A stretch of DNA of 64,000 nucleotides. Origin: Chloroflexota bacterium. Lineage in GTDB: Bacteria; Chloroflexota; Anaerolineae; Anaerolineales; Anaerolineaceae. The position numbers were made by a program, and so were the translations under genes. The stretch covers positions 1 to 64,000 of the forward strand of contig WOUT01000010.1 in NCBI GenBank assembly GCA_009773005.1. Direction: 5' to 3'. How positions within the stretch are numbered: position 1 is the first letter of the stretch; each line of letters begins with the position of its first letter. The notes beneath the pieces are model-generated. The model ran no database searches, was not told the origin of the DNA, and was given only the letters and a program-made list of their open reading frames with translations. Below, in pieces: positions 1-64,000 of this stretch.

Positions 1-75
1 CCTAATTATATAGAACATTTGTTCATTGTCAAGACTTGGCCAGCTTTTGTTGGCCAGCTTTACAGCGAAAGAGCC

Positions 76-1583
76 TCAGTTTGTAAAATATTTTTGGACT
101 AAAGTAATAAAGGGTTCGGAAGGAACAGGCATGAAGATGCTTAAAAAGTCGTCTCTATTTGCAATTTGATGCCTATATGCATTTTGGTAAAGTTTTAAAT
201 TGGTGAAAAAAGCTTCATCGCCAAGAAGCTGCCTGACCTCGTGCAAGAACATAGCTCCACGAAGATAAACCGCATTAATATAAGTCCTGAGATTCGATTG
301 ATCATATATGGTCATTCCCAAATTTCCTTCTGGTTTATAGGTCGCAACCCGATACTCCCACCACCAATCGGTCAATTCCGGGTGAAATGCTTCTAGATAA
401 AGGTATTCGCTATAAGTTGCGAGAGATTCATCCAGCCAAGGCTCGAGGGCTTGATCGTTTCCTGTAATTCCATACCACCATTGATGTGCGGTCTCATGTA
501 CAGATAGCAGTGTCAGGTAATTTTTCAATGACTTTGAAAACGTTTTGAAATAATCTTGGCTTAGAAAATAGAGACCATCATATTCCATTCCATCCGGAAA
601 ATCACTCTCGACGATTGTCATGGTACCGTGCGGATAAGATACGCCAAACAAGTCTGAAAAAAGAAGGATGGCGTTTCCGGTAATTTCAATTGCTGCCCAA
701 CCGCTATCTTCATCTTCTTTAAAATATACCCTTGAATGACCGTGTCGCCAAATTGTTTTGATAGAATCTTGTACTCATCACTTATAGAAAGGCTGATATT
801 CCTGGCGTCATACACAGACACCTGGTAATTATTCAAATTAGGTACAACCGTTGCGTTGGCTGCAATGATTAGGTCTTCGGGTCCTTGAACAATAAGAACA
901 AGGTCAAAATTAGCTCGGTTATAGACCAGATATTCGCCGATCTTGGCTGGCTGATGGATCATCCAAACTTCCTCTTCTGTATATGGCGGGAAAAACGGAT
1001 ACCAATCCGAGAGGTTCGTTTGTTTGGCGGTATATCCTAATACCCCCTGCGTGGGAGGAAGGTTAAGGCGATATTGAATATTCAGATCTATGAAATCGCC
1101 CGTAGGCAGAGGATCTTCAAGTTCAATTGTCAATACAATTCCGTCGAGCAGAATTTCCTTCAGAGTGGATTTACCAGTCAGCTTAATGGATTCCAATTGA
1201 AATACACCGGTATTCTGGTTGGGGGGTACGACCATTTTTAGCTCTGGTAAATTCATACTTGAATTGTTCCAATATCGCACGGTTTGATCGACTTTGACTT
1301 GATGCTTGATATAATCAACTATTGTTATAAACGAGTAGCCGGTCAATCTCTTTTCTTGACCCCCGATATTTTTTATTGGTTCGTATGTTGGGGTTAATGT
1401 CGGCGCTTCTGATGAATTGTTCGTGGAATATACTGCCTGTGGCGTTTCTTGTGTAGCAGTCTGGGTCACAATTGGTGTCTTGTTCGTTGGCGGAAGAGTG
1501 CAACCACCGTTTGTTAAAAAAAGAAAAAGAACAAATACCATCAAGGCTACGCGCAGTTGCAGTTTTTCATTGTTCTGTTTCAT
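76..1583 (-). pseudogene. M1-family zinc aminopeptidase lipoprotein, frameshifted
   Basis: The gene is split across two reading frames. The upstream part (from ATG 1583) has a lipoprotein signal (hydrophobic stretch then LTNGGC) and the beta-rich N-terminal M1 domain. The downstream part carries the GMEY substrate motif, the zinc site HETAH followed by WWYG, and the third ligand Glu in DESLATYSEY. The frames join at the run 718-724 (tttaaaa): adding one base there makes the protein read FKEDEDSGWAAIEITGN into the downstream frame without interruption, giving about 500 residues. It would be an extracytoplasmic, membrane-anchored aminopeptidase. A one-base loss in a short homopolymer could be a sequencing error or a recent mutation. 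ATG 1583 is preferred over TTG 1586 because AAGGTAC lies upstream of it. It is divergent from dus, with about 40 bases between them. Confidence 0.85.
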
Positions 1584-1625
1584 CAATCGAGTACCTTATG
1601 GATATTGTAAATTCTTATTTCATCA

Positions 1626-2594
1626 ATGATTAATCATACCTCACCCTCATTTTTTATTGGTAATATCCCCATCACCGGTAGACTGATCCTTGCCCCCATG
1701 GATGGGTACACCGATTCCCCTTTCCGTTCTATTGCACGAAAATTCGGTTCTTCGTATTGCGTCTCGGAATTCATCAATGGCATCGATATCGCTCACGGTC
1801 ATCCACACTTATCCAACAAACTAACATTTTCAGATTGTGAGCGCCCTTTTGCGTTTCAAATTTTTGACGATTCTCCAGACCGCATGTTGAATGCCGCCAG
1901 AATTTTGCAGAGACGGGTTCCTGACTTTATTGATCTCAACATGGGTTGCTCGGCGCGAAATGTTTCAAATCGGGGAGCCGGTGCCGGTTTGCTAAAAGAC
2001 CCCAAAAAAATTGGTCGAATTGTTGAAAGCATCGTCAAAGCGCTTGACATCCCGATCACAGCCAAGATCAGATTAGGTTGGGACGAAACCACTTTAAATT
2101 ATATAGAAGTGTCGCGAATCCTTCAGGAAAGCGGCGCAAGTCTGATTTCTGTTCACGCTCGTACCCGCAGACAGGAATATTCAGGGTCAGCCAATTGGTC
2201 AGCGATAGGTGAAATAAAAAACTCGGTCCACATTCCTGTTATCGGAAATGGCGATGTGAAAAGCGTCGAAGATGCCAAACATATGATGTCTCAAACCGGC
2301 TGCGATGCGGTGATGATTGGCAGGGCCGCCATAGGGAACCCCTGGATTTTTGCTGGAACACAACGCGATGAACAAACTGAAGAGGAACGATTTCGTGTGC
2401 TCCAGGAACATGTAGACGCAATGGTCAATGAGTATGGGTCAAAAATTGGGGTAGTCCTGTTTCGAAAGCATCTCACCCGTTATTTATCAGGTTATCTGGT
2501 TACCTCGGAAATCCGGCAAGAAATCTATTCGATTGAAGATCGAGAACAATTACTGGATAATGTTAGGTACCGTCTTTCATTAACAAAACTATAA
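1626..2594 (+). CDS. dus: tRNA-dihydrouridine synthase
   Basis: This is a flavoenzyme that reduces specific uridines in the tRNA D-loop with NADPH. The 322 residues match the family length. Visible motifs are the N-terminal LAPMDGYTDSPFR segment, DLNMGCSARNVSNRGAGAGL with the presumed catalytic Cys at about residue 108, the TAKIRLGW strand, the SVHARTRRQEYSG loop and the phosphate-binding IGNGDV and MIGRAAIGNPWIF motifs. Overall it is closest to the DusB-like branch, but the exact subfamily was not determined. It is followed 15 bases later by the PAS gene and then the DUF952 gene, so the three probably share a transcript. Confidence 0.93.
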   Translation: MINHTSPSFFIGNIPITGRLILAPMDGYTDSPFRSIARKFGSSYCVSEFINGIDIAHGHPHLSNKLTFSDCERPFAFQIFDDSPDRMLNAARILQRRVPDFIDLNMGCSARNVSNRGAGAGLLKDPKKIGRIVESIVKALDIPITAKIRLGWDETTLNYIEVSRILQESGASLISVHARTRRQEYSGSANWSAIGEIKNSVHIPVIGNGDVKSVEDAKHMMSQTGCDAVMIGRAAIGNPWIFAGTQRDEQTEEERFRVLQEHVDAMVNEYGSKIGVVLFRKHLTRYLSGYLVTSEIRQEIYSIEDREQLLDNVRYRLSLTKL

Positions 2595-2609
2595 ATTAAG
2601 GAGAATTCA

Positions 2610-2951
2610 GTGGATAAATTGAATTGGATAAACGAAGTCCCTTTTGCAATCACAGTTTGTGATAAAGAAGGCATTATTCTTGAAATGAATGAAAAGTCAG
2701 CCTTAACTTTTGCAAAAGATGGTGGTATGAAACTTCTAAATACATCCATGTTGGAATGCCACCCCGAACAGGCACGCATGAAAATATTGGAAATGCTCGC
2801 ATCCGAATCTGTGAATGTTTACACGATCGAAAAAAACGGGATCAAGAAATTGATCTACCAATGCCCATGGTACGACAACGGACATTATGGAGGCTTGGTC
2901 GAGCTATCCCTTGAAATCCCAATAGATATGCCTCATTTCGTAAGAGGTTAA
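2610..2951 (+). CDS. Small single-PAS-domain protein
   Basis: This 113-residue protein consists of essentially one PAS-like fold. It opens with the typical PF-A-I-TVCDKEGIILEMNEKSA signature (a strand, a D-x-x-G turn, then the N-E-K helix) and closes with a beta sheet ending in GGLVELSLEIP. No kinase, cyclase or DNA-binding domain is attached, and there are no membrane segments. The start is GTG at 2610, with AAGGAG seven bases upstream. It lies between dus and a DUF952 gene. It could be a free-standing sensor or adaptor; the ligand is unknown. Confidence 0.75.
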   Translation: MDKLNWINEVPFAITVCDKEGIILEMNEKSALTFAKDGGMKLLNTSMLECHPEQARMKILEMLASESVNVYTIEKNGIKKLIYQCPWYDNGHYGGLVELSLEIPIDMPHFVRG

Positions 2952-2952
2952 A

Positions 2953-3309
2953 GTGATCTACCATATTACAACTCATTCTTTTTGGGAAAAAGCAATCCAG
3001 ACGAGTTTTTACCTGCCTGAGGATTTCAAAAAGGAAGGGTTTATTCACTGTTCGAGTAAGGATCAGATCATCAGAGTGGCAAACCGATTCTATCGTGGAC
3101 AATCTGATTTGGTCTTACTCGCCATCGACCCCGAGAAAGTCAACGCAGAAATTGTTTATGAAAATCTTGAACGCGGTGAAGAATTCTTCCCGCATATTTA
3201 CGGTCGCCTGGATGTCACTGCTGTTGAAGGCTTAGCCGTTCTAACGATAGATGCATCCGGAAGTTTTGGGTTTCCAAAGGTCTGGTCTAAACCTTCTTCT
3301 TCTCAATGA
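2953..3309 (+). CDS. DUF952 family protein
   Basis: The protein has 118 residues, the usual size of DUF952 proteins. Family marks are the opening IYHIT, the segment EGFIHCSS in the first third, and the late block FPHIYGRLDVTAV. The biochemical function is unknown. The fold is thought to be related to ADP-ribosyl-type domains, but no activity can be read from this sequence. The start is GTG at 2953, one base after the preceding stop codon, so translation is probably coupled to the PAS gene. Confidence 0.85.
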   Translation: MIYHITTHSFWEKAIQTSFYLPEDFKKEGFIHCSSKDQIIRVANRFYRGQSDLVLLAIDPEKVNAEIVYENLERGEEFFPHIYGRLDVTAVEGLAVLTIDASGSFGFPKVWSKPSSSQ

Positions 3310-3378
3310 ATCCATGTATGCATAATTCAGTATTAATAATAGTATTCCGATGCTTAAAATCTAATTGTGAGGTAAAAG

Positions 3379-3633
3379 ATGGATCAAGAAAATGTGAAAT
3401 ATGAAGAATTCCGGGTCGATGGCGAAGCATTAATCACAAAGATCAAGGAAATTATTCACGAAGGCAATGTCAGACGAATCATCATCAAGGATGACAGGGG
3501 AACAACCTATATCGAAGTTCCTTTGACATTTGGTGTAGTAGGAGCTCTTCTCCTTCCTGTCTGGGCTGCCATTGGAGCAATTGCTGCGCTTGCAGCCAAC
3601 TTTACAATCGTCGTCGAAAAGACAGATAGATAA
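3379..3633 (+). CDS. DUF4342 small membrane protein
   Basis: This 84-residue protein has a charged N-terminal half (KYEEFRVDGEALITKIKEII, then NVRRIIIKDD) followed by a Gly/Ala/Leu-rich hydrophobic segment at about residues 48-75. This is the DUF4342 layout, and these proteins often occur alone. The N-terminal part resembles a small helical nucleic-acid or ubiquitin-associated type domain in other family members. The function is unknown. GAGGTAAAAG precedes the ATG. The gene stands apart from its neighbours, followed by tRNA-Arg. Confidence 0.8.
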   Translation: MDQENVKYEEFRVDGEALITKIKEIIHEGNVRRIIIKDDRGTTYIEVPLTFGVVGALLLPVWAAIGAIAALAANFTIVVEKTDR

Positions 3634-3676
3634 ATTAGACGAGAACCGTTCTTTGTCTGGTAAAATTAGAAGGTTC

Positions 3677-3748
3677 GTCCCTGTAGCGCAATGGATAGCG
3701 TACCGGCCTCCGAAGCCGTAGGTGAGGGTTCGAGTCCCTCCAGGGACA
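3677..3748 (+). tRNA. tRNA-Arg (CCG)
   Basis: A full cloverleaf is visible. The 7 bp acceptor stem pairs gtccctg with cagggac, the anticodon loop ctccgaa gives anticodon CCG (codon CGG), and the T-arm contains ggttcgagtcc. The discriminator is A, and no CCA is encoded. Confidence 0.95.
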
Positions 3749-3861
3749 TTACGGGCTCCCGTTTCTGGGGGTCTTTTCTTATAAACTTCTAATTTTTTGT
3801 TAATTCCTTATCGATTTCAGACTGTTAAAATAAGTTTGATTTATGAATACAAGGAGAAAAA

Positions 3862-4566
3862 ATGTATTTAGGTGGATATGGATTGTATATTCTTTTTAGT
3901 CTACCCGCGTTATTGTTTGGGTTGTGGGCGCAGTTAAAAGTAAAATCAGCATTTGCCAGGTACTCAAAAGTAGGTACAACCACAGGTTTAACTGGCGCAG
4001 AGGTTGCCCGCAGAATGCTTGACCAAAATGGACTCAACGGGATCAATATCGGAGAAACCAGGGGAGCATTAAGCGACCATTATGATCCGGCTTCTAAAAC
4101 TCTCCGTCTTAGCTCAGGTGTTTTTCACAGTTCAAGTGTGGCGGCGGCTGGTGTTGCCGCGCACGAGAGTGGACACGCAATTCAGGATCTGGAAAAATAC
4201 AGCCCCCTCAAGATTAGATCCATAATGGTTCCGACCGTGCAACTCGGCAGTTGGTTAGGACCGATTGTTTTTATGATCGGTATGTTCATGGCTTCTCAAA
4301 CAGGAACTACCATCGCCTGGATAGGTCTATTTTTATTTTCCGCCACAGCCATCTTTGCATTGATCACACTTCCAGTCGAGATTGACGCAAGCAATCGCGC
4401 AAAAGCGTGGTTATCCGATTCAGGGATTATCTATTCAAGTGAGGTCGTTGGAATTAACAAAGTCCTTGATGCGGCTGCACTCACCTATATTGCTGGAGCA
4501 GTTCAAGCGATAACTACTGTCCTCTATTATGCATTTCTCCTGACAGGTCGATCAAGAAGGGACTAA
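3862..4566 (+). CDS. YugP-type membrane zinc metallopeptidase
   Basis: The protein has 234 residues. An N-terminal membrane segment (residues 5-24) is followed by the zinc-binding motif HESGH at about residues 101-105, inside the typical VAAHESGHAIQ context. Two or three further membrane segments follow (GPIVFMIGMFMA, TIAWIGLFLFSATAIFALI and AITTVLYYAFLL). The conserved VEIDASNRA block after the zinc site is also present. The family is a neutral zinc metallopeptidase of unknown physiological substrate. It is preceded by a good ribosome site (AAGGAGAAAAA) and followed by a terminator shared with the convergent MreB-like gene. Confidence 0.92.
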   Translation: MYLGGYGLYILFSLPALLFGLWAQLKVKSAFARYSKVGTTTGLTGAEVARRMLDQNGLNGINIGETRGALSDHYDPASKTLRLSSGVFHSSSVAAAGVAAHESGHAIQDLEKYSPLKIRSIMVPTVQLGSWLGPIVFMIGMFMASQTGTTIAWIGLFLFSATAIFALITLPVEIDASNRAKAWLSDSGIIYSSEVVGINKVLDAAALTYIAGAVQAITTVLYYAFLLTGRSRRD

Positions 4567-4577
4567 CATCCAAAATG

Positions 4578-4617
4578 AAAAGAGACCTGCGAAACAATTC
4601 GTAAGTCTCTTTTTTTT
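4578..4617. terminator. Bidirectional intrinsic terminator
   Basis: The stem pairs aaaagagac with gtctctttt around an 18-base loop and is flanked by A and T runs. It sits between the convergent YugP-type and MreB-like genes and slightly overlaps the end of the latter. Confidence 0.8.
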
Positions 4618-5623
4618 AACTGTTTGCAAGACTTCGTCTCAGAGAATCCTTCATTTCCAAGGCTTTTACGGCTCCTTCAGCAGTACATGTTAAAGGATTG
4701 TCAACCATATAAACGGGTATACCAATGGAACGGGTTAGAAATTTATCCATTCCCCTCAGTAATGATCCCCCACCGCACATCGCAGCGCCACGGTCGATAA
4801 TGTCAGAAACGAGTTCAGGAGGAGTTTTTTCAAGCACTTTTTTAATCACCTTGACCAAATCCGCTAAAGGTTCCTGAACCGCTTCAACAATATCATCCGT
4901 AGTCAAAACGACCGGTCTCGGAAGACTGGTTACCTGGTCTTGTCCTTGCACTTCCAATGAGAGTTGTTGATCTTGTGGAATTGCCGCCCCAATCTTAATT
5001 TTCACTTGTTCTGCAGTCGGTTGCCCGATGATAACTCCAAATCGTTTGCGTACATAATTAACAATGGCTTCATCAAGTTCAATTCCACCAGTTCTCGCTG
5101 AATCGCCAGATACTATGCCATTCAAGCTGATAATTGCCATTTGATTGACCCCACCGCCAAGGCAAATCACCATATTACCTGATGGCGTAGCAATTGGCAG
5201 GTCCACCCCAAGCGCAGCAGCGAGGGGTTGCGGCACCAGATAGACTTCCCGGCTACCTGCGCCAATTCCAGCTTCATGAACAGCTCGCCCCTCAACGCTA
5301 GTTACACCAAAAGGTACCGTAATCATCATCCGTGGGCGAAATATTCGCATAGGGCCACATACTTTTTTGGTTAAATACCCAAGCAGGGTTTCAGTTACCT
5401 CATATTCAGCAATTACACCATGACGGAGTGGCCTAACCACTTCGATTGAATCAGGAACACGTCCTTCCATATCTTTGGCGGCTTGTCCCCATTCAACCAT
5501 TTTATCTTCGTCAATGACAATCGCCACCACAGTAGGTTCTTGCAAAAGAATCTGAGTTCCTTCGGCAAATATAATATTTGTCGTCCCAAGGTCAATTCCT
5601 AAATCCCGGGTTAAACCTGGCAT
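4616..5623 (-). CDS. MreB/actin-like protein with degenerate ATPase site
   Basis: The 335 residues align along their whole length with MreB: the phosphate-1 loop GIDLGTTN, VRPLRHGVI, the C-terminal GGGSLLRG adenosine loop, and DNPLTCTAEGA. The catalytic positions are changed, however. The usual EEP-AAA-G is PQPLAAALG here, and the phosphate-2 loop DIGGGTTE is CLGGGVNQ (about residues 154-161). Both the acidic Glu and Asp used for ATP hydrolysis in MreB are therefore missing. The gene follows atpC by 13 bases and is probably in the ATPase operon. A normal MreB lies at 41668-42732, so this is a second, possibly non-hydrolysing filament partner. AAGGAT precedes the ATG. Confidence 0.85.
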   Translation of the reverse strand: MPGLTRDLGIDLGTTNIIFAEGTQILLQEPTVVAIVIDEDKMVEWGQAAKDMEGRVPDSIEVVRPLRHGVIAEYEVTETLLGYLTKKVCGPMRIFRPRMMITVPFGVTSVEGRAVHEAGIGAGSREVYLVPQPLAAALGVDLPIATPSGNMVICLGGGVNQMAIISLNGIVSGDSARTGGIELDEAIVNYVRKRFGVIIGQPTAEQVKIKIGAAIPQDQQLSLEVQGQDQVTSLPRPVVLTTDDIVEAVQEPLADLVKVIKKVLEKTPPELVSDIIDRGAAMCGGGSLLRGMDKFLTRSIGIPVYMVDNPLTCTAEGAVKALEMKDSLRRSLANS

Positions 5624-5636
5624 ATTCTATACATCC

Positions 5637-6071
5637 TTAAATCAGATCTTTATTTTTAAAATCGGCACGATATTTCTTAACTGCCTGCAAACGAAGATTA
5701 GATTTTTTCAGTGCAGACATCATAAGCATATAGCGGTCTTTATCTTCTGTCATCATTTCTTTGAGACGTTCTTCAGCTTTTTGTCGCGCAAGCATCGCGC
5801 GTTGAACGTCGATTTCTTCAACATTTTCAGCCGCATCAGCCAATACAGTAACTTGATCTGGTTGAACTTCAGCAACTCCTCCAGCAACGGTGAAGTGTTC
5901 TTCGTTTCCACCAGCTTTCACCGTGATAATTCCAAAGTTAAGGACGCTTAACACTGGAGAATGGTGAGGTAATATTCCCATCTGCCCGGCTGCCCCAGGC
6001 AAGACAACCATATCTACATCTCCCTGATATACAATGCGGTCTTGAGAAACGATCTCACATCTAATGGTCAT
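5637..6071 (-). CDS. atpC: F1-ATPase epsilon subunit
   Basis: The 144 residues show the epsilon beta-sandwich (IVYQGDVDMVVLPGAAGQMGILPHHSPVLS) followed by the two-helix C-terminal hairpin, rich in Lys, Arg and Glu. It forms the rotor foot of the F1 sector with gamma and can inhibit ATP hydrolysis. It begins eight bases after atpD and is the last canonical ATPase gene of the operon. Confidence 0.95.
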   Translation of the reverse strand: MTIRCEIVSQDRIVYQGDVDMVVLPGAAGQMGILPHHSPVLSVLNFGIITVKAGGNEEHFTVAGGVAEVQPDQVTVLADAAENVEEIDVQRAMLARQKAEERLKEMMTEDKDRYMLMMSALKKSNLRLQAVKKYRADFKNKDLI

Positions 6072-6079
6072 CTACTACC

Positions 6080-8391
<2,312 letters not shown>

Positions 8392-8413
8392 GTATTATTA
8401 TCCGTTTAGAAGA

Positions 8414-10075
8414 TTAATTCCAAGAAGCAGTAAATAACTCCATTGCTTCTTTTAATTGAGTTTCAGTTTCAGGGTTGATCTTCTTCTCTCGAAAAATTGA
8501 TTTTTCAACATCCGGGTACGATGTCTCAAAGAATCGCAATAGATCAGTCTGCCAGATCTTAATTTTTTCCAATGGAACTGAGTCAGCAAAACCGTTTATT
8601 CCGGCATAAAGAACCAACACCTGATTCTCTAGTGTGACTGGTTCATACTGCGGCTGTTTTAATATTTCCTGCAACCGCAGACCGCGGTTTAATTGTCCAA
8701 GAGTGGCTTTGTCCAAATCCGAGCCGAATTGTGCAAAAGCCGCCAATTCGCGGAAGTTCGCCATGTCCAGTCTTAAACGACCCGCTACTTGTTTCATTGC
8801 CTTTGTTTGAGCGGCTCCACCAACACGAGAAACCGAGATGCCCACATTCACTGCTGGTCGAATACCGGCATTAAACAGGCTGCCTTCCAGGTAAATCTGA
8901 CCATCTGTGATCGATATCACGTTTGTAGGAATGTATGCAGAAACATCGCCCAATAAAGTTTCGATGATTGGTAAAGCCGTGAGAGTTCCTCCGCTGCCAT
9001 GAACCTTCACGATCTTTTTCTTGTCTTTGTCCGGTAAGGTTTTCAACTTTTCATGTGCGTAGTGCATCGACATTGGTCCGCCAAAAATCTCTTCTGCTTT
9101 TAAATTTTTACGTTCAATTGTGTGTTTATCGAAATCTGTTGGAACAATTGCATACTCATTCGCCATATTAGCTGCTCTCTCCAACAAACGAGAATGCAGA
9201 TAAAATACATCACCCGGATAAGCTTCGCGACCCGGGGGGCGCCGCAGCAAGAGTGAAAGCTGACGGTAAGCCCAGGCGTGTTTTGAAAGATCATCATAAA
9301 CGACGAGCGCATCAAACCCTCGCTGCATAAAATCTTCTCCAATCGCGCATCCGGCATACGGTGCAATATATAACATCGCTGCAGCTTCGTCGGCTGAAGC
9401 TGAGACGACTATTGTATGCTCCATTGCTCCGTAATGTTCAAGCAGCGCAACCGTTCGTGCAACTGCTGCTTTTTTCTGACCGATTGCCACATAGATACAA
9501 ATCAAGTCCTTGTCTTTTTGATTGATGATCGTATCAATCGCAATCGCGGTTTTCCCGGTCTGGCGGTCTCCAATGATCAATTCACGCTGTCCTCGTCCTA
9601 CAGGAATCATTGCATCTATGGACTTAATCCCGGTTTGGACAGGAGTGTCTACGTCTCTTCGTTCAATCACTCCTGGGGCAATTCGCTCAAGGGGTTGAAA
9701 GCGAGAGGTTTTAATCTCACCCTTTCCATCGATCGGTTCACCGAGTGCATTAACGACTCGACCGATCAGCCTTTCTCCTACCGGAACAGACGCGATACGT
9801 CCCGTTGTTTCAACTTTCATTCCCTCGTAAACAGAGGAATAATCTCCCAATATAATAATTCCGACTCGGTTCTTTTCCAGGTTGAATGCAATTCCCATTG
9901 TTCCGTTTTCAAATTGAACCAACTCCTGGGATCGGACACCTGTTAAACCGTCAACTTGTGCAATACCATCGCCAGCTTCAAATACTATGCCTATATTTCG
10001 CACTTGATAATGCATTTCAAATGAATCGATCCGATTGGTCAAACCTTCGGTATATTGTTTAAGAGATTCTGCCAT
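8414..10075 (-). CDS. atpA: F1-ATPase alpha subunit with internal insertion
   Basis: This is the non-catalytic nucleotide-binding subunit. The P-loop GDRQTGKT is at residues 169-176, and [29 protein letters not shown] and [15 protein letters not shown] are canonical. At 553 residues it is about 40-50 longer than usual. The excess is a Lys/Glu-rich insertion at about residues 309-358, between the [10 protein letters not shown] helix and the [11 protein letters not shown] strand. The start has GGAGGATTA directly upstream. No atpH, atpF, atpE or atpB precedes it: the next gene upstream is ruvA. Confidence 0.96.
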
Positions 10076-10223
10076 TAATCCTCCGGAGCAGTTTTTTTCT
10101 TTTTCACAAGACAGATACCAATTTTACATCATTACTTGGCTAAAACACGAAACCTACTTCACATGCATTTCTCAGCATCCAATATTGCCTGAGCAGCAAG
10201 ATTTTTGTCATGTTTACTTGCAA

Positions 10224-10796
10224 TCATGAAAAATATTGCAATGCCAATCTGATCCTTGTCTCCAAATCGTGGTCTGCGTCTTTGGGGATCATTTGGATCG
10301 CTGCCTGGGCTTCAACGATACTATACCCAAGACTTGTTAATGCAGCGATTACATCCGCATCTATATCTTTAATATATGTTGTCGGCGAAAACGGACCTTT
10401 CTTAACTTTCCCTTGAAGTTGAAGAATTATGCTCTGCGCAGTTTTCTTCCCAACACCTGTTACGCGGCTGAATATTTCGGATTGCTCCTGGATAACAGCA
10501 TTCGCAATCATTTCCATCGAGAGTGTCGAAATAATGGCTAGCGCAGTACGAGGTCCAACTCCATTGGCTCCCAAGAGCATGGTAAACATATCTCTTTCTT
10601 CAACTGTTTCAAAGCCATAAAGGACTAGTGCGTCTTCTCTCACTACGAGGTATGTATGAAGAGCGAGAATTTTATGGGGCTCGACATTCTTGCAGACGAG
10701 GGTTGGAACAAAAACTCGAAATCCCATTCCTCCAGTCGTAATAATCAGACTGTCTTCAAGCACTTGAGAAACGTTACCTTCAATTGAAGCAATCAT
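10224..10796 (-). CDS. ruvA: Holliday junction helicase subunit RuvA
   Basis: RuvA binds Holliday junctions as a tetramer and loads the RuvB motor. The 190 residues show the N-terminal OB fold (MIASIEGNVSQV, then LYGFETVEERDMFTMLL), the two helix-hairpin-helix repeats (GANGVGPRTALAII and VTGVGKKTAQSIILQL), and the C-terminal domain III (AALTSLGYSIVEAQAAI) that contacts RuvB. It lies downstream of ruvC with a methyltransferase gene between them. ruvB is not in the window. Confidence 0.96.
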   Translation of the reverse strand: MIASIEGNVSQVLEDSLIITTGGMGFRVFVPTLVCKNVEPHKILALHTYLVVREDALVLYGFETVEERDMFTMLLGANGVGPRTALAIISTLSMEMIANAVIQEQSEIFSRVTGVGKKTAQSIILQLQGKVKKGPFSPTTYIKDIDADVIAALTSLGYSIVEAQAAIQMIPKDADHDLETRIRLALQYFS

Positions 10797-10808
10797 TTCT
10801 AACTCTTT

Positions 10809-11606
10809 TCAACTAATCTTTCGGTGCTGGTTATAAATCTCATACAAAATTATTGAAGACGCGACTGAAAGGTTAAGTGAGTCGGACTTGCCTTCCATCG
10901 GAATTGCAACGATCGAATGACAAATTTGGGCTAAAGCATCTGGCAACCCTTCACGTTCACTTCCCATGAGTAGAATCAAATTCCTAGGATAATTGAAATT
11001 TTCATAATCGCGTTCCGCTGAATCTGAAGTGCCAACCACAATCACATTTTTTTGCCGCACCCACTTTTCAAATGATATTAAATCCGTTTTAATGATCTTT
11101 TTCGCGAAAATCGCACCCATACTAGCGCGGATTGCAGAGGGATCGAAGGGATCAGTACACTGGTCGATCAGGATGACGCCTTCGCCGCCCATCCCATCCA
11201 ATGTCCGAATGATCGTTCCCAGATTTCCTGGGTCGGACACCTCATAAAGCGCAATCCAGACTCCGCCTAGCGTCCCACTAATTTCCTCAAGAGAATGCCA
11301 ATTTTGCCGTACAATTGCTGCCAATCCTTGTGGACCATCTTTTGTTGATAACGATTCAAATACTTCGGTAGAAACTTCAACCAGAGGAATTCCCTTGCTT
11401 TCAGCATCTTTTACCGCTTTTTTTGCATTTTCGTTTCTTAAGAGTTCCCTGGCAACAATCAAGTCTGTGATATTCTTTGATTCTTCCAATGCCTCAATTA
11501 CGATTCGCGTACCTTCAACTAAGAACATACCGGTTTCGTTACGATATTTTCTATTTTTCAGTTTTCGAAAATATTTAATTTGTGGATTTGCAATACTTGT
11601 GATCAT
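10809..11606 (-). CDS. TrmH/SpoU-family RNA 2'-O-methyltransferase
   Basis: The enzyme is a SAM-dependent ribose methyltransferase with a trefoil-knot fold. An N-terminal substrate-binding domain (MITSIANPQIKYFRKL, then GMFLVEGTRIV) is followed by the three SpoU motifs: SDPGNLGTIIRT, LLMGSEREGLP and SLNLSVASSIILYE. The target could be rRNA or tRNA. The reading frame extends upstream to 11648, inside ruvC. ATG 11606 is preferred because it gives the family N-terminus and leaves four bases after the ruvC stop, with CAGGAAAT upstream. Confidence 0.93.
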   Translation of the reverse strand: MITSIANPQIKYFRKLKNRKYRNETGMFLVEGTRIVIEALEESKNITDLIVARELLRNENAKKAVKDAESKGIPLVEVSTEVFESLSTKDGPQGLAAIVRQNWHSLEEISGTLGGVWIALYEVSDPGNLGTIIRTLDGMGGEGVILIDQCTDPFDPSAIRASMGAIFAKKIIKTDLISFEKWVRQKNVIVVGTSDSAERDYENFNYPRNLILLMGSEREGLPDALAQICHSIVAIPMEGKSDSLNLSVASSIILYEIYNQHRKIS

Positions 11607-11610
11607 CGGT

Positions 11611-12108
11611 CTAATTTCCTGCAATGCGGTTTCTATAACCGTTAGCATGAATATGACAGATCGCTATCGCTAACGCATCCGCAGCATCATCAGGTTTTGG
11701 TAACTCATCAAGCTTTAATATTGTTTTAACCATAAACTGAACTTGTTTTTTTTCTGCCGCGCCATAACCGGTAACAGCCTGTTTGACTTCCTGGGGAGAG
11801 TATTCAGCTAATTCAATTCCAGCATTTGCAAGTGCAAGCAGAATTACACCACGGGCTTGCCCAACTGCGATTGCGCTCGTTACGTTCTTTTGAAAAAATA
11901 ATTTCTCCACCGCTCCGGCGTGAGGTTGGTGGAGAACAATTATCCGATTTATTTCATTGTAAATAATCTGTAACCGTTTTTCAGATGTTGCCTCTTTGTT
12001 TGTTTTAATCACACCATAATCAACAGCGTGAAGTAAACCCTGTCCGTCTTCTTCAACAATTCCAAATCCAATTGTTTCTGTGCCCGGGTCTACCCCTATT
12101 GCCAGCAT
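11611..12108 (-). CDS. ruvC: Holliday junction resolvase RuvC
   Basis: The 165 residues carry the RNase H-like resolvase signature: GVDPGTETIGFG with the first catalytic Asp, VEKLFFQKNV with the acidic second position, and KPDDAADALAIAICH with the last acidic pair. It cleaves the four-way junctions bound by RuvA. It starts nine bases after yebC, in the common yebC-ruvC-ruvA order. Confidence 0.97.
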   Translation of the reverse strand: MLAIGVDPGTETIGFGIVEEDGQGLLHAVDYGVIKTNKEATSEKRLQIIYNEINRIIVLHQPHAGAVEKLFFQKNVTSAIAVGQARGVILLALANAGIELAEYSPQEVKQAVTGYGAAEKKQVQFMVKTILKLDELPKPDDAADALAIAICHIHANGYRNRIAGN

Positions 12109-12117
12109 ATCTATCTA

Positions 12118-12873
12118 CTACTCAGATTCCATTGCCGCCATTGCTTCATCAGAAATTTTCAAATTGGAATATACATTTTGGACATCATCCAATTCTTCCA
12201 ATCCCTCAATTGTTCGCATAACTTGCAGGGTGTCCTCAACTCCTAATTCCATTTCCTGGTTGGGAATCATTCTCAATCCTGCTTCTTCAGGGACAATGTT
12301 AGCAGCCCGGAAACGATCACTTAATGTCTTAAATGCCTCGACAGGAGCAACAACATCAATTTCCTCCTCATCCTGGGTTACGTCATCAGCGCCGCCTTCA
12401 ACCGCGAGTTCGAATATTTTATCAAAATTGTATTTACTTGCAGGAAAAGCAAAAGTCGCAGCTCGTTTGAATTGCCAAGCCACAGAACCCAACTCACCTA
12501 AATTCCCTCCGGATCTCGTTAGCAAATGCCGTACTTCTGCAACAGTCCGGTTCCTGTTCTCGGTTACACAATCAACGATAACAGCAACCCCATTGGGCGC
12601 GTAACCCTCATACATTACTTCTTCGTAGACTTCGCCTTCTTTCCCTTCGCCTATTGCTCGCTTTAGTGCACGGTCAATATTGTCTTTTGGCATGCTTTGA
12701 GCTCTTGCTTTATCAATTGCCAACCGCAACCGAAAATTGGAATCTGGATCAGCCCCCCCTTCACGCGCTGACATTACAATTTCCCGCGTCAGTCTGGTAA
12801 AAACCTGTCCACGCTTGGCATCTGCAGCGCCCTTTTTTCTTTTAATCGTAGCCCACTTGGAATGCCCGGACAT
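12118..12873 (-). CDS. YebC/TACO1-family protein
   Basis: The 251 residues start with the hallmark SGHSKWATIKRKKGAADAKR and contain ARAQSMPKDNIDRALKRA and YEGYAPNGVAVIVDCVTENRNRT. The family is annotated as a transcriptional regulator, and more recently as a ribosome-associated factor that helps translation of difficult (for example polyproline) sequences. It is the first gene of the ruv cluster here, with a strong ribosome site (TAAGGAGAATAT). Confidence 0.95.
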   Translation of the reverse strand: MSGHSKWATIKRKKGAADAKRGQVFTRLTREIVMSAREGGADPDSNFRLRLAIDKARAQSMPKDNIDRALKRAIGEGKEGEVYEEVMYEGYAPNGVAVIVDCVTENRNRTVAEVRHLLTRSGGNLGELGSVAWQFKRAATFAFPASKYNFDKIFELAVEGGADDVTQDEEEIDVVAPVEAFKTLSDRFRAANIVPEEAGLRMIPNQEMELGVEDTLQVMRTIEGLEELDDVQNVYSNLKISDEAMAAMESE

Positions 12874-12911
12874 ATATTCTCCTTAAGAGATGTAAATTGT
12901 GATTTTCAGAA

Positions 12912-12920
12912 ATTATACCA
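12912..12920 (-). promoter_or_regulatory. Extended -10 promoter element for the yebC-ruv operon
   Basis: The minus strand reads TGGTATAAT about 40 bases upstream of the yebC start, matching TGnTATAAT. No convincing -35 box is present at the usual spacing. The same TGGTATAAT string precedes mreB. Confidence 0.45.
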
Positions 12921-13068
12921 TGCAATAAAACCCCCACTCCTGTTTCCTTTTCCCAACAATCTGAATCAATTTATTTAAAAACCACCCACTTTTCAATTCT
13001 GAAAGGTGGCAATAATATTACTATTAGATACTTGTAATGTTGTGGAAAGTATTTTATGATGCTAGTAT

Positions 13069-13716
13069 ATGATATTTGTAAAACTATTGTCGCTGCTAGT
13101 AATTTTATTAAGCTCATTCGGTCAGTTTTCCGGGGGGGGGCAACAAGCTATTCCAGTTACCGGAACTGTTGAAACGTACAGTAATTCAACACTAAGAACA
13201 ATATTACCTCTGGATGTTTTTTCTCTTTCCGTAGTCAATCGCAATGCCAAACAAGTTGTTGGAGTTTATATTTCTGACTTATTTGCATATCCCGTTCTTC
13301 AACAACCTAACGGTAAACCTGCTTATGTATCATCAGAAAATAACATAGTGACTCAATTTTCTGTAACGAAAAAATTTGGCTCAACCGGATTGATCGCCCA
13401 CAACTATCTTGCAGGCGCATTGTTCAGCGAAATAAACCAAAATCAGGAAATCGTTATTATCTATGGTGATGGAAGTCAGGTAAACTATACAGTCACCGAG
13501 GTGAGGAAGTACCAGGCTCTCTCTCCCACAAGCCCTTACTCATCATTTATCAATCTGGATGATCCAGATCGAACCATATCATATAAAGAGCTATTTTATG
13601 AGACTTATGCACTTGAAGGGAAACTGATACTCCAAACCTGCATAGCCAAAGGGAATTCAGATTCCTGGGGCAGGCTTTTTATTATCGCGGAAATTCCCGA
13701 CGTAGATCCATCTTAA
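13069..13716 (+). CDS. Sortase-like protein
   Basis: The 215 residues begin with a signal or anchor helix (residues 3-18). The remaining sequence fits a sortase barrel: catalytic-type His111 in TGLIAHNYLAG, Cys191 in KLILQTC and Arg202 in WGRLFIIAE, in the order and spacing of His, TLxTC and Arg in sortases. The exact class is unclear and similarity is weak outside the motifs. Unusually, residues 27-32 read AIPVTG, close to the LIPVTG recognition signal of the neighbouring surface protein. It converges on an orthodox sortase gene 33 bases away. The start is not well fixed because no strong ribosome site is seen. Confidence 0.65.
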   Translation: MIFVKLLSLLVILLSSFGQFSGGGQQAIPVTGTVETYSNSTLRTILPLDVFSLSVVNRNAKQVVGVYISDLFAYPVLQQPNGKPAYVSSENNIVTQFSVTKKFGSTGLIAHNYLAGALFSEINQNQEIVIIYGDGSQVNYTVTEVRKYQALSPTSPYSSFINLDDPDRTISYKELFYETYALEGKLILQTCIAKGNSDSWGRLFIIAEIPDVDPS

Positions 13717-13749
13717 TAACGCATTTAACTTAGACGTTTCGGTTTCCGC

Positions 13750-14508
13750 CTAGTATGGTCGCGCAACAAGGATGAGGCGGTGTGTATTAGAGTCAGCCGG
13801 CCAACAAGTAACAAGAGTCAACCTGACATCTTTTGATTTTCCCAACCATTTTGCGTTTTCCAATCGAACTTCTGCCTTTTGCCAGCGCTCGGGAAGGATC
13901 ATTCTATTTGCAATGATGAACGTGAATTTTTCCCCCTGCGAATAAACACTTATCAAATCACCTTCCTTCAAATCAACCAATTTTCCAAAGACCTCGCCAA
14001 ACTCATTGTGGTGACCATTGATGACAGTATTCCCTTTTTGTCCAAGTGGCGCAGAATTGGGTTGCCAGGCAGCCGAATATTCAGAAGGCGCAACCCATTG
14101 GCCAAAGGTTTCTCCTTCTACCTTCGTATAATTGAAATCAGACACGACAACTGGCGCCACCAGTTTGATCGCTGGAATTTCGATCCTGTCTGGGATCATT
14201 GGAGACTCGAGTTTTGGATCAACCGAAGAATGGATGTAATAAGAAAATTTACTTAAGTCATTAGTGTTCAATATTTCTCCATTACCTATTGGCTGAACAC
14301 TAACTGATGTAGAACTACTCACTATTATTTCTTGTATGCCAATTTTTTCGATATATCGGAATGTACCCTTTGTGGAAATCAATTCATTTTTTCTGAGAGT
14401 AAAAATATTTCCACCAATCCCCAAAGCGATTAGCAAAACTCCAAAAACGATAAATAAAAGATTGCGTTTAGATCTGATTTTTTTCATCATAAAAGGAGTA
14501 TAAATCAT
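13750..14508 (-). CDS. Sortase (transpeptidase)
   Basis: The protein has 252 residues: a short cytoplasmic N-terminus, one membrane helix (about 17-37), then the sortase domain. Catalytic residues are visible as His166 in VINGHHNEFGEVFGKL, Cys235 in LTLVTCWP and Arg244 in NTHRLILVA. Sortases cut surface proteins at an LPxTG-like signal and link them to the envelope. The adjacent gene encodes a protein with a C-terminal LIPVTG signal, the likely substrate. Initiation could be at 14508 or at the MMKK pair at 14490/14487; neither has a clear ribosome site. A perfect hairpin lies one base upstream of the longer start. Confidence 0.9.
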   Translation of the reverse strand: MIYTPFMMKKIRSKRNLLFIVFGVLLIALGIGGNIFTLRKNELISTKGTFRYIEKIGIQEIIVSSSTSVSVQPIGNGEILNTNDLSKFSYYIHSSVDPKLESPMIPDRIEIPAIKLVAPVVVSDFNYTKVEGETFGQWVAPSEYSAAWQPNSAPLGQKGNTVINGHHNEFGEVFGKLVDLKEGDLISVYSQGEKFTFIIANRMILPERWQKAEVRLENAKWLGKSKDVRLTLVTCWPADSNTHRLILVARPY

Positions 14509-14509
14509 T

Positions 14510-14540
14510 CTCGGGCACGTTTCAATGAAACGTGCCCGAG
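14510..14540. repeat. Perfect 14 bp hairpin between surface protein and sortase
   Basis: Arms ctcgggcacgtttc and gaaacgtgcccgag enclose a 3-base loop. There is no T run on either side, so it is not a typical intrinsic terminator. It lies after the stop of the surface-protein gene and directly before the sortase start, where it could protect mRNA ends or lower sortase expression. Confidence 0.8.
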
Positions 14541-14552
14541 ATAATTGATTGC

Positions 14553-15845
14553 CTATTCTTTAATTTTTTTATCGAAACCTTGTAATACCAGCCCAAGCCC
14601 CAAAAGTGCAAAGCCATAGTTCATCATTAATCTTCCACTTTTATTTTGAGCGCCTGAAACCAAGTCTCCTAAGTCCACACCAGTGACCGGGATCAATATC
14701 TGACCGGATTGGGCAATTGGTTTTTGAAGAGTAGGAACCGGCGTTGAACCTGTAACTGGGATTAGTACTCTTATAACCGGTGTTTCTTGAGTTGGAATCG
14801 AAGTGCCCGTAGGATCTACATCTTTCGGTTTACAGAAATCATTCCCATTGGTTACTTGACTAATGGTTGCTAAAGTCGCACCAGGTAAAGTGTATGAAAT
14901 TCTTACCACATGCGTGGCAGGGGTTGATGAGTAGAATACTACTGAGCTGCCTGCAGGCGCAACATCGGTACCACTGGCTACCGCAGCCGCAACGACAACA
15001 GCTTTTGCTGAAAAGAATTTCCCACCTAATGAACCGATCCCGGCTACAGAAGGATCAACTTCCCAATCAAAAGTAACATCAAACTCATTCGGGTTAGTTA
15101 CGCTCCAATTCATTGATGTGACCAGGCAGACATAAGATACTGATAATGCATCAGGTGCAATAGCGGTTGCAGTTGCAGTCGTAGTGGCAGTAGCAGTAGC
15201 AGTCTCCGTTGCTGTAGCAGTAGCAGTTTCCGTTTCAGTTGCGGTTGCAGTTTTTGTTTCAGTTGCAGTTTCCGTTTCAGTTGCCGTCGCGGTTGCCGTG
15301 GAGGTCGGACAAGCTCCAAGTGAATCATCTTCGTGCCCAGCTCGCGGCGTCCCATTTTCGTAAAAATGACCAGCCGGTCCATATACAGCGTTGTAACCTA
15401 TTGTAAGCGTCACAAACTGAGTTGTCCCGTCCTGTCCGGCAGCATGACAAATAGTTACTTTTCTATCATCATCCGTGGGAGTTGCAGTAGTAGTTGCCGC
15501 TGTAGTGGCAGTCGAAGTGAAAGTCGCAGTGGCAGTGGCAGTTGAAGTCACGGTATCGGTCGCGCAAGCACCGAGATAATCATCTTCATGCCCTGCTTTA
15601 GGCGTTCCGTTTTCGTTAAAATGACCGGCTTGTCCAAATGCGGCGTTGTAACTGATTGTTAGTGTCACGAATTGTGTTGTGCCGGCTCGACCCGCAGCAT
15701 GACAAATCGTAACCTTATCGTCATTACCTGCCTGAGTTGGTTTTGCCATTAATGACAAAAGCGAACCGGAAATAATTAACGCAATTCCAAAAACATTAAG
15801 TCCTTTTGATAATATCTTCAAATTTAAAAATCTTTTAGCTGTCAT
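14553..15845 (-). CDS. Surface protein with LIPVTG sorting signal
   Basis: The protein has 430 residues from ATG 15845 (GGAGAAAAACATC upstream). A signal peptide precedes two copies of a domain starting KVTICHAAG and ending GHEDDxLGAC, separated by Thr/Ala-rich linkers (about 30 and 45 residues), then an Ig-like region. The C-terminus carries LIPVTG twice, a hydrophobic segment (MMNYGFALLGLGLVL) and a basic tail (KKIKE): a sortase sorting signal. The KVTICHATG-type domain is common in surface proteins of high-GC Gram-positives and Chloroflexota. It is probably exported and attached by the neighbouring sortase. Its ligand is unknown. The linkers would be glycosylation-prone stalks. Confidence 0.85.
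   Translation of the reverse strand: MTAKRFLNLKILSKGLNVFGIALIISGSLLSLMAKPTQAGNDDKVTICHAAGRAGTTQFVTLTISYNAAFGQAGHFNENGTPKAGHEDDYLGACATDTVTSTATATATFTSTATTAATTTATPTDDDRKVTICHAAGQDGTTQFVTLTIGYNAVYGPAGHFYENGTPRAGHEDDSLGACPTSTATATATETETATETKTATATETETATATATETATATATTTATATAIAPDALSVSYVCLVTSMNWSVTNPNEFDVTFDWEVDPSVAGIGSLGGKFFSAKAVVVAAAVASGTDVAPAGSSVVFYSSTPATHVVRISYTLPGATLATISQVTNGNDFCKPKDVDPTGTSIPTQETPVIRVLIPVTGSTPVPTLQKPIAQSGQILIPVTGVDLGDLVSGAQNKSGRLMMNYGFALLGLGLVLQGFDKKIKE
15165..15303 (-). repeat. Thr/Ala/Glu codon repeat (coding minisatellite)
   Basis: Short units of ACT/ACA/ACC with GCT/GCA/GAA alternate inside the surface-protein gene and encode a TATATET-type stalk. A shorter stretch of the same kind lies at about 15485-15555. 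Such tracts change length easily by replication slippage. Confidence 0.75.
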
Positions 15846-15902
15846 GATGTTTTTCTCCAAGCCTAATAATAATTATATGATTTTATTTACCTTATTTATC
15901 AT

Positions 15903-15930
15903 ATTATACATTGTAATTGTTGAAAGTCAA
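15903..15930 (-). promoter_or_regulatory. Sigma-70-type promoter of the surface-protein gene
   Basis: The minus strand reads TTGACT, 16 bases, TATAAT, which is close to consensus. It lies about 60 bases before the ATG at 15845. The sortase may be read from the same transcript. Confidence 0.75.
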
Positions 15931-15971
15931 CTGCTCAATGATTGAATTCTGATTAAATCTGCGTAAAACTT

Positions 15972-16733
15972 TTAGTCACTTGTAACTCTATTGCGCAGTC
16001 CCCCAATACCCTCGATCTCGACTTCTACCGCATCCCCGACGGTTAACGGACCAATCCCTGCAGGTGTACCTGTGAAAACAATGTCCCCTGGTTCAAGGGT
16101 CATGATCGTTGATATGTAAGCAATGATTTGATTAACCGTAAAAACCATTTCTCTTGTCGAAGCCATTTGCCTGAGCTCACGGTTGACACGACAGGTGATC
16201 AATGTATCAGATGGATCCAGGTCTGTTTCAATCCAGGGTCCTATAGGACAAAAAGTATCAAATCCCTTGCCACGAGTCCATTGTCCATCAATATACTGCA
16301 AATCACGTGCGGTTACGTCATTGCCGATTGTATACCCGAAAATATGCTCGCTAGATTTTTCAACGGGGATCCACCTTCCGCGCTTTCCAATTACAATCAC
16401 AAGCTCGGCTTCATGTTCCACGCGGTTACTTTGAATCGGAATTACAATTTCCTCGTTGGGTCCTATTATTGCAGACGGAGGTTTCAAAAATAAAAGCGGC
16501 GATTCGGGGATTTCGAATCCTTGCTCCTGGGCGTGTTCTGCATAATTACGTCCAACACAAATGATCTTTCCGGGAACGACTGGCGCTAATAACTTAACTC
16601 CATTCATAGGTATGCTTGCTTCAAGTCTGCGATACTCACCAAATAAGTTGCCGTCTATTAAACCAATTCGGTCGCCATTCAACCAGCCAACGTTTTCATT
16701 CTTTTCCTTGGTACTAAACCTGACAAATCGCAT
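15972..16733 (-). CDS. Fumarylacetoacetate hydrolase family protein
   Basis: The protein is about 253 residues with the FAH fold: the loop KIICVGRNYAEHAQE, the metal ligands in VEHEAELVIVIGK, and the GYTIGNDVTARDLQ, KGFDTFCPIGPW and PGDIVFTGTPAGIG blocks. Members hydrolyse or decarboxylate 2-oxo acids in aromatic degradation (for example 2-hydroxyhepta-2,4-dienedioate isomerase or acylpyruvate hydrolase). The substrate cannot be told from sequence alone. ATG 16733 is preferred to TTG 16742. The gene stands alone, upstream of the tRNA-Val integration site. Confidence 0.92.
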   Translation of the reverse strand: MRFVRFSTKEKNENVGWLNGDRIGLIDGNLFGEYRRLEASIPMNGVKLLAPVVPGKIICVGRNYAEHAQEQGFEIPESPLLFLKPPSAIIGPNEEIVIPIQSNRVEHEAELVIVIGKRGRWIPVEKSSEHIFGYTIGNDVTARDLQYIDGQWTRGKGFDTFCPIGPWIETDLDPSDTLITCRVNRELRQMASTREMVFTVNQIIAYISTIMTLEPGDIVFTGTPAGIGPLTVGDAVEVEIEGIGGLRNRVTSD

Positions 16734-16788
16734 TTTCTTCAATCCACTTTCGATTTCAAACCGTCAATTAAGGTATAATATGCATCGA

Positions 16789-16836
16789 GGGCAGATAGCT
16801 CAGTTGGTTAGAGCGCTTCTCTTACACAGAAGAGGT
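16789..16836 (+). repeat. Left attachment repeat: 5' 48 bases of tRNA-Val
   Basis: It is identical to 19874-19921 and comprises the acceptor, D-arm and anticodon arm of tRNA-Val; after base 48 it diverges, so this copy cannot form a tRNA. A TATAAT at 16774-16779 lies nine bases upstream and is probably the original tRNA promoter, now reading into the element. Confidence 0.88.
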
Positions 16837-17007
16837 ACGCTTGGTGTAGTACTCAACCAGCACATGTGGGGGTACTTGAGCGCTTCTCTGTCAAAAACAC
16901 CGCCATATCTGGTGGTCGCCCAAAACTCCAAAAACAGCCGTGAGCCTAATACTTCAAATCTAGAGCCTAAAAACCTGAGCCCTTCTCTAATGCGTTGAGC
17001 ACTTCCC
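16811..17007 (+). repeat. Recombinase-site-like 12-base repeats, left end
   Basis: The tRNA string gagcgcttctct occurs at 16811-16822 and again at 16878-16889. A one-mismatch copy lies at 16977-16988 and a weaker one (gagcacttccc) at 16997-17007. All are in the same orientation, between the left repeat and the integrase start. They may be arm-type binding sites. Confidence 0.55.
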
Positions 17008-17028
17008 GAATTATAACAGGAGGTTAGT

Positions 17029-17952
17029 ATGGCACGCAAAGAGTTGATCAATTTGAAAGATGCAATTGAGTTGTATATTCAGACATCTGAAGCCGAACTG
17101 AAGAGTTGGAAGACCATCTACGGCTATGAAGATGCATTGAAGTTGTTCCTGGGGTTTTGCGGTAATATCCCTCTTGAAGACTTGAACGAAGACCACATGC
17201 GATCGTTTGTCATCCACGAAGCGGCGCGCCGCAGGACAGTGAACGGCGAAGAGGTCGAATACTCCACAGAAACGATCTACAAGCGTTATAAGGTGGTTAA
17301 AACCCTAGTGCGCTGGCTGCATGAGAGAAAGTTCATCGACGAAGACATCTCACAATACACGCGGAACCCTAAGAGAGATGTAACGCTCCCGGAAGTCCTC
17401 TCAGAAGACCAAATCAAGAAGGTTTTCAGGTTACTCAAGGGGAGAGATTATCGGGATCAGGTGATTTTTGAAACCTTCCTCTATACAGGCATCCGCCTTG
17501 GCGAATTGGCTGAATTGAAGATAGATGATTTGAATTTTGAAACCGGTAGGATGAAGGTGTTCGGAAAAGGTCGCCGCTACGAAACGGTTCCGATGGGACC
17601 AATGTTGATGCGCGATTTGAAATCGTATATTGACCGCCATAGACAACCTGCGTTTCCGGCGGAACAAGCAGTTTTCCTCAACAAAACTGGTACCAAACTA
17701 GAGCAACGCGGAGTTCAAATGATGATCAAGCGCCTCTTGAAACAGGCGGGAGTAACGAAGAAAGTCGGCCCACATATTCTTCGCCATACCTTTGCCACGC
17801 ATTACCTGCGACGCGGTGGATCGATTGAAGCGCTCAGAAAGATCCTGAGACATTCAAACATCCTCGTCACGGCGAAATATACGCATCTCATGGACGAGGA
17901 TGTGGATAGCGATTATGTACGGATTGCGATAGAACGCCTCGGTAAAAGATAA
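17029..17952 (+). CDS. Tyrosine recombinase / integrase
   Basis: The 307 residues have an N-terminal SAM-like DNA-binding domain (about 8-110) and a C-terminal catalytic domain. The catalytic set is complete: Arg156 in YTGIRLGEL, Lys180 in FGKGRR, His249 and Arg252 in HILRHTFATHYL, His275 in LRHSN and Tyr284 in KYTHL. It is about XerC/D size but sits inside a repeat-bounded island in tRNA-Val, so it is best read as the integrase of this element. AGGAGG lies six bases before the ATG. The gene is convergent with the methyltransferase. Confidence 0.95.
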   Translation: MARKELINLKDAIELYIQTSEAELKSWKTIYGYEDALKLFLGFCGNIPLEDLNEDHMRSFVIHEAARRRTVNGEEVEYSTETIYKRYKVVKTLVRWLHERKFIDEDISQYTRNPKRDVTLPEVLSEDQIKKVFRLLKGRDYRDQVIFETFLYTGIRLGELAELKIDDLNFETGRMKVFGKGRRYETVPMGPMLMRDLKSYIDRHRQPAFPAEQAVFLNKTGTKLEQRGVQMMIKRLLKQAGVTKKVGPHILRHTFATHYLRRGGSIEALRKILRHSNILVTAKYTHLMDEDVDSDYVRIAIERLGKR

Positions 17953-17957
17953 TCTAC

Positions 17958-19642
17958 TTAATCGCCTTTGAATGTAAGCAAGTCTGGCTGGTTTCCACCT
18001 TTCTTGACAGACTTGCTTGCACGCTTATAGGTTACGTTGACCTGGTGTACAGGCGGCATATCTATCTTCTTGCCCTCTAACAACTCCTCTACCGTGAGGA
18101 TTTGAAGTTTTGGATGGGTTTTCCCCATGGTGATGTGTAAATGCCGCCTGATGCCGCTTCTGACCGCATAGGCTTGGTTGGTTCTTGCATTGTCAGTAGA
18201 ACACCGATTGCGGCGCCTTCTCTATCGATCACGCCATGCAAATCTCTCATATGAGCGGCGTTTGTATTCCCAGCTTTCACAGAGAAGATAACCTGCTTGG
18301 TTTCACCGCCATCTTGTTCATGGAAATACAAGCGTCCGTCAATACCTTTATCCGCGCCTTTCTTTTCCTCCACAGGTCTGGCACCAACCAATCCGAGTGC
18401 CCACCATTGGAATTGATAGGGGTCGCTTATAGCAAGAGCTTCTGCATCTCGTAAGGATGTTGGCTCTCCTATAACTTTGAACTTTGCGGCTGAGCCATAA
18501 GCATCTTTAAGGCGTTTTTTTATTAGTGTAATTGCTAAGTGGGTAATATCAACACCGATCCATTCTCTTTCAAGTTTCTGTGAAGCTTCGATACAAGTGC
18601 CACAACCAGCGAATGGATCAAGAACAATTTCTCCTGGATTAGAAGAAGCCTGAATTATGCGTTCAAGTAAAGCGAGAGGTTTTTGAGTTGGATACCCTAG
18701 ACGTTCTGCGGCTTGTGCCCCAATAGGTGAAATGTCCCAGATAACATCCTGAACAGAATTTCCTTCAGCTACCATCAGATATCGTTTAAAACGTGGTACA
18801 TGTCCAGCTGGAGGCCAATAAATAAACCCCGCTTTTTCCAGAACAGATAGCCGCTCTTGCACTGTCATCTCGGGGTACCCTTCTGGATGTTCAAACCATG
18901 GAGGTAATGCCCGATCGGGAGGAAGTTCCCAATGTCGTCCTTTTGGTGTAGGGTCAACACCTTTCCATGGCTGACCTGAGCTTCCTTTTCGAACTCCAGG
19001 CTCATCGAGGGAGATAATTTGGTACTTACCATAACTATCTTCTAATCGGTAGAAATCCTCCACATAGTCTTCGCCATATTTCTGATATACACGGTTCCAT
19101 GTATAGTCAGCGGATTTTGAATAGAATAAGATAACATCATGAATTGGACCCCAACGTTTAGCCCTACCGTGTGCACCAGTTCGTCGCCAAATAATCTCGT
19201 TACGAAAGTTTACAGGACCGAACACAGCGTCTAATATCAATTTCAGATAATGGCTTGCAGTTGGATCGCAATGAAGATAAAGTGAACCTGTTGATTTAAG
19301 AACACGGTGTAGTTCTATTAACCGCTCTGACATCATTGCCAGATAAGCAAGCATATCAGTATCACCAAGCATCGAACGATATGCAATAAGTGCTTTACTT
19401 ATCTTTTCTCCCCTTTCTACAACATCTTGATAAGCTGCAGCAGATGATTTGTCCCAAGTCCAAGTATCTTCAAAAGCTTGGAATTGTGCGGCGGATTGCT
19501 CTCCATTATGCTCCTTGAAAAGCATGTTGTAATTCGCCTTACTGTTAAAAGGTGGATCAAGATAGATTAGGTCGACGCTCTCGTCCTTGATATACCTTCT
19601 CAGTATGTCCAGGTTATCCCCGTAGTATAGACAGTTATCCAT
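17958..19642 (-). CDS. DNA methyltransferase fused to nuclease-like domain (3' frameshift)
   Basis: The N-terminal part is a site-specific amino-methyltransferase of circular-permuted (beta) order: DPPF at residues 29-32 comes first, a target-recognition region follows, and the SAM motif LDPFAGCGT lies at about 342-350. From about residue 395 comes a Mrr/PD-(D/E)xK-like domain (WWALGLVGARPVE, then DKGIDGRLYF and FSVKAG). The open frame stops at 18089. Adding one base in the tttt run at 18119-18122 restores a further ~50 residues beginning KTHPKLQILTVEELLEG and ending at the TAA at 17958-17960, five bases from the integrase stop. It could be a single-gene modification or restriction-modification enzyme. 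The nuclease motif has Ser in place of the usual acidic residue, so cleavage is uncertain. Confidence 0.85.
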
Positions 19643-19787
19643 GCGGCTCTCCCTTGTGTGTTACTCTATTTTACACTTTTTCGCCGTGAGCAAGATCTGA
19701 TTTCAGCGGCGGTGGTTGGTGGCGGCGATTGGTTTACAAGAAGAGTAAAATGCTTTAGAATTGAGGTCAACAGTTACATGCGCTCTT

Positions 19788-19799
19788 GAGCGCTTCTCC
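19788..19799 (+). repeat. Recombinase-site-like 12-base repeat, right end
   Basis: The string gagcgcttctcc matches the tRNA-derived motif at the left end in 11 of 12 bases. It also forms the palindrome gcgctc-tt-gagcgc with the bases before it (19780-19793), about 75 bases before the right repeat. Confidence 0.5.
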
Positions 19800-19873
19800 G
19801 TTTGCGAAAAGCTCATTTTTTGGACTAGATTTACCGTGGGATCGAAGTTTTCGCAGCTTTGTTTTTGTACTTT

Positions 19874-19947
19874 GGGCAGATAGCTCAGTTGGTTAGAGCG
19901 CTTCTCTTACACAGAAGAGGTCGCAGGTTCGAGTCCTGTTCCGCCCA
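19874..19947 (+). tRNA. tRNA-Val (TAC)
   Basis: The cloverleaf is complete. Anticodon loop cttacac gives TAC, the T-arm has ggttcgagtcc, and the acceptor pairs gggcaga with tccgccc apart from an A-C mismatch at pair 5. No CCA is encoded. The first 48 bases are duplicated at 16789-16836, making this the right junction of the integrated element. No clear TATAAT lies upstream of this copy. Confidence 0.93.
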
Positions 19948-19955
19948 CTCACTAA

Positions 19956-19989
19956 ACCACTTTCATAATAAAAAGTGGTCTTTTTTTTT
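19956..19989. terminator. Intrinsic terminator after tRNA-Val
   Basis: The stem accacttt/aaagtggt is followed by nine T's on the plus strand. It also lies at the end of the convergent corA gene. Confidence 0.82.
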
Positions 19990-20923
19990 AGAACCAATCC
20001 TTTCGAATAAAGATCGCGATCACAAAAGCACAGATCACTACAAACAACAAGATGATGCCAAAATAGGACAAGGGATGGTCAGCAAATGGTATTGAAACAT
20101 TCATCCCAAAGTAGCTGGTAATGATTGTCGGTATGCTTAAAACAATCGTAACTGAGGCAAGGAATTTCATGACTACATTGAGGTTATTTGAAATGATCGA
20201 TGCGAAAGCATCCATCATTGAGCTCAAAATATTTTCAGCGATGGCGATCATTTCAATCGCCTGCTGATTCTCCGTTAAGACATCCTCCAACAAATCTTCA
20301 TCTTCCGGGAATTTATGAAAAAGTGGCGTCTTCTGCAATCTTTCCATCATCAACTCATTGGATTTAAGCGCCGTTTCAAAATAGACCAGACTTTTCTGAT
20401 ACTTTAATAGCTCAAGAACTTCGTTGTTGCGCATAGATGCCTGTAATTTGTCCTCAATCGTTTCTACAATGTTATTTATTTCTCGAAGATAAGAAAGAAA
20501 TTTCGTTGCAGATAACAACAAAATTCGCAGCACAAATCGAATCCTTTTGGAAGTGGAAAATCCCTTTATTTTTGTTCTTAGCAGTTCTTCCAAAATGATG
20601 TTATTCCGTTTGCACACGGTGATGACCATATTTTCTGTAATGATTATCCCCAGTGGAATCGAGGTATACGGCACATCTAATTTGTCACCCTGAAAAAAAG
20701 GTATCTTGATCAAGATAAGAGTTGTGCCATCATCTTCTTTTTCCGTTCGAGGCCTTTCATCCAAATCAAGAGGATAGGTAATAAAATCCGCAGGAATGCC
20801 CAAATCACGTACGGTATCGATTTCATCAGAAGTCGGGTCGACCACGTTTACCCAACAGCCATCGGCGGGTTTGTTAACCTCAAGGATACCCGCACCTTCG
20901 TTCCCTTTATAAACAGTGATCAT
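19988..20923 (-). CDS. corA: CorA-family divalent metal transporter
   Basis: The 311 residues comprise a large cytoplasmic N-terminal domain with a long charged helix, then two C-terminal membrane helices. The first helix ends in the selectivity motif YFGMNVSIP, and the basic C-terminus (IRKDWF) follows the second. The protein would be a homopentameric Mg2+ (or Co2+/Ni2+) channel in the inner membrane. CAGGAGG precedes the ATG. Confidence 0.93.
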   Translation of the reverse strand: MITVYKGNEGAGILEVNKPADGCWVNVVDPTSDEIDTVRDLGIPADFITYPLDLDERPRTEKEDDGTTLILIKIPFFQGDKLDVPYTSIPLGIIITENMVITVCKRNNIILEELLRTKIKGFSTSKRIRFVLRILLLSATKFLSYLREINNIVETIEDKLQASMRNNEVLELLKYQKSLVYFETALKSNELMMERLQKTPLFHKFPEDEDLLEDVLTENQQAIEMIAIAENILSSMMDAFASIISNNLNVVMKFLASVTIVLSIPTIITSYFGMNVSIPFADHPLSYFGIILLFVVICAFVIAIFIRKDWF

Positions 20924-20995
20924 TGCAAACCTCCTGCGGTGGAATTGATTCCTGCTTATTTTACTCTTAGAATGAATTTTGGGGTCGAATTACTG

Positions 20996-21001
20996 TATAA
21001 T
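20996..21001 (+). promoter_or_regulatory. -10 box of the tmRNA promoter
   Basis: A TATAAT lies nine bases before the 5' end of tmRNA. The -35 region is weak. Confidence 0.6.
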
Positions 21002-21010
21002 TAGGTTACC

Positions 21011-21404
21011 GGGGATGACAGGCTTCGACGGGCGAGGCTGGTCCCGGACTGCGAGCCGAGAGGTACCGAACTCGTAAAATCAGTACAAAAAACAAGTGCC
21101 AATCGCACTAACTACGTAGCTCTTCCACTCGCCGCCTAGCGTCGAGTGCGAGCTCAAATGACGCCCTAAGAAGCGTCACGTCTTCCTGCCCCGCTCTTGA
21201 ACCGGTGGCAGAGCGGGCGTAATAAAGTTCAAGTGCCGTGCAACACGTCGTGGGTTGTACGAAAGAGGGCTCTCGGGCTCTAACGACTGGCTAGTCTACG
21301 CTTTTGTTCATTTTACGCAGGCGAGCGACACAGAAAACGAACTACGCTTGTAGAGGTCCGCGGGTCTATTCGTTCGGACGCGGGTTCAATTCCCGCCATC
21401 TCCA
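21011..21404 (+). ncRNA. ssrA: tmRNA (SsrA)
   Basis: The 5' end ggggatgacaggcttcgacg and the 3' T-arm and acceptor (gggttcaattcccgc, then catctcca) form the tRNA-like half; the 7 bp acceptor pairs with one G-U. The tag reading frame at 21098-21139 resumes at GCC and encodes ANRTNYVALPLAA before TAG. It rescues stalled ribosomes and tags proteins for proteolysis. Confidence 0.96.
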
Positions 21405-21406
21405 CT

Positions 21407-21432
21407 AAAATAAAACACACTTTGAGTGTGTT

Positions 21433-21440
<8 letters not shown>
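21407..21440. terminator. Bidirectional intrinsic terminator after tmRNA
   Basis: The stem is a perfect 14 bp (aaaataaaacacac with gtgtgttttatttt) with a 5-base loop. The stop codon of rlmI on the other strand lies inside the stem. Confidence 0.9.
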
Positions 21441-24700
<3,260 letters not shown>

Positions 24701-24796
24701 TCAGCCTTATAATAGAATGCAAGCTAAAAATAATTGTATAATCCTTCTTATCAATTTCTACGTAAATCATTTAATGACAATTAAATAGGAGGTCGA

Positions 24797-25153
24797 ATGA
24801 AAATCATCGCATTTATCGGATCTGGTCTTCTTATCCTGTTTGGGGCGTTAATGGCGCTTGGCGCAACTGATCCACGTAATGGTCAAATAATATGGCTTCC
24901 GATTGGATTGGTCATGATAGGCGTCGGATTGGTGATCATCTTCTTCGCAGCCCGCCGAAAAGCTGTTGGTACTATAACCAACGTGACGCTCAATGTCGAT
25001 TTACCTGGCAATGTCGCCATGGATGCGATGAAATGCAAATCCTGCGGTGGAGTTTTGTCAGCAGAAAATATCAGCATGGTTCAAGGCGCACCGATGGTCA
25101 CCTGCCCATTTTGTCACACTGTTTACCAGCTAACCGAAGAACCAAAGTGGTAG
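24797..25153 (+). CDS. Two-helix membrane protein with zinc ribbon
   Basis: The 118 residues have two membrane helices (about 3-22 and 31-52) and a C-terminal zinc ribbon with ligands MKCKSCGG and VTCPFCHT. No family was recognised. TAGGAGG precedes the ATG. The gene is 28 bases upstream of the protein with the Cys-Ala tail and is probably co-transcribed, so it may help handle metal or clusters for that system; this is only context. Confidence 0.75.
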   Translation: MKIIAFIGSGLLILFGALMALGATDPRNGQIIWLPIGLVMIGVGLVIIFFAARRKAVGTITNVTLNVDLPGNVAMDAMKCKSCGGVLSAENISMVQGAPMVTCPFCHTVYQLTEEPKW

Positions 25154-25181
25154 TAGCAACTATTTTTTTGGGAGGGTAGAA

Positions 25182-26900
25182 ATGAGATTTCTTAGATTTA
25201 CCTGCTTATTTTTTATCTTTATTATGCTTGCGGGCAGTGTTTCGCCCGCATATGCTCAAGCCTACCGTTTTCAAGTCCCCGAACAAGCCGTGGTAGTAAC
25301 AATTAATGTCGATGGCTCAATTGCCATAGATTACACGATGAAATTCCTGAATGGCCCGGGTGCGCACGCCATTGATATCGTCGATATCGGGCTGCCAAAC
25401 TATGAATATGAACTCAGGTCAATCAGCGGCGAAATTAATGGTCAGCCGATCACCAAGATCACAAATTCTGATATTGTTTCCCCCGGAATTTCGCTTTACT
25501 TGCAATCCAACGAGATCCCTGCCGGGGAGGCAGGTACAGTTCACGCTTACATCACCGCTGTAAAAAAGGTGATCTACCCTGCCACTCAAACAGAATCTGA
25601 AGATTACGCAAGCCTGGTTTTCTCTCCAAATTGGTATGACAGCGCCTATAGTCATGGGAACACGAACTATCAGGTGACCATCCTGCTTCCACCGGGCGTC
25701 AAAGACGGAGAAGCCCGTTACTTTATCCCAGAGAATTGGCCTGGTAGTAACGAACCTGAATCCAGGATCATGGATGATGGCCGGATTTTTTATACCTGGG
25801 TATCTGACCAAGCTAACACTTATACACAGTATAAATTTGGCGCCAGTTTTCCATCCCGGTATCTAAATGAAGGAGTCGTGGTTAAAGAACCCTATGTCCC
25901 ACCCTCCTCTTCGGGAAATAACGCAAGTTTTAATCTTGAAAGTCTCTGCCCATTCATTTTTTGTCTCGGATTTATTGGCTTTTTTGGATTGATTATTTAT
26001 TCAGCCACTGTCGGAGCAAAAAAACGAAAAATGCAGTACCTTCCTCCAAAAATATCGATGGAGGGTCACGGCGTCAAGCGCGGATTGACCTCAGTCGAAG
26101 CTGGTGTGCTGATGGAACAACCTATGGATAAGATTTTCACAATGATCTTGTTCGGGTTGATGAAAAAGAATGCCGCCCAAGTGGTTACAAAAGAACCATT
26201 GGATATTAATCCTGCCACACCGCTGCCGACCGATCTTTACGGTTATGAGACTGACTTTTTAGCAGCCTTTACAGAAAAACAAGCTGCTCCGAGACGCAAG
26301 CTGCTGCAAACCATGATGGTTAATCTCATCAAAAGCGTCGGAGAAAAAATGAAAGGCTTCAGCCGCAAAGAGACACTTGCCTTTTATGTAGATATCATGA
26401 AACGGGCTTGGACACAGGTTGAACAAGCCAACACTCCAGAAGTCAAAGCCCAGGTTTACGAAGAAGTGATGGATTGGACCATGCTCGACAAGAAATATGA
26501 CGACCGCACTCGCGATGTTTTCAGCGGACCAATGGTGGTGCCTGCTCCTTCCTGGTGGTGGCGGTATGATCCCACTTTTTCACGGTCAGTCCCTACCAGC
26601 ACAATTTCAACTGGCGCTACACCGCCTCCGCTATCAACCTTAGGCGGTAGAAGCATCTCCATGCCTACCATGCCAGGCTCTGCATTTGCCGCTTCTGTTG
26701 TAAATAGCGTCTCTTCATTCTCCTCAAATGTACTTGGCGGACTTTCAGGCTTTACAAGCGGCGTCACCAATGTGACGAATCCCCCACCTCCTCCATCAAC
26801 TTACAGGAGTTCCGGTGGCGGCTCGAGCGGCGGACGCTCTTGTGCATGTGCTTGCGCTTGTGCCGGCTGTGCCTGTGCTTGTGCTGGCGGCGGGAGATAA
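25182..26900 (+). CDS. DUF2207-like membrane protein with Cys-Ala tail
   Basis: The protein has 572 residues. A signal peptide (ending SPAYAQA) leads to a beta-rich extracytoplasmic domain (about 27-250), one membrane helix (about 254-277) followed by AKKRK (so the rest is cytoplasmic), and a helical domain of about 200 residues. A Pro/Ser/Gly linker follows, then the last 23 residues: GGRS, four Cys-Ala pairs, Gly, three Cys-Ala pairs, and GGGR. Cys and Ala codons vary within the tail, so selection is on protein, not DNA. The layout resembles DUF2207/TIGR04222-type membrane proteins, which can carry low-complexity Cys- or Gly-rich ends. Radical SAM genes follow directly, making the tail a candidate modification site. 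Confidence 0.8.
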   Translation: MRFLRFTCLFFIFIMLAGSVSPAYAQAYRFQVPEQAVVVTINVDGSIAIDYTMKFLNGPGAHAIDIVDIGLPNYEYELRSISGEINGQPITKITNSDIVSPGISLYLQSNEIPAGEAGTVHAYITAVKKVIYPATQTESEDYASLVFSPNWYDSAYSHGNTNYQVTILLPPGVKDGEARYFIPENWPGSNEPESRIMDDGRIFYTWVSDQANTYTQYKFGASFPSRYLNEGVVVKEPYVPPSSSGNNASFNLESLCPFIFCLGFIGFFGLIIYSATVGAKKRKMQYLPPKISMEGHGVKRGLTSVEAGVLMEQPMDKIFTMILFGLMKKNAAQVVTKEPLDINPATPLPTDLYGYETDFLAAFTEKQAAPRRKLLQTMMVNLIKSVGEKMKGFSRKETLAFYVDIMKRAWTQVEQANTPEVKAQVYEEVMDWTMLDKKYDDRTRDVFSGPMVVPAPSWWWRYDPTFSRSVPTSTISTGATPPPLSTLGGRSISMPTMPGSAFAASVVNSVSSFSSNVLGGLSGFTSGVTNVTNPPPPPSTYRSSGGGSSGGRSCACACACAGCACACAGGGR

Positions 26901-26915
26901 TCGCATCATTAATAT

Positions 26916-28247
26916 ATGAATCTGCTTGATCAATTCTCAGCACTAAAGAAACCCGCACCAACAGTTGCTTTACCTGTTGCTGGTGTGTATCACTTTCTAC
27001 GCGAATCTCCAGAAGAAAAATCTAGACTTCATCTCAGGGTTGATAAAGATGGCTCAGGGTTGCTAATCATTAATGCCAATCAGGTTTTCCAACTCAATCC
27101 GTCTGCTGCGGCGATGATGTTCTTCGCATTGAATGATATTCCGGTACAAACAGCGACCAACGCACTTCACAAATCTTTCAATGCGTCAAAATTTTCTATT
27201 GCCAATGATTATGCCGCAGTAAAAACTCAATTGGAAGCATTGGTGTCCAATGAAGCCTGTCCTATCTGTGAATTGGATATTGAAACCACCGCCCCGTTTT
27301 CCTCCACACCCTCCGCTCCTTACCGGATGGATTTGGCAGTCACCTATCGATGCAACAATGCCTGTGCCCATTGTTATAACGGGCGACCACGCAACTATCC
27401 GGAGCTCACAACAGAAGAGTGGTTTAAGATCCTCGACGAGCTATGGAAAATCGGTATCCCGCACATCGTTTTCACCGGTGGGGAACCAACCCTGCGAGAC
27501 GACCTTCCGGATTTGATCAGGCATGCCGAAAAAAACGGTCAGATCACGGGCATCAACACAAATGGCCGTCGCCTGAAAGACAAAAAATACGTTCAGCAGC
27601 TTATCGACGCCGGGCTCGATCACATCCAGATCACTTTTGAGTCTCATGCGCCCCAAATTCACGATCAAATGGTCTGCCATACCGGGGCGTGGCAAGAAAC
27701 CCTTGCCGGGCTTAAAAACGCCTTAAACTCCAAACTTTACGTCATGACCAATACCACCATGTTGACCGTGAATCGTTCATCCATTCCGGATACCATGGAG
27801 TTTTTAGGTGAGCTTGGCCTTAAAACGATTGGGTTGAATGCCTTGATCTATTCGGGTCATGGAAAAATGGTTGGAACAGGTCTCTCAGAAGGCGAATTGA
27901 CGCCTTTATTGAACTCAGCCCAAGTGATAACAACAAAATACAATCAGCGCCTGATCTGGTATACCCCGACCCAATATTGCAATTTTGATCCCGTTCAGAT
28001 GGGGTTGGGCGTCAAGGGTTGTACCGCTGCTTTATACAACATGTGCGTCGAACCGGACGGCGGGGTGATCCCATGCCAATCCTATTATCAAGCGCTGGGT
28101 AACATATTGACCGACCCCTGGGATAAGATATGGAATCATGATTTGGCTCTCTCCTTGAGAGAACGAAAAAAAATGCCCGAAAAATGTACCGGATGCTCTT
28201 TATTGACTGAATGCGGAGGCGGTTGTCCGCTTTCCTCGAATTTGTAA
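26916..28247 (+). CDS. Radical SAM/SPASM maturase with PqqD-like domain
   Basis: The protein has 443 residues. Residues about 20-112 look like a PqqD-type RiPP recognition element. The radical SAM core has the cluster motif at Cys146, Cys150 and Cys153 (YRCNNACAHCYNG) and GGEPTLR at 188-194. A SPASM-type C-terminus has further cysteines at about 366-385 and at 424, 427, 433 and 437 (CTGCSLLTECGGGC), suited to auxiliary Fe-S clusters. Such enzymes make thioether or C-C crosslinks in peptides. The gene starts 15 bases after the Cys-Ala tail gene. Substrate assignment is inferred from that neighbourhood. Confidence 0.88.
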   Translation: MNLLDQFSALKKPAPTVALPVAGVYHFLRESPEEKSRLHLRVDKDGSGLLIINANQVFQLNPSAAAMMFFALNDIPVQTATNALHKSFNASKFSIANDYAAVKTQLEALVSNEACPICELDIETTAPFSSTPSAPYRMDLAVTYRCNNACAHCYNGRPRNYPELTTEEWFKILDELWKIGIPHIVFTGGEPTLRDDLPDLIRHAEKNGQITGINTNGRRLKDKKYVQQLIDAGLDHIQITFESHAPQIHDQMVCHTGAWQETLAGLKNALNSKLYVMTNTTMLTVNRSSIPDTMEFLGELGLKTIGLNALIYSGHGKMVGTGLSEGELTPLLNSAQVITTKYNQRLIWYTPTQYCNFDPVQMGLGVKGCTAALYNMCVEPDGGVIPCQSYYQALGNILTDPWDKIWNHDLALSLRERKKMPEKCTGCSLLTECGGGCPLSSNL

Positions 28248-28274
28248 TGACTATTTAACCTTTCGGAGGGAAAA

Positions 28275-29450
28275 ATGAAAGCCAGGATCAATACATTCAT
28301 CAAAAACATTTTATACACGCCAAAACCATTACCTGTTGGCAATTATCAAGCTATTCTTAAAATTGATACGGGCCCGTCTTATCGCCTTCACCTCCGCATC
28401 GAAGATCATGGGCTGGGCACATTGATCCTCAATGCCAGTACGATAATGCATTTGAACACAACCGCAGCAGAATTTGCCTATCATCTCATCAAGCAAACTC
28501 CTGTCGAAACCGTGGTCGCTGAAGTCATGAAACGTTACCGAGTCACTCCTGAAGAAGCCGCACAGGATTTTCAAGATTTTAAAGACCGGCTGGAATCCTT
28601 GGTATCAACCCCAGACCTGGACCCTGAAACCTTCCTTAATATTGACCGTGTTGACCTGCATCAGCACAAAATGTCCGCGCCGCTCAGGTTGGATTGTGCG
28701 CTCACTTATCAGGTCAGCGAGGGCTCTGCAAGCGTTTATGCGCCTGTTGACCGGGTAAAACAGCTGCTTGACACCAAGGAATGGAAGCAGATCCTGAAAA
28801 ACGCCTGGGATGCGGGCATTCCGCATATCGTATTTACAGGCGGCGAACCAACCCTGCGCCCGGATGTACCGGAATTGATCACGTTTGCAGAGGAGCTTGG
28901 GCAGGTATCGGGCTTGATCACGGATGGAACCCGACTGAGCGAAAAAGACTATTTGCAACAATTATTGATGGCAGGTCTGGATCATCTGATGATCGTGCTT
29001 AATCCACAAAGCGAACAGTCTTGGGAAGCAGTTCGTGATCTAATCAACGAGGATATTTTCTTAACCGTCCACCTGACCCTGTCAAACAAGAATAAAAATG
29101 AATTTGATAAGATTCTGACTAAGTTGAATCAGTTCCAGATAAAATCCCTTTCATTGAGCGCCGAAACCCTGGAATTATGGAAATTGTTACCACAATACAC
29201 ACAAAAAGCAGTTGAGTTGGGATTTTCACTCGTCTGGGACCTGCCGGTTCCATATTCAGCGCTGAACCCGATCGCGCTTGAACTGGAATCACAGAATTCC
29301 ACGGTTGACGGTGCTGGTGCAAGCTGGCTTTATGTAGAACCCGATGGCGATATTCTTGCCGGACAAGGAATTCCGACAGTTCTGGGCAACTTCCTGACCG
29401 ATTCATGGCAAAAAATTTGGACGGAAGCCAAATTATTGAAATATGGTTAA
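28275..29450 (+). CDS. Degenerate radical SAM paralogue (no Fe-S cysteines)
   Basis: The 391 residues align with the preceding protein through the PqqD-like domain (about 22-112) and the core, including IPHIVFTGGEPTLR and a VEPDG segment. At the cluster site the three cysteines are Val147, Ser151 and Val154 (LTYQVSEGSASVYAP). The SPASM cysteines are also gone, and the C-terminal Cys-rich tail is absent. Only one Cys remains in the whole protein (Cys141). It cannot bind the usual 4Fe-4S cluster, yet it has an intact frame and a strong ribosome site (CGGAGGG). It probably serves as a scaffold or recognition partner for the active enzyme. Confidence 0.85.
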   Translation: MKARINTFIKNILYTPKPLPVGNYQAILKIDTGPSYRLHLRIEDHGLGTLILNASTIMHLNTTAAEFAYHLIKQTPVETVVAEVMKRYRVTPEEAAQDFQDFKDRLESLVSTPDLDPETFLNIDRVDLHQHKMSAPLRLDCALTYQVSEGSASVYAPVDRVKQLLDTKEWKQILKNAWDAGIPHIVFTGGEPTLRPDVPELITFAEELGQVSGLITDGTRLSEKDYLQQLLMAGLDHLMIVLNPQSEQSWEAVRDLINEDIFLTVHLTLSNKNKNEFDKILTKLNQFQIKSLSLSAETLELWKLLPQYTQKAVELGFSLVWDLPVPYSALNPIALELESQNSTVDGAGASWLYVEPDGDILAGQGIPTVLGNFLTDSWQKIWTEAKLLKYG

Positions 29451-30204
29451 TTCTTCCGAATCCGTGAACTGGCATAACCGGTTTGCCGTCCAATCTACAT
29501 GGACAAAACCGCTTCGGAATTTCCTATACAAGCAAATTGGGATCAACCAAAATTCCCGCATCCTTGAAGTTGGATGCGGGACTGGCGTGATTACATCCGA
29601 GTTGCATCAATTTACTTTTATGCCTGCAACTGGAATCGATCTGCAACACGATCGGTTAAGAATAGCAGCCAGGCAAGATGAATTTCAGCTTTATGTATGT
29701 GCGGATGCCTATTCCCTTCCATTCACAAAAAATTTGTTTGATTTTGTCCTGACCCATTTTTTCTTTTTGTGGGTACAAGATCCAATTTCCACCCTGGTTG
29801 AAATGCTGCGCGTCTTAAAACCCGGTGGATGGGTAATTGCATTGGCTGAGCCGGATTATTTGGCGCGGATTGACTCACCAGCAGAGTTTGATAAATTGGG
29901 GCAGATGCAGACACAAGCCCTTATTGCACAGGGAGCCAATCCTGCCAGCGGCAGATCACTCCCGCAAATATTTTCCAATGCCGGCGTAGAGGATATCCAA
30001 TACGGAATCTCAGGATTTCAAGTATCTCCGGTGCACATCCCTGATTGGTATGAATCTGAATGGAATATGTTAAGAGAAGATTTGGCTCATCTTCTTTCGG
30101 AAAATGAATTGGACCGGCTGCAGGAATTGGACTTGAAGGCAAGAAAATCGGGCTGCCGAGTCTTATGGATACCCACCTTCTATGCATACGGAAAAAAGTC
30201 CTGA
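29443..30204 (+). CDS. Class I SAM-dependent methyltransferase
   Basis: The 253 residues have the class I motifs: ILEVGCGTGVITSEL (motif I), TGIDLQHDRL, ADAYSLPF, and the late MLRVLKPGGWVIALAEPDY. It resembles small-molecule or ubiE-like methyltransferases, and the substrate is not evident. Its ATG overlaps the end of the degenerate radical SAM gene by eight bases, so translation is coupled and a shared pathway is likely. Confidence 0.88.
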   Translation: MVNSSESVNWHNRFAVQSTWTKPLRNFLYKQIGINQNSRILEVGCGTGVITSELHQFTFMPATGIDLQHDRLRIAARQDEFQLYVCADAYSLPFTKNLFDFVLTHFFFLWVQDPISTLVEMLRVLKPGGWVIALAEPDYLARIDSPAEFDKLGQMQTQALIAQGANPASGRSLPQIFSNAGVEDIQYGISGFQVSPVHIPDWYESEWNMLREDLAHLLSENELDRLQELDLKARKSGCRVLWIPTFYAYGKKS

Positions 30205-30275
30205 AGTTTTTATGACAAATTAAGTCAAATATCACTGTTTTGTTTTTTTTAGCAGGGTTATAATGGTGAAGCTGG

Positions 30276-30325
30276 CCAGAAAACTCATTGCAGCTAACGA
30301 CACGCCAAGTTTTCTGGTCTTTTTT
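30276..30325 (+). terminator. Intrinsic terminator in the MFS gene leader
   Basis: A perfect 10 bp stem (ccagaaaact with agttttctgg) with a 22-base loop is followed by tctttttt. It ends 24 bases before the MFS start. A TATAAT-like box at 30259-30264 lies just upstream, so it could end the previous operon or attenuate the transporter gene. Confidence 0.7.
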
Positions 30326-30348
30326 ATTATCTTTTTGTGGAGGGCTAC

Positions 30349-31689
30349 ATGCAGGGTACTCACAAGAAATCCGGTCGCACTCTATTCGCCTTGGGTCTTG
30401 GAAATCTGGTTGATTCCGGTGAAAGCCAATCAATGGGAGTCTTAACGCCAATAATTACTCAGATTTTTGGTGTCAATCTGGCATTGATTGGAATTATGGA
30501 AACCTTTCGAAGTATCACGCAAACCGTAAGCGCGCCTTTCTGGGGGTATGCGGCAGACAGGTGGTCCCGGAAAAAAGTGCTGTTTTTTGGGACAGGGATT
30601 TGGGGTATTTGGACAGTGCTTGTCGGGCTTATGCCTACCTTCCCCGGTTTAATGATCATACGCATTATTTCAGGTCTTGGATTGGGTTGTTTGATGCCCG
30701 CCACATTTTCCCTGTTGGGTGACCATTTCCCTCAAGAAAAACGTGGCCGCGCGATAGGACTGATCAGCCTGGTTGGTTTAATGGGAACAGTTATTGGGGT
30801 TATTGCACTTGGATTTGTGGCAACCGCGGAACTTTGGAAATGGGGATTCATTGGGCTAGGTATCGCGAGCATACTTACAGGTGTAGCAATTTGGATATTC
30901 GTTGAGGAACCAATCAGAGGGTCTTCCGAACCCGAACTACAAGGTATCATCACCAAAGCTGATGAACAACGTTATAAGATCAATGTCAAAGACATGCTTA
31001 GTACATTAAGAATCCCCACCATTTGGGCTGCAATCATCCAGGGCGTGACAGGTTCAATGCCCTGGGTTGTGATGAGCATTTTCTTGATCAACTGGATGGT
31101 AAACGAATTACATTTTACCAACGCGATTTCATTTTCTGACCCCAAAGGGAGTGCGCCATTAGTTTTTGCATTCGTCGTGATAGGCGCAGCAATTAGCAAC
31201 TTTGTTGGCGGAATTATCGGGGATTTTGCCGAGAAGAAAAACCCTAAATATGGCCGTACAATTATTGGTCAATTCTCGGTGTTTGTTGGGGTTCCCTTGA
31301 TGTTTGTTTTGATTAAATACGGCGCTCAAATGAGTTTTGGTTTGTTTTTAGGCTGGGCATTTATGACAGCCCTATTAGTCGGTTGGCCTGGCACTGGCGC
31401 CAAACAACCGATGATGCAGGCAGTTGTCTCACCAGAAAAACGTTCCAGCGCCTATTCTGTAGTTAACTTCATCGAAGGTGGTTTGTCTGCCTTTTCCAGC
31501 ATGATAGCCGGCGCTTTGTCTGTAAAAATTGGTCTGACGAACGCCCTTCTATGGACTATACCATTCCCCTGGATCATTTGCGGGATCGGATTCAGTATTT
31601 TTTACTTCACATATCCGAAAGACGCGGCAAAAATTCGCGCTCAAATGGCGAATCGCCGCGAAGAATTGATCACAGCACATCAAGGATAA
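30349..31689 (+). CDS. MFS transporter
   Basis: The protein has 446 residues with about 12 membrane helices. The MFS loop motif is present as WGYAADRWSRKKVLF between helices 2 and 3, and an acidic GEFAEKK-like loop (IIGDFAEKKNPKYGR) lies in the second half. It resembles sugar-phosphate or anion-type permeases, but the substrate is unknown. GTG 30337 is also in frame, but GGAGGG lies five bases before ATG 30349, which is preferred. It may export a product of the upstream island or be unrelated. Confidence 0.88.
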   Translation: MQGTHKKSGRTLFALGLGNLVDSGESQSMGVLTPIITQIFGVNLALIGIMETFRSITQTVSAPFWGYAADRWSRKKVLFFGTGIWGIWTVLVGLMPTFPGLMIIRIISGLGLGCLMPATFSLLGDHFPQEKRGRAIGLISLVGLMGTVIGVIALGFVATAELWKWGFIGLGIASILTGVAIWIFVEEPIRGSSEPELQGIITKADEQRYKINVKDMLSTLRIPTIWAAIIQGVTGSMPWVVMSIFLINWMVNELHFTNAISFSDPKGSAPLVFAFVVIGAAISNFVGGIIGDFAEKKNPKYGRTIIGQFSVFVGVPLMFVLIKYGAQMSFGLFLGWAFMTALLVGWPGTGAKQPMMQAVVSPEKRSSAYSVVNFIEGGLSAFSSMIAGALSVKIGLTNALLWTIPFPWIICGIGFSIFYFTYPKDAAKIRAQMANRREELITAHQG

Positions 31690-31709
31690 ACAAGCATTAT
31701 TGCTTTAAT

Positions 31710-31809
31710 TTTGAAACAGCCGTGTTTGAAACAACTTGTTTGTGAAACAGAATGTTAGCTAAAAGTTAAACTGTCATCTGGTTTGAAACAGCATGGTTTG
31801 AAACAGCAT
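31710..31809 (+). repeat. Cluster of TTGAAACA repeats
   Basis: Five copies of a TTGAAACA-like string (one with an extra base) occur in 100 bases. The last two form a perfect 15 bp tandem (ggtttgaaacagcat) at 31780-31794 and 31795-31809. The second copy touches the -35 box of tRNA-Pro. Confidence 0.7.
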
Positions 31810-31837
31810 TGTCAAATTAACACTTACCGACTATAAT
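31809..31837 (+). promoter_or_regulatory. Promoter of tRNA-Pro
   Basis: TTGTCA, 17 bases and TATAAT lie 14 bases before the tRNA 5' end. Confidence 0.75.
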
Positions 31838-31850
31838 TCTGTTCGTTGTT

Positions 31851-31927
<77 letters not shown>

Positions 31928-31930
31928 GCC

Positions 31931-31963
31931 AAAAAACGATGGATTTCTCCATCGTTTTTTTTT
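31931..31963. terminator. Bidirectional terminator after tRNA-Pro
   Basis: A perfect 13 bp stem (aaaaaacgatgga with tccatcgtttttt) with loop tttc is followed by more T's. It also serves the convergent P-loop gene. Confidence 0.9.
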
Positions 31964-31965
31964 AG

Positions 31966-33726
31966 TTATACCTGCACTTTTAGCAGCTTTAATAATTCCC
32001 TGGCTGCTCGATTCGGACCACTTTGTTCTCTCCCCTCAACTCCCAGTTGTGTCAATAATTCACCAACAAAAACCCCATTTTTAAATAATTTTGTGAAGTA
32101 TTCTTCAGCCAGGATTTCATGCAAACCTTGATATTGATAAGGTCCAAAAATATTCGCAAAATAGGTTTGCACAATTCCCGACGTGGTGGTTGTTCCTTTG
32201 CTCATCACTTTTCCAGACTTAAAAACGGTCAGAGCATCTTCTTTTCTCTTAAACTGCCTGACCACCCCTTGGTCTCCAACAATGCTTTCATAATTGTTCG
32301 CATAAAAAACGTAATCAATTCGAAACCCTGCCATGACGTTTTCGTATGTTGTCACAGGGATGACGACTCTTGCATTTACCTGATTGGCATTCATGATTAC
32401 AGCACGATCCATTTGCCCAAAAGCGTATCCCGGTTGAAGATCGTCCAACCGAACAAAGGCTCCAATTTCGGTACCGTATCCTATAACTTCGTCTTTTTCA
32501 TTGACGACAAGAGATCCCATATCGTCCGCAACAATCGTCACGTCTTCAATTTCTTTTGAAGCGATAGATCGGAATGATTCAAGCGTTTCTGATTTTCCTG
32601 CCCCTGTATCCCCAATGATCAATATATTCTTTGCAGGAGTATTGCTAACCTTGAGCTGAAACAGAGCTCCATGAAAAGGCAGTCTTCCTGTTTTCATTAC
32701 CTTTATGTTGTGTAAGGTGAGTGTCAACTTTTTTAAATACCCAAAGTAGCCAAAACTCTCGTGATCAGGCACGACTCCCACAAGTAATTGATTTTCTTCA
32801 TCATCATAGAAAAACGATTTTAATTTAAGTTCTTCAGGTAGATCCGTTTGAGGCACTCCAAAGAAAATTATCGCGTCAGGTTTTTTTCGAAGGTCAGAGG
32901 CTGATGCCAATTCAAATAAATTGCATAATGCAAAATTCAGTTCAAAAAGTTCAATCGAAAAATAAATCGGGATTAATAACGAACCAACCATCGCCGGATA
33001 GCACAGCCATTTGTTTGAGGTTGGATTCACGAATGTGATCGGGTTGACCACTACACGTTCAAATGTTCCGGTTCGCTTGTTTATGCTGGAGTTGAAAATC
33101 AATGGCGGATACATCAATACCTGCCGTATCAAACCAATATCGTCCAGCTTTTCCTTGTATTCAGGTGGTAGTTCCAAAGATTTAAATTTGGTAATCGCGG
33201 CGATTTCCGCCCCTGCACTAACCTGGCGATAAATCCGCGGATACTTGCCGGTGATATTTACCTGTATATCCCGATATGTATTTCGTACAAGGGTTGTTAA
33301 GTGTTCGATTGTCCTGTTAAAAGTACGATTAGGTCTAATGTCAATTTCGTCACTTTCAGTTTGACTAATGATCAACCGTTGAAAATGGCGCCAGTAGTTG
33401 TAAATATATTCAACAAAATTGTTGAATAAACTCTTATCAATAAAAAATACATCCGACCCCTCGACAATCTTCACAACATGCTCCGCAGGCAAACGAGAGA
33501 GAAAGTGCAAGGTATTTAGCAGCTTTTCTTGGTCGCTGTCTGTAATTTCAGGATGTCCAAAAATCTGAAGTAATTTTGAATTTTTTTTCTGAAGTTCGTT
33601 AAGACATCGGTTCAAAAGCTTTTTGAACTGTTCACTTGATAATAAGTCATCCGAGTCTTCACAAACGCGGTCACGGAGCCATAAAATAATTTTTCCATCC
33701 AGCATCAAAAAAGAGGTTTTCTTCAT
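31966..33726 (-). CDS. HPr-kinase/PEPCK-like P-loop protein
   Basis: The 586 residues are cytosolic, with no signal or membrane segment. The first 350 residues were not recognised. From about 355 there is a P-loop domain: FHGALFQLKV, then GDTGAGKSE (about 370-378) and VADDMG (about 397-402). A GxxGxGKSE loop followed by a DD strand is typical of the HPr kinase/phosphorylase and PEP carboxykinase superfamily. No intact HPrK or PEPCK signature was recognised elsewhere, so neither name is justified. It might phosphorylate a protein or small molecule. It has its own ribosome site (GGAAGGTG) and is bounded by terminators, so it is probably monocistronic. Confidence 0.7.
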   Translation of the reverse strand: MKKTSFLMLDGKIILWLRDRVCEDSDDLLSSEQFKKLLNRCLNELQKKNSKLLQIFGHPEITDSDQEKLLNTLHFLSRLPAEHVVKIVEGSDVFFIDKSLFNNFVEYIYNYWRHFQRLIISQTESDEIDIRPNRTFNRTIEHLTTLVRNTYRDIQVNITGKYPRIYRQVSAGAEIAAITKFKSLELPPEYKEKLDDIGLIRQVLMYPPLIFNSSINKRTGTFERVVVNPITFVNPTSNKWLCYPAMVGSLLIPIYFSIELFELNFALCNLFELASASDLRKKPDAIIFFGVPQTDLPEELKLKSFFYDDEENQLLVGVVPDHESFGYFGYLKKLTLTLHNIKVMKTGRLPFHGALFQLKVSNTPAKNILIIGDTGAGKSETLESFRSIASKEIEDVTIVADDMGSLVVNEKDEVIGYGTEIGAFVRLDDLQPGYAFGQMDRAVIMNANQVNARVVIPVTTYENVMAGFRIDYVFYANNYESIVGDQGVVRQFKRKEDALTVFKSGKVMSKGTTTTSGIVQTYFANIFGPYQYQGLHEILAEEYFTKLFKNGVFVGELLTQLGVEGREQSGPNRAARELLKLLKVQV

Positions 33727-33786
33727 ACATCACCTTCCGAAATTCTCCCTATTGTATCCGAGTAATAACAAGATAATTGCCTTAAT

Positions 33787-33814
33787 GAAAAACGCTCCAG
33801 CGATCTGGAACGTC
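33787..33814 (-). terminator. Terminator after gltX
   Basis: On the minus strand acgttccag and ctggagcgt pair with one mismatch around atcg, followed by five T's. It ends the mre-min-rodA-gltX gene run. Confidence 0.75.
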
Positions 33815-33845
33815 TTCTTTGTAGATTTTCGTACCCAGGATGACT

Positions 33846-35330
33846 TCATTTCAGCAATTTGCGTGCTTTCATTAATCTTTCCAGGACGGTTTCTTTTCCA
33901 ATGATTTCCATACTTTCAAATAGCGGCGGACTAACTTTTTGCCCTGTAATTGCTACACGCAGTATACCGAAAACTTGCCTAGCACTGTATCCGCTGGATT
34001 CTACCAGATTTCTCAATAGTGGTTCAGCGAGGTCTTTCGTCATTTCCGGAAGATTTGTAAGAGTTTCGTAAGCCTGCTCTATCACTTTTGCACATTGTTC
34101 CTTTGAGAGACCTTTTGCTATCAAGTCTTCAGCTTCATATAGAATTATATCCTTGAAAAAGAACCCGGCAATTTCCACTACCTCATCCAAGGTTGGTAAT
34201 CGTTCTTTTAGAATTGGTGCGATTTGGGTTAGTTTTGTAAGCGAAGGAGCGTATCCTGCCGATTCAAAGAAAGGTTTGGTCCTTATTGCTAATTCCTCAT
34301 CACTTAAGTTGCGAATATGCAACCCGTTGAAATGATCCAATTTCGTAAAATTGATCGCAGCCGGTGAAGGATTTAATCGGTCTAAATTAAACTTGTCGAT
34401 CAGATCCTCAAGTGTAAAAAATTCAGTATGGTCGTCGTAGCTCCATCCCATTAGAGCGATCCAGTTCACCACGCCCTCGGGAGTATACCCAAGATCCTCG
34501 AGATCCTTAACAAAAATCGAGTACCCGTCCTTGATCGCCTCTGCGGATTCTCTTTTGCTCATTTTTCCCTTGCCGCTAGGCTTAAGGAACAATGAAAGGT
34601 GGATCCAGACCGGCTCCTGCCATCCAAAGGCTCTGCAAATCAAGCCATGCAAAGGGAAACTGGGAAGCCATTCTGATCCGCGAATTACATGTGTGATCTT
34701 CATCAGGTGGTCGTCAACCATCGCAGCAAGGTGATAAAGCGCCCAACCGTCAGATTTAACTAAAATAGAGTCATCCAACACTCGGTTATCTACAGTGATA
34801 TCACCTCTAAGATGGTCACGAACCGTTGTAGTTCCAGTTTTAGGAGTTCTAAACCGGATTATGTATGTCTCTCCCGCAGCAATTCTTTTACGCGCTTCTT
34901 CCACAGATAGATCTCGGCATGTCCCGTCATAATGGATCGGTTCTTTGTTTTTTTGTTGCACTTCTCTAACCTTCGAGAGGTGTTCTGCGGTACAAAAACA
35001 ATAAAAAGCATTGCCAGAATTGATTAATTTTTCAGCGAATTCAAAATAGATCTCTTTCCGTTCAGATTGGCGGTATGGACCATAAGGACCGCCTTTGCCA
35101 GGACCTTCATCAAATTCGATACCCAGCCATCTCAAGCCTTTGATGAGTTCATCTTCAGCCTCAGGTATATAGCGTTTTGTGTCAGTGTCTTCAATTCGAA
35201 GGATGAATGTGCCGCCGGTCTGTTTCGCGATCAAAAAATCGTATAAAGCTGTCCGGGCGCCACCCAGATGCAAGTGACCAGTTGGTGATGGCGCAAAACG
35301 AACACGTGCAGGTAAATTCAACTCAGCCAT
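33846..35330 (-). CDS. gltX: Glutamate-tRNA ligase
   Basis: The 494 residues are typical of class I GluRS: the HIGH-type motif APSPTGHLHLGGARTALYDFL near the N-terminus, the glutamate pocket region, and GKMSKRES for KMSKR. The helical anticodon-binding domain follows. It charges tRNA-Glu, or possibly tRNA-Gln as well if an amidotransferase is used; that cannot be judged here. It is the last gene of the cell-shape operon, 16 bases after rodA. Confidence 0.96.
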   Translation of the reverse strand: MAELNLPARVRFAPSPTGHLHLGGARTALYDFLIAKQTGGTFILRIEDTDTKRYIPEAEDELIKGLRWLGIEFDEGPGKGGPYGPYRQSERKEIYFEFAEKLINSGNAFYCFCTAEHLSKVREVQQKNKEPIHYDGTCRDLSVEEARKRIAAGETYIIRFRTPKTGTTTVRDHLRGDITVDNRVLDDSILVKSDGWALYHLAAMVDDHLMKITHVIRGSEWLPSFPLHGLICRAFGWQEPVWIHLSLFLKPSGKGKMSKRESAEAIKDGYSIFVKDLEDLGYTPEGVVNWIALMGWSYDDHTEFFTLEDLIDKFNLDRLNPSPAAINFTKLDHFNGLHIRNLSDEELAIRTKPFFESAGYAPSLTKLTQIAPILKERLPTLDEVVEIAGFFFKDIILYEAEDLIAKGLSKEQCAKVIEQAYETLTNLPEMTKDLAEPLLRNLVESSGYSARQVFGILRVAITGQKVSPPLFESMEIIGKETVLERLMKARKLLK

Positions 35331-35346
35331 ATTTTTCTACTTTCTT

Positions 35347-36438
35347 TCATTTTTTCTGATGCATCAGTACACTTTCAATTAAGCCTATTCCAAGCATAAG
35401 AGATAACAAAGAACTGCCACCATAACTGACAAAAGGTAAAGTTTGCCCTGTAACCGGTATCAATCTTAAATTCACGCCAATATTTACAATTGTTTGAAAA
35501 AAGATCAATGTTGCAAAACCATAGGCAATCATAGCGCCATAATGATCTTTTGAAATTCTGGCAGCTCTGAGACATCTGATGATCACAAACACTAACAGAG
35601 CCACGATCATAATCGTACCAATGAAACCAAATTCCTCTGCCATGGCAGAAAAAATAAAATCTGTGCTTCTGACTTTTAGAAATCTTAGTTGAACTTGGGT
35701 CCCATGTCCGTACCCCTGACCCCAAAATCCACCGCTTCCGATTGTAATTAGAGCTTGCTCAACATTATAAGAATTTCCGTGTCGGGCATTTGGATCAGGA
35801 AAAATAAAGGATAGAATTCTTTGTTGTTGGTAACCCTCCAGGAATGGGAATGCAGCGACACCTAAAATGATGCCAACTAAGGCCAAATAGATGACGTATT
35901 TTGGAGGAAGTCCGCTGATCCACAACATGGAAAACCAGATCACAAAAAGAAGAATGGAAGTGCTGAGGTTCGGTTGTAAAAGAATTTGAACGACAATCCC
36001 CGCCACAATTGCCAGACTAATAAGGATCCATTTGATGTTTTTTTCTTTGTTATACTGCTTTGCAAAATAATCTGCCAGAACCAGGATCAAGACAATCTTG
36101 GCGATTTCCGCCGGTTGAATGTTTACTAAACCAACTTCCAACCAACGTTGGGCACCAAAACTCGTTTTTCCTACAACTAAAATCACACCTAAAAATGTTA
36201 CTGTAAAAATATAGAACAATTTGGACAAGCTTCTCCAATAATGGTAATCGAGTAAGGCAAAGGCGAGCATAACTCCTAACCCAATAATTGCAAAGGTAGC
36301 CTGGCGGCGAACTGAATCCTCCAATTCAATGTTTCCCGCTATTGCAGAACGAATCATAACAATCCCAAAAACAATGAGAAAGATGACCGCTCCAAATAAC
36401 CAAAAATCAAAATTCCGCCAAAGCTCTCGTTTAAACAT
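35347..36438 (-). CDS. rodA: Rod-shape glycosyltransferase RodA
   Basis: This SEDS-family protein has 363 residues and about ten membrane helices. The conserved blocks QPAEIAKI, LLQPNLSTSILL and, late, VTGQTLPFVSYGGSSLLSLMLGIGLIESV are present. RodA polymerises glycan strands for sidewall elongation with the class B PBP2 encoded in the same run. Here minCDE lies between mrdA and rodA. Confidence 0.94.
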   Translation of the reverse strand: MFKRELWRNFDFWLFGAVIFLIVFGIVMIRSAIAGNIELEDSVRRQATFAIIGLGVMLAFALLDYHYWRSLSKLFYIFTVTFLGVILVVGKTSFGAQRWLEVGLVNIQPAEIAKIVLILVLADYFAKQYNKEKNIKWILISLAIVAGIVVQILLQPNLSTSILLFVIWFSMLWISGLPPKYVIYLALVGIILGVAAFPFLEGYQQQRILSFIFPDPNARHGNSYNVEQALITIGSGGFWGQGYGHGTQVQLRFLKVRSTDFIFSAMAEEFGFIGTIMIVALLVFVIIRCLRAARISKDHYGAMIAYGFATLIFFQTIVNIGVNLRLIPVTGQTLPFVSYGGSSLLSLMLGIGLIESVLMHQKK

Positions 36439-36440
36439 TT

Positions 36441-36698
36441 TTATCCAAGTTTACGTCGTCTTGTCGTTTTAAGTGGGATATCAGCCGTCAATTTTTGTTC
36501 TCTACCTTCTTGTTTCATTGTGATTCTCACGCCATCCGGGTCTATCTCAACATGTTGAGAGATCACTGCCAATAATTCGTTTTTCATAACCGCTAACTCT
36601 TCTTGGGTAAGATCGGTCCGATCATGGATCAAAACCAGCTTTAATCGTTCTTTTGCCTCGTCAGCACTTTGTTTATTTGTTCTACCCCATCCAGCCAT
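36441..36698 (-). CDS. minE: Cell division topological factor MinE
   Basis: The 85 residues show the N-terminal MinD-binding stretch (SADEAKERLKLVLIHDR) and the C-terminal topological domain (ELLAVISQHVEIDPDGVRI). MinE drives MinD off the membrane and makes the Min system oscillate. The frame opens further upstream, but ATG 36698 overlaps the minD end and gives the family N-terminus, with a G-rich ribosome site inside the minD 3' end. Confidence 0.92.
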   Translation of the reverse strand: MAGWGRTNKQSADEAKERLKLVLIHDRTDLTQEELAVMKNELLAVISQHVEIDPDGVRITMKQEGREQKLTADIPLKTTRRRKLG

Positions 36699-36699
36699 G

Positions 36700-37509
36700 T
36701 CAGTCCCCCCCCTGCTTGAATAGGCCTGCAACCTTTGAAAGAAAATCTCCCTTATCATCCAATTGTATAAAGGGAACAACTTCACCTTTTAATCGCTTGG
36801 CGATATTCTTAAAAGCTTGTCCAGCTTTGCTTTTGGCTTCGAAAGCAACCGGCTGACCGCGGTTTGTACTGATGATCACGTTTTCATCATCCGGGATTAT
36901 GCCAATTAATTCGATTGCCAGCAGTTCAACAACGTCATCCGGTGTCAGCATATCACCACGTTTTATGAGCGCAGGATTAACCCGGTTAATAATTAACTTT
37001 ACAGGTCCTTTTTCCTCAGCTTCCACCAACCCTATGATGCGGTCAGCGTCTCGTACTGCCGAGACTTCAGGATTCGTTACAACTAGAATTATATCAGCAG
37101 GGGCGATGGTGTTCCGGAAACCTCGTTCGATTCCTGCAGGTGAGTCGATAAGGATCCAATCCACCTCATTTCGCAGTTCATCGCATATTCTAATCATGTC
37201 GCTTGGAGACACCGATGACTTATCTCGAGTTTGAGCTGCCGGAATCAAGTAAAGTTCCTCAAGCCGTTTATCACGGATCATCGCTTGCCTGAGACGACAC
37301 CTGTTCTCCACAACATCGACAAGATCATAGACTATGCGGTTCTCAAGCCCTAAAACTACATCCAGATTTCTTAAACCAATATCTCCATCGATACATACAA
37401 CTTTAAAACCTTCTTCTGCCAATGCCACTGCCAAGTTGGCTGTTGTAGTGGTTTTTCCAACCCCACCCTTACCTGAGGTGATCGTTACGACGCTCGCTGC
37501 CATTTTCAT
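36700..37509 (-). CDS. minD: Septum site-determining ATPase MinD
   Basis: The 269 residues have the deviant Walker A motif SGKGGVGKTTTTANL, VVCIDGDIGLRNLDVVLGLE, and the switch strand DWILIDSPAGIERGF. The C-terminus is the amphipathic membrane-targeting helix (DFLSKVAGLFKQGGD). MinD recruits MinC to the membrane. It directly abuts minC. Confidence 0.96.
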   Translation of the reverse strand: MKMAASVVTITSGKGGVGKTTTTANLAVALAEEGFKVVCIDGDIGLRNLDVVLGLENRIVYDLVDVVENRCRLRQAMIRDKRLEELYLIPAAQTRDKSSVSPSDMIRICDELRNEVDWILIDSPAGIERGFRNTIAPADIILVVTNPEVSAVRDADRIIGLVEAEEKGPVKLIINRVNPALIKRGDMLTPDDVVELLAIELIGIIPDDENVIISTNRGQPVAFEAKSKAGQAFKNIAKRLKGEVVPFIQLDDKGDFLSKVAGLFKQGGD

Positions 37510-38190
37510 TTATCTCTTTTCTTTATTCCAAATTTCGATCTTAAATTCATCATTGATAATTGATGCAATTTCTGGAAATATCTTTCCTTTTCGAGGCATT
37601 GGAGGAAAAACAAATTCCCCTATTCTCAATTGCGTTGGCCTCAATTCTAAAGCACAAACAATGGATTTATTATTACCTTCAGAACCTGCAACAGCAGAAC
37701 CTTTTAATTTTCCCCACACAATAATGTTTCCCGCGGAAATTATTTCGGCCCCGGGGTTTACATCGCCTTTTACGATGAGATGGTCCACTGTTTCAACCCG
37801 AGAACCTGCGCGCATTGTCCGATGTATGTAAACGGCGCGCTCTCGAGCAACTTCATTTTTGATAACAATTTCTTTGTCATCATTTTTTACAGGTAACCTG
37901 GTATCCAACCCTAATGTGCTCGCATTACTACGAGTTATCTCTGACTGACTTAGAACCGCCCAAAGGAAAACGCCTTGGTCAGATAACCGATCACGGATGT
38001 TAGTAATCTCCGTAACTCGTAGAAGCGTATCCCCTGTATCAATGCATACGCGAGCTCCATTAAAAAATGAAGCCTTTTCATGAACAAGCTTTAAGATTTC
38101 TTCTTTCCTTTTGGACCATGAACCTGATTGTGCAGAAATTAACAGTCCTTCACGAATCCCTTTAATTTGAATTAGAGTATCTTTTTCCAT
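37510..38190 (-). CDS. minC: Septum inhibitor MinC
   Basis: The protein is 226 residues from ATG 38190. The N-terminal domain (IQIKGIREGLLIS) is diverged. The C-terminal beta-helix is clear (VDHLIVKGDVNPGAEIISAGNIIVWGKLKGSAVAG) and binds MinD and FtsZ. The frame extends to 38250, but that would overlap mrdA and lacks family similarity. MinC blocks FtsZ rings away from midcell. Confidence 0.93.
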   Translation of the reverse strand: MEKDTLIQIKGIREGLLISAQSGSWSKRKEEILKLVHEKASFFNGARVCIDTGDTLLRVTEITNIRDRLSDQGVFLWAVLSQSEITRSNASTLGLDTRLPVKNDDKEIVIKNEVARERAVYIHRTMRAGSRVETVDHLIVKGDVNPGAEIISAGNIIVWGKLKGSAVAGSEGNNKSIVCALELRPTQLRIGEFVFPPMPRKGKIFPEIASIINDEFKIEIWNKEKR

Positions 38191-38209
38191 GTAACAATCT
38201 CGATAAGGA

Positions 38210-40294
38210 CTATTGCAATGTCTCAATTGTGCCTGCAGCGGTAGAATCAATAGCCTTCAAATCGAAGTAAGTTTCTAACACCCGGCCTACAATTGGCGCT
38301 GCAACGCTGGCGCCTTCTCCACCATTATAAACAAAAGCAATAACTACAATTTCCGGGTTGTCATATGGCGCATACCCAACATACCAGGAATGAGTAGGCC
38401 AGTTTTCAGGCATACAAAGATTCTTCTCTTGAGCGACATTATCACAATACTCTGCTGTTCCAGTCTTGCCTGCTGAGGGGATTCCCAGAGTACCCAACGT
38501 TTTGGTTGCGGTACCATCAACGACTACTTTTCGCATTCCTGCTTTCGCGTAATCAATTACCCAAGATTCAACAATTTTTTTCTCCCCAGTTGGTTTATTG
38601 TTTTCATCGAGCACGTTTATCAATGGATCTTTGGTGATATCCCAAATCAGAGTCGGTTCGAATGCTATTACCACGTTCCCTTTTGAATCCAAAATATCTT
38701 TTACAATAGTTGGCTTCATGTACTTGCCATCATTTGCCAATATCGCAAAGGATTGTAAAACTTGAAGAGGAGTTGCGAGTACATACCCCTGACCAATGGT
38801 AGTGATATAAGTATCGCCGGTTGACCAGTTTTCAGCACGGTAGATACGTTTCCAGGTAGGGTCGGGAATCAACCCTGCAACTTCACCTGGCAGTTCAATC
38901 CCTGTCAGTCGTCCATACCCTAAAGCGCGGGCATATTCGGCCAACCTCCAAGCTCCCAACCCCCCATTAGGAATTTCATTTTCGTATCCACCCCCGATTT
39001 TATAGAAGTAAATATCATCAGATAAACCAACCGATTTGACAAAATCACACATCCCGTGACCAGCCCGATCATATCCATAATATAGCCTGGGTGTCCCTGG
39101 GTCATTGGGAGAATATTTTTGGATAATTGATATTGTTCCCGGGCAGGCAATCAATTGATTTGGCGTTACAACTCTTTCATTTAATGCCCCAATTGCTGCA
39201 GCCATTTTGAACACTGAGCCAGGCGGATGTTGTGCTGATATCGCATGGTTCAGTAAGGGTTTTAATGGGTCTTGCGAAAGTTGGTTGTAATAATAAGCCG
39301 GGATAATTCTTTCCAGACGATTATTTTCGTAGGTTGGATAAGAAACCATTGCAAGAATCTCGCCTGTCTTGGGGTTCATAGCAATGACGACGCCGTTCTG
39401 TGATTTTATTTTTCCAAGATAAGTATTCCAAAAATCCATCTCTGCCACCAGCGCCGTTCGAGCCGCCGCTTGCAAACGTGTATCGATAGTTAACCTCATG
39501 CTATTACCAGTGACAGATTCGCTCGGGGCTTCAACATCTCTAATTTCTTTTCCGGCATTATCAACTTCGATTACTCGTTCACCATTTTTTCCGATCAATA
39601 TTTCATCCAGTTGGTATTCAACTCCTCCAAAACCGACCTTATCTCGACCAGCCACAAATCCTTTTTCAACATAGTAATCTTCATTTTCAGCCGTAATTGG
39701 ACCCAGGAACCCTACAATTTCTGCAGTTAATGAACCCGTGGGGTATTGTCGTATAGGCTCGATCACAATACTCACGCCTGGCCAGTCGGTTGATTTTTCG
39801 CGAATGATCATCGCAATTTTTTCATCAACATTACACTTTACTTTAACTGGTTGGTATGGAGCATTTGTGTCACCGATCAAGACAATTTCCTTGATCCCAA
39901 AATCGGTCTGGCATGGCGTAAAAAGTTTAACTGAAGAGTCATTTATCACGCCATTGGTGACTGGAATTCCAATATATTCGGATAATTCCCGATAGATCTT
40001 CTCGGTAGAACCAATATCAACAGGAAGATACGCTGGAGTAATTGCCACATCGTATGACGCTATATTTTTAGCCAATACATAACCATTTCGGTCATAAATA
40101 TTTCCGCGTTGCGTAGGCACGCTGACATTTTGCAAACGATTCTCTTCAGCCTGGGCGAGATAATCAGCGCCATGAATGATTTGCAAGCTAAATAACCGAA
40201 TTATATAGACCAATAAAATAGCGCCTAGTAAAAAATAGATAGTGTTAAATCTCCATTTTTCCAATCCGCTAGAAACATTTGAATTTCGATTCAT
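38210..40294 (-). CDS. mrdA: Penicillin-binding protein 2
   Basis: The 694 residues have one N-terminal membrane anchor (about 15-38), the pedestal domain (NVSVPTQRGNIYDRNG), and a transpeptidase domain with SxxK as PPGSVFKM, SxD as SDDIYFYKIG and KTG as AGKTGTAEY. It is the class B PBP that crosslinks sidewall peptidoglycan with RodA. Its start overlaps the mreD stop by four bases. Confidence 0.95.
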   Translation of the reverse strand: MNRNSNVSSGLEKWRFNTIYFLLGAILLVYIIRLFSLQIIHGADYLAQAEENRLQNVSVPTQRGNIYDRNGYVLAKNIASYDVAITPAYLPVDIGSTEKIYRELSEYIGIPVTNGVINDSSVKLFTPCQTDFGIKEIVLIGDTNAPYQPVKVKCNVDEKIAMIIREKSTDWPGVSIVIEPIRQYPTGSLTAEIVGFLGPITAENEDYYVEKGFVAGRDKVGFGGVEYQLDEILIGKNGERVIEVDNAGKEIRDVEAPSESVTGNSMRLTIDTRLQAAARTALVAEMDFWNTYLGKIKSQNGVVIAMNPKTGEILAMVSYPTYENNRLERIIPAYYYNQLSQDPLKPLLNHAISAQHPPGSVFKMAAAIGALNERVVTPNQLIACPGTISIIQKYSPNDPGTPRLYYGYDRAGHGMCDFVKSVGLSDDIYFYKIGGGYENEIPNGGLGAWRLAEYARALGYGRLTGIELPGEVAGLIPDPTWKRIYRAENWSTGDTYITTIGQGYVLATPLQVLQSFAILANDGKYMKPTIVKDILDSKGNVVIAFEPTLIWDITKDPLINVLDENNKPTGEKKIVESWVIDYAKAGMRKVVVDGTATKTLGTLGIPSAGKTGTAEYCDNVAQEKNLCMPENWPTHSWYVGYAPYDNPEIVVIAFVYNGGEGASVAAPIVGRVLETYFDLKAIDSTAAGTIETLQ

Positions 40295-40791
40295 TCGTTA
40301 ACCTCCAATGGATATGCCCATTGTGCGGTATCTTTTACTATCGCATACATAGGTATGGAAAAGAACAAGTTTAATAGAGTTGAAGGAATGATAATCTCAA
40401 TTAAGCTGGTTTTCCACGACATTGAAATTCCATTAACCGTCATTGCCGCGTATGAAGAAAAATATAATAACAAACTTCCCAAAATGGTTACTACAAACAT
40501 CATAAGAAGCGGTGATTGCCAAACACGTTTATTGATCATTCGTGCAAAAAAAGTTGTTGCGGAATAACTAATGATCGGTATATAAAACGGAATCGCGGAA
40601 ATAAAAGCAACACACACTCCACCAAGAATCGCCCAAAACCATGCTGATTTTACTCGACCCTGAATTGCCCAGGCTGATAACCAAAGTAAAACCAGATCAG
40701 TAGATCCACTTAAGAGAGTAATCTGGCCTGCAATCGTTGTTTGAAGAATAATTAATAAAAAAATGATTGGGAAAGCTAAGGCAATGCCCAT
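40291..40791 (-). CDS. mreD: Rod shape-determining protein MreD
   Basis: The 166 residues are almost entirely hydrophobic, with about five membrane helices. Sequence conservation is low, as is usual for MreD. The identification depends on position between mreC and mrdA, on size, and on the TTIAGQITLLSGSTDLVLLW opening. Confidence 0.85.
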   Translation of the reverse strand: MGIALAFPIIFLLIILQTTIAGQITLLSGSTDLVLLWLSAWAIQGRVKSAWFWAILGGVCVAFISAIPFYIPIISYSATTFFARMINKRVWQSPLLMMFVVTILGSLLLYFSSYAAMTVNGISMSWKTSLIEIIIPSTLLNLFFSIPMYAIVKDTAQWAYPLEVNE

Positions 40792-40808
40792 TCTATCCTT
40801 TAGATAGC

Positions 40809-41645
40809 TTAGTCCGGAATCAATGGAGAATAATCTACGGGTTTGAAATTTGTGATGATTAACACAGCCCTAAGATTGACAAAGTCGACCACTGGTTGGA
40901 CGGTCGCTCTCTGAAATAATGCGTTTTCCTCCAGTTGCGGAGAGATTAGTTGTCCGATAAGAATATCAGGTGGAAACGAGCCGCCTAAACCTGATGTTAA
41001 AATCAGATCACCTTGTACTAGATTAACACTGGGGTTCACCATCTCCAGACTTATATCACCTGTTACTGAACCTGTTACTTGCGCCTCGGTTTTGGCTTCT
41101 TCCAGTCTGATATTAATGATGGATCCTGGGTCGGTTATAAGTTGAATACGAGCCGCTGAAGCAGTGACCGCCGCAACTCTTCCAACCAACCCCTGTTGCG
41201 TCACCACTGGCATTCCTTTTAATACTCCATCATCCGAGCCGTGATCAATAATAATATAGTTCAAGAATGGGCTTGGGTCTCGTCCAATCACTGAAGCAGC
41301 CACATATTTGTTTTCCGGTCTTGTCCGGGCGTAATCCAATAATGCATAAAGGATGTCAGTCTCAGTGAGTTGTTGTTTTACTTGCAGCAGCTCAGATTGC
41401 AACTGTGAAACTTCATTTTTCAGCACTGCATTTTCTTGACGCAAACTCGCAACATCTCTTGGGACAGTGAAAAACTCGACGACGGCTTGAACACGGCTAG
41501 AAAACCACGCCTGCACAGAGACGAGTGGATTAATCGCTTTGCCGATGAATTGACCTAACAAACCGCTTAGAGCGAGAGTCAATACACCTACAATGATCAG
41601 CCCTATCGTGATTGATTGCCATGTACGTGCAGGGATTTTTTTCAT
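40809..41645 (-). CDS. mreC: Rod shape-determining protein MreC
   Basis: The 278 residues have an N-terminal membrane helix (about 12-33), a coiled coil (SLRQENAVLKNEVSQLQSEL), and the beta-barrel domain with VIGRDPSPFLNYIIIDHGSDDG and KGMPVVTQQGLVGRV. MreC forms extracellular filaments that link MreB to the cell-wall synthases. Confidence 0.94.
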   Translation of the reverse strand: MKKIPARTWQSITIGLIIVGVLTLALSGLLGQFIGKAINPLVSVQAWFSSRVQAVVEFFTVPRDVASLRQENAVLKNEVSQLQSELLQVKQQLTETDILYALLDYARTRPENKYVAASVIGRDPSPFLNYIIIDHGSDDGVLKGMPVVTQQGLVGRVAAVTASAARIQLITDPGSIINIRLEEAKTEAQVTGSVTGDISLEMVNPSVNLVQGDLILTSGLGGSFPPDILIGQLISPQLEENALFQRATVQPVVDFVNLRAVLIITNFKPVDYSPLIPD

Positions 41646-41667
41646 TCAACCCAAAATAGATACAATC

Positions 41668-42732
41668 CTAACCGCGTGATCTTCCTCGATCAAGACTGAC
41701 CAAAAAACGTTCATATTCACCAATATTCTCGAGAACCAGACCTGCCCCTCTCGCCACACAGGTCATAGGATCATCTGCAATCCAAACACGCAGATTCAAT
41801 TCATCCTTTAAACGTGGAACAATCCCCAATAATTGTGATCCTCCACCCGCCATGCAGATGCCAGAGTCGAGAAGGTCAGATATCAATTCAGGTGGCACTT
41901 CATCGAGAGCGTCTTTGATCGTATCAATGATAACTTGAACTGAATTAGCCAACGCATCGCGGATTTCAACAGACGAGACTTCCATTGATCCTGGCAACCC
42001 GGTGATCAGATTGCGACCTCTCACCACCTGGGTCAATTCTGTTTGAAGCGGATACGCTGAACCGATCGCAATCTTGACTTGTTCAGCCATTCTTTCGCCG
42101 ATTAAGAGGTTATATTTCTTTCTGATGTATTGCAAAATATCTTCATCAAGTTCATCCCCGGCAACCCGCAATGACCGGGAAACAACTACACCATCCATGG
42201 AAATGACGGCTACTTCTGTCGTACCGCCACCAATATCCACAATCATCGTACCTTTGATTTCACTAATGGGCAAACCTGCACCCAACGCCGCAGCTCTTGG
42301 CTCTTCAATTAAAAAAGCTTCTCGAGCTCCGGCTGCCATCGCAGCATCATAGACAGCCCGCTTTTCAACCTCCGTTGCTCCAGAGGGGATGCCGACGCAA
42401 ACACGCGGTCTTGGCATAGGAACAATTGTCTGCTGATGTACTTTACCAATAAAATATTCCAACATCGATTTCGTGATCTCAAATTCTGAAATAACGCCGT
42501 CGCGTAATGGTCTGATCGCTATAAAGTTTTGTGGGGTACGCCCTACCATTTCTTTGGCCGAAGCGCCGACCGCGATTGTCTCACGTGTCTTTTTATTTAT
42601 CACAACCCATGAGGGTTCGTTAATAACAATTCCCTTACCACGGACATTTATTAATGTATTTGCGGTTCCAAGGTCAATTCCAATATCTAATGAAAATAAA
42701 CCCATCAACCAACTCAGGGGATTGGCTGCCAA
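41668..42732 (-). CDS. mreB: Rod shape-determining protein MreB
   Basis: The 354 residues have all actin-fold motifs intact: phosphate 1 GIDLGTANT, EEPRAAALGAG, phosphate 2 DIGGGTTEVAVIS, and the adenosine loop GGGSQLLG. It forms the membrane-attached filaments guiding elongation. The chosen start is TTG 42732, because AGGAG lies six bases upstream. ATG 42705 would remove nine residues. First gene of the mreBCD-mrdA-minCDE-rodA-gltX run. A degenerate paralogue lies at 4616-5623. Confidence 0.96.
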   Translation of the reverse strand: MAANPLSWLMGLFSLDIGIDLGTANTLINVRGKGIVINEPSWVVINKKTRETIAVGASAKEMVGRTPQNFIAIRPLRDGVISEFEITKSMLEYFIGKVHQQTIVPMPRPRVCVGIPSGATEVEKRAVYDAAMAAGAREAFLIEEPRAAALGAGLPISEIKGTMIVDIGGGTTEVAVISMDGVVVSRSLRVAGDELDEDILQYIRKKYNLLIGERMAEQVKIAIGSAYPLQTELTQVVRGRNLITGLPGSMEVSSVEIRDALANSVQVIIDTIKDALDEVPPELISDLLDSGICMAGGGSQLLGIVPRLKDELNLRVWIADDPMTCVARGAGLVLENIGEYERFLVSLDRGRSRG

Positions 42733-42771
42733 TGTTTTCTCCTATAATTGATTAGTGCGAAATCAAAAAAA

Positions 42772-42780
42772 ATTATACCA
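42772..42780 (-). promoter_or_regulatory. Extended -10 promoter element for mreB
   Basis: The minus strand reads TGGTATAAT, 40-50 bases before the mreB start. A TTGACT lies only 13 bases further upstream, too close for a standard -35. Confidence 0.5.
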
Positions 42781-42958
42781 TACGCAAATAAGTCAACCTT
42801 GCTATATTTACCACCTTGCAATATTTATAACCCATTGTCGAAAAGGCCTTTGATATCTCCTCTAATTGTATTTTACTAACCTTTTTGCCTACCTTTTCAA
42901 CGTTCACGGCAACTCATTTAGCGATATATTTTTAAGCCTACAAACTAAACGGACTTTC

Positions 42959-44104
42959 TTATGCTTTTATTGAACCGAGCGGTTTGAGGGTAATCAAAAT
43001 TTCAACCAGATCTTTCTGGTTTTCCATAACTTCCTCGATGTCTTTATAAGCCCCCGGAGCCTCATCAAGCCCTTTTTTGGAACGTAATCCGTGAATAATT
43101 CCATCCAATTTATTTTGTTCTGCTTCCAAGTTTAGTGACCTTTCAGCCTCTCTTCTCCCCATCTTCCTGCCCGCGCCGTGAGAACAGGAGTGAAAACTCT
43201 CCGGATTGCCTAATCCTTTCACTATATAGCTGTAAGATCCCATTGACCCGGGAATGATGCCGATTGTGTCAGTTGAAGCTTTTGTCGCCCCCTTTCGGTG
43301 AACGATCACATTCTTACCAAAGTGATTTTCAAGTGCGGCATAATTGTGATGGATATTGATCTCATCCAGATTATGTGATCCTGTCACCGCAGTAAATATT
43401 TTACTGATATTCCTCATCATCAAAGCCCGGTTTGCCTTTGCAAATTCACTGCAATACTTCATTGCCTCAAAATATTCTTTTCCATCACTAGTTTCTATTG
43501 GTAAGTATGCAAGATCTTTATGAGGGATATCGTAATTCATCCTGTTGCACATCAATTGTGCTTTCTTATGGAAATGTTCAGCCGTTTTCAATCCAAAGTT
43601 CCTGCTCCCGGAGTGCAACATGATCCAAATATATCCGTCACTGCCATTTTGGATCTCGATAAAGTGGTTTCCACCGCCTAACGTGCCAAGCTGCTTGCGT
43701 GCGGAGAATAGCTCATTCTGGATGATGGAAATATCCGGCGCATGATCAAATCCGTCCCATTTTTGGTTTTCTTTATGGTGCTCAAACCCCAGAGGTACAA
43801 CTTCACGTATTTTTCTCAAGATTACCCTGATCGTATCGCCATCAATATCGGTCAGCGAAGTCTTTGCTGCATACATACCGCACCCGATATCAACCCCGAC
43901 TGCGTTTGGAACGATGACACCATTCGTTGCCATCACACCACCAATGGGCATTCCAAATCCCTGGTGGCAGTCCGGCATGATGGCGATCCATTTAAAGGCA
44001 AAATGCAAATTGGCGAGATTTTTTGCCTGTTTTAAGGCTCCCTCTTCGATGTCATCTAGCCATAATTTGATCGGAATTCGCTCGGAAGTAAGAATCTTTT
44101 TCAT
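42959..44104 (-). CDS. rtcB: RtcB-family RNA ligase
   Basis: The protein is 381 residues from ATG 44104 (AAAGGT upstream). RtcB metal ligands are present: MPDCHQGFG, VGVDIGCGM with the metal Cys, GGGNHFIE, and HSGSRNFG. The nucleotidyl-accepting His is in SCSHGAGRKMGRREA. RtcB joins RNA 2',3'-cyclic phosphate and 5'-OH ends using Mn2+ and GTP, in RNA repair. No RtcA or RtcR neighbour is seen. The frame remains open 165 bases upstream through an inverted repeat, which is not real coding sequence. Confidence 0.93.
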   Translation of the reverse strand: MKKILTSERIPIKLWLDDIEEGALKQAKNLANLHFAFKWIAIMPDCHQGFGMPIGGVMATNGVIVPNAVGVDIGCGMYAAKTSLTDIDGDTIRVILRKIREVVPLGFEHHKENQKWDGFDHAPDISIIQNELFSARKQLGTLGGGNHFIEIQNGSDGYIWIMLHSGSRNFGLKTAEHFHKKAQLMCNRMNYDIPHKDLAYLPIETSDGKEYFEAMKYCSEFAKANRALMMRNISKIFTAVTGSHNLDEINIHHNYAALENHFGKNVIVHRKGATKASTDTIGIIPGSMGSYSYIVKGLGNPESFHSCSHGAGRKMGRREAERSLNLEAEQNKLDGIIHGLRSKKGLDEAPGAYKDIEEVMENQKDLVEILITLKPLGSIKA

Positions 44105-44171
44105 CTGCAAACCTTTATTAACATTGTACATCCACATTATTGTTTCGTTCAATCTAACCGCAATAAATTTC

Positions 44172-44242
44172 GGTGACCTTGCGATTCTTATCTGCGGAGC
44201 AAGCTCACCCGGTATTACAGAATCGCAAAAGCATCGGTCACC
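44172..44242. repeat. Long nested inverted repeat (MITE/REP-like)
   Basis: Outer arms ggtgacc/ggtcacc and inner arms ttgcgattct/agaatcgcaa give a 17 bp stem with a 7-base bulge on one side. The 30-base loop contains gagc-aa-gctc. It sits alone in the 0.5 kb gene-free stretch 44105-44617, where I see nothing else of note. Confidence 0.7.
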
Positions 44243-44617
44243 TCTACATGCTTCGACCCGACGCAGCAAGCGGCGCGGTATTCAAAAATAGAATAAAAAC
44301 CTTTTTCAATTCTCGAAGTCTGAAACGTACATACTATCCTTAATCCTGCGGGAAAATAAAGGCTCCATTTGACTTTATATTTCTTGTATCTATCTATACG
44401 CATACAGAAAACACCTTATCTTTTTCAATACAATACGCACATCACTTGCTTGTTCAGGATTAATACTAAAAGTGACTATTGCCTTGTATTGATTCTTCTA
44501 GGGATTCAGCGGCTTTATCTCAAAAAAAGGATTATGAAAAAAAGCAAGATCTAATTCATTTTTGATTTTTCGCAGAAAAATTCAAACTGATTTATAATAT
44601 CAAAATAGGTTTTATTT

Positions 44618-44690
44618 GCGGGTGTCGCCAAGTGGTAAGGCAGTACCTTCCCAAGGTACCATTCCGTGGGTTCGAATCCCATCACCCGCT
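44618..44690 (+). tRNA. tRNA-Gly (CCC)
   Basis: The acceptor pairs gcgggtg with cacccgc, the anticodon loop ttcccaa gives CCC, and the T-arm has ggttcgaatcc. A TATAAT at 44593-44598 is its likely -10 box. Confidence 0.94.
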
Positions 44691-44842
44691 CTCGTTTCCT
44701 CGCTTGCTAATTAATCAAATATATGAATAATTATGTGCATAGTCTTGGCTTATTTATTGCACCACATCATTTGATTTCTGAAGATGTAATTTGTAACGTT
44801 AGTTTTTTGATTTGGTATTGGTATTTTTTATGTAACATATGC

Positions 44843-44848
44843 TACAAT
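44843..44848 (+). promoter_or_regulatory. Candidate -10 box of the signalling operon
   Basis: TACAAT lies 23 bases before the first receiver gene, in an AT-rich 180-base gap. No close -35 match is present at ideal spacing. Confidence 0.3.
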
Positions 44849-44871
44849 TTTGTTTCACGAGGAAACAATCA

Positions 44872-45255
44872 ATGCAGCGTCCCAAAACGATTCTTCATAT
44901 TGAAGACAATCCTGAAAACAGGGTGCTTGTTCGCAGGTTATTAATGTCTGTTTCGTATCAAGTCATTGAAGCTGTAAATGCTTTTGAAGCAATCACGTGT
45001 TTAAGAAAGTTCTCTCCGGATCTTATCCTGATGGATATCAACATACCGGACGTAGATGGATATACTCTCACTGCCAAGCTTAAATCTGTTCCTGGCGTTA
45101 AGAATATTCCGATCATAGCCATTACAGCCAATGCAATGCGGGGTGATCGAGAACGAACCATGCGCGCTGGCTGTGATGGTTATATTGAAAAACCGATCGA
45201 CATTGATAATTTTCTCCTCCAGGTGGATCATTTCCTTGGGATAAAACAATATTAA
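44872..45255 (+). CDS. Stand-alone receiver protein (CheY-like)
   Basis: The protein is 127 residues from ATG 44872 (GAGGAAAC upstream). It is a single receiver domain: acidic pair in ILHIEDNPEN, phospho-acceptor Asp in LILMDINIPDVDGY, Thr in IIAITANAM and Lys in YIEKPID. No output domain is attached. This subtype (HIEDNPEN) is common next to hybrid kinases. It heads the 19 kb signalling operon. Confidence 0.9.
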   Translation: MQRPKTILHIEDNPENRVLVRRLLMSVSYQVIEAVNAFEAITCLRKFSPDLILMDINIPDVDGYTLTAKLKSVPGVKNIPIIAITANAMRGDRERTMRAGCDGYIEKPIDIDNFLLQVDHFLGIKQY

Positions 45256-45261
45256 GGGAGT

Positions 45262-45711
45262 ATGATGCCTCCTGAAGAACAAGATAAAAAAACTTCTGCA
45301 ATTAATACCAATAACCTTCAACAAAAGACGATCCTTGTTGTCGAAGATAATGTTGGTAATTTTATGTTAATCGCACGCATGCTTTCCAACCTTGGGGTAC
45401 ACTGTGAATGGAAAACATCCGGCTTTGAAGTCGTCGAATTTGCTAAAACACTGACTAATCTTGATCTTGTTTTAATGGATATTCGCCTTCCGTATGAAGA
45501 CGGCTATGGCGCATTACGAAAAATTCGGATGTCTGGTCTCTTTACAGATATTCCGGTAGTCGCAGTTACTGCTGTAACAGGATTGGATCAAATGAAATCC
45601 GCTCAATTGGCGGGTTTTGATGGTTTTATAGGTAAGCCTCTAGATCCTGATCGCTTTCCAGAACAGATCAGTCGAATCCTTTCCGGTAAATCTGTTTGGG
45701 AATATAACTAA
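45262..45711 (+). CDS. Stand-alone receiver protein (CheY-like)
   Basis: The 149 residues have a short disordered N-terminus (about 20), then a receiver domain: ILVVEDNVGN, LVLMDIRLPYEDGY with the Asp, VVAVTAVTG and FIGKPLDPD. No output domain is attached. It starts six bases after the previous gene, with AAGGGAG upstream. It is a second phospho-acceptor for the same system. Confidence 0.9.
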   Translation: MMPPEEQDKKTSAINTNNLQQKTILVVEDNVGNFMLIARMLSNLGVHCEWKTSGFEVVEFAKTLTNLDLVLMDIRLPYEDGYGALRKIRMSGLFTDIPVVAVTAVTGLDQMKSAQLAGFDGFIGKPLDPDRFPEQISRILSGKSVWEYN

Positions 45712-45720
45712 GGAGCGATT

Positions 45721-48700
45721 ATGTCAGAACAAGGGACACAAGTTCGATCACCAGCTAGAACCACTCGGTTTCGAGGCAGTCTGGTTCGCACCGTCGTGAT
45801 TGGTCTGCTCTTAATCTCACTAGTCCCGGTGCTTGTTATTGGAACTCTGACGATAATACGCACAAGTAACTCTCTTCAAAATCAAACTTATAACCAATTA
45901 GCGTTTCTATCCGACACATTTTCTTCTCAAATCGAACAGTTCGCCGCTATGCGAACAAAAGCGATAAATGAGATCAACCAATCTACTAGTTTCGATGAAA
46001 ACCTGGCTATCATTCTTGATGGTGATCAAAATCCCTCTTATAACCTTGCTCAAAGAACAATAACTGATAATTTTAACCAATATATTGTTACTCCTACAGA
46101 GAAAATTTTTGACTTGGTCACTATCGTTGATTCTGCTGGCACTGTGCTCGTTTCTTCAAACCGGTCTCTCCTCTCTAAAAACTTAACTGACAATGACTTT
46201 ATCAAATCACTTTATCAAACGAATCAGGTTGTCTTATCTCATAGCGCTGGCGGTCTTTATCCTGACAAATTGGTATTAATCACAACGAAAATAAATAAAA
46301 ATGTTGCAGGGTCACCTGCAGTCACAATCATTGGATTCACTTCTTCTGCTTTACCTTCCTCCTTTCTAAATTCGTCTCAATTGTTCTTCACTAAAGCGAA
46401 CGCCTATTATTTTGGAGCCGACCAATCCCTTGTTAGCCTAGACCCGAAAACGAATTCTGCAATTATTGAGGATGTAGGCGCAGAATATAAAACGACTCTC
46501 GAGGGGTATATTAATCAAAGCGGGAGTGGAAAAGATTTTCAATATTTAAATAAAAATGGTGCACAAGTCCTTTCATATATAAGAACTCTGCCATCGGTCG
46601 AGTCTTCTCTTATTCTCGAAGTTGCACAAAGTGAAGTGTTAAGCCAAATCCAATCTCAACTTCCGTTCACATTTCTGATTTTAATTGTTCTAATTCTCCT
46701 TTCGGGTATCGTTGTTTTTCTCGGCGCCCGCAGTATCGTTATCCCGTTGGTGGCTCTGGCAAATAACGCTCAATCATTTACGGGTGGAGACTGGTCTTTT
46801 AGAGCAAAAGTCAACCGCAAGGATGAGATTGGGTTGTTAGCCTATTCCTTTAACTTAATGGTTGATCAGTTAACAGGTTTTTACCGTTCTCTTGAAGAGA
46901 AGGTTGAAGAACGAACCAAACAGCTTCGCGCTGTTTCCGAGATTGGGCAGGTGGCCGGTTCAGCGCCGAATCAACTTGAAATTTTTAAATTAGCGTCTCA
47001 ATTGATAAATGAAAAATTCAATTTCACCTACAATGCCATTTATCAAGTTGATGATATTTCGAAAACCGCAATTCTGACCGCGAATTATGCAAATTCTGAT
47101 AATCCCCTCCCGGAGAAAAATCTAAAACTTCCTTTAAACGCCGAATCGTTGATTGGATGGACAGCATCAACAAAACTACCACGTTTGACAGATAATATCT
47201 CAACAGATTCTGATCTAACGAACAAAAAGGGCGTTTTCTCGTCAACTCGATCTGCGCTTGCTGTTCCCATTCTTCTTGACCAGCAAGTAGTTGGCATTAT
47301 CGACCTTCAAAGTGATTCTGAAAAAGCTTTTGACAATGAATCCATCACCGTTTTCACAACGCTGGCAAATCAATTATCGACAAGTTTAAAAAATATCCAG
47401 GCTTATGAGAGTGCCCAGGTTGATTTGAAGGAAAACATTGCCCTTTATAAATCCAGCCGGCAAATCACAAATGCACAGACGGTAGAAGAAGTAAATAACT
47501 ACATTACAGGGCTATTCTCCCAAACCAGTTTTGTGAGTATATTTTTCAGTGTTGAGCATGATCAAATTCGCCTCATGAATATTACTGATCCCAAAGGCAC
47601 TCAACTTGATCTTACGCTGAGAGGACTTGAAATCCCCTTTGCAAAAGGATTGCTACGTCTACCGGACGAAGGAGTAGTGGTTCTGGATGATTTAAAAGCT
47701 GAATCTGACTATGGTAACCTTGCAGTTTTCTATGAGCGACGTGGTTGTCAATCTGTGGCGCTATTACCTGTCTTTTTTGGCGATGACCTTTCTTATATTC
47801 TTGCGATTGGTTCACGAGATCTGGAACCGCTCTCTCTCTTGCAAATGCAGCCTTATGGAAACCTTACCAATGTTATTGGTAAGACTCTTGAAAGGATTAA
47901 CCTGCTCTCCCTTCTTAATAGACGTGTAAATGAATTAACCGCCCTTTCAGCGATTGGCCAGTCAGCAGCAAAATCCATCGACCTGGAGGAGTTTTTCTTA
48001 AGACTTCACAATCAAATCCGGTATTCGATCGGTGAAACTATTGGCGTTTCGGTTGCAGTTAATGACGCTGAAAACCAAAAAATTGATATTCCTTATTACT
48101 TTGACTATGACCAGGTTGAAATTTCACCTTATCCCTATTCAGATGATTTGGTTTCTCAAGTTATCACAAAACAAGGAGCTATATTACACGATGATGCTTC
48201 TGCGAGTGGTTTGTACACAATTGAATCACCCCAAAAGAAATTAATTGCAAAGTCGTTGTTAGGCATTCCATTGGTCATTTCCAATAAAGTACTCGGTGCA
48301 TTAATGCTTTTTGACACTACAACAGCGAACCGATTTTCAGAGGACGATCTGGATCTATTGAAAACTCTCGCTCCACAAATCGCTGCTTCAATTCAAAATG
48401 CTGAATTGATCAGTTCTCAGCAACAAGCCCTACTAGCTTTTGAACAAGAACGGTTCTTGCTGAATTCCCTGCTTAAAAACATCCCGGATCAGATTGCTTT
48501 TAAGAATAACAATGGTGAGTATATCCGTGTTTCTAACTCGGTTGCATCTGCATTAAACATCAATAATCCTGACGCATTAATAGGAAAAGTAGAAGAAACC
48601 CTTCTTCCTCAGGATCCGAATAATCCGTATATATCTAAAGATTTAGACGTAATTGAAACTGGTTTACCAATCATTGGCAATATTGAAAAATCAACAGACC

Positions 48701-50031
48701 TTTTCGGGAAAGAGAGTTGGTCGCTTATCAGCAAGATCCCCTTGTTAACTGATAAAGGTGTTGCGGAATCAATTTTGAAGATCTCGCGAGATGTTACTGA
48801 TTTGATTTCAGTTCAAAATATCGCCCAACGACGTGCAGATCAATTATTAACTGCCTCAGAAATTGCTCGAGAAACAACTACTGGTTCTCTCGATATCAAT
48901 GAAACCCTAAAAAGGTTGGTTGAATTGGTAAGAACCAGATTTGGTTTTTATCATGCTTCTGTGTTTTTAGTAGATGCGATTGGAGAGTATGCTGTCTTGC
49001 GTGAATCGACCGGAGAAGCTGGAGCATTGCTCAAACAAACCGGTCACAAATTGGCAGTAGCCTCTTCATCAATTGTTGGTCAGTCCACTAGTCGAGGAGA
49101 ACCAGTGGTTGTAAATGATGTCACACAGACTGAAAACTACTACCCCAATCCTTTACTTCCAAAAACGCGGTCTGAGCTTGCAATTCCTTTGAAGATCGGT
49201 AATCAAATTTTTGGCGCACTTGATGTCCAATCAGAAAAGGAAGAAGCCTTTAACCAGGAAGACATCAACATCCTGCAAGTGTTGGCCGACCAATTAACCG
49301 TTACAATTCAAAATGCCAATCTTTACTCAAAAACTCAGCGCACACTCGAAAGGCACCGTCTGATCCACCAAATCACAACATCAGCAGGTCAAAGCGCCAC
49401 TGTAGAAGATGCTATCCGTAATGCTGTGCATACATTGAATTTGACCATGCCTGATGAAAAGATTTCATACTTAACCCCCGAAGAAAATGGAACCTTGCGT
49501 GTTAGAGCTTTTGCAGGCTATACAACTACAGATACAACTACACTTAGAGTAAAGCCAGGTACAGGAGCAATAGGAACTGCCGCGATTGACCGCACACCTC
49601 AACGAATTCATGATACTTCGTCGAGCCATGAAACCAATCCGCTGGCTGCGGATACACGCTCCATACTTGCCGTTCCAGTCGTTTATGCGAACACAATTCT
49701 TGGGGTTATCAATGTTGAAAGCACTGCAGCTGGCGCCTTCGATGAAGATGATGAGGAAGTTATCACAACTTTGGCAAACACTTTGGCGTCAATTCTCTCG
49801 AACATTAAACTTGTTGATCAAATCAGGCTCCAGGTTGAACGCCAACGTCAACTTTATGATATTACAAGTAAAATCCGCCGTTCTGTTGATATGGAAACAA
49901 TCATGCGCACATCTGTATCAGAGATTTGCAATGCCCTCAATATTCGTAAAGGCTCTATCCATTTAAAAACGATCCAGGAATCACCTTCAATTGAAGGCTT
50001 TAGTACTTCTGAAAAAGAGGTGAATAAATGA
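45721..50031 (+). CDS. Membrane sensor: Cache-HAMP-3xGAF-PAS-2xGAF, no kinase
   Basis: The 1436 residues begin with a membrane helix (about 22-44), an extracytoplasmic Cache-type sensor region (45-312) and a second helix (315-341), then HAMP (337-390) and a coiled coil (EEKVEERTKQLRAVSEI). GAF domains lie at about 405-563, 576-730 and 737-897. A PAS domain (913-1035) and two more GAFs (1060-1205 and 1229-1365) follow. The fourth GAF is the cassette shared with the next genes (RFGFYHASVFLVD). The protein ends in a 60-residue GAF-like stub. No histidine kinase, cyclase or phosphodiesterase domain is present, so it must act through partners. The stop overlaps the next start (ATGA). Confidence 0.9.
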   Translation: MSEQGTQVRSPARTTRFRGSLVRTVVIGLLLISLVPVLVIGTLTIIRTSNSLQNQTYNQLAFLSDTFSSQIEQFAAMRTKAINEINQSTSFDENLAIILDGDQNPSYNLAQRTITDNFNQYIVTPTEKIFDLVTIVDSAGTVLVSSNRSLLSKNLTDNDFIKSLYQTNQVVLSHSAGGLYPDKLVLITTKINKNVAGSPAVTIIGFTSSALPSSFLNSSQLFFTKANAYYFGADQSLVSLDPKTNSAIIEDVGAEYKTTLEGYINQSGSGKDFQYLNKNGAQVLSYIRTLPSVESSLILEVAQSEVLSQIQSQLPFTFLILIVLILLSGIVVFLGARSIVIPLVALANNAQSFTGGDWSFRAKVNRKDEIGLLAYSFNLMVDQLTGFYRSLEEKVEERTKQLRAVSEIGQVAGSAPNQLEIFKLASQLINEKFNFTYNAIYQVDDISKTAILTANYANSDNPLPEKNLKLPLNAESLIGWTASTKLPRLTDNISTDSDLTNKKGVFSSTRSALAVPILLDQQVVGIIDLQSDSEKAFDNESITVFTTLANQLSTSLKNIQAYESAQVDLKENIALYKSSRQITNAQTVEEVNNYITGLFSQTSFVSIFFSVEHDQIRLMNITDPKGTQLDLTLRGLEIPFAKGLLRLPDEGVVVLDDLKAESDYGNLAVFYERRGCQSVALLPVFFGDDLSYILAIGSRDLEPLSLLQMQPYGNLTNVIGKTLERINLLSLLNRRVNELTALSAIGQSAAKSIDLEEFFLRLHNQIRYSIGETIGVSVAVNDAENQKIDIPYYFDYDQVEISPYPYSDDLVSQVITKQGAILHDDASASGLYTIESPQKKLIAKSLLGIPLVISNKVLGALMLFDTTTANRFSEDDLDLLKTLAPQIAASIQNAELISSQQQALLAFEQERFLLNSLLKNIPDQIAFKNNNGEYIRVSNSVASALNINNPDALIGKVEETLLPQDPNNPYISKDLDVIETGLPIIGNIEKSTDLFGKESWSLISKIPLLTDKGVAESILKISRDVTDLISVQNIAQRRADQLLTASEIARETTTGSLDINETLKRLVELVRTRFGFYHASVFLVDAIGEYAVLRESTGEAGALLKQTGHKLAVASSSIVGQSTSRGEPVVVNDVTQTENYYPNPLLPKTRSELAIPLKIGNQIFGALDVQSEKEEAFNQEDINILQVLADQLTVTIQNANLYSKTQRTLERHRLIHQITTSAGQSATVEDAIRNAVHTLNLTMPDEKISYLTPEENGTLRVRAFAGYTTTDTTTLRVKPGTGAIGTAAIDRTPQRIHDTSSSHETNPLAADTRSILAVPVVYANTILGVINVESTAAGAFDEDDEEVITTLANTLASILSNIKLVDQIRLQVERQRQLYDITSKIRRSVDMETIMRTSVSEICNALNIRKGSIHLKTIQESPSIEGFSTSEKEVNK

Positions 50032-51689
50032 ACTATTTCCGTTCATTAATTCCAACTAGTCATTCCACCTATTTGAATTCTCCTGATGTGCTCAAAATCT
50101 GGCAGGAAAAAATTCTTCAATCGATGCTAATAATTGGTTCATTGTTTGGCATCATCCTTAGCATATATGCAATTGCTCCGGCAATCTCAAGCCACAATTG
50201 GACATTCTTTTTTGGCAGTCTCATATTAGCCATCGTTTCGACCTCTCTCTTTCTACTGCGTAAGATTTCGTATTGGTTTCGTTCGACTGTTGCATTAATC
50301 GCTGTTTACCTTTTTGCTAATGTCGTCTTTTTCCGTAGTGGATGGGGAGGGCTTTCTTTATTCTTGCTGTTGGGTTTTTCATTTCTCAGCACAACTTTCC
50401 TCTTCAAGCGACCCACCAGAATTGGGATCGGGATCAGTATCGTTACGCTGCTTTTTTGGGTTATCTTGCGCTATACTAATATTGTCCCCACGATTGGAAC
50501 TTCCGCTTCACCCTACAATATTATTATTGACGTGTTATTAACTTTTCTGGTTGGTACAGCTGGAAATCTGGCCATTGATTCCCTAAGGTCGATGTTTCTC
50601 GAAGAACATGCTAAGACAGAAAATACCAAAACAGAAATATTTATTCTTGAAGAAAAACTTTCTCTTCAAAAAGTAGACCTGGAAAAACGTCTATACCAAT
50701 TAAGAACCGCTGCTGAAATTTCACAAACAGTCTCCTCAATTCTTGATCCCCAGTTCTTAATTCAACAAGTGGCTGAATTTCTTCGAAATCGCTTTTCACT
50801 TTATTATGTCGGAATTTTTTTGATTGATGAGTCAAGAGAATATGCTGTTTTGCGTTATGGAACCGGTGAAGCTGGCCGCCAAATGCTTGCTTCAAAACAC
50901 AGGCTCGCTGTTGGTGGTTACTCGATGATCGGTTGGGCTACCCAGACAAGGAAATCGCGTATCGCTCTTGACACTGGTGTAGAAGCCGTTCGTTTCGATA
51001 ACCCCTTATTGCCACAGACCCGGTCAGAGCTTGCTCTTCCGATTATCAGTGGTATTGATATCCTCGGCGCTATGAGTATTCAATCTGAAAACTCGAATGC
51101 TTTTGATGAAAATGACATTATGGTTTTACAAGGTATAGCCGATAGTCTCGCTGTAGCATTGGAGAACGCAAACTCCTTCCAAAAAACACAAAAAGCGATT
51201 GAAGATATACGCGTTCTTAACAGAGCTTACGTACAACAAGCCTGGTGGGATACCCTCGATTTGAACAAAGAGCTTAAATTCGATTTTGAGAATCCACTTG
51301 TTACCCGTCAAGAAGGGGCAAGTAAATCAATTCAAGTGCCTCTAATACTCCGCGACGAGGTAATCGGAAGTATTAATTTGGAAATTGAAGGATCCGATAT
51401 CCCTCAAGACCAATATGAATTTTTACAGACAGTTTCTGCACAAACCTCTATCGCTTTGGAAAATGCCCGTCTGCTCGAAGAAACACAACTCGCGGCAATT
51501 CAAGAGCAGAAATTAAACGAACTAACCTCGCAGTTCTCAAGAGCCCTGACAATTGAGGATATTCTTAAAACAGCAGTTTTGGAATTCGGTAAGCTGCACT
51601 CTGTTAGCGAGGCAACAATTACCCTTCTTCCACCGGAAGAATATATTTCACCAGGTATAAAATCTATTTCCGGAAAGGAGGAATCATGA
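50028..51689 (+). CDS. Membrane GAF sensor, no kinase (553 aa)
   Basis: About six N-terminal membrane helices (25-185) with very short loops form a possible sensor or anchor. A coiled coil (190-225) leads to the shared GAF cassette (229-387, RFSLYYVGIFLIDESREYAV), a shorter second GAF-like unit (391-484) and a C-terminal stub. There is no catalytic domain. It overlaps both neighbours by four bases. It is closely parallel in design to the next gene, suggesting tandem duplication. Confidence 0.88.
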   Translation: MNYFRSLIPTSHSTYLNSPDVLKIWQEKILQSMLIIGSLFGIILSIYAIAPAISSHNWTFFFGSLILAIVSTSLFLLRKISYWFRSTVALIAVYLFANVVFFRSGWGGLSLFLLLGFSFLSTTFLFKRPTRIGIGISIVTLLFWVILRYTNIVPTIGTSASPYNIIIDVLLTFLVGTAGNLAIDSLRSMFLEEHAKTENTKTEIFILEEKLSLQKVDLEKRLYQLRTAAEISQTVSSILDPQFLIQQVAEFLRNRFSLYYVGIFLIDESREYAVLRYGTGEAGRQMLASKHRLAVGGYSMIGWATQTRKSRIALDTGVEAVRFDNPLLPQTRSELALPIISGIDILGAMSIQSENSNAFDENDIMVLQGIADSLAVALENANSFQKTQKAIEDIRVLNRAYVQQAWWDTLDLNKELKFDFENPLVTRQEGASKSIQVPLILRDEVIGSINLEIEGSDIPQDQYEFLQTVSAQTSIALENARLLEETQLAAIQEQKLNELTSQFSRALTIEDILKTAVLEFGKLHSVSEATITLLPPEEYISPGIKSISGKEES

Positions 51690-53410
51690 TTCCAAATTTT
51701 CTATCCCGACCTGATTCTAATTCATTGAGTAAACAATTTCTCCAGGATGAAGAAAACTTCCGTTCAACTCTATTGCAAAACTATTTAAATGGAAGTCTGA
51801 TCCTCGGAACGATTGTCTTTTTTATAAACCTTTATTTTTCCATTCAGAACAAAAACGTTCTCTTTTCTGCGGTAATTTTGATCTTGTTTGGTATTTTATT
51901 CATGGATACATTTATGCAGTCATGGTCCCAAACCTTAAGAATTCTGTTACTTGTATTCGTGATTTTTTCCACCGGAGTCTTAGGTCTTGTCATCACTGGA
52001 TTAAATGCCAATGCAGTCCTCTTCTTTTTCTTGGCTGTCTTGCTCATCGGAGTATTAATTACTGGAAACTGGTGGGCGATTGGCTTATTGATTTCCGGAA
52101 TCAGTGTATCTCTAATCGGAGTTCTTATCCAGTTAGGCATCATACGTCAAGGGGTCTTTCAAACAGAAAATAATTCTTTATTAAACTGGCTTTCAATTCT
52201 CACTACCTTACTTTTTTTGATATTCGTGGTCATAGCTCCCATTAACCAGTACCTCATAAAAGTAAGGAATAAAATTATTGAGATTAAAAGCAACGATTAT
52301 GCGATCACTTCTGATAATAAAACATTGGTCGGTAAAGTAACATCTCTTGAAACCGAAATTGATAGAAGGCGTTCAAGAATGATTGCAGCGCGTCAAATTG
52401 CGCGGGAAATATCTCAACAAGATTCAATTGATAAGTTATTGTCCGATGCTTCCGAATTAATCAGATCTCAGTTAGGTTTTTATCATGCCGGCATATTTCT
52501 TGTGGACGAAAAAAAAGAGTATGCTGTTTTAAAAGCAGCGACCGGTTCAGCCGGAAAGATAATGTTGGATCAAAACCATCAATTGCGTATCCGGGATGAA
52601 GGTATAGTTGGATACGTCATCGCTAAAGGGGAACCTCGCATAGCCCTTGATGTTGGCGAAGATAATGTTCATTATAACAATCCTGTTCTACCGGAAACCC
52701 GATCCGAAATGGCAGTTCCTCTGCGTGTCGGACGCAATGTCTTGGGCGCCTTGGATGTTCAGTCTGAGCAGGAGAATGCGTTTACAGTTGAGGATATTGA
52801 GATCCTGCAAACAATAGCGGATCAATTAGCTACAGTTATAGACAAAACATCACAGATTTCTGCATTAAAACAACATGTTTCAGAACTTGAGCAGGGTTAT
52901 GGGTTGTTTACAAGAGGTGTTTGGAGAACTCACCTGAAAGGATCAAAGAAGACTCTAAAATTTGCCTACCGGGACAACAACCTGAGTACAAATGTACAAC
53001 CAAATGAGTTTGAAAATGAAGTATTACAAAACGGGAGGTCCGTCCTGCAAGAATTAACCCAAGATGGTACTCAATCCCCGGAAACGGTACTATCGGTCCC
53101 GGTTAAATTACGGGACCAAGTTCTGGGAGTAATAAACATTCGGTATCAAGGTAATAAAGTACCGTCAAGTATGATTTCTCTAATCGAGACTGCTACTGGC
53201 CGTTTAGCTGTCGCCCTCGAGAACGCCCGTTTACTTGAAGAGATTCAAGATCGCGCCGAAAGAGAACATACTGTTGGTGAAATTTCTTCAAAGGTCAGAG
53301 CTGCCCAAGACATCGATTCAATCCTTAAAACTGCTGTTTCAGAATTAGGTAAAACGCTAGGTATTGACGAAGTAAGTATCCAACTAAAAACTGCGACTGT
53401 CGAAAAATAA
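51686..53410 (+). CDS. Membrane GAF sensor, no kinase (574 aa)
   Basis: The same plan as the preceding gene: about six N-terminal membrane helices (30-190), a linker with a short coiled coil, the shared GAF cassette (236-388, LGFYHAGIFLVDEKKEYAV), a second GAF-like unit (398-521) and the C-terminal stub (EISSKVRAAQDIDSILKTAV). It has diverged strongly from its neighbour in the membrane part but little in the GAF cassette. No catalytic domain. Confidence 0.88.
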   Translation: MIPNFLSRPDSNSLSKQFLQDEENFRSTLLQNYLNGSLILGTIVFFINLYFSIQNKNVLFSAVILILFGILFMDTFMQSWSQTLRILLLVFVIFSTGVLGLVITGLNANAVLFFFLAVLLIGVLITGNWWAIGLLISGISVSLIGVLIQLGIIRQGVFQTENNSLLNWLSILTTLLFLIFVVIAPINQYLIKVRNKIIEIKSNDYAITSDNKTLVGKVTSLETEIDRRRSRMIAARQIAREISQQDSIDKLLSDASELIRSQLGFYHAGIFLVDEKKEYAVLKAATGSAGKIMLDQNHQLRIRDEGIVGYVIAKGEPRIALDVGEDNVHYNNPVLPETRSEMAVPLRVGRNVLGALDVQSEQENAFTVEDIEILQTIADQLATVIDKTSQISALKQHVSELEQGYGLFTRGVWRTHLKGSKKTLKFAYRDNNLSTNVQPNEFENEVLQNGRSVLQELTQDGTQSPETVLSVPVKLRDQVLGVINIRYQGNKVPSSMISLIETATGRLAVALENARLLEEIQDRAEREHTVGEISSKVRAAQDIDSILKTAVSELGKTLGIDEVSIQLKTATVEK

Positions 53411-53432
53411 CAGCATTTATGCTGGAGGAAGA

Positions 53433-56369
53433 ATGTCACTTCGTAATAAGTTTTCATTAAAATTTAAATCAGGCACCTCGTTATTAAGAGGCCAATTAAA
53501 TCCAAGAAGCTCATTATATGGTTCTATTGGATTTGCTGGACTATTTACGATAATCTTCCTGGCAACAGCGCTATTCCGAGGTGAATACCAGTTCTTCCTC
53601 CTAGCAGGCAGTTTTATGCTTGCCTTTCTTTTGGGAATTTTTACAGTCAGCAAGATTTGGGAAACATCAGAATCGTTAAAGCTACTAATTTTTATAGTAG
53701 CACTTGAAATTTCGATCGCTTTGTTTTCCGGTATATTTCCTTCTGTTTCCGGGTTACCGTACTCGGTGATCGCAATTTCAATTGCATTTCTATTGGCAGC
53801 GGTTGTTGTCAAAAGCGCCATTAGCGATTGGATTATTTTCCTTGGTCTTTTTGGTGCAATAGGCTCTGTATTATTGAGTGTTCTTGCTCCATTTATTCAG
53901 ACCCAGTCTCCGCAAATTAGCATTCTTGTTATCGCTTTAGCAATAATTCTTGCATTTTCACTACTCTTCTTGATGATATGGGGAAGAATTGTAGCAACAT
54001 TGCAAGTTAAATTGATTTTTGGTTCCCTGGCGCTAACACTTATACCACTGATTGCATTATCAATTATTAATAACCAATTCTTGCGGACGTCCATTCAGGA
54101 ACAATCCAACCAATCGCTGAAAGTCGCAGTTGATCAAACCGTAGCCCATGTCGATGGGTTTTTCAATACTAATCTTGAATCAATCTCGGATGAAGCGTCC
54201 TTGCCTGTCATTTTAGATTATTTGAGCCTGGATCCGAATCTACGGTCAGGTAGCCCAGAGGAAGCAGAACTCAAGGCCACCTTTCTTTCCCTTCAAACAA
54301 AAGAAAAGGTGTATTTACCATCTTATGCTCTCTTAAATTTGCTTGGCGCAAACGTTATTGATACTGACACAAGCAATATTGGAAAATCAGAACGGTTTAC
54401 TAGTTATTTTCGGACTGCAGCGACCACAAAAGCAAAATTCGTCTCGCCGGTCGAATTTGTACCTGATTCGCGCGAGGCTTATATTTATTTTATCAACCCG
54501 ATTTTTGATGTTAACAAACAAACGATTGGTTTCTTGCGAGTACGTTATGATGCGCGTGTCCTTCAATCCCTGATCCAGTTAACTGTTGGTTTGATCGGAA
54601 CGCGGTCTTACCCGTTGATTATTGATGATAATGGCTTGCGATTGGCAGACGGTCTTTCACCTAATCATGTTTTTCGGTCTGTAACGCCTTTTTCCACCGA
54701 AAAATATAAATTACTAGTAGAAAATCGTCGAGTAGCAACTTATCTTCCTCAGTCTATGATTACAATTGAACAGATTGATTTTGCGAACGCTGCGTTAAAT
54801 AAGTACGTTTCTGATTATTTCACAACCACGACGACTCTAAACCAATCTGAAATCCAGCAATCTGGAATTATTGCACCACTTAAATATCAACCATGGAGGG
54901 TAATTTTTATTCAGGAACAAACCGCACTGTTAATTGCGCTTCAAAACCAAAACCGGTTATCAACGATCATTTCAACAATTATCGCTGGTATCGTTAGCAT
55001 CTTTATTACGTTAGTAGCAAACCTGTTTACTCGACCAATTTTACAATTAACCGAAACAGCTGAGAAAATTTCTGCAGGGGATTTTTCCCTTCAAGCAAAA
55101 GTTACTTCGACAGATGAGATCGGTATTCTTGGAAATGCATTCAACTCTATGACTAGGCAACTGAAAGAATTTATTGATTCGTTGGAAAATCGCGTCCAGG
55201 AAAGAACCCAACAGTTGGCCCAACAAAATGAAGCCCTTTTATTTCGATCACGCCAACTACAGACCGTTTCAGATGTGGCTCGAGGTATCGTTTCAACTCG
55301 TGATTTTGAATCTCTACTAACTACAGTTACTACCTTGATCAGTGAACGGTTCGACTTTTATCATGTTGGAATCTTTCTAATTGATGATACTGGTGAGTAT
55401 GCAGTCTTGCGTGCAGCAAATTCAGCCGGCGGAAGAAAAATGCTGGCAAGGCAGCATAAGCTTCAGGTTGGTCAAGTCGGTATTGTTGGATATGCAACCG
55501 GAACTGGTGACCCACGTATCTCAACAGATGTTGGACAAGATGCAGTTTTCTTCAACAACCCCGACCTGCCTGAAACGAAGTCCGAAATGGCATTACCGCT
55601 CAAAGTTGAAAACCGCATCATCGGTGCGCTTGATGTTCAATCCACGCAATCCAATGCCTTTTCACAAGAAGATATTGAATTATTTACAACGCTTTCAGAT
55701 CAGATCGCGATCGCGATCAACAACAACCAACTCTACGCAGAAACTTCGAGAGCTTTGGAAGAATCTGAAAAAGTCCATAGACAGTATTTAAATCAGGAAT
55801 GGACAAAACAAACCGTTGATATTAGCAATAAAAGTTACAAATTCACGCCAGATGGTCTTATACCGCTTACTGAAGACCTGCCTGAAATACACATGGTTCT
55901 TGATTCGGCACGACCGATTGTGAGAACACAAAAATCCGATGATAAATCCGCAACCACTACGTCGATTCTTGCAGTCCCCATTTTACTTAGGGGTGAATCA
56001 ATTGGAGTAATCCACCTTCAAGAGACCGAAAAGTCTGATTATGTTTGGAGTCAAAATGAACTTACAACGGTTCAGGCAGTTGCCGACCAGGTTGCATTAA
56101 CTCTTGAAAATGCCCGTTTATTTGAACAGACAATCAGGCGTGCTGACCGTGAAAGAAAAGTTTTGGAAATCACCAGTAAGATCCGTTCAACAAATGACCC
56201 ACAACAAATGCTTCAAATCACGCTCGAAGAGTTGCGCAGAAATTTAGGCGCAACAAAAGCCCAAATTGTGCTCAATGTGGCAGAACAAACACCTTCATCC
56301 TATGAATTTTCTCCACCATCTGAATCTTCCGGAAATGAAAAGTCCGCAGACCCTTCGATTGACTCATGA
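53433..56369 (+). CDS. Membrane sensor: multi-TM, Cache-like, HAMP, GAF; no kinase
   Basis: The 978 residues begin with about seven membrane helices (1-215), followed by a Cache-type extracytoplasmic region (about 220-500), a further helix (510-532), HAMP (532-585) and a coiled coil (ENRVQERTQQLAQQNEALL). The shared GAF cassette (612-769, RFDFYHVGIFLIDDTGEYAV), a second GAF-like unit (776-896) and the C-terminal stub follow. It combines the membrane block of the two previous genes with the Cache-HAMP block of the first one. No catalytic domain. Confidence 0.88.
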   Translation: MSLRNKFSLKFKSGTSLLRGQLNPRSSLYGSIGFAGLFTIIFLATALFRGEYQFFLLAGSFMLAFLLGIFTVSKIWETSESLKLLIFIVALEISIALFSGIFPSVSGLPYSVIAISIAFLLAAVVVKSAISDWIIFLGLFGAIGSVLLSVLAPFIQTQSPQISILVIALAIILAFSLLFLMIWGRIVATLQVKLIFGSLALTLIPLIALSIINNQFLRTSIQEQSNQSLKVAVDQTVAHVDGFFNTNLESISDEASLPVILDYLSLDPNLRSGSPEEAELKATFLSLQTKEKVYLPSYALLNLLGANVIDTDTSNIGKSERFTSYFRTAATTKAKFVSPVEFVPDSREAYIYFINPIFDVNKQTIGFLRVRYDARVLQSLIQLTVGLIGTRSYPLIIDDNGLRLADGLSPNHVFRSVTPFSTEKYKLLVENRRVATYLPQSMITIEQIDFANAALNKYVSDYFTTTTTLNQSEIQQSGIIAPLKYQPWRVIFIQEQTALLIALQNQNRLSTIISTIIAGIVSIFITLVANLFTRPILQLTETAEKISAGDFSLQAKVTSTDEIGILGNAFNSMTRQLKEFIDSLENRVQERTQQLAQQNEALLFRSRQLQTVSDVARGIVSTRDFESLLTTVTTLISERFDFYHVGIFLIDDTGEYAVLRAANSAGGRKMLARQHKLQVGQVGIVGYATGTGDPRISTDVGQDAVFFNNPDLPETKSEMALPLKVENRIIGALDVQSTQSNAFSQEDIELFTTLSDQIAIAINNNQLYAETSRALEESEKVHRQYLNQEWTKQTVDISNKSYKFTPDGLIPLTEDLPEIHMVLDSARPIVRTQKSDDKSATTTSILAVPILLRGESIGVIHLQETEKSDYVWSQNELTTVQAVADQVALTLENARLFEQTIRRADRERKVLEITSKIRSTNDPQQMLQITLEELRRNLGATKAQIVLNVAEQTPSSYEFSPPSESSGNEKSADPSIDS

Positions 56370-56376
56370 GGACATT

Positions 56377-57141
56377 ATGACCTGGATCGTATCGATAGCA
56401 AATGAAAAAGGTGGCGTCGCAAAAACAACTACGACACTCTCATTGAGCGGAGCGCTTGTCGAACTTGGTTATCATGTCCTTGTGATCGATCTGGACCCAC
56501 AAGCTAATCTATCACTTTCACTTGGGTGTGAACCAAACACGAGTTACCGGTCATTAATCAATTTATTTATGGAAAACACACCGATAAGCGAAGCGATAAA
56601 AAACACAGATATTGACCACCTTTTCTTGTTGCCATCAAATACCGAGATTGGGCTTGCAGAGAGAATTCTTCCTGCCCGCTCTGGTTACGAAATGTTCCTG
56701 AAAAACCTATTGTCAACGATCGACAGACAATTTGATTTCGTACTGATCGACTGCCCGCCATTTCTTGGAGCAATCACACTTAATGCAATAATGGCTTCTG
56801 ACTTATTGATCCTTCCAACACAGGCAGAATACTATTCTGTATTTGCGCTCAGAAATATGATGAGTTTGATTAGACAAGTAAGGAGCAAGGGCAACGCAAG
56901 TCTACGGTACCGCTTGTTGATCACAATGTTCGATAAAAGGAATGGCATCCACCGTACACTTTCGGCACACCTGCGCAATACATTTGCTCAAGGTGTACTG
57001 GATTCTGTGATTGAAGTTGATACTCGATTACGAGAAAGTCCTATCGCTGGACTTCCAATCATTTATCACGCTTCAAAAAGCCGTGCAGCCATGCAATACA
57101 GATTCCTGGCTCAGGAGATTATTAGCTATGTCAAAGAATAA
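56377..57141 (+). CDS. ParA/Soj-like ATPase
   Basis: The protein is 254 residues from ATG 56377 (GAGGAC upstream). It has the deviant Walker A SIANEKGGVAKTTTTLSL, LVIDLDPQANLSLSLG, and DFVLIDCPPFLGAITLNA. It resembles chromosome- and plasmid-type ParA, but no ParB or parS-like partner is nearby. It is embedded between a sensor gene and the hybrid kinase. In other bacteria, ParA homologues inside chemosensory operons place signalling arrays in the cell, and a similar role is the simplest inference here. The reading frame opens earlier, but that part overlaps the previous gene. Confidence 0.9.
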   Translation: MTWIVSIANEKGGVAKTTTTLSLSGALVELGYHVLVIDLDPQANLSLSLGCEPNTSYRSLINLFMENTPISEAIKNTDIDHLFLLPSNTEIGLAERILPARSGYEMFLKNLLSTIDRQFDFVLIDCPPFLGAITLNAIMASDLLILPTQAEYYSVFALRNMMSLIRQVRSKGNASLRYRLLITMFDKRNGIHRTLSAHLRNTFAQGVLDSVIEVDTRLRESPIAGLPIIYHASKSRAAMQYRFLAQEIISYVKE

Positions 57142-60100
57142 GATAAATGACCGCCTGGATAATTTATTTTCAGGTTTAAACGGAGGTTTTTCTGAGTCCG
57201 GTCAACCCATTGACCAATTTTCGATTAAGAGTTATTCATGGGAGACTGATGCGAACGGTCTTTACACATCTTGCGGGAACGAAATTGAGGAAATCCTCGG
57301 TTTTGCTCCAATAGATGTGATTGGAAATCCATTTATTTCTTTTCAATTGTTGCAGGCTGACCAGAACATACTAAGAAATTCTCTTAGAGATGAGAATTTT
57401 CCATGTGAAATCGAACTTCATTTATTAACCAAAGGTAACAAAGCAATTCTTGTAAGACTTACAGTTTATCAACGAATTAATGACTCTCAACAGGTCGTTG
57501 GATTTCGCGGTTTCGTTCAAAAATTAGACTCTTTTTCTGAAACTTCGCAATTTTTAGAAAATGACCTGTTGTTCCAAGACCAAAATGAGCCTGAGAATGT
57601 TGATACAGCTCAACAAGTTGAAACTGTTCCAATTGACAGACATGATCCCAGCACATTTGATTATGGCATTCAAACAGGCCCTTTGCCGGAGACTGACGTA
57701 TATGATCAAATATTAAAAACAAAACAGACGAAGAAAAATAAGACGGGGACAAAAAGCCGCGTTATCAAACCTAAACAGCAACCTTCTCCACAAGTTATTC
57801 CAGATTACATGAAGCTTGCAAAAACAGCGCCGTTAACACCTTTACCGCCTGTCGCCACGGCTCCGATCATTACCAGTGGTTCTCCATTTCCAGCAACACT
57901 GACTGGTATTTCATTGTCAGATGATAAATTTTACACCGCCAAGAAAATCTGGACGAAACAAGCTCGATTTAGTTATGATGAAAACCAATTGGTTTCCCTG
58001 CCAGCCAATACAGACTCACCTGCAGTCTTGGCATCACCTTTGAGTTTAAGAGATCAAAAAACCGGTGTTATTGAAATCGTTGATAATTCTCCAGACCGCC
58101 AGTGGACTGAAGAAGACCGTTTATTGATCCAGGAAGTCTCAAACCAATTAGGGTTAGCTTTGGAAAATGCCCAGCTTTATTCTGCTATTCAACGGGAGCT
58201 TGTTGAAAGAGTGAAAGCAGAAGAAGAAACCCTGCGGCGCAATAAAGACCTCGCAACACTCAACCAGATCGGGCAGCGCCTGAGTCGATTGGTGAGCCGC
58301 GAACAGATCTTTGAGATAGTTTCAACAATGACCCAACAGATCATGAGTGTTCAAAACCTTCTTTTGGCGCTCTATGACAAAGATACAAATATGCTCACTT
58401 TCCCGGTTTGTCTGGTTGATGGTGAAGACGTTACGGTCGCACCGCGGCTTCTTCAAAAAGGCTACCAGGAATCTGTGTTGACCACAAAAACTCCGTTGCT
58501 GATTAAAAATGATGTTTCCAAGACTCTTGTTGAAACAAATATCGATCACCCAAATAACATACCCCTCTCGCTTCTGGCTGTTCCTCTTCTGACTGGTGAT
58601 CGTGCTATCGGCGTCATTTCAGTTCTTGATTATCAAAAAGAAAATGCGTATGACCAAGTTCAGGCCGAATTGTTATCTACTGTAGCTTCTCAAGCGGCAA
58701 CCTCTCTTGAAAACTCAAATCTGTTTAATGAGATCAGGAATGCTCTTGAACTCATCGAAATACGTGAAAGAGTTCAATCCAATGTAACTCGGGCAGTGGC
58801 AACCCTTAGTGAAAAAGGCACAAAAGAAGTTTTATTCCTACTCGAGTGTCTTTCCAAAGCCACTTTGTGTGATAGGGTGTTTTATTCAGATGGCTATGAG
58901 GATCAAAAAGAAGGCGCCATTTGGCGTGCAAATTCAATATTCATATCACCTGAGACAAATATCACCTTTGACAATAAGGAAATCGAAAGGCTACCCATTG
59001 AGCTCTTTCCAAATTGGGAGTCAAACCTGGCTACAAACGGCTGGTTTTCATGTACGATCGAATCTGCATCAGAGCCAGAAAAAAATTTTTTGCAAAAACA
59101 AGAAATCAAATCGCTATTGTTACTCGCAATCAAATTAGAAAATAAACCCACCGGCTTCATTGCGTTCGAGAATTATTCTTCCTCCCATGATTGGCAGTTA
59201 GAAGAAATTGATATCCTTCGAATCGCATCTGATGCATTTAATAACACATTGATCCGTGAAGGTTTGCTTGTTCAACTGCAAACTTCTCTCGATGAAACCG
59301 AAAACCTTTATTCAGCCTCGCACCAACTCGCTCTTGCCAATGATATGCAAGAGATGATATCAGCAGTTGTATCCGGTATTCGAGTTCCGGCAATTAACCG
59401 AGGCGTACTTGTTATTTTCGATTACGACGATACCAACAAAATATATCGCATGGCGGTTGAGACAAATTACTACAGTGGCTCAGGAACACCGCCACCAGCC
59501 CCCGGTACTGAATACTTAACGTCACTTTACGAATCAATTTTTGTATCTGCCAACCCGGTTTTTTATGATGATTTGCTTGACGCTCAAATTGAACAAACAT
59601 TACAAGATATTTTGGTTAGGCAAAACATTCGCTCGATGGCAGTGTTGCCATTATGGGCTGGTAACATTCAAATCGGAGCCCTCTTGCTCCAATCTGGACA
59701 AGAACACCATTTTTCAGGTCAAGAAATCCGTTCTTATCCACCTCTTGTTGACCAAATGTCGACCGCAATCCAAAACCTGCGGTTATTTGAAAGAACTCAG
59801 GCAGCATTATCTGAAACTGAATTGTTGTATAAGATCTCCAGTGGCATCGCCAAATCTACCAATATGGAAGAATTGGTAAAGTTGGTAGGTCAAAACGTTT
59901 TACCCAAAAATGCAGACACCCTGTGGCTTTGTACGGTTAATCCTAATAAACAGACCAACAAGCTGGATTTTGAGATTGTTGGTTCTTACAACAGTCAGGG
60001 AATATATTCTCAGTCAGGTCAAAAAGTTGATGCAGAGGTTTTTTCATTTGTTAATTACTCTTTACCAGATCCAATTATTTTCCTTGATGTTTCAAAAACC

Positions 60101-62347
60101 AACCTTTCTTTGCCATCTCAATTGACCCTTAAGAAGATGAGTATTACTTCAGCCATAATTATCCCATTGCAAACTGCGAGCAACCCGGTTGGTTTGTTAA
60201 TTGCAGGGTCACGCAGGGTTAGTGAATTTGAACCAGATGACACTCATACACTGCAAATCGTAGGAAACAGTATAGCCGTTGCAATTGAAAGACAACGACT
60301 ACTGTCTGAGGCTCAACGACGCGCTTTGGAACTTCAAACAGCTGCAGAAATCGCTCGCGATACAACGAGTACCCTGTCATTCGATATTCTTTTAAACCGA
60401 ATCGTAAATTTACTTAAAGACCGCTTCGGTTTTTATCATTGTTCGATATTCTTGCTTGATGATTCGAATACTTATGCTGTTGTTGAAGAATCCACTGGAG
60501 AAGCTGGCCTTGAATTAAAACGCAGGAAACACAAGTTAGCTGTTGGTTCAAAATCGGTTATTGGCAATTGCACTTCCTCGGGTTTGCCAGTCATAGTTAA
60601 TGATACAAACCTCAGCCCCATTTATTACCCCAATCCTCTTTTGCCTGAAACCCGTTCAGAATTGGGCCTGCCATTAAAAATTGGAGGCCGTGTAACTGGG
60701 GCGCTCGATCTTCAATCCACTGAACCAAATGCATTTTCAGAAAACGAGTTGACCGTGTTGCAGATTCTAACCGATCAAATCTCCGTCGCCATTGAAAATG
60801 CAAAAGCTTACGCAATTTCGCAGCAAGCGGTTGAGGAAATGCGTGAAATTGACCGAGTCAAGAGCCAATTCCTGGCGAATATGAGCCATGAACTTCGAAC
60901 GCCATTAAACTCAGTTATTGGTTTTTCACGCGTCATTCTCAAAGGTATCGATGGACCTATCAACGATGTCCAAGAACAAGATATTACGGCTATATACAAT
61001 TCTGGTATGCACTTGTTAAATATGATCAACGAGATTCTTGATTTATCCAAGATTGAAGCCGGAAAGATGGAACTTCAATTTGAAGATGTTAACCTGTCTG
61101 ATGTTATTAATAATGCTATTTCAACTGCATCTGGTCTAATAAAAGACAAACCGATCGAATTAATTCAAAAAACGCCTGTTGATTTGCCGATGGTAAAGGC
61201 AGATGAAATCAGGATTGGTCAGGTCGTGCTGAATCTGATCTCAAATGCTGTTAAATTTACCGAAAAAGGCTCAATCACCGTTGAAGCATTGATTACGACA
61301 GGCCCAGAAAATAAACCTGAAGTCATGGTCACAGTTACCGATACTGGTATTGGCATTGATCCTGAAGACCAGACAAAACTATTCCAACGATTCTCACAAG
61401 TAGATGATTCCCCTACTCGTAAAACTGGCGGTACAGGTCTGGGTCTTTCAATTAGCCGGTCTTTGGTTGAGCTTCATGGTGGGAGAATCGGTCTGCAAAG
61501 CAGCCACTTAGGGAAAGGCAGTATTTTCTACTTTACACTTCCATTACCTGAATATATTCAGGGTTTTGATATTAACCAACTTGCCCATGGTGAAAATGTG
61601 ATACTTGCGATTGATGATGATCTGCAGGTTATCTCACTCTATGAAAGATTTTTGAAATCTCATGGATATGAGGTAATCGCGCTCACCGATTCATCAATGG
61701 CGGTTGAGAGAGCAAAAGAACTAAAACCTTTTGCTATTACTCTGGATATCATGATGCCACAACGAGATGGCTGGCAAGTGTTGCAAGATTTGAAACAAAA
61801 TGAAGAAACTCGAAATATTCCAATCTTGATATGTTCCATTCTTGAGGAAGAAGAAAAAGGGTTTAGTCTCGGCGCGTCAGAGTATTTGGTCAAGCCCTTC
61901 TTACAAGATGACCTGATCAACGCAATCCGACGATTGGACCGCGATGGAAATCTTCAGGAAGTTTTGATCATCGATGATGACCCAGATGACCTGAGGCTCG
62001 TCCAAAAAATGTTTGAAGGCGAAAGCAATTTCCACCCCACTCTAGCTCAGGGAGGCGAGAAAGCGTTGGAGATCTTGCAGACGCTGACACCTGATGTAAT
62101 CATCCTGGACTTATTCATGCCAAACATAAACGGCTTTGACTTACTAGAGAAATTTAAGGCTGAACCCAGACTGAGTAGAATCCCCGTCGTTGTGTTGACT
62201 GGCGCTGACCTAACCCCGGAACAACAAGATCAATTATCTGAATCCAGCAAAACTTTATTAACTAAAGGTCTTTTAAAAGAGAAAGATATCCTGAGAAAGT
62301 TGAAAGAGGCTTTAGAAAAAATAAAACCTCATCAAAAACAGGATTAA
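57128..62347 (+). CDS. Hybrid histidine kinase: PAS, six GAF, HisKA, HATPase, two REC
   Basis: The protein is 1739 residues from ATG 57128 (CAGGAG upstream, 14 bases inside parA). A PAS domain (36-135), a proline- and lysine-rich linker (135-260), a half GAF (272-355), then GAFs at about 373-534, 540-710, 724-888, 896-1061 and 1068-1226. The last is the cassette shared with the sensors (RFGFYHCSIFLLDD). HisKA has phospho-His at about 1254 (NMSHELRTPLN). HATPase (1355-1473) has NAVKFTEKG, DTGIGI and GTGLGLSI. Receivers lie at 1491-1606 and 1611-1734, with Asp in LDIMMP and LDLFMP. No membrane segment is present. It is the only kinase in the operon. Confidence 0.93.
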   Translation: MSKNKINDRLDNLFSGLNGGFSESGQPIDQFSIKSYSWETDANGLYTSCGNEIEEILGFAPIDVIGNPFISFQLLQADQNILRNSLRDENFPCEIELHLLTKGNKAILVRLTVYQRINDSQQVVGFRGFVQKLDSFSETSQFLENDLLFQDQNEPENVDTAQQVETVPIDRHDPSTFDYGIQTGPLPETDVYDQILKTKQTKKNKTGTKSRVIKPKQQPSPQVIPDYMKLAKTAPLTPLPPVATAPIITSGSPFPATLTGISLSDDKFYTAKKIWTKQARFSYDENQLVSLPANTDSPAVLASPLSLRDQKTGVIEIVDNSPDRQWTEEDRLLIQEVSNQLGLALENAQLYSAIQRELVERVKAEEETLRRNKDLATLNQIGQRLSRLVSREQIFEIVSTMTQQIMSVQNLLLALYDKDTNMLTFPVCLVDGEDVTVAPRLLQKGYQESVLTTKTPLLIKNDVSKTLVETNIDHPNNIPLSLLAVPLLTGDRAIGVISVLDYQKENAYDQVQAELLSTVASQAATSLENSNLFNEIRNALELIEIRERVQSNVTRAVATLSEKGTKEVLFLLECLSKATLCDRVFYSDGYEDQKEGAIWRANSIFISPETNITFDNKEIERLPIELFPNWESNLATNGWFSCTIESASEPEKNFLQKQEIKSLLLLAIKLENKPTGFIAFENYSSSHDWQLEEIDILRIASDAFNNTLIREGLLVQLQTSLDETENLYSASHQLALANDMQEMISAVVSGIRVPAINRGVLVIFDYDDTNKIYRMAVETNYYSGSGTPPPAPGTEYLTSLYESIFVSANPVFYDDLLDAQIEQTLQDILVRQNIRSMAVLPLWAGNIQIGALLLQSGQEHHFSGQEIRSYPPLVDQMSTAIQNLRLFERTQAALSETELLYKISSGIAKSTNMEELVKLVGQNVLPKNADTLWLCTVNPNKQTNKLDFEIVGSYNSQGIYSQSGQKVDAEVFSFVNYSLPDPIIFLDVSKTNLSLPSQLTLKKMSITSAIIIPLQTASNPVGLLIAGSRRVSEFEPDDTHTLQIVGNSIAVAIERQRLLSEAQRRALELQTAAEIARDTTSTLSFDILLNRIVNLLKDRFGFYHCSIFLLDDSNTYAVVEESTGEAGLELKRRKHKLAVGSKSVIGNCTSSGLPVIVNDTNLSPIYYPNPLLPETRSELGLPLKIGGRVTGALDLQSTEPNAFSENELTVLQILTDQISVAIENAKAYAISQQAVEEMREIDRVKSQFLANMSHELRTPLNSVIGFSRVILKGIDGPINDVQEQDITAIYNSGMHLLNMINEILDLSKIEAGKMELQFEDVNLSDVINNAISTASGLIKDKPIELIQKTPVDLPMVKADEIRIGQVVLNLISNAVKFTEKGSITVEALITTGPENKPEVMVTVTDTGIGIDPEDQTKLFQRFSQVDDSPTRKTGGTGLGLSISRSLVELHGGRIGLQSSHLGKGSIFYFTLPLPEYIQGFDINQLAHGENVILAIDDDLQVISLYERFLKSHGYEVIALTDSSMAVERAKELKPFAITLDIMMPQRDGWQVLQDLKQNEETRNIPILICSILEEEEKGFSLGASEYLVKPFLQDDLINAIRRLDRDGNLQEVLIIDDDPDDLRLVQKMFEGESNFHPTLAQGGEKALEILQTLTPDVIILDLFMPNINGFDLLEKFKAEPRLSRIPVVVLTGADLTPEQQDQLSESSKTLLTKGLLKEKDILRKLKEALEKIKPHQKQD

Positions 62348-62356
62348 GCCAAAATA

Positions 62357-64000
62357 ATGTCTTCTCATTTTATTGTTGAATGTCTTGATTGTGGTAACCG
62401 TGCTCCATTTTTTCCAGGATCTCCAGCTTGTCCAAATTGCGGCAGCTTGTGGCGCGAAGCACGCTACGACTATGCGAATTTATCGTATAGTTTGCCTGTG
62501 CAATTAGCTGGACGTCCTTTTGATATATGGCGTTATCGCGAACTCCTCCCTGTTCGCAACCCCAATCCTGACCTTTCTCTTGGCGAAGGCGGCACTCCCC
62601 TTATCCATGCCGCAAGTCTTGGGTTAATGCTCGGACTTTCAAATTTGTATATAAAAGATGAACGTCAAGGCCCTACCGCTTCTTTCAAAGATCGTCAAGC
62701 AGCCATTACGATCTCCTCGATCAAGGAAGCTGGTATTACGGAAATGGTTTGTGCCTCGACAGGAAACGTAGCTATCTCTTACTCAGCATATGCCGCTCGT
62801 GCCGGAATTAAACTATGGGCATTTCTCACAAGTCTTGTGCCCGCCGCAAAAATGCGTGAAGTCGCCATCTATGGTACCCAAGTCGTAAAAATAACAGGGT
62901 CTTATGATCAGGCAAAACTTGTGGCTGAAGAATTTGCCAGGCAACGGGGACTCTTCCTTGACATTGGTTCACGCAGCATCCCAAGTGTCGAAGCCATGAA
63001 AACGATCGCTTTTGAAATTGCTGAACAATTAACTGGTTTGCTAGGTCCTGAACAAAAACTTTCTAACAACGCGCCTGATTTCCCGTGGCGTACTCCTGAT
63101 TGGTATTTTCAATCCGTCAGTGGGGGTCTTGGTCCGCTTGGAGTCATCAAAGGTTTCTCTGAATTAAAGAGTATGAAATTATTGGGAAAAGTCCCCAAGA
63201 TGGGAATTATTCAAGTAGAGGGCTGCGCGCCAATGATTCATGCCTGGAAGCAAAATCGCGAGACTGCGGTTCCGGTACAATCTCCGCATACATTAATAGC
63301 AACTCTTGCGACAGGTGATCCTGGACGAACTTATACGCTTTTACGTCAAAAAATCAAAGATGAAACGAGTGCGCTCTTTGAAAGTGTCACAGATGAAGAG
63401 GCCTTCCGTGCTATGCATTTGTTGGCGAAAATGGAGGGTTTGTCTGTTGAACCCGCCGCAGCAGTGTCTTTTGCTGGATTGATTAAACTGGTCCGAGCTG
63501 GAAAAATCAAATCCGATGAAGTAGTCGTCATAAACTGTACCGGCCATACAATGCCGATTGAAAGAAATATCCTTGGCGAAGGTTGGGAACACACAATTGA
63601 TATGAAAGCTAAGGGCATGGAAGAGAACCGCGAGGAAGGACTGCTCGCTGCCTTGAGCAACGTTGGTATCGATAAATTCCCCCGGATTGCCATTGTAGAT
63701 GATGAACCAGACGTTCGCAGGTTAATCCGGAGAATCCTTCAATCACAGGGTAATTACGAGCTCTTCGAAGCCAGCGATGGCAAATCTGCGATTTCATTGA
63801 TCAAAAAAGAGCGCCCAAACTTAATCATTCTCGACCTGATGATGCCAGACGTGGACGGTTTTTCGGTTATGGATGCACTTCAAAAGGAAAAAGAAACTCA
63901 AGACATCCCTATTATTGTCATTACTGCAAAAGAATTGACAACTGCCGAGAAAGAACGACTGAAAGGTCATATTCAATCGTTAATGCAAAAAGGCGATTTC
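62357..64000 (+). CDS. Threonine-synthase-like PLP enzyme fused to receiver domain (partial)
   Basis: The frame is open from ATG 62357 to the end of the window (548 residues, incomplete). An N-terminal zinc ribbon (Cys9, 12, 25, 28) leads to a fold-type II PLP domain: the cofactor Lys111 is in PTASFKDRQA, and CASTGNVAISYSAYAARAGI and the SVSGGLGPLGV phosphate loop are present. A linker rich in Glu and Ala (about 425-440) joins a receiver domain (from about 442): IAIVDDEPDVRRLI, phospho-acceptor Asp493 in LIILDLMMPDVDGF, and IIVITAKE. Threonine synthase converts phosphohomoserine to threonine; the exact substrate is unproven here. The frame was followed by hand and is uninterrupted. It starts nine bases after the kinase. 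Confidence 0.88.
   Translation, partial: MSSHFIVECLDCGNRAPFFPGSPACPNCGSLWREARYDYANLSYSLPVQLAGRPFDIWRYRELLPVRNPNPDLSLGEGGTPLIHAASLGLMLGLSNLYIKDERQGPTASFKDRQAAITISSIKEAGITEMVCASTGNVAISYSAYAARAGIKLWAFLTSLVPAAKMREVAIYGTQVVKITGSYDQAKLVAEEFARQRGLFLDIGSRSIPSVEAMKTIAFEIAEQLTGLLGPEQKLSNNAPDFPWRTPDWYFQSVSGGLGPLGVIKGFSELKSMKLLGKVPKMGIIQVEGCAPMIHAWKQNRETAVPVQSPHTLIATLATGDPGRTYTLLRQKIKDETSALFESVTDEEAFRAMHLLAKMEGLSVEPAAAVSFAGLIKLVRAGKIKSDEVVVINCTGHTMPIERNILGEGWEHTIDMKAKGMEENREEGLLAALSNVGIDKFPRIAIVDDEPDVRRLIRRILQSQGNYELFEASDGKSAISLIKKERPNLIILDLMMPDVDGFSVMDALQKEKETQDIPIIVITAKELTTAEKERLKGHIQSLMQKGDF

Follow-up and report, generated by a model that had tools for sequence, protein, structure and literature searches.

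A Radical SAM/SPASM Enzyme Paired With the Cys-Ala Tail of a Membrane Protein in Bacteria and Asgard Archaea

Operon Structure

The window (64,000 nucleotides of contig WOUT01000010.1 from a Chloroflexota bacterium) contains a tight operon of five consecutive genes at 24797–30204, here named ZR, TAIL, RS, PS, and MT (Table 1), all of which were confirmed as real ORFs in the arrangement proposed by an earlier, sequence-only reading. From the coordinates, the intergenic gaps are 28 bp (ZR–TAIL), 15 bp (TAIL–RS), and 27 bp (RS–PS); PS and MT overlap by 8 bp, and MT is followed after 132 bp by a gene for an MFS transporter. The sequence-only reading had included this transporter in its range, which does not hold: the gene is not conserved, and the range ends at 30204, not 31689. 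When the neighboring genes of the loci were compared with those of the window and clustered, the only MFS match among loci L014–L099 was a weak one (24 bits, L083), in flanks of ~6 kb at most or up to the contig ends.

TABLE 1. Coordinates of the operon, its internal features, and the downstream gene in the window.
Feature	Position	Strand	Description
ZR	24797..25153	+	Two hydrophobic stretches, zinc-ribbon-like CX2C...CX2C C-terminus; first gene of the operon
TAIL	25182..26900	+	Membrane protein, 572 aa
Cys-Ala tail CACACACAGCACACAGGGR	26841..26897	+	TAIL residues 554–572; proposed modification site
RS	26916..28247	+	Radical SAM/SPASM enzyme, 443 aa, N-terminal RRE-like domain; proposed tail modifier
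RS CX3CX2C motif	27351..27374	+	C146, C150, C153
RS SPASM region	28020..28226	+	Invariant C369, C387, C424, C427, C433, C437 (alignment)
PS	28275..29450	+	RS paralogue with PqqD-like domain, without cluster motif
MT	29443..30204	+	Class I SAM methyltransferase
MFS transporter gene	30337..31689	+	Outside the operon

The Radical SAM Enzyme

RS matches the Pfam families Radical_SAM (E 4e-30) and SPASM (E 3e-9), both of which were identified in each of 36 aligned RS proteins. C146, C150, and C153 are invariant across this alignment (36/36), as are six more cysteines in the SPASM region, a complement that is consistent with auxiliary clusters. In the structural model, residues 23–110 form strands followed by three helices; the best fold matches are SkfB (Z 28.6, aligned over 36–439) and SuiB (Z 27.9, over 27–443), followed by CteB (Z 25.6), for which the alignment covers the core only (132–443), with the RRE outside. 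Alignments elsewhere barely test the residues before 114. The PqqD-like domain that had been attributed to RS is matched in 20 of 36 family members (E 0.01) and is in keeping with the SkfB and SuiB alignments; the RS of the window has no Pfam match to it. As judged from the model, RS carries an RRE-like N-terminal domain, as do RRE-bearing maturases.

The RS fold is common to anSME, PqqE, and the epimerase EpeE, and thus does not settle the chemistry. Among the best 25 of 75 NCBIfam models RS falls under every cut-off, and identity with PqqE, NirJ, AhbC/AhbD, or the mycofactocin maturase (MftC) was rejected, with scores of at most 126 bits against cut-offs of 265–650.

The Membrane Protein and Its Tail

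TAIL comprises a signal helix, an ectodomain (~27–236), a transmembrane segment (~252–284), a cytoplasmic helical domain, a Gly/Ser linker, and the Cys-Ala tail, which is predicted to face the cytoplasm, as it had been from the sequence alone; the model has pLDDT < 50 from residue 544 on. A segment of the pattern LPG..FAAS...TNP precedes the tail and might hold a strand to which the RRE binds. By fold, the modeled ectodomain is similar to Ost1/ribophorin I over 185 residues (Z 17.0, rmsd 2.7), and fold matches are limited to this domain. Family searches of the TAIL proteins gave no match to Ribophorin_I, and the TAIL profile retrieved nothing up to E 1 among the sequences of solved structures. 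In the searches made, TAIL stayed below all Pfam and NCBIfam cut-offs, and the protein is therefore probably hidden in annotated genomes.

The tail is far more conserved than the rest of the protein, with a mean majority-residue frequency of 0.95 vs 0.48 in the body. Among homologues found via whole-protein search rather than via the tail motif, the end CACACAGGGR is present in 30/30 (L002–L031, including TAIL of the window) and in 31/31 full-length tail ends (L103–L142), the latter count excluding paralogues that lack the tail, proteins consisting of the ectodomain alone, and truncated pieces. Some other loci were collected with the pattern CACACACA and are not evidence by themselves. Two of the loci come from isolates, Leptolinea sp. 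HRD-7 and Ornatilinea apprima (L037 and L038). In 153 distinct TAIL genes from bacteria and archaea, all of them ORFs ending in GGGR, the last 14 codons occur as 153 DNA sequences that encode only four amino-acid forms. Within the genome of the window, the Cys-Ala pattern is confined to this TAIL gene (reversed control, 0 times). The partner membrane proteins are about 500–730 aa in length, apart from a 320-aa form (L097–L099).

Accessory Proteins

A hydrophobicity profile places the two hydrophobic stretches of ZR near residues 1–23 and 29–59; together with the cysteine pairs, they fit the zinc-ribbon membrane protein read from the sequence, and matches to zinc-ribbon families are below cut-off. 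ZR homologues are present in 51 of 68 loci (L032–L099), and CX2C[G/A]..CX2C in 108 of 113 ZR matches, some of which are one gene counted in two loci. PS was correctly recognized as a cluster-less paralogue: it matches PqqD (E 5.7e-7), and CX3CX2C was found in 0/55 PS ORFs (again with some genes counted in two loci). It is possible that PS serves as a substrate-binding partner of RS. The methyltransferase assignment of MT likewise stands; a homologue is present in 42/68 loci, and MT adjoins RS in 8/8 Asgard loci in which no TAIL was found beside RS.

Co-occurrence of RS and TAIL

Co-occurrence of the two genes is conserved, as the sequence-only reading would have it: of 101 relatives, 74 encode both RS and TAIL and 22 neither, with TAIL alone in three and RS alone in two. 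Among 301 Chloroflexota, RS exceeds 650 bits in 20 genomes, all of which (20/20) have the tail motif; one motif-only genome (G268) was rejected, as its stretch has no RS or TAIL match. RS reaches at least 500 bits in 33 of 251 Armatimonadota, with the motif in 32, and in the 33rd TAIL is truncated by a contig end (L257). In 195 Asgard genomes, RS of at least 500 bits was identified in 36, and the motif in 30 of these, counts that exclude matches of 158–204 bits and the partial RS of G416 and G536. Of the six Asgard genomes with RS and no motif, two have RS at a contig end (G592, G448) and four do not (G460, G441, G465, G509). Many of the exceptions with RS and no tail are contig ends, or have the tail elsewhere in the genome. 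RS regularly occurring without the tail gene, the pattern set beforehand as contradicting an enzyme–tail relationship, was found in none of the four genome sets.

In 7 of 68 loci, RS is absent from the available stretch (L047, L066, L068, L074, L082, L086, L089), and four further loci are cut (L043, L053, L059, L099). Several of the seven are short contigs. In family f9 (L109–L112), RS and MT adjoin a TAIL-like protein that has no tail, and a CACA TAIL is encoded elsewhere together with PS; RS and TAIL are also at separate sites in three Asgard genomes (G433, G454, G568).

A second clade of RS, scoring 290–380 bits, adjoins homologous membrane proteins with a different repeat tail (ACHS). The ACHS tail was found beside this clade in 2/2 Chloroflexota, 27/29 Asgard genomes, and 10/12 Armatimonadota loci; in a tree of 88 rows including Armatimonadota, the clade comprises 23 rows from three phyla with SH-aLRT 100. 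Thus, enzyme clade and tail change together. Both enzyme clades are present in two genomes (G110 and G787), so the two kinds of RS and tail are not mutually exclusive.

The almost constant pairing of RS and TAIL in bacteria and Asgard archaea indicates that the Cys-Ala tail is very probably the substrate of RS, that is, what the enzyme chemically rebuilds. The pairing could in principle arise from a common membrane stress operon in which the tail is retained for a different purpose, such as to direct targeting or degradation, and the separation of TAIL and RS in f9 and the three Asgard genomes would accord with this; however, the pairing persists even where the two are separated, recurs across bacteria and archaea, and extends to joint variation of tail and RS clade, which makes such an explanation highly improbable.

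It is also conceivable that the tail is an unmodified string for binding metals or clusters, a strand whose Cys all face the same side, and that RS acts on another product of the pathway. CXC-rich strings bind soft metals in metallothioneins, and the zinc-ribbon-like ZR is encoded next door. MNIO-modified Cys-rich proteins have been tied to copper handling, according to part of PMC12452194. Against this, metal binding alone would not need several Ala and the GGG end to be as invariant as Cys, as they are; RS clade and tail type switch jointly in three phyla; and RS has an RRE-like domain. We judge a metal-binding string of this kind to be distinctly improbable.

Proposed Mechanism

With the tail as the substrate, RS probably modifies it in place in the cytoplasm, most likely by forming Cys thioether links. 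The operon would function as a protein-maturation system. TAIL would be inserted in the membrane with the ectodomain outside, leaving the helical domain and the Cys-Ala tail on the cytoplasmic side; RS would bind TAIL via the RRE-like domain, perhaps aided by PS where present, and would perform radical chemistry on the (CA)n tail, which would stay attached to the protein throughout. The most likely product would be intramolecular thioethers from Cys sulfur to Ala carbon in a hairpin turning at the central Gly, and the set of thioethers could yield a stiffened tail or a metal- or redox-active terminus. MT may methylate the tail or an intermediate. As to physiological role, our guess is a membrane sensor or a metal/redox protein.

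The thioether proposal draws, by analogy, on the nearest folds and on Ala acceptors in two sactipeptides, ruminococcin C1 (Cys5-Ala12) and Trn-beta (Cys9-Ala25), as reported in part of PMC8172795. AlbA rejected Ala at three acceptor sites, which counts against thioether links to Ala (same part of PMC8172795), and in part of the text of PMC8188230 no mention of an Ala acceptor was found. By simple arithmetic, a hairpin in each of five tail forms would place Cys opposite Ala across the central Gly, with Gly or Arg beyond the shorter arm; this facing is only an idea, because alternation plus one residue produces the same result.

RS could instead act on the tail by another radical reaction, such as epimerization of every second residue (to yield a strand in which L and D residues alternate) or formation of C–C or S–C-beta links rather than S–C-alpha thioethers. 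The tail residues alternate strictly, and the structures that align with the RS model include the SPASM epimerase EpeE (Z 18.8) as well as the cross-linking SuiB (Z 27.9). Nevertheless, EpeE lies ~10 Z below the best matches, SkfB and SuiB; its alignments start at RS model residue 124 or later, leaving the RRE-like part outside; and seven conserved tail Cys would exceed the needs of an epimerase. A reaction other than thioether formation to the alpha carbon is, in our estimation, rather unlikely.

We tentatively extend the thioether reading to an ancient cross-domain modification, in which RS might make a laddered thioether hairpin of the membrane-attached (Cys-Ala)n tail, as a built-in cofactor or a metal/redox terminus, with at least two codes (CACA and ACHS) and one enzyme clade for each; this is possible, with the balance somewhat against it.

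Significance

The RS-TAIL system is unusually widespread. Its spread reaches far beyond Anaerolineae. Retention of the tail from Chloroflexota to Asgard archaea suggests a general cellular function and not one in warfare. Modification by RS would carry the peptide chemistry of radical SAM enzymes beyond small peptides, to a large membrane protein with a fixed tail, and the (Cys-Ala)n and ACHS codes would offer a natural substrate-swap series on residue choice by SPASM enzymes.

Comparison With Known Systems

The nearest precedents are RRE-bearing sactisynthases and the MNIO-associated TIGR04222 membrane proteins, with the tested family cut-offs unreached. No description of an RS-TAIL system was found among the open-licence PMC papers listed in searches for one, a set without preprints or most subscription journals, as judged from titles and abstract openings.

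NCBIfam TIGR04340 (radical SAM/SPASM, ACGX system) is likewise a SPASM enzyme named for a four-residue Cys-containing motif, and its partner carries ACGX repeats. Scores of 91.6 and 97.4 bits for ACHS-clade RS and of 61.2 bits for L088 RS are below its cut-off of 400 bits; the match to ACHS-clade RS starts at the radical SAM core (residue 121 or 137), leaving the RRE-like part outside, and TIGR04340 is not among the best 25 of 75 models for RS of the window. Another SPASM enzyme with a protein substrate is anSME, which oxidizes one residue only; the RS model aligns with it at Z 26.0 over 133–443, again with the RRE-like part outside. DUF2207 was not matched by any of 45 CACA TAIL proteins at E 0.01; one ACHS TAIL (L227) matches DUF2207 and DUF2207_C in order, at 12.2 and 18.7 bits (cut-offs 24.4 and 33).

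Sactisynthases of the SkfB/CteB type, together with related radical SAM RiPP enzymes (SPASM or Twitch), share with RS the order RRE, radical SAM, SPASM; this group provides the best fold and profile matches of RS and also has a Cys-rich target encoded nearby. The substrates of these enzymes are small peptides, whereas the partner of RS is a membrane protein of ~570 aa with a tail that is near-invariant across bacteria and archaea; the conserved partner is not a short precursor composed of a leader and a core.

TIGR04222 membrane proteins, which occur with MNIO (DUF692) enzymes, resemble TAIL in that they are large, end in low-complexity C-terminal tails containing Cys, and have a putative modifying enzyme beside them, as described in part of PMC12452194; by the same partial source, more than a quarter of them have no C-proximal Cys. 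Weak matches to TIGR04222 were given by 5/45 TAIL proteins (best E 1.6e-4) and by two ACHS TAIL proteins (16.2 and 22.8 bits, cut-off 43), with none for TAIL of the window. The enzyme in TIGR04222 systems is an MNIO and here a radical SAM protein; their tails, in that part of PMC12452194, are Ser/Gly-rich with interspersed Cys, whereas TAIL ends in a fixed repeat that is predicted to be cytoplasmic.

Operon Structure and Gene Content

A sequence-only reading of the window had described five consecutive genes, for a zinc-ribbon-like membrane protein (ZR), a membrane protein with a Cys–Ala tail (TAIL), a radical SAM enzyme (RS), its cluster-less paralogue (PS), and a methyltransferase (MT), and the open reading frames bear this out, with intergenic spacings of 28, 15, and 27 bp followed by an 8-bp overlap. 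The same reading knew of no described system with exactly these parts; likewise, we found no description of an RS/TAIL system among the papers listed in searches of the open-licence literature. An MFS transporter had also been included, but this gene (position 30337) is rejected as a member and regarded as a neighbor only, given a single weak MFS match among loci L014–L099.

Genes of the five-gene run at 24797–30204 and the predicted TAIL ectodomain
Feature	Position	Strand	Description
ZR	first gene of run	+	zinc-ribbon-like membrane protein
TAIL	second gene of run	+	membrane protein, 572 aa
TAIL ectodomain	25260–25889	+	predicted
RS	third gene of run	+	radical SAM/SPASM
PS	fourth gene of run	+	cluster-less paralogue
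MT	fifth gene of run	+	class I methyltransferase

RS possesses the core motif and SPASM cysteines, as claimed from sequence; the accompanying claim of a PqqD-like domain is borne out by Pfam at the N-terminus of 20 of 36 family members, though the window's own RS gave no PqqD match by Pfam. The AlphaFold2 model of RS (pLDDT 89.9) matches SkfB best (Z 28.6 over 351 residues, rmsd 3.9), with further similarity to SuiB (Z 27.9) and, over the core only, to anSME (Z 26.0) and CteB (Z 25.6); PMC6231123 describes both SkfB and CteB as sactisynthases and states that RRE domains bind leader sequences. The cluster motif is absent from all 55 PS ORFs, confirming PS as cluster-less. A cluster-less paralogue is present in 36 of the 68 loci L032–L099 (a set obtained partly through the tail motif), and because these include Armatimonadota-type loci, the combination of a working enzyme and a silent partner is one that recurs.

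TAIL and Its Cys–Ala Terminus

TAIL ends in SCACACACAGCACACAGGGR. In order, its model comprises a signal helix, a β-rich ectodomain, a helix (residues 265–284), and a helical domain, followed by an end that is modelled with low confidence (residue 544 onward). As the residues directly following the helix are basic (AKKRKMQ), the tail is predicted to be on the cytoplasmic side, in the same compartment as RS; the cytoplasmic tail proposed earlier thus stands as a prediction. The predicted ectodomain resembles residues 227–443 of Ost1/ribophorin I (Z 17.0 over 185 residues, rmsd 2.7); Ost1 homologues have been reported in Asgard archaea (PMC10307638). Certain 900–1001 aa proteins of relatives (L116:2445-5144, L117:1969-4971) have the ectodomain alone in common with TAIL; their C-terminal domains are of other kinds, judged by eye to be formylglycine-generating-enzyme-like and beta-propeller-like.

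The Cys–Ala pattern is confined to the TAIL gene in the window's own genome (reversed control, 0 matches), and exactly one CACACAGGG site per genome was found in 17/17 genomes from other groups, chosen as TAIL holders. A whole-protein search identified TAIL in 77 of 101 relatives. The ending CACACAGGGR is present in 30/30 TAIL of L002–L031 (including the window's own) and in 31/31 full tail ends of L103–L142, a count that omits contig-end or frame-break pieces (L105, the N-terminal piece of L113, L118, L119), tail-less short paralogues (L109, L110, L112), and the ectodomain-only L116 and L117. Across 153 TAIL genes ending in GGGR and distinct in their last 120 residues (motif-found and homology-found pooled), the last 14 codons comprise 153 different DNA sequences that encode just four amino-acid forms. 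The number of CA units varies (4+3 in 87/153; otherwise 5+3, 3+4, 3+3, 2+4, or unbroken runs), with Cys/Ala alternation and the GGGR end constant throughout.

A third form of the tail, interrupted by CVSC and containing a CACACACAGGG stretch that has further residues after it, was observed in Krumholzibacteria, Aminicenantes, and archaea (L088, L096–L099), the proteins of L097–L099 being much smaller (~320 aa). Separately, a tail-less 306–343 aa relative of the TAIL transmembrane and cytoplasmic part adjoins RS, with MT nearby (L109, L110, L112; also L061:8932-9960); at these loci the CACA TAIL (the type ending GGGR) is located with PS, apart from RS.

Co-occurrence of RS and TAIL

RS and TAIL occur together in 74 of the 101 relatives, 22 having neither (Fisher p 6e-17, with kinship ignored, which inflates p-values). 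TAIL alone was found in G008 (an ectodomain-only protein), G038 (broken off at a contig end), and G091, and RS alone in G095 and G100. Many of the genomes compared are MAGs. The wider comparisons leave out RS matches of ~160–205 bits, which were assigned to other SPASM families and mostly start at profile position 109–138, without the RRE-like (N-terminal PqqD-like) part. Among 301 Chloroflexota, RS exceeds 650 bits in 20 genomes, and the tail motif occurs in those same 20 plus G268, rejected as a true TAIL holder since its stretch shows neither RS nor TAIL. Of 195 Asgard genomes, 36 have RS (≥500 bits), 32 the motif, and 30 both; motif-only genomes are G536 (RS pieces) and G425, and the six RS-only genomes comprise two with RS at a contig end (G592, G448) and four without (G460, G441, G465, G509). 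One Asgard locus (G560:C572:2480-5129) has a tandem RS pair (393 + 536 bits) downstream of a CACA motif. For 251 Armatimonadota the counts are 33, 39, and 32; the lone RS without motif (G669) has TAIL broken off at a contig end, and the seven motif holders without RS ≥500 bits include three with RS pieces (G752, G768, G813) and four true TAIL genes (G633, G716, G760, G795). In the partly motif-derived L032–L099, 57 loci carry an RS that has its own motif, four are cut, and RS is absent from the stretch in seven.

A Second Enzyme Clade with a Different Tail

RS scoring 290–380 bits with the CACA profile form their own clade (SH-aLRT 100; 23 of 88 rows, quick method, midpoint root), spanning Chloroflexota, Asgard, and Armatimonadota; the clade also stood apart in an earlier tree built from 75 rows. 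These enzymes are adjoined by membrane proteins homologous to TAIL that carry a different, ACHS-repeat tail: in 2/2 Chloroflexota cases, 8/9 Asgard loci (L223–L231; that of L230 is a 116-aa piece, and that of L225 lies outside the stretch, ~6.6 kb away in the same genome, G456), and 10/12 Armatimonadota loci, with at least two repeat variants (absent from the stretch in L245 and L247). By protein search, 27/29 Asgard genomes with second-clade RS have an ACHS-tail protein, the other two being G596 (the L230 genome) and G517, whose L262 locus contains an N-terminal piece; in another three Asgard genomes the protein occurs without RS. No Asgard genome (n = 195) was found with both kinds; both enzyme clades occur together in one Chloroflexota (G110) and one Armatimonadota genome (G787). 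The membrane proteins carrying these ACHS-repeat tails are distantly DUF2207/TIGR04222-like (L164, L166, L223, L224, L226–L231, L246, L248–L256).

MT seems to be a partner of the CACA enzyme rather than of the membrane protein, because MT, like ZR, had no match in the 23 ACHS-clade loci (L164, L166, L223–L231, L245–L256; phmmer, E 1e-3), and MT adjoins RS in 8/8 Asgard CACA-clade loci (L232–L239), none with TAIL found beside RS.

Proposed Mechanism and Relationship to Known Systems

The analysis shows the gene content, the constancy of the tail, the pairing of RS with TAIL, and the joint switch of enzyme clade and tail type; the substrate, the chemistry, and the roles of PS, ZR, and MT are inferred. 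RS would bind TAIL via its RRE-like domain, plausibly docking at the conserved pre-tail segment LPG.DFAAS...TNP, and would rebuild the tail, its putative substrate, through radical chemistry on the membrane-bound protein; PS, ZR, and MT would presumably have roles alongside it. Our first choice of product, by analogy, is thioethers linking Cys to an Ala carbon, because the most similar folds belong to enzymes that form thioethers or cross-links and Ala serves as acceptor in ruminococcin C1 and Trn-β (PMC8172795). The same source reports that AlbA does not accept Ala, and epimerization or other links may take the place of the preferred Cys–Ala thioethers.

TAIL reached no cut-off in Pfam or NCBIfam. 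There is a weak link to TIGR04222 (5/45 TAIL match; ACHS TAIL, 22.8 bits), and TAIL-type membrane proteins are weakly linked to DUF2207. TIGR04222 proteins have been put forward, as a proposal only, as MNIO substrates, with MNIO absent from one third of the genomes that have them (PMC12452194). The system described here may be the radical SAM counterpart of TIGR04222/MNIO, one in which enzyme and membrane protein are more tightly paired.
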